A DNA stretch of 23,665 nt from a virus. How positions within the stretch are numbered: the stretch's first letter is position 1; each line of letters starts with the position of its first letter. The notes under the pieces were generated by a model. It had not been told where the DNA came from and did no database searches. It saw nothing but the letters and a program-made list of their open reading frames with translations. Shown piece after piece: positions 1 through 23,665 of the stretch. The DNA lies in the IMG/VR virus record IMGVR_UViG_3300017772_000135, positions 1 through 23,665 of that record; one strand, written 5' to 3'. A program made the position numbers and the translations under genes.

Positions 1-39
1 ATGGGCAGAGGAAGATGGAAACACAATACAGGAGGCTGA
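1..39 (+). CDS. 3' end of an upstream gene (partial)
   Basis: An open frame runs from the window edge in frame 1 and stops at TGA 37-39, giving at least 12 residues ending HNTGG. Only the tail is visible, so no function can be assigned. The stop lies between the AGGAGG ribosome-binding site (30-35) and the ATG (43) of the fibre gene, the tight packing expected inside one late virion operon. It could instead be a non-coding edge fragment. Confidence 0.4.
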   Translation: MGRGRWKHNTGG

Positions 40-42
40 TTA

Positions 43-1887
43 ATGCCATATATAGGTAATCAACCGGGAACGGGTGTAAGAAGCCGTTTTATTTATACAG
101 CGACTGCCTCCCAGACCACGTTCACAGGGGCGGATAACAACAGCAAAACGCTGAAGTACGCAGATTCTGCCTACGTTGACGTATTTTTAAATGGCGTGTG
201 CCTTGTGCCGGGAACCGATTACACCGCCAGTACAAAGACGAGCATCGTATTAACCCAAGCTGCTTCACTTAGCGATACTTTAGAAGTGATTGCGTATGAC
301 ATAGCGTCAATGAGTGATATGTCTGCGTCCAATGGTGGTACGTTTCAAGCTGACGTAACTTTTGCAGACGGTGCGGATATTATTACAGCGTCAAAAGGTA
401 CAGACAACGTTAGGCTTGGTGAAGACGCAGGAGCCTCAATTGCTTCTGGTGGTGATAACAATGTGACCATTGGTAAGGATGCTGGGACTGCAATTACAAC
501 AGGTTCTAACAACACTGTTGTTGGACATGACGCAGGGGCAGCTATTACTACTGGAACAGTAAATACTTTTGTTGGTAATCTGGCAGGGGATGCTACTACT
601 ACATCCCACCATAATACAGGCATAGGTCATCAAGCATTAACTACCAATGTGTTAGGCTCAAACAGTGTGGCTGTTGGTAGCTTTGCACTTAACTCACAAA
701 ACCCTGCTAGTGCTACTGATATGTATAACACTGCTGTTGGTTATAACGCAGGGCAAGCAATTTCCACAGGTGATAGAAACGTAGCCGTGGGAGCAACCTC
801 TTTAGATGCTTGTACTTCTGGGCAGTACAACGTAGCCGTTGGAAATGATGCACTAACCACCTTAACCACTGGGGATAACAACGTAGCCGTTGGTATTAAT
901 GCGGGTGCAGCAGTCACAACGGGTGAAAAAAGCATCATAATCGGTAGTTTTGCAGGTGATGCTTTAACAACTGGTGGTAGTAATGTTGTAGTAGGTTATT
1001 CTGCTATGGGGGGTGCTACCACAGCTAGTCTATCAACAGTTGTTGGTTATCAAGCAGGGGAAGGCATAACAACAGGCGAAAGAAATAATTTGTTTGGAGT
1101 AAACGCAGGGCAGTCTTTAACCACTGGGGCAAGTAATACTTTTATCGGTGGAGCTTCAACTGGTGCGGGTAATGGTGCAGGAAAAGCTGTTACAACAGGT
1201 TCTAAAAATACAATCCTTGGAACTTATGACGGCAACCAAGATGGCCTAGACATCCGCACCTCCGATGGTAATATTGTACTTTCTAATGGGGATGGCGAAT
1301 ATCATATATGGATCGATACAAGTGGTGCCAAAATGATGAGAGGTGATGGTATTACCGCAGCGCAAGTAGGAAATGGGGCTGCTACTGGTTCTTACTTTGG
1401 TAACGCAGCAGATTTTTATTCTTGTCGTGCTACAAACTCAACCAGTATTCATACGAGGTGGTACAATAGTAATGGTCAGGTTGGTCGCATTGAAACAACT
1501 GGAACTCAAACAAACTATGTAACTAGCTCTGATTATCGGTTAAAGGAAAACGTAACATATAATTGGGATGCAACAACACGCCTCAAGCAATTAAAACCTG
1601 CTCGTTTTAACTTTATTGCCGATGCTGACACAACAGTAGATGGCTTCTTAGCACACGAAGCTGGAACAGTAGTTCCAGAAGCAGTTAGTGGTGTAAAAGA
1701 TGGTGTTGAGGTCTGGAATGAAGCTGATGATTTACCAGATGGTATTTCAGCAGGTGACAATAAGTTGGATGTTGATGGTAATACCGTGCCAGAATATCAA
1801 GGAATTGACCACAGTCGCCTAGTGCCACTGCTTGTTAAAACCATCCAAGAACTAGAAGCACGGATAACTGCGTTAGAAGGAGAATAA
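43..1887 (+). CDS. Tail fibre with YadA-like repeats and S74 chaperone
   Basis: This 614-residue protein is a receptor-binding tail fibre or spike. Residues 1 to about 90 form a fibre N-terminal domain of the kind that attaches to the tail (it includes VDVFLNG and PGTDYT). Residues 121-393 contain 16 units of the pattern N-[TV]-x-[VI]-G-x-x-A-G-x-x-x-T-T-G, mostly 17 residues apart; this matches the beta-roll head repeats of trimeric YadA-type adhesins. The last 119 residues match the peptidase S74 intramolecular chaperone: SDYRLKENV carries Ser496 and Lys501, the usual S-x4-K dyad, followed by FLAHE and a helix (LVPLLVKTIQELEARI). In known S74 proteins this domain guides trimer folding and then cleaves itself off just before the Ser. 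The ATG has AGGAGG at 30-35. The family call is firm; the receptor is unknown. Confidence 0.9.
   Translation: MPYIGNQPGTGVRSRFIYTATASQTTFTGADNNSKTLKYADSAYVDVFLNGVCLVPGTDYTASTKTSIVLTQAASLSDTLEVIAYDIASMSDMSASNGGTFQADVTFADGADIITASKGTDNVRLGEDAGASIASGGDNNVTIGKDAGTAITTGSNNTVVGHDAGAAITTGTVNTFVGNLAGDATTTSHHNTGIGHQALTTNVLGSNSVAVGSFALNSQNPASATDMYNTAVGYNAGQAISTGDRNVAVGATSLDACTSGQYNVAVGNDALTTLTTGDNNVAVGINAGAAVTTGEKSIIIGSFAGDALTTGGSNVVVGYSAMGGATTASLSTVVGYQAGEGITTGERNNLFGVNAGQSLTTGASNTFIGGASTGAGNGAGKAVTTGSKNTILGTYDGNQDGLDIRTSDGNIVLSNGDGEYHIWIDTSGAKMMRGDGITAAQVGNGAATGSYFGNAADFYSCRATNSTSIHTRWYNSNGQVGRIETTGTQTNYVTSSDYRLKENVTYNWDATTRLKQLKPARFNFIADADTTVDGFLAHEAGTVVPEAVSGVKDGVEVWNEADDLPDGISAGDNKLDVDGNTVPEYQGIDHSRLVPLLVKTIQELEARITALEGE
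403..1221 (+). repeat. 51-bp in-frame tandem repeats in fibre gene
   Basis: This stretch encodes 16 beta-roll units. The period is most regular at 51 bases: the 12-mer AACGTAGCCGT(T/G) starts at 778, 829 and 880, exactly 51 apart. Most other units keep the protein pattern but have drifted in DNA sequence. Such in-frame repeats can gain or lose units by recombination without breaking the reading frame, so fibre length may vary between related phages (inference). Confidence 0.8.
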
Positions 1888-1891
1888 ACAA

Positions 1892-2110
1892 ATGGACGAA
1901 ATAACCACAGAAGAAATCGCAGCAAACTACACAGCAATGGGTCATTCTGTTGATCTCCTTAATTCAGGGAAACCAGATGACATGGAAGCAGACGAATGGA
2001 CTGCAACCAAAGCTCGTAACGTAGAGCATTTAGAGTTGATGGTGGCTAAAGATTACTGGACTGATGAAGATATGACTGCGGTTAACAAAGCGATTGCAGA
2101 TAACAAGTAA
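1892..2110 (+). CDS. Small acidic protein after S74 fibre
   Basis: This 72-residue acidic, mostly helical protein (DDMEADEWTATKARNVEHLE, then YWTDEDMTAVNKAI) starts four bases after the fibre stop. AGGAG at 1878-1882 lies within the end of the fibre gene, so the two are probably co-translated. I do not recognise a named domain. Small proteins directly downstream of fibre genes are common in phages and are sometimes fibre-assembly helpers or minor virion proteins; that role here is inferred from position only. Confidence 0.75.
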   Translation: MDEITTEEIAANYTAMGHSVDLLNSGKPDDMEADEWTATKARNVEHLELMVAKDYWTDEDMTAVNKAIADNK

Positions 2111-2120
2111 GGATTAAGCT

Positions 2121-3233
2121 ATGGCAGTATCAAGAATCAACGAAGCTGGCCTCAACGTTAACCAGTATGGGAACAGGAACCTTATAATTAACGGGGCTAT
2201 GCAAGTGGCTCAGAGGGCAACGTCAGCTACTGGTGTAGGTTCAGGTTTTGCATATCCAACGCTAGACCGATATAAAATAGTGCCATCAACTAGTGGTAGA
2301 GCTACAATGACTCAAACTGCTGATGGCCCTGCTGGTTTTGCTAATTGTTTAAAATTAGAATGTACTACTGCTGATACATCTATTGCTGCTGGTGAGTATT
2401 TTAATTTAAGACAATCTTTAGAAGGACAGGATGTCCAACGATTAAAAAAAGGCACGTCTAGTGCTGAAAAAATTACTGTATCTTTTTATGTCAAAGGCAA
2501 CGCAGCCGCTACATACCAATGTGAATTAAGTGACCAAGATAATACTAGATATAATGGTCAAACATTTGCTGTAACTACTGACTGGACAAGAGTAATTCTT
2601 ACATTTGATGGAGATACAACTGGCGCATTGGATGACGATACTGCTAGAAGTTTAGATTTAAATATTTGGCTTCATGCAGGTTCAACATATACAGGTGGTA
2701 CATTTACATCAAATACATGGCAAACTACAGATAATCAAAGAGTTGGTTCAATAACTTCTTTCTTTGACAGTACCAGTCGCACATTTTTTATAACGGGTTT
2801 ACAAATGGAAGTAGGCGACACCGCCACGGACTTTGAGCATAGAACCTTTGGGGATGAGTTGCAGAGGTGTAGTAGATATTATCAAAAAACAAAAGCTGCT
2901 AGTGACACAACTAAACTTTTTGGTTTGGTTTATATTGGAGCAGATGCAGGTGGAGTTTCATATGGAACACTTGCTGTTCCTTTAGTAACCACAATGAGAA
3001 CTGTGCCGTCTCTTGAAACAACTGGAACCCTTAGCAACTATGCATTATTTGTTAAAAATGCTGCTACTGCGCTCAACACCTTTTCGGTAGACACAGGCGT
3101 AGATGACGGCACAATAAATGGACAGTTTTATCTAAATGCTTTTGCTACTGTAAGTGCTGGCGCTGGAAGTTGCGGTGCAGTAAGGGCAAATGGTACTGCT
3201 GATGCTTATGTAGCATTGGATGCGGAGTTATAG
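2121..3233 (+). CDS. Second tail fibre / carbohydrate-binding tail protein
   Basis: This 370-residue protein begins with NQYGNRNLIINGAMQVAQR (residues 14-32), a motif typical of tail proteins in marine phages. Residues about 60-235 are beta-rich and read like a jelly-roll carbohydrate-binding module (ITVSFYVKGN, then WTRVILTFDGD). FEHRTFGDELQRCSRYYQKT at 238-257 is the conserved linker that often precedes a C-terminal beta domain; about 110 Gly/Ala/Thr-rich residues follow. No enzymatic motif is visible. The likely role is binding a host surface glycan. It sits between the S74 fibre and the gp10-like tail protein. Family recognition is by motif only; the binding target is unknown. Confidence 0.75.
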   Translation: MAVSRINEAGLNVNQYGNRNLIINGAMQVAQRATSATGVGSGFAYPTLDRYKIVPSTSGRATMTQTADGPAGFANCLKLECTTADTSIAAGEYFNLRQSLEGQDVQRLKKGTSSAEKITVSFYVKGNAAATYQCELSDQDNTRYNGQTFAVTTDWTRVILTFDGDTTGALDDDTARSLDLNIWLHAGSTYTGGTFTSNTWQTTDNQRVGSITSFFDSTSRTFFITGLQMEVGDTATDFEHRTFGDELQRCSRYYQKTKAASDTTKLFGLVYIGADAGGVSYGTLAVPLVTTMRTVPSLETTGTLSNYALFVKNAATALNTFSVDTGVDDGTINGQFYLNAFATVSAGAGSCGAVRANGTADAYVALDAEL

Positions 3234-3235
3234 AT

Positions 3236-3415
3236 ATGAAAATAGAAAATGCACAATATATTAAAAGTTACTCAACTGACGAAAACTGTGCAATTAATTG
3301 CATAGCTGATGGTGTACACGTTTCTGTGCCAATAGGCGTTGAAGGCAACCGACACTGGCAAGCCATACAAGAATGGTTAAAAGAAGACGGCAACGAGATC
3401 CAAGCAGCGGAGTAA
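3236..3415 (+). CDS. 59-residue small protein after second fibre
   Basis: The ATG lies two bases after the preceding stop and the frame runs to TAA at 3413-3415. The protein starts MKIENAQYIKSYSTDENCAI and ends RHWQAIQEWLKEDGNEIQAAE in the same frame, with an N-terminal beta-like half and a C-terminal helix. It fills an otherwise empty 188-base gap in a tightly packed operon and ends just before the ribosome-binding site of the next gene (GGAG at 3409-3412 inside its last codons). Proteins of this pattern recur beside marine phage fibre genes. Function is unknown; a minor tail or chaperone role is possible. Confidence 0.75.
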   Translation: MKIENAQYIKSYSTDENCAINCIADGVHVSVPIGVEGNRHWQAIQEWLKEDGNEIQAAE

Positions 3416-3421
3416 TGTTAC

Positions 3422-5290
3422 ATGCCACTAAGCAAGCTCCAGTTCAAGCCGGGAATCAACCGAGAGGGCACCAACTACTCTAACGAAGGTGGTTGGTTTG
3501 ACGGAGATAAAATCCGTTTTAAGTCTGGCTATGTGGAGCGCATTGGTGGGTGGCAACCGATAGCTACAACTACATTCTTAGGCAGTTGTCGTAACATGCT
3601 AGACTTTGTAACACTGGCATCTGAAAACTTTTTATTTATGGGTACGCATGAGAAAGCTTACCTCGAAGACGGAGGTACATACTACGACATAACCCCGCTT
3701 CGCACGACCTTGACCCTCGGATCTAATCCCCTCACGACAGGAGCGGCTGGTTCTGGAACGATTACAGTAACGGCAAATTCCCATGGCGCAAAGGCTGGAA
3801 ACTATGTTACTTTTGCAGGGGCAACGGCTGTAGACGGAATAACCGCCGAACAGATAAACCAGAACCTTGAGATCGCAACAGTCATAAATGCTAACAGTTT
3901 TACTGTAAACACAGGTGGAGCAGCTTCTTCTGGTTCGACAGCAGGAGGTGGTGGTTCTGTTACCGCCGCTATGGAAATAGATATTGGTCTTAACACCACT
4001 GTTCTTGGTAACGGCTGGGGTGCAGGAACTTGGGGTCGTTTTACTTGGAGTTCTGGTGCTGGATCTTTGGCAGGTCAGAACTTACGATTATGGAAGTCAG
4101 ACTCATGGGGCGAGGATCTATTGGCTAATCTAATAGATGGTAGCCTTTATTATTGGGATGCCACAAACGGCAAGACCGCTAGAATGGTGGAGTTAGCAGG
4201 TATTTCTGGTGCTACAGGAGTTCCAACAACAACTCGTCAAGTCATGGTATCAGATACAGATAGACATGTTTTATGCTTTGGTGCCAATCCAATTGGAAGT
4301 GCTACGTTTGATCCGTTGCTTATTCGTTGGTCAAGTCAGGAAAGTGTAACAGATTGGACACCTACTGCTACAAATACGGCTGGTAGTATACGACTGTCTC
4401 AAGGATCTGAGATTGTTTGCGCTGTTAGAACATCACGTCAGGTTCTTGTGTTTACAGAAAACAGTCTACACAGCGTTCAGTTTATTGGGCCTCCGTTTAC
4501 TTTTGGCACAGCTATTCTTGGTACAAACGTTCGTATCGCTGGCCCCAACACGGCTATTGCGGTGAACGATCTAGTGTTTTGGATGGGCCAAGAGAACTTT
4601 TATGTGTACGATGGACGGATTACAGCTATTCCTTGCAGTGTACGTCAGTATGTATTTGATGATATAAACCGAAACCAATCGTTTAAATTCTTTGCAGGAA
4701 GCCTATCAAGCAATACAGAAGTTTGGTGGTATTATTGTTCCGAAAACAGTCAGGAAATAGATCGTTACGTTATCTACAACTACTTAGAAAAGGTTTGGTA
4801 TTACGGTACTCTTACCAGAACAGCTTGGAACGACAGGGCTTCTGGTAATCGTTTGTTTCCACAAGCTGCTGGAACAGATGGTGTTTTATATAACCATGAA
4901 AACGGCCTTGATGACGGTAGCGTTAACCCACCTGTAGCGGTAAATGCTTTCGTTCAATCTTCTGATTTTGACATAGGCGATGGGCAACAGTTCATGTTGA
5001 TTAACAGGATTATTCCCGACCTTAACTTTACAGACTCCGATGCTACACAGCCACAGGTTACACTAACCATGGGGGCAAGAAACTACAACGGTAGCGCAGC
5101 AGGACAGGGCACACAATCTGGAGATGTTGTTCGTAGCTCTGTGGTTTCAGGCACCGATAACTATACAGAACAAGTGCAGATGAGACTGCGTGGAAGACAA
5201 GTAAACCTAAAGGTTGAAAGTGATACTACTGGGGTAAACTGGAGATTAGGCGCACCTAGATTAGACGCTAGAGCGGACGGGCGACGATGA
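3422..5290 (+). CDS. P22 gp10-like tail accessory/stabilisation protein
   Basis: This 622-residue protein begins MPLSKLQFKPGINREGTNYS, followed by GGWFDGDKIRFKSG and RIGGW, the N-terminal signature of the phage stabilisation protein family (P22 gp10 type). In P22, gp10 closes the portal below the head-tail adaptor and keeps packaged DNA in place, linking to the tail needle and spikes. The body is beta-rich with blades such as WSSQESVTDW and FWMGQENFYVYDGRI, and it ends with a basic ADGRR. A short Gly/Ser-rich segment lies near residues 165-180. The gene overlaps the next one by four bases (ATGA). Membership rests on the N-terminal motif and context. Confidence 0.8.
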   Translation: MPLSKLQFKPGINREGTNYSNEGGWFDGDKIRFKSGYVERIGGWQPIATTTFLGSCRNMLDFVTLASENFLFMGTHEKAYLEDGGTYYDITPLRTTLTLGSNPLTTGAAGSGTITVTANSHGAKAGNYVTFAGATAVDGITAEQINQNLEIATVINANSFTVNTGGAASSGSTAGGGGSVTAAMEIDIGLNTTVLGNGWGAGTWGRFTWSSGAGSLAGQNLRLWKSDSWGEDLLANLIDGSLYYWDATNGKTARMVELAGISGATGVPTTTRQVMVSDTDRHVLCFGANPIGSATFDPLLIRWSSQESVTDWTPTATNTAGSIRLSQGSEIVCAVRTSRQVLVFTENSLHSVQFIGPPFTFGTAILGTNVRIAGPNTAIAVNDLVFWMGQENFYVYDGRITAIPCSVRQYVFDDINRNQSFKFFAGSLSSNTEVWWYYCSENSQEIDRYVIYNYLEKVWYYGTLTRTAWNDRASGNRLFPQAAGTDGVLYNHENGLDDGSVNPPVAVNAFVQSSDFDIGDGQQFMLINRIIPDLNFTDSDATQPQVTLTMGARNYNGSAAGQGTQSGDVVRSSVVSGTDNYTEQVQMRLRGRQVNLKVESDTTGVNWRLGAPRLDARADGRR

Positions 5291-5571
5291 CTAGAAAGAT
5301 TGTTCGATCCATTATTCCAATTGCCCCTCTACAATATGACTCTGCATATGTGAATCAATTAGCTCGGTCCTTGGACAATTTTATTGACGAGCAAAGAAAT
5401 CCGATTGTAAACCTTTCTAATATACCTAACGAAAGTTTGGCTAATGGATTAATAGAGGGAGACCTATACGAAGCAAATGGGTTTCTAAAAATTGTTAGAG
5501 CTAACGAAGTATTTGGCGGAACACATTTAGGCACGACAGCAGTAGGAACAGTAACGGTGGTGATAACATGA
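5287..5571 (+). CDS. Small conserved virion-operon protein
   Basis: A 94-residue protein starting at an ATGA overlap with the gp10-like gene and ending in an ATGA overlap with the next. The N-terminal half looks helical (AYVNQLARSLDNFIDEQRN); the C-terminal half is Gly/Thr/Val-rich and beta-like (GTTAVGTVTVVIT). I do not recognise a domain. Translational coupling to the tail protein suggests a stoichiometric tail or neck partner, but this is inferred from position alone. Confidence 0.65.
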   Translation: MTRKIVRSIIPIAPLQYDSAYVNQLARSLDNFIDEQRNPIVNLSNIPNESLANGLIEGDLYEANGFLKIVRANEVFGGTHLGTTAVGTVTVVIT

Positions 5572-5792
5572 CAGATATTCTTATTATGCCAGACGGTAGT
5601 AGGTGGAAACCTTCTTCAAGTTCTGATACAGTAGAATGTGTAAACTGTAATAATGCAGTAGACACACCAGAAGAGATCGCTTCTTATCCTGATGGTAACT
5701 GCCCAGATTGTGGAGAGTCATGGACAGGAAGCGAAAAGCGCAGTACTACTATTGTAGTAACAATGCCTGAACAGATTACGGGTGGAACATAA
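5568..5792 (+). CDS. Small zinc-ribbon-like protein
   Basis: A 74-residue acidic protein with two CxxC knuckles, C24-V-N-C27 and C45-P-D-C48, 17 residues apart, the spacing expected of a zinc ribbon. Flanking stretches are a short N-terminal strand (ILIMPDGSRW) and a beta-like tail (TTIVVTMPEQI). It is joined to its neighbours by ATGA (upstream) and TAATG (downstream) overlaps, so it is made with the virion proteins. It may be a minor structural or assembly protein stabilised by zinc; metal binding is inferred from the cysteines only. Confidence 0.65.
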   Translation: MTDILIMPDGSRWKPSSSSDTVECVNCNNAVDTPEEIASYPDGNCPDCGESWTGSEKRSTTIVVTMPEQITGGT

Positions 5793-6547
5793 TGGCAGAA
5801 GAAAAACAAACAAACAAAAAGACAGGGGATTTATTTTCTTCTATTGGTTCTCTCGTTGGTCTTGTTGCTGGCGGTGGTAACCCCTTAATGGCTGCGGTAG
5901 GTGGTGGCCTTGGTGCGCTTTTAGGTGGGGCCAATCCGCAACAGGCTATTCAATCGGGTATCGGAAGTCTTCTTCCTGCCCTAACAATGGGTAAAGCGGG
6001 ACTAGTTGGAAATGTACTAGGTGCAATGGGCGGTGGACCAGGTCCACAACAACGTGGTGCAGGATTGATGAGCATGTTTGGTGGACAACCTACTAATCCA
6101 ATGTCCATGATTATGGGTGGTGGCCCAACAGCCGCTGTCCCTGGTATTATGCAAGCCTTGGGTGTACGCAACGCTCAAGGGCAAGAAGATCCTATCATGG
6201 CTTCTATATTACGTGAGATGTTAGATCAGCAACGACGTCCTCGATTCGAGAACCTGATGACAGATTTAGAAAGAGAACAGTTCCGTACAGGTGAGCGTAA
6301 CCCAAATTACCGTGGTACTCCTGTAATGGCGGCACAAGGTGGATACATCGAAGGTCCAGGCACAGGAACCAGTGACTCAATACCCGCAGCAATATATCAA
6401 GACGGTGGCAGAGTTCAGGAGGCGGCTCTCTCAGATGGAGAGTTTGTGATGACTGAAGCAGCTGTCAAAGGTGCAGGAAACGGGGATCGAGATGCGGGGG
6501 CTGCGGAAATGTATAGGATGATGAATCAATTCGAGAGGATGGCGTAA
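5792..6547 (+). CDS. Gly/Met-rich candidate internal virion protein
   Basis: This 251-residue protein opens with a Gly/Ala-rich hydrophobic stretch (residues about 14-75, for example VGLVAGGGNPLMAAVGGGLG) and then a Gly-Pro-Met segment to about 125. Residues 183-230 carry GGYIEGPGTGTSDSIPA and LSDGEFVMTEAAVKGAGNG, a motif pair that recurs in phage virion-associated proteins, including tape-measure and ejection-type proteins. Low-complexity amphipathic glycine stretches fit a protein that leaves the particle and enters the host envelope. It is the first of four consecutive genes of this character. No enzymatic motif is seen; the ejection role is inference. Confidence 0.6.
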   Translation: MAEEKQTNKKTGDLFSSIGSLVGLVAGGGNPLMAAVGGGLGALLGGANPQQAIQSGIGSLLPALTMGKAGLVGNVLGAMGGGPGPQQRGAGLMSMFGGQPTNPMSMIMGGGPTAAVPGIMQALGVRNAQGQEDPIMASILREMLDQQRRPRFENLMTDLEREQFRTGERNPNYRGTPVMAAQGGYIEGPGTGTSDSIPAAIYQDGGRVQEAALSDGEFVMTEAAVKGAGNGDRDAGAAEMYRMMNQFERMA

Positions 6548-7773
6548 TGGCTGAAGGAGACAATATTGTCAAACAGATGTCGCTTCTTCCTGAGTATCAG
6601 GAGAACTTTTTAAAAGATCTGTTATCAAACATATACAACGTTGAAAGAGACGCAGATGGCAACCCAACAGGGACTGTTACAGGTATCGCCTCTAAGTCTC
6701 CACTATACGGGGACGCAATTCTTGACGCTGACGGCAATCAAATGTTTGTTGGAGCAGATGGCAACCCGACATCGGATGCAAGCCAAGCACAGGTAGATCA
6801 GTATGGTAACCCTGTCTTTGCCACTGAGGGTGGGGTTGCAGAGCCAGACGTCATCAGGTTTACAGACGCACAACAAAAGGCAATTGAACTTTTAACAGGG
6901 AAAAAAGACCCTGTAACAGGAGAGTACGATTACTCAGGAATTGGGGCGTTTAAAGACGAGCTTGATAGAGCTAAACAAGTTCAAGAAAGGGGTATCGGCG
7001 CTGTAGACAGCACTTTGGGTCGATACAATCCTCAAGGGCAAGTCGTGTACGATACGGCTACAGATCCTTTAACAGGGAAAATGACACGAACACCTCGTAT
7101 AGATCCTACCACCGGAGAACCGATGCGAGAAGGTGGATACAAAGATTTCTATGATCCGTTTGTTGAAGACGTTATTGACACAACAGTAGCGGACATACAA
7201 CGAGAAGGTGACATTGCAAAGATTGGCGCACGAGCCGATGCTGTAGGCGCTGGTGCCTTTGGCGGATCTCGACAGGCCATAGCAGAACAGGAACTACAAA
7301 GAAACATCTCTGATCGTGCAGCTAGAACCACGGCACAGCTTAGATCTGCTGCGTATACAGGTGCACAAAACCAAGCTCAGTCTGCCTTTGAAAACCAGAT
7401 GAAACGAGGACAGGGCGCAGGTCAGTTGTTCCAGGGTCTTGGCACTGGGATCGGGGCGCTTGGAGAAGCACAACAGGCTTTGGGTCAGAAAGATGTCAAC
7501 GCATTGTTTAACGCAGGATCGTTAGAGCAGGGTCAGTTGCAGTCAGAGTACGACGTACAACGTGCAGCGCAACTTGAAGAAGCCTACGAACCGTTTGCTC
7601 GGTTCTCTTATATGCGAGATATTTTATCAGGTGTACCATCAAGCGGTACGTCATTGTCTGCGGCGGCAACTCCACAAGCCAGTCCTCTTGCAAACGTTAT
7701 AGGTGGTGCAGGAGCAGGCATGGTAGCACAGGGTCAGCAGCCTATATTAGGTGGGCTTGGCAGTTTAAGATAA
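6547..7773 (+). CDS. Candidate internal virion/ejection protein (408 aa)
   Basis: The start codon overlaps the previous stop (TAATG). The N-terminal 180 residues contain Asp/Gly-rich turns of the form DADGNP, ADGNPT and DPTTGEP. From about residue 195 the protein is helical and Ala/Gln-rich: DPFVEDVIDTTVADIQREGD, then GAGAFGGSRQAIAEQELQRN, then heptad-like stretches to about 355. The C-terminus is Gly/Ala-rich. The GAFGGSRQA segment within a long helix is common in proteins downstream of tail genes in marine podovirus-like phages. A core or ejection role is inferred from composition and position. Confidence 0.6.
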   Translation: MAEGDNIVKQMSLLPEYQENFLKDLLSNIYNVERDADGNPTGTVTGIASKSPLYGDAILDADGNQMFVGADGNPTSDASQAQVDQYGNPVFATEGGVAEPDVIRFTDAQQKAIELLTGKKDPVTGEYDYSGIGAFKDELDRAKQVQERGIGAVDSTLGRYNPQGQVVYDTATDPLTGKMTRTPRIDPTTGEPMREGGYKDFYDPFVEDVIDTTVADIQREGDIAKIGARADAVGAGAFGGSRQAIAEQELQRNISDRAARTTAQLRSAAYTGAQNQAQSAFENQMKRGQGAGQLFQGLGTGIGALGEAQQALGQKDVNALFNAGSLEQGQLQSEYDVQRAAQLEEAYEPFARFSYMRDILSGVPSSGTSLSAAATPQASPLANVIGGAGAGMVAQGQQPILGGLGSLR

Positions 7774-7783
7774 GGGTTTTATA

Positions 7784-8872
7784 ATGAGTTTAGGCGGCAT
7801 TAATAACATGGCATTGTTTGGAGCATCTGAGAAACCTAGATTTGCAAGAGACAAGATAAGACAGATGGGCGGTATCATGGCCTCATCTCCTGAACTTATG
7901 GAAGCTGTTCAGGAATCTAATCCTATGGCCCCTCCTATGGCTCCTCCTATGGGGGCAAGCCCAATGACTATGGCTCCTGTTCCGGTACAACCTTCGTTAC
8001 CTACGCAAGCTCCACCTCCTACTCCTATGGCTCCACCCCCTGCACCAGGTCAACCCGTGAACGCCGCGTTAGCTGGTAGCAATCCAACCAGTGCCGCGCT
8101 TAATGCACAGGCCACCAAACGTCCTATGCAGATGAAAGAGGGTGGAGATGTAGACGTAAGCAAAACACCTGTACCAACAAAAACTGGTAGCGTTCTTCTT
8201 AGTTCTTTGATGGCTACACCTGGACTTGGTATGCTTGTCCCTGGATTAGTCAAACGATATGGCAGTGAAGATAAAGCAGAAGAAGAGTTGACTAAAAAGA
8301 AAGCAGCCCTCGATGCTTCTGTCAGTTCTGGTAACCCTGAAAACATAGCAAACACTTTGCTCGACGTCTCTGATCTTCCTATAAATGATGAGAACAAAAA
8401 AGAATTTGTTAGCAATGTTCTAGGTCCAGACAAGGTGACTAACGACATAGATGACCTAAACAATAAGATGGCAGGAATAGCGGTGCAAGGTGCTGGAACA
8501 AGCGGTGCAACAAAAGAATATATTCAAGCTTTGTTGTATGGTCTTAACCTGAAAAGAAATACAGCGACAGCCAGAGCCGCTGCAAAAGCGGGTGGTAAAT
8601 CTGGAATGTCGCCCCTTGAACCTTTTGCTGATGCGGTTCGTGATTTAGCTGGGAAGATTATACAGAGCACAGGTAAAGACGCGCAAGCAGCAATGAAAGA
8701 GGCGGCGGATACTTTACGTCCGTTCTATCAAGGAAACGCTAGTGTGCCCTCACAAACGCAGACTCAAACTCTTCGACAACAAGTTGAAGATGCTTTGAAA
8801 TTAGAGCCGAAAAGACGTGAAGATATTTTGAAACAAGCCACAGAGATGGGTGTTGATATAAAAGGATTATAA
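7784..8872 (+). CDS. Pro/Met-rich candidate internal virion protein (362 aa)
   Basis: A weak ribosome-binding site (TAAGGG) overlaps the preceding stop. Residues about 47-90 are a low-complexity Pro-Met-Ala segment with repeated MAPP units. MKEGGDVDVSKTP follows near residue 118, and the rest is a charged helical region (EEELTKKKAALD, later LRQQVEDALKLEPKRREDIL). It sits between two other candidate ejection proteins and probably belongs to the same internal complex. I recognise no named domain. Confidence 0.55.
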   Translation: MSLGGINNMALFGASEKPRFARDKIRQMGGIMASSPELMEAVQESNPMAPPMAPPMGASPMTMAPVPVQPSLPTQAPPPTPMAPPPAPGQPVNAALAGSNPTSAALNAQATKRPMQMKEGGDVDVSKTPVPTKTGSVLLSSLMATPGLGMLVPGLVKRYGSEDKAEEELTKKKAALDASVSSGNPENIANTLLDVSDLPINDENKKEFVSNVLGPDKVTNDIDDLNNKMAGIAVQGAGTSGATKEYIQALLYGLNLKRNTATARAAAKAGGKSGMSPLEPFADAVRDLAGKIIQSTGKDAQAAMKEAADTLRPFYQGNASVPSQTQTQTLRQQVEDALKLEPKRREDILKQATEMGVDIKGL

Positions 8873-8873
8873 A

Positions 8874-11800
8874 ATGTCGAACCCTTTTTTGAGTCAACCA
8901 TCTCAAGCAAGTTCTAATCCTTTCTTAAGTTCTTCAGAACCTGCAAAAGAAGATGATGGTAAACAATTCTACGATGATACTATCGTAGGAGAACTAGGCG
9001 AAGGTGTTGTTTCTGGTGTTATAGGTATTGGTGAAGGACTCGCGGGTCTTGGCGCTGCTGCTGTAGATATAGTTGCAGACACAAACTATGGGGACAAGGT
9101 TACAGAAACGGCGGAAGCTGCTCGCGATGCTTTGGGTTTAGATCCAGAGGGTTTCGTCGGTAAGGGAGCGGAGATTGTTACACAGTTCGTTGTCCCTGGC
9201 ATTGGCGCTGCTGCCAAGGTGGGTAAGCTGGCACAGGCTGCTCGTGCCGCGAAAGGTCTAGCTAAAACCCCGATGACAAAAGCAGAACGTTTTACCTTGG
9301 CTGGGAAAGAACTAGCAGCCGCAGGCATTGTAGATGCCGCTGTGTCTACGGACGGAATGACTACCATAGGTGATTGGGTAGAAACAGGGCCTACACAAAC
9401 CAGTGATCTGATTGGTTTGAGTGGTCGAGAGAAAGCTCTCGCTCGTATTGGTAACAAACTCAGAGTCGGTGCGGAGGGTGGTCTTCTAGGTGGCGTAGCT
9501 CAAGGTGCTCTGATGGGAGCAGGAAAAGCCGTTACTGGTACAGCAAAGACTATAGGGGAAACAGAGTTTGGTAAGGTTAGTGCACAGGCTGTAAATCAAA
9601 AGCTTGATCAAGTTGGAAAAAGCATGAACAAACTTGTAGAGCAACGCATGTTAGCAAAACCTGGATCGTCTGAAGAGCTTGGCGCTTTCAAAAGTAAAGT
9701 AGCTGATGCGATTGCCTTTGGTAGATATAGAGGGTTTTTACCAGGGCAGGTTGCTGACAAACGTTTGTTGCTGGATGGTCAGGTGCAAATACAAATCAAG
9801 AAAGCAGATCGTATTCTTTCTGATTTGGAAACAGAGATGGATTCTTTCATTAAGAAAACACCAGAAGGTGACGGCAACTTAGATCGAGTTGGTATTATGT
9901 CAAAAGTAGAAAGCTACCTGACAGAATCGAACGATGTCGTGAAGAACCGTGTGCTCGGTGAGCTACCTAAAGGTGTCAGACAAAACGCTGTGCGTATGCG
10001 AAAGCATATAGATGAATTGAGCAACGACGTATTACAATCTAATTTCTTGAAAGAAAACAACTTTGTAACTAAGAGTGGTGAAAACATACAAGACGTTGTT
10101 GAGCAAAACATAAACAGTTACTTACGTCGTCGGTACAAAATATTTGAAGATTCAAAGTATGTGCCCACAGAAGAGTCTATAAAAGTTGCTGATGATTTCT
10201 TTCGTGTAAACAAAAGAGCCGTTGAAAAAGAATTAACTAAGATGGCTCGTCAAGATGTCTCAGAGTTCACAGAATTAAGTGACGACTTCATGGCTAGAAA
10301 CGGCCTGAAAAAAGTTACTGACAAAGACGGTGTAAGAATAGAGGTCGGTGCAAAGGTTACGGACGAAGTAGCAAAGAAAGCTCGTGAAGGTTTCTTAAAC
10401 GAATACAGTATTCAAGCTCGTGAAAAACTAGGCGGTGGGCGCATGGCTCGTGACCGTTTGGAAACAGGGATGTTTATATCACGAAAGAATGTACCGAAAG
10501 CTTTGCGGCAACTGCTCGGTGAGGTTGATGATCCAGCGGAAGCGTATCTTGGAACGATAGCTGATCTTGCACAGTTTACGGCGGTTGATGATTACTTTGG
10601 CACCGTAGCAAAACTAGCCGATCAAAACTCTGGGATTGGTAAACTGTTTATAAATGGAAACAAATACTCACCAGAACAACAGGCTGGACTCCGCAGAAAA
10701 GGATACATCAAACTAGGTGGGGATGATGGCGCAAGCAGTGGGGTACAAGCTGTTGGTCGAAAGGCTACAGAAGAAGAACAGCTAATAGGCAGATCTGGTT
10801 GGGGTAGTTTAGACGGATACTATGTTCCTGAATCTGTTTACAAAAACCTTACACGTCATGTGATGGGAGAAGACACTATAGGCGCTACAGCAATGCGTGG
10901 GTTAGTCGGAAGTTTTCTCAAGCTCAAAGGTATTTCTCAGTATAGTAAAACTGTTTTATCTCCTATCACACAGGTCAGAAACTTTACAACGGCTTTAGCT
11001 TTTGCCACAGCTAACGGTAACATCCCAGTGATTGGTCGAGGCGGTAGTCTTAAAGATGCTAGTCAAGCGGTCTTTTCAAACATTACAAACAAAGCGGCTC
11101 CTACATCTGGAGTTGGTAAAAAGGTAGGTAAAGCTTTCGGGCTTGGTGAAAAAGAAGCTGACGTAATTTTTGCAGATCTTGCCGATGCACAACAGCGGGG
11201 AGTTCTTGGAACAAATGCAGAGTTAAGAGAGATACAAGATACTTTAAACAAGGGCTTGGGAATTACTGCCCGTGATCCTAAGAACTTTGTAGAAGCTGTA
11301 GCAGGAAGTGCTGGTGGAACCAGGGAAAAACTAGCACGAGGCGTTGGTAAGTACGCTAAGAAGTTTGAAGATGTTTATCAAGGCTCAGATGATTTCTGGA
11401 AATATTTTAACTATCATGCAGAACAATCTCATCTCCGCAATGCACTGAAGGGTGCAACTCCTGAACAGCAAATAACCTATCTTACCAAAAACATGGATGA
11501 TGTTTCTATCGAAATGTCCGAAGCCATTCGCCGTGGTGATGCAAATATAGATGAGCTTATTAAAACCAGAGCAGCTCAAATAGTTAGAGACACCGTACCT
11601 AACTATAACAAAGCGGCATCAGGGCTTGTTCAATTAGGCCGTCGTTTACCTGTTGGTAACTTTATTTCGTTTCCTGCGGAGATCTATCGAACAGGGTTTA
11701 ACATTGTTAAGCAGGGTTTAGATGACATGGCGTCTGACATTCCTACCATACAAACCAGAGGTCGTAACCGTTTACTTAGTTTTGCTACCACTACTGCGGT

Positions 11801-12890
11801 CATACCAGCCGCTGCGCTTGAGATGGCCTATGCAACTACAGGGGTTAGCCGTGAAGAAATGGACGCATACAAACGATCCTTTGCCCCTCGATGGGAGAAA
11901 GGTTCTGTGTTGTTGCCTCTTGGTAAAACAGAGGATGGTAAGATTGAGTACATAAATTTTAGTACATCAAACCCATATGATACTTTGTTTAGATTCACTA
12001 ACCGTGTTTTGAATGAAGCAGATGACGCGGTCAAAGAAGGTAAAGATCTTAGTCAAGTTCTTAGTGATGTGGCTCTATCTTCAATCAACGAAGCTTTTGA
12101 GCCGTTTCTATCCGAGGCTATGTTAACAGAATCCCTATTTGATATTTCTCTTAGAGGAGGCCGCACTGCTACAGGAGCCGAAGTCTACAGCAAATCAGAC
12201 AACCCACTTTTAAAAGGTTGGAAACGAATAACACACGTTGCTGACACTCTTGCACCAAACATACTACCTTTTGATATTAAAGGCGGTAAGATTGAGCCTA
12301 GCCGTTTTCTTCGCGGGGTTGCAGGATCTAAAGACGGTGCAATTAGTAGCATGGACAAGATGGGTAGAGAACGAAACCCAGCGGGTGAGTTGCTAAGACA
12401 GATGAGCGGAGTATCTAAACTAGAGTTCGATCCCAAACGGGGTTTAGAGTACGGTGCATACCGCTTGGGTCAACTTCAAACAGACGCCAAAAGAAAGTTT
12501 AACCGGGTTACTGACGATTACAACGCCGGATCAAACACATTAAGGAATTCTTTTCAAGCAGCCAACAACGACAAATTTAGAATAGATAGAGAATACTTTC
12601 GTATGATAGAAGACTTACGAGCCATGGGTCTTTCCGATACGGATATTCGAAAAGTATTTAAGAAAGAGAACATTGGCGGTATCAAAGGCATTATGCGTGG
12701 TGTATTTGAACCATTCAAGGTTACACCTAAAAACTTTAGAGAGATGCGCGACGTAGGAATAATAGATAAGTTTCCTCGTGAGGAGATCGATCAGATCAGA
12801 CGTAACATGAACGGCATGCCACTTGATCCAAAGGAAGAATCGCAACGTTCAAAACCAGCGCCCAGTACCAATCCCTTTTTAAAGAATTAA
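8874..12890 (+). CDS. Giant internal virion / DNA-ejection protein (1338 aa)
   Basis: The longest protein in the window, best read as the large ejection protein (the role T7 gp16 or P22 gp16 plays). Residues about 35-115 are Gly/Ala-rich and amphipathic (VVSGVIGIGEGLAGLGAAAV and VVPGIGAAAKVGKLAQAARA), a further hydrophobic segment is near 967-985 (TTTAVIPAAALEMAYATTGV), and the middle is charged and helical. NPFL occurs at residues 3-6 and 16-19 and again at the extreme C-terminus (PSTNPFLKN). I saw no lytic transglycosylase or protease motif. AAAGGAT at the end of the previous gene serves as ribosome-binding site. The stop overlaps the convergent polymerase stop. Function is inferred from size, order and composition. 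Confidence 0.6.
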   Translation: MSNPFLSQPSQASSNPFLSSSEPAKEDDGKQFYDDTIVGELGEGVVSGVIGIGEGLAGLGAAAVDIVADTNYGDKVTETAEAARDALGLDPEGFVGKGAEIVTQFVVPGIGAAAKVGKLAQAARAAKGLAKTPMTKAERFTLAGKELAAAGIVDAAVSTDGMTTIGDWVETGPTQTSDLIGLSGREKALARIGNKLRVGAEGGLLGGVAQGALMGAGKAVTGTAKTIGETEFGKVSAQAVNQKLDQVGKSMNKLVEQRMLAKPGSSEELGAFKSKVADAIAFGRYRGFLPGQVADKRLLLDGQVQIQIKKADRILSDLETEMDSFIKKTPEGDGNLDRVGIMSKVESYLTESNDVVKNRVLGELPKGVRQNAVRMRKHIDELSNDVLQSNFLKENNFVTKSGENIQDVVEQNINSYLRRRYKIFEDSKYVPTEESIKVADDFFRVNKRAVEKELTKMARQDVSEFTELSDDFMARNGLKKVTDKDGVRIEVGAKVTDEVAKKAREGFLNEYSIQAREKLGGGRMARDRLETGMFISRKNVPKALRQLLGEVDDPAEAYLGTIADLAQFTAVDDYFGTVAKLADQNSGIGKLFINGNKYSPEQQAGLRRKGYIKLGGDDGASSGVQAVGRKATEEEQLIGRSGWGSLDGYYVPESVYKNLTRHVMGEDTIGATAMRGLVGSFLKLKGISQYSKTVLSPITQVRNFTTALAFATANGNIPVIGRGGSLKDASQAVFSNITNKAAPTSGVGKKVGKAFGLGEKEADVIFADLADAQQRGVLGTNAELREIQDTLNKGLGITARDPKNFVEAVAGSAGGTREKLARGVGKYAKKFEDVYQGSDDFWKYFNYHAEQSHLRNALKGATPEQQITYLTKNMDDVSIEMSEAIRRGDANIDELIKTRAAQIVRDTVPNYNKAASGLVQLGRRLPVGNFISFPAEIYRTGFNIVKQGLDDMASDIPTIQTRGRNRLLSFATTTAVIPAAALEMAYATTGVSREEMDAYKRSFAPRWEKGSVLLPLGKTEDGKIEYINFSTSNPYDTLFRFTNRVLNEADDAVKEGKDLSQVLSDVALSSINEAFEPFLSEAMLTESLFDISLRGGRTATGAEVYSKSDNPLLKGWKRITHVADTLAPNILPFDIKGGKIEPSRFLRGVAGSKDGAISSMDKMGRERNPAGELLRQMSGVSKLEFDPKRGLEYGAYRLGQLQTDAKRKFNRVTDDYNAGSNTLRNSFQAANNDKFRIDREYFRMIEDLRAMGLSDTDIRKVFKKENIGGIKGIMRGVFEPFKVTPKNFREMRDVGIIDKFPREEIDQIRRNMNGMPLDPKEESQRSKPAPSTNPFLKN

Positions 12891-14794
12891 TCTATCTCAC
12901 CCCAGTTGTCCTTGAGTTCGTCGTCTACTTTAGAGGGGACTTTCAAGACATCCGACAACCCATTTTCCATTATGTGCTTGATGTTGTGAGCTTGGTCGTC
13001 ACCCTCTACTGAAAAACATAACTCATCATGCACCGTAAGCATAGGTAAAAGTCCCTCGTTGTAACAATCAAGCATCGCCTTTTTAGTTTGGTCGGCTGCT
13101 GATCCTTGGATCAATTTGTTTAATGCCTTGTAAGTAAAGGCTCTTCTCAAGGGCTGACCATATTCTTTCATGGCATCTTCATAGGGCAACGGCTTCTTGT
13201 ATCCAAATGTCCTTGGCTCCCACAGGTGGAAACGACAACGACGACCTAGTATTGTGCGAACCTGCCCTGTACCTGACGCTTGTTTACTAGCCAAGTCTGC
13301 AAGGCCCTTAACAAACGGCACCTTTTCACGGTGTGTTGCTAATAGTTCCCCTGCTTCGTCGGTTGAGATATCTAGCTGTGCGGCGAGTTTACCTTTACCC
13401 ATACCGTACATGATACCCAGGTTCACGACCTTTGCTTCTTTACGTTTAATCCCTGCTATGTCTGCTACCATCTGGTGCAGATCCACATCACCGCTGTGGT
13501 ATTCATCAACAATCTTATCAACGATGGGGTGTCTGAAATCTCCCTTCAGGCTTGCCGCAAAGTGCACCAGTAACCTCGGCTCTTGGCTCGAATAGTCAAA
13601 CGATCCCCACTTGGTTCCTTCTTCTGGTATAAACAGGCCACGTATCATCTTCTTAATTTCTGGATCTCGTGCAGGAATCTGCTGTAAGTTTGGGTTGGAC
13701 GATGAAAACCGCCCAGTCACTGTACCGCCGTCATCGGAACGAAGCTGATGGAACTCGCAATGGATACGACCCTTGTGTTCATGCTTCATAATTGTTTCGA
13801 TAAACGTGCTATCAGCCTTGTCAAATTCACGTAGCCTGACGATCATTTGTGCAATAGGGTGCTGATGGGTGTTGAGGTACTGTTTGGTGAATGAGGGAGC
13901 ACCTGCGTCAGTCTTAGGGTATGCTAGGTTTAACTCTTCAAACACTGCGGCCACTGATGCCGCTGCCCATGGCTCAATTTTGATTTGAGTTTGTTTAAAT
14001 ATCTCGTCCTTGATTTGTTTGGATTTAGTCTTGAGAAGTTTCTTAGCTTGCCCTGCTTTATCCAGATCCACACGCACACCCAACTGGCGCATGTCACACA
14101 TCATCGGGATCAGGCTTGTCTCTAAATTCCAGATGTTCCAAAGGTCTTGCTTATCCAGTTCTATCTTCAGGCGTTCCCACAAACGCAGGGTCATCCCTGC
14201 ATCCTGTTCAGCATACCGTCCTACAGACTCAGGCGGTAGCCTGTACATTTCTGCTTTGGGATCGAAGCCCCACTCTGCTGCTGATACACGGAGTAACTTC
14301 TCATCTTTTCGTTCATCGAGGTAATCACGACCTAGATTGTTTAGGCTGTATGACCAACGGTTCTCATCAACCACCGCCCCTGTAATCATGGTATCGATGA
14401 TTCGCCCTTCAACCTTTATGCCCTCGGCACGTAACCAACCCAGATCGTAAGTAGCATTGTGCATGATCTTATCTATGTCGGGTGTTGCCATCTGTTTCTG
14501 TAGCCACTTGAGCGCGATCCTTGCATCCATGTTGTGACCGTTTTCGTGCCGGATCGGGAAGTAACCCTGCCAATCTCCTGCGGCTACGGCTATACCTACA
14601 ACGTATCCATCTTTACGAACCCATCCTGGGCCTAACGTCGTCAGGTTTGGATCACATGTTTCTAGATCGATTGCGATCTGTTTATATTTTGTAAGGTCAG
14701 GAAACTCCGATGGAATGTTCCACGTTAGTTCCTTTCCTTGGTTCATCTGCTTTGCAATAACATGATCTTTCTCAAATAGATTACCTTGATTCAT
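12887..14794 (-). CDS. polA: DNA polymerase I family A with 3'-5' exonuclease
   Basis: Replicative phage DNA polymerase, 635 residues from ATG at 14794 (an in-frame TTG at 14800 with GGAG six bases upstream is an alternative). The proofreading domain is intact: Exo I D43-L-E45, Exo II N113/D117, Exo III Y194-x3-D198. Polymerase motif A is FDYSSQEPR (D400, E405), motif B is R451-x3-K455-x3-L459-x3-Y463-G, and motif C is H589-D-E591. There is no 5'-3' exonuclease domain. Two oddities stand out: Leu459 replaces the residue equivalent to E. coli Phe762, and motif A reads SSQEPR where the classical form is SQIELR. It is last in the leftward replication operon, overlapping the upstream DUF6378-like gene by 14 bases. 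Confidence 0.95.
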   Translation of the reverse strand: MNQGNLFEKDHVIAKQMNQGKELTWNIPSEFPDLTKYKQIAIDLETCDPNLTTLGPGWVRKDGYVVGIAVAAGDWQGYFPIRHENGHNMDARIALKWLQKQMATPDIDKIMHNATYDLGWLRAEGIKVEGRIIDTMITGAVVDENRWSYSLNNLGRDYLDERKDEKLLRVSAAEWGFDPKAEMYRLPPESVGRYAEQDAGMTLRLWERLKIELDKQDLWNIWNLETSLIPMMCDMRQLGVRVDLDKAGQAKKLLKTKSKQIKDEIFKQTQIKIEPWAAASVAAVFEELNLAYPKTDAGAPSFTKQYLNTHQHPIAQMIVRLREFDKADSTFIETIMKHEHKGRIHCEFHQLRSDDGGTVTGRFSSSNPNLQQIPARDPEIKKMIRGLFIPEEGTKWGSFDYSSQEPRLLVHFAASLKGDFRHPIVDKIVDEYHSGDVDLHQMVADIAGIKRKEAKVVNLGIMYGMGKGKLAAQLDISTDEAGELLATHREKVPFVKGLADLASKQASGTGQVRTILGRRCRFHLWEPRTFGYKKPLPYEDAMKEYGQPLRRAFTYKALNKLIQGSAADQTKKAMLDCYNEGLLPMLTVHDELCFSVEGDDQAHNIKHIMENGLSDVLKVPSKVDDELKDNWGEID

Positions 14795-15068
14795 CTTCAA
14801 ACTCTGCTCCCAATGCTGAATATCCGCACTTGTCGATCCACGAATCTTTGTGGTCGATGGTCTCCAACAATCGACAGGTCTTCACCCAGTCCATCATCAG
14901 AGCCACATGCTTTGCTGTTATTTTATTATGTGTTGTGAATGCGTCCTGTACTATTACATTCCAACCAGTTGCTATTCGGTCGAAGTTATCCTTCGCATCT
15001 CCATAGTCTTTTGCCCTGTTACCGTTGATCAGTTCTTTCGCTGTATCTAGATAGTCGTTTCGTTTCAT
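14781..15068 (-). CDS. DUF6378-like phage protein
   Basis: A 95-residue protein with the pattern AKELINGNRAKDYGDAKDNF, then a helix with HNKITAKHVALMMDWVKTCR and a C-terminal DSWIDKCGYSALGA. This order (DYG, NF, W, a D/HVALMM helix, then DSW-D-GY-AL) matches the family I know as DUF6378, common in phages and often near nucleotide or DNA metabolism genes. No catalytic role is established to my knowledge. The start overlaps the helicase stop (ATGA), and the end overlaps the polymerase start, so the three are probably translationally coupled. The family assignment is from memory of the pattern. Confidence 0.7.
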   Translation of the reverse strand: MKRNDYLDTAKELINGNRAKDYGDAKDNFDRIATGWNVIVQDAFTTHNKITAKHVALMMDWVKTCRLLETIDHKDSWIDKCGYSALGAEFEDESR

Positions 15069-16594
15069 ATTTCATACCTGTATTTTTTATCCGACTCTAT
15101 AAGGTAGAGATTCTGCTTGGCACGAGTTACTGCCACATAAAATATCCTGTCTTCATCCTCTGGGTGTTTGCCCTCTACACATGATTTGGTAGATCCCAAG
15201 TATACCGCTACGTTGTCATCCTCACCACCCTTCATGGCATGGATCGTAGAGATCTTGATCCTTGGTTCTTTATATATGCTCTCACCCCTACGCTCAACCG
15301 ATCTAATGTAAATCTTTTCTTCCTCCGATAAACGTATGATATCTGTTTGATCTGTACTGATCGGGGCTAATAAACCAAACTCCTTGACCAGTTTGTCGTA
15401 GGTCAACAGTTCGTCTGGGCCAGCAGCATCCAATAGTTTCATAGATCCACGTTTAACAACCGCTCCCTTTCCTACTTTGGGCACCATCTCATACATCTTC
15501 CTAACCCTACCGACATACACACCTTTGCCGCTACTGATATCTTTCCACACAGACATAGCCTCTAGTTTCTTTTCCGGCACAGACCACCTCCCCTTACGGC
15601 TGTAGAAGTATTCATTCTGCTCCAAGAACTCTGCTATGTCGTTCACAAACGAGTTGGTTCTTGCCATGATTGTCCATGAACCTCGATCCAACGGCAATGC
15701 CCACAGGCTCATGACCCTCGTAACTCTGCCCTCTTCTTGTTTTGGATAGAACTCTTTCTCCAATCTACCTGGTATACGGTGTGAGATGTCCATAGAAAGT
15801 TCCCAGACGCTCCGTGGTAAGCGATACGACTGATTGAGTACCTCAACCCTATCCGTGCAGTTAATGAAGTCATCGACGTTTACAGACGTCCAACGGTGAA
15901 TAGCCTGATCATCATCCCCCGCAATCAATACCTCGTCCGCATGTTCGGACATCTTCTTTACCATCTCCCATTGTAATGGTGTAAGATCTTGGGCTTCATC
16001 AACAATCAGAAGATCTAAGTTCGGTGGCTCTGCTATATCTATGTACTTGGCAATCATGTCAGAGAAATCTACACGATTGGTTTTGGACTTGTACTCAAGC
16101 AGTTGCTTTTCAATCTGCACAAGTTTGGGGAAACTCAAGTCGTGATCTCCCTCGTAATTAAACTCAAAGTCCAAGTCAGACATCCGATAGACCGACCGCA
16201 TAATTATCTGTAGGTACTTGGCTCCTGATCCTTTCATGCTTGGCATAGCAATGCCGTCGTTCATTGAGGTGTTATCTGCACCGTCAAAGTCCAATGCAAG
16301 CATCTGTCCTAGTCTTTTAAAATCCTGACGGCTCAACACGTCTCCATGGGACAAACCCAATCCATGATACCCAGTGGCGTGGAGCGTTTTAAAATGTGGA
16401 AAGTCTTGCTTGGTTAAACTAAATTTGGCACAGGCTCGATCAACAAACTCACCTATCGCTTTGGTCGTAAACGAAACCACACCAATGCGAGAAGGATGCA
16501 CACCTTCTTCAAGCTTTGCCTGTACTCGTTCAATCAAAGTATAAGTCTTGCCGCAACCTGGAGGTCCCAAGATCAGCGTAGCATTATCAATCAT
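15065..16594 (-). CDS. UvrD/Rep-like superfamily 1 DNA helicase
   Basis: ATP-dependent DNA helicase of 509 residues. SF1 motifs appear in order: Walker A GPPGCGKT (10-17), Ia VVSFTTKA, II D199-E-A-Q-D, III GDDDQAIHRW (226-235), IV QSYRLP (255-260), V STIHAMKGGEDDN, VI YVAVTRAKQNLYL (486-498, with Arg491). It is shorter than UvrD (about 720) and keeps a compact 2B region, closer to small phage SF1 helicases such as Dda. Likely roles are fork progression or recombination; no DnaB-type helicase is seen in the window. The start lies inside the last codons of the AlpA-like gene (8-base overlap), and no strong ribosome-binding site is visible, so coupled translation is likely. Confidence 0.92.
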   Translation of the reverse strand: MIDNATLILGPPGCGKTYTLIERVQAKLEEGVHPSRIGVVSFTTKAIGEFVDRACAKFSLTKQDFPHFKTLHATGYHGLGLSHGDVLSRQDFKRLGQMLALDFDGADNTSMNDGIAMPSMKGSGAKYLQIIMRSVYRMSDLDFEFNYEGDHDLSFPKLVQIEKQLLEYKSKTNRVDFSDMIAKYIDIAEPPNLDLLIVDEAQDLTPLQWEMVKKMSEHADEVLIAGDDDQAIHRWTSVNVDDFINCTDRVEVLNQSYRLPRSVWELSMDISHRIPGRLEKEFYPKQEEGRVTRVMSLWALPLDRGSWTIMARTNSFVNDIAEFLEQNEYFYSRKGRWSVPEKKLEAMSVWKDISSGKGVYVGRVRKMYEMVPKVGKGAVVKRGSMKLLDAAGPDELLTYDKLVKEFGLLAPISTDQTDIIRLSEEEKIYIRSVERRGESIYKEPRIKISTIHAMKGGEDDNVAVYLGSTKSCVEGKHPEDEDRIFYVAVTRAKQNLYLIESDKKYRYEI

Positions 16595-16790
16595 CAGTAC
16601 GACGACCTTCTAACCACTCGTCAATATCCTGCTTGCTCCAACGACTAGCAGATCGTCGGGCATCTCCGTTGCCAAGTTTGTAAGGCTTGGGAAAGTTTCC
16701 CTCGTTCACCCACTTGTATATGGCGGACTCGGATACATCGAGCCAGTCGGCTATATCCTTTGCCTTTAAAAAATTAGAATGGGATTTCAT
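16587..16790 (-). CDS. AlpA-like helix-turn-helix DNA-binding protein
   Basis: A 67-residue protein with a MerR/AlpA-type HTH: LKAKDIADWLDVSESAIYKW (8-27), then the wing NFPKPYKLGNGDARRSASRW and WSKQDIDEWLEGR. This is the form of AlpA regulators and phage excisionases. With no integrase visible, a regulatory or replication-initiation accessory role is more plausible than excision. Its ribosome-binding site (AAGGAG, seven bases before the ATG) lies inside the last codons of the primase, and the reading frames overlap by 17 bases. Its own 3' end overlaps the helicase start by 8 bases. Confidence 0.85.
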   Translation of the reverse strand: MKSHSNFLKAKDIADWLDVSESAIYKWVNEGNFPKPYKLGNGDARRSASRWSKQDIDEWLEGRRTDD

Positions 16791-18312
16791 TCTCTATCTC
16801 CTTTATAGGTATTGCTACCTCTTCGTTTTCAAATGCAGGAACCCACCAAACACGAACGGTGGTTCTTGATCCATCTTCCTTGTTTATATTCTTGTGTCCA
16901 TAACACTCTCTATCACCGTTTAGTTTCTTCAACTGCTCTTGGATCTGTGCCCTTGTAAAAGCAGTGAACCTCCTGTTGTGCAGGAACTCTGTCAAACCTG
17001 ATATGGTAAACGAAGTGTACCCCTCGTTGTCTGTCCATGGTTTACCTTGTAACAATTCCTCTGGGTGCAGTGCTCTAATACGACTGGTACAATACGACTT
17101 GAGTAGCGCCTTGAACTCTCCACCCACCGTCAATTCCTCTGGAACTTCTTGAGTCGAAGCCTCTAACATTAACTTTTGAAGTATAGATAGCCATGTCTTT
17201 GGCCTCATGGTTGGAGGCACAACTTGAGCCTGTTCCATACAAGCACGTTGGAATAACGTCTGGTTCTGAAGCTGTTCCGTATTTAACTGAATACGTTGCC
17301 CTGCTACCGTAAGGAAATACAATCGGGGTTCGGACTTAATAATCATCAGGTTCTGTACCTCTATGTCAGATCCTATCTCCCCAATACCAAACTTCAAAGA
17401 CATGCACAGTTCTTTATCACAGTAACTCTTGAACGGTTCCTGTTCGCACGTATAAAAATATTCTTTCTTATCTAAACTCTTCTGTAATCCTAAGACTTCT
17501 TTGGCTTCTAGCGGTGGAGAAAACAACTGTTGGTTCATTGTTTCCATCTCAGCTTTCCAATTGTCCCCATGCTTCATCCGACAATACACACCAAGCATAA
17601 ACAGTTTCTTGTTGCGATCCTCACCAGACGGGCCATCACGAAACAAATGCTGAAGACATGGCGGAGCATCCGACAATAGTTTCCTCGGCTTATTGTTCTT
17701 GGATCTCAGCCCCTCCAATTCCGAAACATGGATCTTGGATTTCTCTATGGCTTTGAGAAAGTCCTCAATCTCCATGGCCTCAACCTTTTCGTTGAAGCAA
17801 TATCTTTGTGGCAATTCCGCACTGAAGTATGGCAAGTTTATGAAGTTACCTACGTCGCCCCTGTCCGCAAGTATAATGTCCTGCTTCGGAAAGATCTCAC
17901 AGCCACTGTGCCCAATAGCAACTGCCATCTCTAGCAGATACTCTCGCACAACCTTTGCCTGTTCGTACTCTTTTAAGAACAGATACAAATGTGCACCGCC
18001 AGACTTCGATCTGCAATGCAGCAACGGTAGCTTTAGTTTCTGTATTCGACGCTGTAGTTCGTTGTGATCCAGGTCATAGATATCTATGTCCAAGGCACCC
18101 CACCTACATTTGTTTTCCTCATTGATCGGGATAGCCCCGACCCCCTGCTCACCATCAATGTGTCCTTGCATAATCTTAACTGTTAATGCTTGACGTACAA
18201 TCCTACTGTCAGCATCGGCCTTACCATTTCTGCCAATCCGACCCACTGTAGTTGTACCATGTGCAACCTTCGAACCTTCGAAGGCCGCAAGCATTTCGTC
18301 TGCTAATGACAT
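16774..18312 (-). CDS. Archaeo-eukaryotic-type (TOTE-like) DNA primase
   Basis: A 512-residue protein whose N-terminal half matches the archaeo-eukaryotic primase fold used by TOTE-type and phage primases: GVGAIPINEENKCRWGALDID with the metal-binding pair D75-x-D77, then SKSGGAHLYLF with His108, then IFPKQD and GNFINLPYF. It should synthesise primers for the family A polymerase. The middle holds a cysteine set (YTCEQEPFKSYCDKELC, near 300) of the zinc or Fe-S kind seen in PriCT-like modules. The C-terminal 150 residues look helical and may bind DNA. The protein ends EIENEIPF; the last five residues are identical to those of the SSB-like protein encoded just upstream. Start ATG 18312 has AGGAG six bases upstream. 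Confidence 0.85.
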   Translation of the reverse strand: MSLADEMLAAFEGSKVAHGTTTVGRIGRNGKADADSRIVRQALTVKIMQGHIDGEQGVGAIPINEENKCRWGALDIDIYDLDHNELQRRIQKLKLPLLHCRSKSGGAHLYLFLKEYEQAKVVREYLLEMAVAIGHSGCEIFPKQDIILADRGDVGNFINLPYFSAELPQRYCFNEKVEAMEIEDFLKAIEKSKIHVSELEGLRSKNNKPRKLLSDAPPCLQHLFRDGPSGEDRNKKLFMLGVYCRMKHGDNWKAEMETMNQQLFSPPLEAKEVLGLQKSLDKKEYFYTCEQEPFKSYCDKELCMSLKFGIGEIGSDIEVQNLMIIKSEPRLYFLTVAGQRIQLNTEQLQNQTLFQRACMEQAQVVPPTMRPKTWLSILQKLMLEASTQEVPEELTVGGEFKALLKSYCTSRIRALHPEELLQGKPWTDNEGYTSFTISGLTEFLHNRRFTAFTRAQIQEQLKKLNGDRECYGHKNINKEDGSRTTVRVWWVPAFENEEVAIPIKEIENEIPF

Positions 18313-18336
18313 GCTTGGCTCCTGTTAGGTGAAAGA

Positions 18337-18368
18337 CACGGTAAATCTTTTTGAGAAAATTTACCGTG
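18337..18368 (-). other. Hairpin between SSB-like and primase genes
   Basis: CACGGTAAAT (18337-18346) and ATTTACCGTG (18359-18368) are perfect 10-base inverted repeats, with a further TTT/AAA pairing possible beyond a one-base bulge and a five-base loop. It occupies most of the 64-base spacer between the SSB-like stop and the primase start. On the transcribed minus strand the stem is followed by TCTTTC, not a real U-tract, so it is more likely a partial attenuator or RNA-processing or stability element than a full terminator. Confidence 0.6.
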
Positions 18369-18376
18369 CCAAGTTT

Positions 18377-19159
18377 TTAAAAGGGTATTTCGTTGTCGCT
18401 AACAGGATCAACTGGCTCTTCTGACTGTGCCTTAACCTCTCCCGCTTGTACCGATTCTCTGAAAGCCTTTGCTTCCACCAACAGATCACGGTTACTAACC
18501 AAGCTTTCTTTCGCTACTTGATAGTTGAAATAATCACCCTTGTCATTAGACTCTTCAATGGCAAATATTTTCCACATCGTAGCGTACACCGCAGGAGTAA
18601 CAAGCTGCTCCGTCTTTGGGTTCTTGATCTTTTGCATGGCAATCTGTGTCTTCCAACGTCGGCTGACCTTCAACTGACTAGACTTCATGTCTATCACTAC
18701 AGGTTGAAATGTTCCGTCGTCCGATACAATCAAGCAATAATGCTGATCAGACTTCACCAAATCGTTGCCGTTGGATAGAACTTCTTTAGATCCCTCTCGC
18801 TTTGCACTGGTAACCATTGGATCGTTGGCGGCTAGTTCACCCTGGAACCCACCACCTTGCTCTCTTGGTATGAACTCAAGATACTTAGTGGTTTGAAAAC
18901 ACGGTATAACTACAATGCCGTTTGATCCTTCCCAATACTGACCAGTGACATTGTTAAAGATGTCCCCTTGTGATGCACCCTCAATGTGTTCGGCTTTGCC
19001 TTTCTTGAGTTGTGGTGACATGGGTTGCAAGATCCGAACAAACGGTATCTGCATCTCACTGCTATCAAATGATGCGCCATCTCCGGCGGTATCAAAGATA
19101 TCGTCTAGTACATCGGTGCTTAACTCTGCACTTTTTGCTTTTGCTACTGCGTTAGCCAT
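18377..19159 (-). CDS. SSB-like protein with acidic NEIPF tail
   Basis: A 260-residue protein that I read as a phage single-stranded DNA-binding protein. The N-terminal half has IPFVRILQPMSPQLKKGKAE, GDIFNNVTGQYWEG, and VVIPCFQTTKYLEFIPREQGGGF, a beta-rich pattern found in a widespread phage family located beside primases and polymerases. The C-terminus is acidic (EEPVDPVSDNEIPF), like the DDDIPF tail bacterial SSBs use to recruit partners. The DNA-binding role is inferred from the tail and the neighbours; an OB fold was not demonstrated. The start has a strong AGGAGGAAAGCATAATG, and the ATG overlaps the preceding stop (TAATG). Confidence 0.65.
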   Translation of the reverse strand: MANAVAKAKSAELSTDVLDDIFDTAGDGASFDSSEMQIPFVRILQPMSPQLKKGKAEHIEGASQGDIFNNVTGQYWEGSNGIVVIPCFQTTKYLEFIPREQGGGFQGELAANDPMVTSAKREGSKEVLSNGNDLVKSDQHYCLIVSDDGTFQPVVIDMKSSQLKVSRRWKTQIAMQKIKNPKTEQLVTPAVYATMWKIFAIEESNDKGDYFNYQVAKESLVSNRDLLVEAKAFRESVQAGEVKAQSEEPVDPVSDNEIPF

Positions 19160-19716
19160 TATGCTTTCCTCCTGATTTCAGCTGCGTTAGCTATGAATGC
19201 CCCGAACATATCGAGGTCGATTGGTTTACCATCAACGATGCGTTCCTTAACAAACGCCTTGAGTGTAGATGGGTGAACGTGGGTCTTGGTCTTCGGATCA
19301 AAACCCTTCTCATGCAGGAGGCCAACGACGTCCCCTGCTATGTTGTCTTCGCCTTTGCCGAACGAACAGGTCACATCGTTCTTGATGATGTCGTCTAGCC
19401 CGTTATCCCGTAGCCATTCAAAGGCTTCTTCCTTGCGGTCTTGTGGAATAGAAGCATGTACAATCATCTTCCTAGATACAGACACCCCGTCCACATCTAA
19501 ACGATCAACCCCCATCTCATCCATCAAAGCAGGAATGTTTTCAACTGACAGCCTATGCTTCTCAGCTTTCAAGGCTTTCATGTTTAACTCTGCATCCTCA
19601 ATGTTTTGTTCGACGCTGCGGAGTTGACGGACAAGATCACTGAGTTGCTTTCCTGTTCCGGTATCGACACTGGCAAACTTGTCACCCTCGTCAATTAAGT
19701 CTTCAAATATATCCAT
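19159..19716 (-). CDS. Coiled-coil replication-operon protein
   Basis: A 185-residue protein, first in the leftward replication operon. I place the start at ATG 19716 (MDIFEDLIDEG) because GAGGAAA sits five to six bases upstream; a longer frame to 19752 would run into the divergent promoter region. Residues about 25-60 form a coiled coil (LVRQLRSVEQNIEDAELNMK), followed by ENIPALMDEMGVDRLDVDG, SIPQDRKEEAFEWLRDNGLD and a conserved-looking TCSFGKGED. The same order of coiled coil, LMDE, WLR-NG and FG-GED occurs in unnamed phage proteins near SSB or recombination genes. The biochemical role is unknown; an accessory role in ssDNA handling is plausible from context. Confidence 0.75.
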   Translation of the reverse strand: MDIFEDLIDEGDKFASVDTGTGKQLSDLVRQLRSVEQNIEDAELNMKALKAEKHRLSVENIPALMDEMGVDRLDVDGVSVSRKMIVHASIPQDRKEEAFEWLRDNGLDDIIKNDVTCSFGKGEDNIAGDVVGLLHEKGFDPKTKTHVHPSTLKAFVKERIVDGKPIDLDMFGAFIANAAEIRRKA

Positions 19717-19740
19717 AAGTGTTTCCTCTTCAGGGTTCGG

Positions 19741-19769
19741 TTGACAAACCATTTCGCCATCCGTATTGT
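19741..19769 (+). promoter_or_regulatory. Rightward sigma70-type promoter
   Basis: A perfect -35 TTGACA (19741-19746), a 17-base spacer, and a -10 TATTGT (19764-19769, 4 of 6 to consensus). Transcription would begin near 19776, just before the GGAGG (19780-19784) of the SNF2-like helicase. A short inverted repeat GGTT-GACA-AACC (19739-19750) covers the -35 and could be an operator. Predicted from sequence only. Confidence 0.55.
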
Positions 19770-19771
19770 GG

Positions 19772-19801
19772 ACTCTACTGGAGGTATGTGATGACTGTCA
19801 A
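19772..19801 (-). promoter_or_regulatory. Leftward sigma70-type promoter, face to face
   Basis: On the minus strand a perfect TTGACA (19801-19796) is followed after 18 bases by TAGAGT (19777-19772, 4 of 6 to TATAAT). Transcription would begin near 19765 and read the replication operon, leaving about a 49-base leader. Its -35 lies in the first codons of the divergent helicase gene, and its -10 is two bases from the rightward -10, so both promoters cannot be occupied together. Confidence 0.45.
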
Positions 19802-21257
19802 GTACAAATTTAAGTTGCCCCCATTCAAACACCAGGAAGATGCACTGGAAAAAGGATGGAATAAAATAGAGTTCGGTTACTTCATGGAAATGGGTACAGG
19901 TAAATCGAAAGTCCTACTCGATAACATGGGTATGTTGTTCCAAGCAGGCCGGATAAACTTCGCCTTGATACTCGCGCCAAAGGGTGTGTACCGCAACTGG
20001 GTGACCAAAGAAATACCAGAACACATGTCCGATGATGTACCGCATCGGGTCATCCGATGGGTCGCCTCCCCAAATAAAAAACAGCAGGCAGAAATGAAAT
20101 CAGTCAAAGAACCATTCGCAGGGCTGACAATCTTTGTCATGAATGTTGAGTCGTACTCAACACGCAAGGGTCAGGTTGCAGGAGAATGGATGGCTCGTGC
20201 GCTTGGGCCTTATGGTATGATTGCAATCGACGAATCAACCACCATCAAAAACCAAAAAGCCAAACGCACAAAATCATTACTAAAAATAGCAAGCCAGTTC
20301 AAGTACAGAAGACTATTGACAGGGTCTCCAATTACAAAAAGTCCGCTTGACATCTATGCACAGACCGAGTTCCTCCGCCCTGGTCTCATGGGTCATGAGT
20401 CCTTCTATTCATTTCAGGGTCGGTACGCTGTTGTTCAACGTCGGACCATGGGTAGCCACGCTTTCCAACAGATCGTAGGATACAAAAATCTTGATGAACT
20501 GTCTGAAAGAATCGACTCGTTCAGCTTCCGTGTACTCAAGAAGGATTGCTTGGATCTGCCAGACAAAATCTACACGGCTCGGTATGTCACTCTGACTGAC
20601 GAACAATATAAAATGTACAGCGATCTACAACAACAAGCCATGTTGTTGTTTGACGATGGCGAGATAGTCTCTGCTCCCGCTGTCATTACTCAAATGTTAC
20701 GCATCCAACAGGTTATGTCTGGGCATTTAAAGACTGACGACGGAGAGATGAAGTACTTTGCCTCACGTCGCATGGATGCACTGCAAGAAATTATTGAAGA
20801 GTACGACGGTAAAGCAATCATCTGGTCTCGGTTCCGATACGATATCATTAAGATAACGGAGATGCTAAACAAAAAGTTTGGAGAAGGATGTGCCGCTGCA
20901 TACTACGGAGATACTTCCGATGACGACCGCAACGATATTGTTACCAGGTTTCAGAAAGATAAAACACTTAGGTTCTTTGTTGGTAACCCATCGACCGCCG
21001 GATATGGTCTGACTTTGACGGAAGCTAACCTTGTGGTATACTATGCTAATGACTTTAACTTGGAAACAAGAATGCAATCCGAAGATCGAGCACACCGCAT
21101 TGGACAAAAGAACAACGTGACATACATCGATCTGATATCCGAGGGTACAATAGACGAGCGGATCGTTAACACTCTCCGCAGTAAGATTGACATCGGTGCA
21201 AAAGTATTAGGAGAAGAGGCAAAAGAATGGCTAAGTCTAAAACCCACGAAGAGTTGA
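19791..21257 (+). CDS. SNF2-like superfamily 2 helicase/ATPase
   Basis: A 488-residue DNA translocase or helicase. I choose ATG 19791 (MTVKYKFKLPPFKHQ) because GGAGG is six bases upstream; a longer frame to 19719 has no ribosome-binding site and would cover the promoters. SNF2/SF2 motifs are present: Q-like FKHQ, Walker A MGTGKS (34-39), motif II D147-E-S-T, III LLTGSPI (175-181), IV IIWSRF, V GYGLTL, and VI Q429-S-E-D-R-A-H-R-I-G-Q, the classic SNF2 box. The DEST Walker B in place of DEAH is typical of phage members. A role in replication fork remodelling or recombination is likely. It is transcribed divergently from the rest of the replication genes. Confidence 0.93.
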   Translation: MTVKYKFKLPPFKHQEDALEKGWNKIEFGYFMEMGTGKSKVLLDNMGMLFQAGRINFALILAPKGVYRNWVTKEIPEHMSDDVPHRVIRWVASPNKKQQAEMKSVKEPFAGLTIFVMNVESYSTRKGQVAGEWMARALGPYGMIAIDESTTIKNQKAKRTKSLLKIASQFKYRRLLTGSPITKSPLDIYAQTEFLRPGLMGHESFYSFQGRYAVVQRRTMGSHAFQQIVGYKNLDELSERIDSFSFRVLKKDCLDLPDKIYTARYVTLTDEQYKMYSDLQQQAMLLFDDGEIVSAPAVITQMLRIQQVMSGHLKTDDGEMKYFASRRMDALQEIIEEYDGKAIIWSRFRYDIIKITEMLNKKFGEGCAAAYYGDTSDDDRNDIVTRFQKDKTLRFFVGNPSTAGYGLTLTEANLVVYYANDFNLETRMQSEDRAHRIGQKNNVTYIDLISEGTIDERIVNTLRSKIDIGAKVLGEEAKEWLSLKPTKS

Positions 21258-21466
21258 TCGAAACAGTTGTAGACTACAAACGTGGGCTACGAAACTTGAA
21301 GACCGGAACAGACGAACTGGTTCGCATATCAGGATTAACACCAGACATAGCCGCCGCATTCTTGACAGATATGAAACGAAACAGTGTCACTCAGATCCGT
21401 GGGTATTCCAAAGAACCAGAACGCTTACGCAAAGGAAAAGAAAAAGCCCCGTCGAAACGGGGCTAG
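21227..21466 (+). CDS. Small basic protein coupled to SNF2-like helicase
   Basis: A 79-residue basic protein whose ATG lies 31 bases inside the helicase gene; AGGAGA at about 21209-21214 precedes it. It is helical (HEELIETVVDYKRGLRNLK, then LTPDIAAAFLTDMKRNSVTQ) with a Lys/Arg-rich tail (RLRKGKEKAPSKRG) suited to nucleic-acid binding. Its last codons coincide with the hairpin of the leftward terminator, and its TAG stop overlaps the last stem base. No named domain recognised; a helicase partner is a plausible guess from coupling. Confidence 0.7.
   Translation: MAKSKTHEELIETVVDYKRGLRNLKTGTDELVRISGLTPDIAAAFLTDMKRNSVTQIRGYSKEPERLRKGKEKAPSKRG
21436..21464 (-). terminator. Intrinsic terminator for the leftward small-gene cassette
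   Basis: An eight-base perfect stem AGCCCCGT (21445-21452) / ACGGGGCT (21457-21464) closes a four-base loop. On the minus strand the loop reads TTCG and the stem is followed by TTTTCTTTTCC, a textbook terminator 40 bases after the ribbon-helix-helix stop. On the plus strand the stem is followed only by AGTTTG, so termination of the SNF2 transcript would be weak. The element lies within the coding end of the 79-residue gene. Confidence 0.85.
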
Positions 21467-21503
21467 TTTGTGAGGCCACAAGCGTGAGCCATCGAGCAGT
21501 GTA

Positions 21504-21677
21504 TTATAAATCTATAGCATCTTTCATGACTTCTGCATACTCTTTTCTTATAATTACAGATATCTGTCTTGTCATGGTGCGCTGTTCATCACTTGCAAGT
21601 TCCTTCAATCTCTCATGATCTTCAGGCAACAACGCTATATTACAAAAACGTCGTTGCTCTTCTTTCTTTTTAGCCAT
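21504..21677 (-). CDS. Ribbon-helix-helix DNA-binding protein
   Basis: A 57-residue basic protein from ATG 21677 (MAKKKEEQRRF), chosen because AAGGAG lies seven bases upstream; the frame stays open to 21710 with no better site. RFCNIALLPEDHERLKELAS followed by EQRTMTRQISVIIRKEYAEV has the strand-helix-helix plan of Arc/CopG repressors: an N-terminal strand, a first helix and a second helix with an RTMTRQI turn. It is the last gene of the leftward cassette, just before the terminator. It is probably a phage transcription regulator acting as a dimer; the operator is not identified. Confidence 0.75.
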   Translation of the reverse strand: MAKKKEEQRRFCNIALLPEDHERLKELASDEQRTMTRQISVIIRKEYAEVMKDAIDL

Positions 21678-21709
21678 TGGTTGCTCCTTAGTTGTGGCTT
21701 GATTGTACA

Positions 21710-22162
21710 CTAGTTGTTACCAACAAACAACATATAAGCATCCACTTTATAAAAACGGTTTTTGTTTTTTTCCATGGCCTCAATCACCTCAAATTCTTCC
21801 CGATCTATGTCAGCTGCTATCATGCTTGGCGTGTAAGGGAAGTCTATCCCATTGGATTTTATGTACATCGCTACCTCATCTTCGATATCGATGTTCGTTA
21901 CATGGGCCAGGTCCAGATCAACATGCACAGGTTCAACTCGCATCGCTCTCCACGGTATTTGCTCACGCTTATCGGGATAATTCGGCAACAAAAACGCATT
22001 GAAGATGTCACCAGGTTGCACGTTCATTGTTGTCACAAGCCTTGCGTTTAAAAAAACCTGATCCCCTTTTGGCGTAACAGCAAACCCACTACCAGTAGGC
22101 GTCAAGTATTCAACAATTACTTGCTGTCGTCGCGTCTCATTCAAATCAAAAATTTGGTTCAT
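21710..22162 (-). CDS. Hypothetical protein with OB/cold-shock-like N-terminus
   Basis: A 150-residue acidic protein. Residues 14-75 (VIVEYLTPTGSGFAVTPKGD, then VFLNARLVTTMNVQPGDIFN) have the strand order and the G-x-G-F and xPGD turns seen in cold-shock or OB-fold domains. The C-terminal half is acidic and helical (NIDIEDEVAMYIKSNG, ADIDREEFEVIEAMEKNKNR) and ends in MLFVGNN. AAGGAA six bases before the ATG lies inside the previous gene, and the two overlap by 17 bases. Nucleic-acid binding is a possibility only. Confidence 0.65.
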   Translation of the reverse strand: MNQIFDLNETRRQQVIVEYLTPTGSGFAVTPKGDQVFLNARLVTTMNVQPGDIFNAFLLPNYPDKREQIPWRAMRVEPVHVDLDLAHVTNIDIEDEVAMYIKSNGIDFPYTPSMIAADIDREEFEVIEAMEKNKNRFYKVDAYMLFVGNN

Positions 22163-22328
22163 AAAGTATTCCTTCTTCTTCTTTTTGTTTGTAGTAATTG
22201 ATTTCTTTAATTAGACCCTCGATCCTTGGATCATCGGCGTCTGCCCATTCAATGTCGTCACGTACTTTCTCTAACTTCTTTATAAGTACGCTAATCATTT
22301 CAACTTCTGCGATCCCTAATACCTTCAT
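22146..22328 (-). CDS. Small charged helical protein
   Basis: A 60-residue protein (MKVLGIAEVEMISVLIKKLE, then charged helices ending YYKQKEEEGILYEPNF). GGGAGGAAGC immediately precedes the ATG, and the start shares an ATGA overlap with the preceding gene. The strong ribosome-binding site and coupled junctions on both sides support it as a real gene. No domain recognised; possibly an early phage factor acting on host proteins. Confidence 0.6.
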   Translation of the reverse strand: MKVLGIAEVEMISVLIKKLEKVRDDIEWADADDPRIEGLIKEINYYKQKEEEGILYEPNF

Positions 22329-22642
22329 GCTTCCTCCCTTGGTAATGCATATTTCTTAATTAAAACGAACACGTTGTGCTCCTCCATGTGAAGTGCTGCC
22401 GCTATCTGATGAGCAAGCATACCATGATTTAATAAATTATTCACAGTCTTTGCTTCCATAGATAAAGGTCGTTCCTTCGGTAGCGTTACCCTTTTTCGTA
22501 ACGGTAACGAATTAGTTTGCATCTTCGGATTGGCTCGTCGATCCAATACATTCTGCGCCTCCCAAGCCCTGCGATACAGATCTTCGTACGCAATCCTGTC
22601 CTTCTCACTTTCGTAAACCTTACCTTTTACTCTAGCTTTCAT
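22325..22642 (-). CDS. Small protein with possible C-terminal HTH
   Basis: A 105-residue basic protein. The N-terminal part is charged and helical (ESEKDRIAYEDLYRRAWEAQ). The C-terminal part, AKTVNNLLNHGMLAHQIAAA followed by LHMEEHNVFVLIKKY, has the spacing of a helix-turn-helix (a G turn, QIAAAL, then a recognition-like helix). GGAGGAAGATA precedes the ATG, which overlaps the upstream stop (TAATG). A DNA-binding role is possible but not shown. Confidence 0.6.
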   Translation of the reverse strand: MKARVKGKVYESEKDRIAYEDLYRRAWEAQNVLDRRANPKMQTNSLPLRKRVTLPKERPLSMEAKTVNNLLNHGMLAHQIAAALHMEEHNVFVLIKKYALPREEA

Positions 22643-22845
22643 TATCTTCCTCCATGTATTTGTATTCCAATTGTTTTCAATTGATTAACGTAATCGTTTA
22701 ACTCATCCCTCGCCGCCCACAACTCACGTTCAATCCCAGGTCGGGAGTCTTGTCTCCTCTTCTCGTCCTGTAAATTATCAACCTGTCTCTTTAACCATTT
22801 AAGTTGTGCAGCTTGAAACATACTTAACTGCTCATCGCCCATCAT
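22642..22845 (-). CDS. Small coiled-coil protein
   Basis: A 67-residue charged protein (FQAAQLKWLKRQVDNLQDEK, then ERELWAARDELNDYVNQLK) with coiled-coil character. Two adjacent ATGs (22845 and 22842) follow AGAGGAG; the second has the better spacing, so the protein may begin MGDEQ. It overlaps the upstream gene by 14 bases and the downstream gene by one. No named family recognised. Confidence 0.6.
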   Translation of the reverse strand: MMGDEQLSMFQAAQLKWLKRQVDNLQDEKRRQDSRPGIERELWAARDELNDYVNQLKTIGIQIHGGR

Positions 22846-23083
22846 CCTGCTCCTCTCTGGGTTTTGCCCTCGGTCTAACTAACTTCGAAACGGTGTCTGA
22901 TTTGTGACACATCATAATAATGTCATTGCCATAAAGGTCGTACAGATGGTTGTATATTCCGTCTGCGCTCCCGCTGTTCATAGCTGACGAACAATGCTTC
23001 TCGCTCTCAAACCAAACAGCCGTCTCAATCTCATGATCTTGTACACTGTACTCAATCACCAATGCCGTGAAGTATTCAATCAT
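22832..23083 (-). CDS. Small hypothetical protein
   Basis: An 83-residue protein with a beta-like N-terminus (MIEYFTALVIEYSVQDHEIE), a central C/H/D-containing part (EKHCSSAMNSGSADGIYNHL, later MMCHKSD) and a basic tail (RPRAKPREEQDDGR). The start is coupled to the preceding gene by ATGA. I recognise no domain. The two Cys and several His are not arranged as a known metal site. Confidence 0.55.
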   Translation of the reverse strand: MIEYFTALVIEYSVQDHEIETAVWFESEKHCSSAMNSGSADGIYNHLYDLYGNDIIMMCHKSDTVSKLVRPRAKPREEQDDGR

Positions 23084-23379
23084 GAACCTTTGTCCTTCTT
23101 GATTGTCTTAACCAAAAGATTGTCTGCGGCTTTCATTACCATCAAAGCTTTCGGATCAACCGCTCCCATCATACCTTCAAATTGGTCTTTCGACATCTCC
23201 TCCTTACACTCAAAGTATGCGTCCTTCAGTTCGCGATCTATCAATTCGCGGATCTCCATCAAGGCCACCACCTTATTCGGTGGCCTCAATGCATAAAATT
23301 CTTCCCATTGGATCTTGGTTTCGAAAAAGGGAACCTCAGTGTCTGCGGCCTCCCATCCTACCTTCATAATTAAATTCAT
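23080..23379 (-). CDS. Small hypothetical protein
   Basis: A 99-residue mostly helical, acidic protein with central helices (NKVVALMEIRELIDRELKDA and FECKEEMSKDQFEGMMGAVD) and a basic C-terminus (NLLVKTIKKDKGS). The ATG at 23379 overlaps the upstream stop as ATGA; a second in-frame ATG four codons later is possible, since neither has a strong ribosome-binding site. No family recognised. Confidence 0.55.
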   Translation of the reverse strand: MNLIMKVGWEAADTEVPFFETKIQWEEFYALRPPNKVVALMEIRELIDRELKDAYFECKEEMSKDQFEGMMGAVDPKALMVMKAADNLLVKTIKKDKGS

Positions 23380-23618
23380 CTAACAACTTCCCAAACGCTC
23401 TCGGCTCCTGCGTCCACGCCAGTGTCCTTAATTTTGCCAGACTTCTTGAGTTGAGACAGTGTCGTGCGTACAATCGTAAGCTTCACACCCGACCTGTCCG
23501 CAATATGTTTTGCGGTCCCAACGCCTCGGTTTAATTCCGCCAGGATCTGTTCCTTGCGCGTAAGTTTTACGCCCGACCGTTGTTTTCTCTTGATCCTTGC
23601 CCATAGTTTTTTAAACAT
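23376..23618 (-). CDS. Winged helix-turn-helix-like small protein
   Basis: An 80-residue basic protein from ATG 23618 (MFKKLWARIK), chosen because GAGGAGA lies six bases upstream; a longer frame reaches 23648 without a good site. LTRKEQILAELNRGVGTAKH, IADRSGVKLTIVRTTLSQLK and KSGKIKDT follow the winged-HTH plan, with a recognition helix near IVRTTLSQL and a turn before the wing. RSGVKLT occurs twice, before helix 1 and before the recognition helix. It is the first visible gene of the leftward cassette; a -10-like TACAAT (23653-23648, minus strand) lies upstream, but its -35 would fall outside the window. Confidence 0.7.
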   Translation of the reverse strand: MFKKLWARIKRKQRSGVKLTRKEQILAELNRGVGTAKHIADRSGVKLTIVRTTLSQLKKSGKIKDTGVDAGAESVWEVVR

Positions 23619-23665
23619 TTTAAGTCTCCTCTTCCCATGAAAGTTCAATTGTAATCCTATGATAG

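Follow-up and report, generated by a model that had tools for sequence, protein, structure and literature searches.

Phages P2 and 186 decide between transcriptional directions with the help of promoters placed face to face, whose transcripts overlap and whose direction is set by a pair of repressors. A different arrangement, the bidirectional promoter, was reportedly described in bacteria by Warman and colleagues in 2021. Bacterial bidirectional promoters fit a pair of sigma70 promoters into a single polymerase footprint and have conserved key -10 bases, and their divergent starts lie 7-25 bp apart (PMC10268837). Among these distances 18 bp is the commonest, and 10 bp is also common (PMC12825309). 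At the level of RNA, hairpins at the 5' end impede the 5'-end conversion by RppH, and the ompA and papA transcripts are cited as examples of mRNAs with stabilising 5' stem-loops (PMC3997798).

The locus compared here with these systems lies in a window (the whole stretch of DNA analysed) of 23,665 nucleotides, corresponding to positions 1 to 23,665 of the IMG/VR virus record IMGVR_UViG_3300017772_000135. The original prediction of a perfect TTGACA on either strand, with spacers of 17 and 18 bp and -10 elements two bases apart, agrees with what is present. The rightward sigma70-type promoter (+ strand) consists of the -35 TTGACA at 19741-19746, a 17-bp spacer and the -10 TATTGT at 19764-19769, and the leftward one (- strand) of the -35 TTGACA at 19801-19796, an 18-bp spacer and the -10 TAGAGT at 19777-19772. 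Sigma70-type elements on both strands thus lie inside one polymerase footprint, and the likely start codons at 19716 (leftward) and 19791 (rightward) leave a spacer of 74 bp between them. Nowhere else in the window is a perfect TTGACA followed, after a 16-18 bp spacer, by a -10 matching at least 4/6 positions; shuffled windows contained a mean of 1.1 such sites, and one shuffled window in 400 showed an opposed overlapping pair, in a test that was chosen post hoc. A looser-threshold promoter scan of the whole window found 24 sites versus 28.5 expected in shuffles and hence no enrichment, so that the case for the promoters rests on conservation and not on consensus.

To the right of the spacer lies the gene of an SNF2-family helicase (19791-21257, +), which is preceded by the Shine-Dalgarno sequence GGAGG (19780-19784, +) and holds the leftward -35 in its codons 2-4. 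To the left runs the replication operon (12887-19716, -), for which the predicted number of seven genes was recovered, in the order DUF7307, Pam3_Gp34, AEP primase, AlpA-like HTH, UvrD helicase, DUF6378 and family A DNA polymerase. The first of them, DUF7307 (19162-19716, -), is similar to gp33 of Pam3, which is annotated there as 'host-nuclease inhibitor', and most likely starts at 19716, behind the Shine-Dalgarno sequence GAGGAAA. The longest open reading frame (19159-19752, -) would start inside the promoter region; the Shine-Dalgarno sequence and the relatives favour the start at 19716. Further to the right, a strong intrinsic-terminator-like site with an 8-bp GC-rich stem and a T-rich tail (21445-21464, -) comes after the right-hand cluster of leftward genes, and a FaeA-like winged-HTH protein (PF04703; 23379-23648, -) represents a possible regulator. 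No RNA polymerase gene was seen in the window.

When the starts are placed about 7 nt past each -10, transcription is predicted to begin at ~19776 (+) and ~19765 (-), so that the two transcripts would run apart and would not overlap. The transcript overlap of 12 bases that had originally been proposed is therefore contradicted by the geometry of the site. Calculated from the -10 positions, the predicted divergent starts are ~11 bp apart, with ~10 bp between them, which falls into the range of 7-25 bp given for the bidirectional class and, as in that class, leads one to expect mutual exclusion of the two promoters. The commonest form of this class shares one -10 and has starts 18 bp apart, whereas the phage site has separate abutting -10s, both preceded by a perfect -35 of their own, and encodes a conserved RNA hairpin across one of the promoters. 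On the basis of these predicted positions the site would fit the published bidirectional class, and would not fit a convergent switch of the P2/186 type. Such a switch would decide between lysis and lysogeny or between early and late expression through convergent, colliding transcripts and a repressor that picks the direction. The original prediction pointed this way with promoters facing each other, overlapping transcripts and a small repressor that would choose between them, and the opposed overlapping promoters with regulatory genes nearby do recall P2 and 186. However, transcripts overlap there and are predicted to diverge here, each of the two promoters serves genes of replication, a divergently paired integrase or repressor gene is absent from the site, and HTVC027P, a cultured relative for which an expression study exists, was described as lytic (PMC12753301). 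We regard a switch of this kind as very improbable.

The conservation of the two promoters was followed in a first set of 159 IMG/VR loci with 82 distinct spacers, for which the leader motif described below was not required, and in a later set of 316 loci with 115 distinct spacers, for which it was required; the distant relatives L194, L195, L197, L208 and L213 were added through one further collection pattern. The proposal of two overlapping, presumably mutually exclusive promoters for the SNF2 helicase and the replication operon is supported by hexamers that are kept in relatives, though to a different extent: the leftward hexamers were found in nearly all of them and the rightward ones only partly, in the clade of the window and in several distant clades. 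Among the 115 distinct spacers the leftward -35 reads TTGACA in 94 and TTGCAA, TTGTAA or TTGCAT in 18. Codon 2 of SNF2, with which this element overlaps, varies in its amino acid (T, N, D, V, S or G), yet its third base is T in 110/115 spacers, and the valine at codon 3 is encoded by GTC in 94/94 cases and by no other valine codon, which indicates a constraint on the leftward -35 at the nucleotide level. The commonest sequences of the leftward -10 are TATTGT, TAGAGT and TATAGT, and in seven relatives of 27-57 kb the leftward promoter is the only match of the record to TTGACA-N16-18-TANNNT. Judged by these comparisons, the promoter predicted for the replication operon is clearly under selection.

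Some positions of a -10 element, namely T1, A2 and T6, matter most for sigma70, and exactly these are invariant in the rightward -10 of the window's clade (16 distinct sequences), in which the rightward TTGACAA is invariant as well and the bases preceding it are variable. The pattern TTGAC[A/G]-17-TANNNT, always placed 0-2 bp from the leftward -10, occurs in 31 spacers, and distant clades with different sequence between the hexamers carry TTGACA-17-TAAGTT (L152), TTGACA-17-TATTGT (L327) or TTGACG-17-TATGTT (L195). In clade B the rightward promoter is a poor one (TTGATT-18-TATCCG), and in clade C it cannot be recognised, so that bidirectionality may not be universal; clade A mostly has a weak rightward -10 (TAAGGT, 3/6). 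One might suppose that only the leftward promoter is real, that the rightward TTGACA merely forms the 3' side of the stem in the leader and that transcription of SNF2 is weak or begins at another site. In favour of this, the TTGACA bases are mostly paired in the hairpin of clade A, clades B and C have lost the rightward -35, and the majority of the rightward -10s are weak. Nevertheless, TTGAC[A/G]-17-TANNNT recurs at fixed spacing in clades whose stems are otherwise different (L327, L195, L197 and L152), and SNF2 has a strong Shine-Dalgarno sequence with no other upstream space for a promoter, which makes a single leftward promoter rather improbable.

The inverted repeat GGTT-GACA-AACC, originally noted over the rightward -35, is present at 19739-19750 with arms of 4 bp but is not kept in relatives, which have, for instance, AGTT-GACA-AGTC (L019) or GGTT-GACA-AATT (L024); being unconserved, it was rejected as an operator. 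What is conserved over the rightward -35 and its spacer is the capacity of the opposite strand to form a hairpin where the leftward mRNA is predicted to begin (19738-19763, -; CGG-A-UGGCGAA-AUGG-UUUGUCA-A-CCG); the 3' arm of this hairpin is complementary to the rightward -35. Each of the 59 distinct leaders in the first set (59/59) folds such a hairpin near the predicted leftward RNA start, with a mean z of -2.3 over 57 leaders, and the stem mostly begins 6-10 nt past the leftward -10, i.e., near the predicted +1. The leader of the window itself, at -12.8 kcal/mol and a z of -2.36, folds modestly better than shuffles. The stems differ between clades, being UGGCAAA/UUUGUCA in clade A (that of the window), CGGAUAGC/GCUACCG in B, AUGGACC/GGUUCAU in C, ACAACAAG/CUUGUUG in D, and others elsewhere, and 15 representatives with different stems gave a combined p of 1.5e-9, although these are related by descent and so not entirely independent of each other. 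In clade B, 20 cells are changed on both sides of the stem versus 9.0 in shuffles (0/500), and the covariation score is 0.170 compared to a maximum of 0.066 when slid; covariation is modest in clade C and thin in clade A, where one pair shows a double change. The hairpin is therefore kept by pairing and not by sequence, strongly so in clade B and weakly in clade A taken alone. The leader matched none of 4227 Rfam families at E values up to 5.

A clade-specific dyad between the rightward -35 and -10 would also be expected of a DNA operator that drifts together with its protein, as in operator/repressor pairs, and through which a phage repressor of the RHH, AlpA-like or winged-HTH type would steer transcription. 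Genes for small DNA-binding proteins do lie nearby (AlpA-like PF05930, FaeA-like PF04703 and a weak RHH_5 below the cut-off of Pfam), and in one relative the operon is headed by an AlpA-like gene. On the other hand, the mismatches within stems are biased towards G-U when read on the leftward RNA strand, where G-U and A-C were counted 55:25 compared to 151:238 in shuffles, or 20:11 when counted by position (p 0.003), and an excess of this kind is not expected from a symmetrical DNA operator. A one-base bulge in clade B would spoil a symmetrical DNA half-site and not an RNA stem, and the stem stays in place relative to the predicted leftward start. Consequently, an operator appears unlikely, and the behaviour of the conserved inverted repeat seems closer to that of a hairpin in the leftward leader RNA than to that of an operator in DNA. 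The G-U bias, which indicates RNA, also speaks against the idea of a replication origin in the spacer, with the hairpin as a DNA structure used for priming. This idea would be in accordance with a spacer that lies between replication genes and is transcribed divergently, but the GC skew merely tracks gene direction and no iterons were seen at the site, and we consider an origin highly improbable.

Downstream of the hairpin, the leader motif CCUGAAGAGG (19725-19734, -) contains the Shine-Dalgarno sequence of the leftward operon and occurs in all 82 distinct spacers (82/82) of the set that was collected without requiring it. The sequence CCTGAAGAGG (19725-19734, -) is invariant in 82/82 spacers and longer than a Shine-Dalgarno sequence requires; it was not found elsewhere in the window. 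Three relatives carry an inserted gene between the leader and DUF7307, which encodes a 2OG-Fe(II) oxygenase in L097 (PF13640, tested on the L097 protein), a similar oxygenase-like protein in L029 and an AlpA-like HTH protein in L061, and in each of them the promoter, the hairpin and CCUGAAGAGG remain intact beside SNF2. This suggests that the element acts for any gene placed first, and speaks against a translational operator dedicated to DUF7307. L152, too, has an extra gene between its leader and DUF7307. In the leaders of L039, L018, L030, L037 and L059, an insertion of ~55 nt between the hairpin and the Shine-Dalgarno sequence adds two hairpins, of the GGATTTAAATCC and GGGGG...CCCCC types.

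A phage nucleotide search gave no near match. The nearest named phages by SNF2 are DSL-LC04, psg01, HTVC023P and HTVC027P, with 43-52% identity. SNF2 is divergent from the replication genes across the 70-bp junction of the record in HTVC023P, and an additional short leftward gene adjoins the spacer in DSL-LC04, psg01 and HTVC027P. Two opposed perfect TTGACA elements, 36 bp end to end, are located between SNF2 and the leftward genes of psg01 (L165:18-53). Pelagiphages of the HTVC023P type (HTVC023P, HTVC027P and psg01) thus resemble the phage studied here in their divergent SNF2 and replication genes and their short spacer, but their SNF2 proteins are only 43-51% identical, their spacers are AT-rich, and no such leader hairpin was recognised by eye in the cultured HTVC023P and HTVC027P or in the genome psg01. 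The main text of a pelagiphage transcriptome paper holds no promoter or start-site data, and a scan of genome contigs with the SNF2 protein for a possible host gave no match.

The comparison led us to propose, with a probability of roughly 0.6, that the spacer carries a bidirectional promoter of the host sigma70 type together with a 5'-terminal hairpin that would protect the mRNA of the leftward transcript. Host RNA polymerase would bind the 74-bp spacer in either of two mutually exclusive orientations, so that the two promoters would compete for it. Rightward binding would yield the SNF2 mRNA with a very short leader of ~15 nt, and leftward binding the seven-gene replication mRNA with a leader of ~49 nt. 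The stem-loop at about +1 to +3 of the leftward mRNA might then block decay that depends on the 5' end (RppH/RNase E route) and in this way stabilise the long replication transcript, to which CCUGAAGAGG would recruit ribosomes. Like the ompA and papA elements, the stem-loop would lie within a few nt of the predicted 5' end; it differs from them in belonging to a phage operon, in diverging in sequence between clades and in overlapping an opposing promoter.

Since the stem is encoded by the -35 of the opposing promoter and its 17-bp spacer, one stretch of 60 bp would hold an RNA structure in addition to two promoters. The promoters are of an ordinary, known class, and the hairpin packed in with them is less ordinary; as far as the open literature was searched, two promoters overlapping a leader hairpin conserved in shape constitute a new variant. 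We tentatively suggest, at somewhat below even odds, that in an uncultured marine phage lineage, by joining opposed promoters and a shape-conserved, sequence-divergent 5' hairpin in a single spacer of ~60 bp, the choice of promoter and the stability of the replication mRNA have become evolutionarily coupled. The locus offers a testable model of how marine phages may divide host RNA polymerase between two replication transcripts, and its 115 distinct spacers form a natural comparative set on the evolution of promoters and RNA structure over shared bases.
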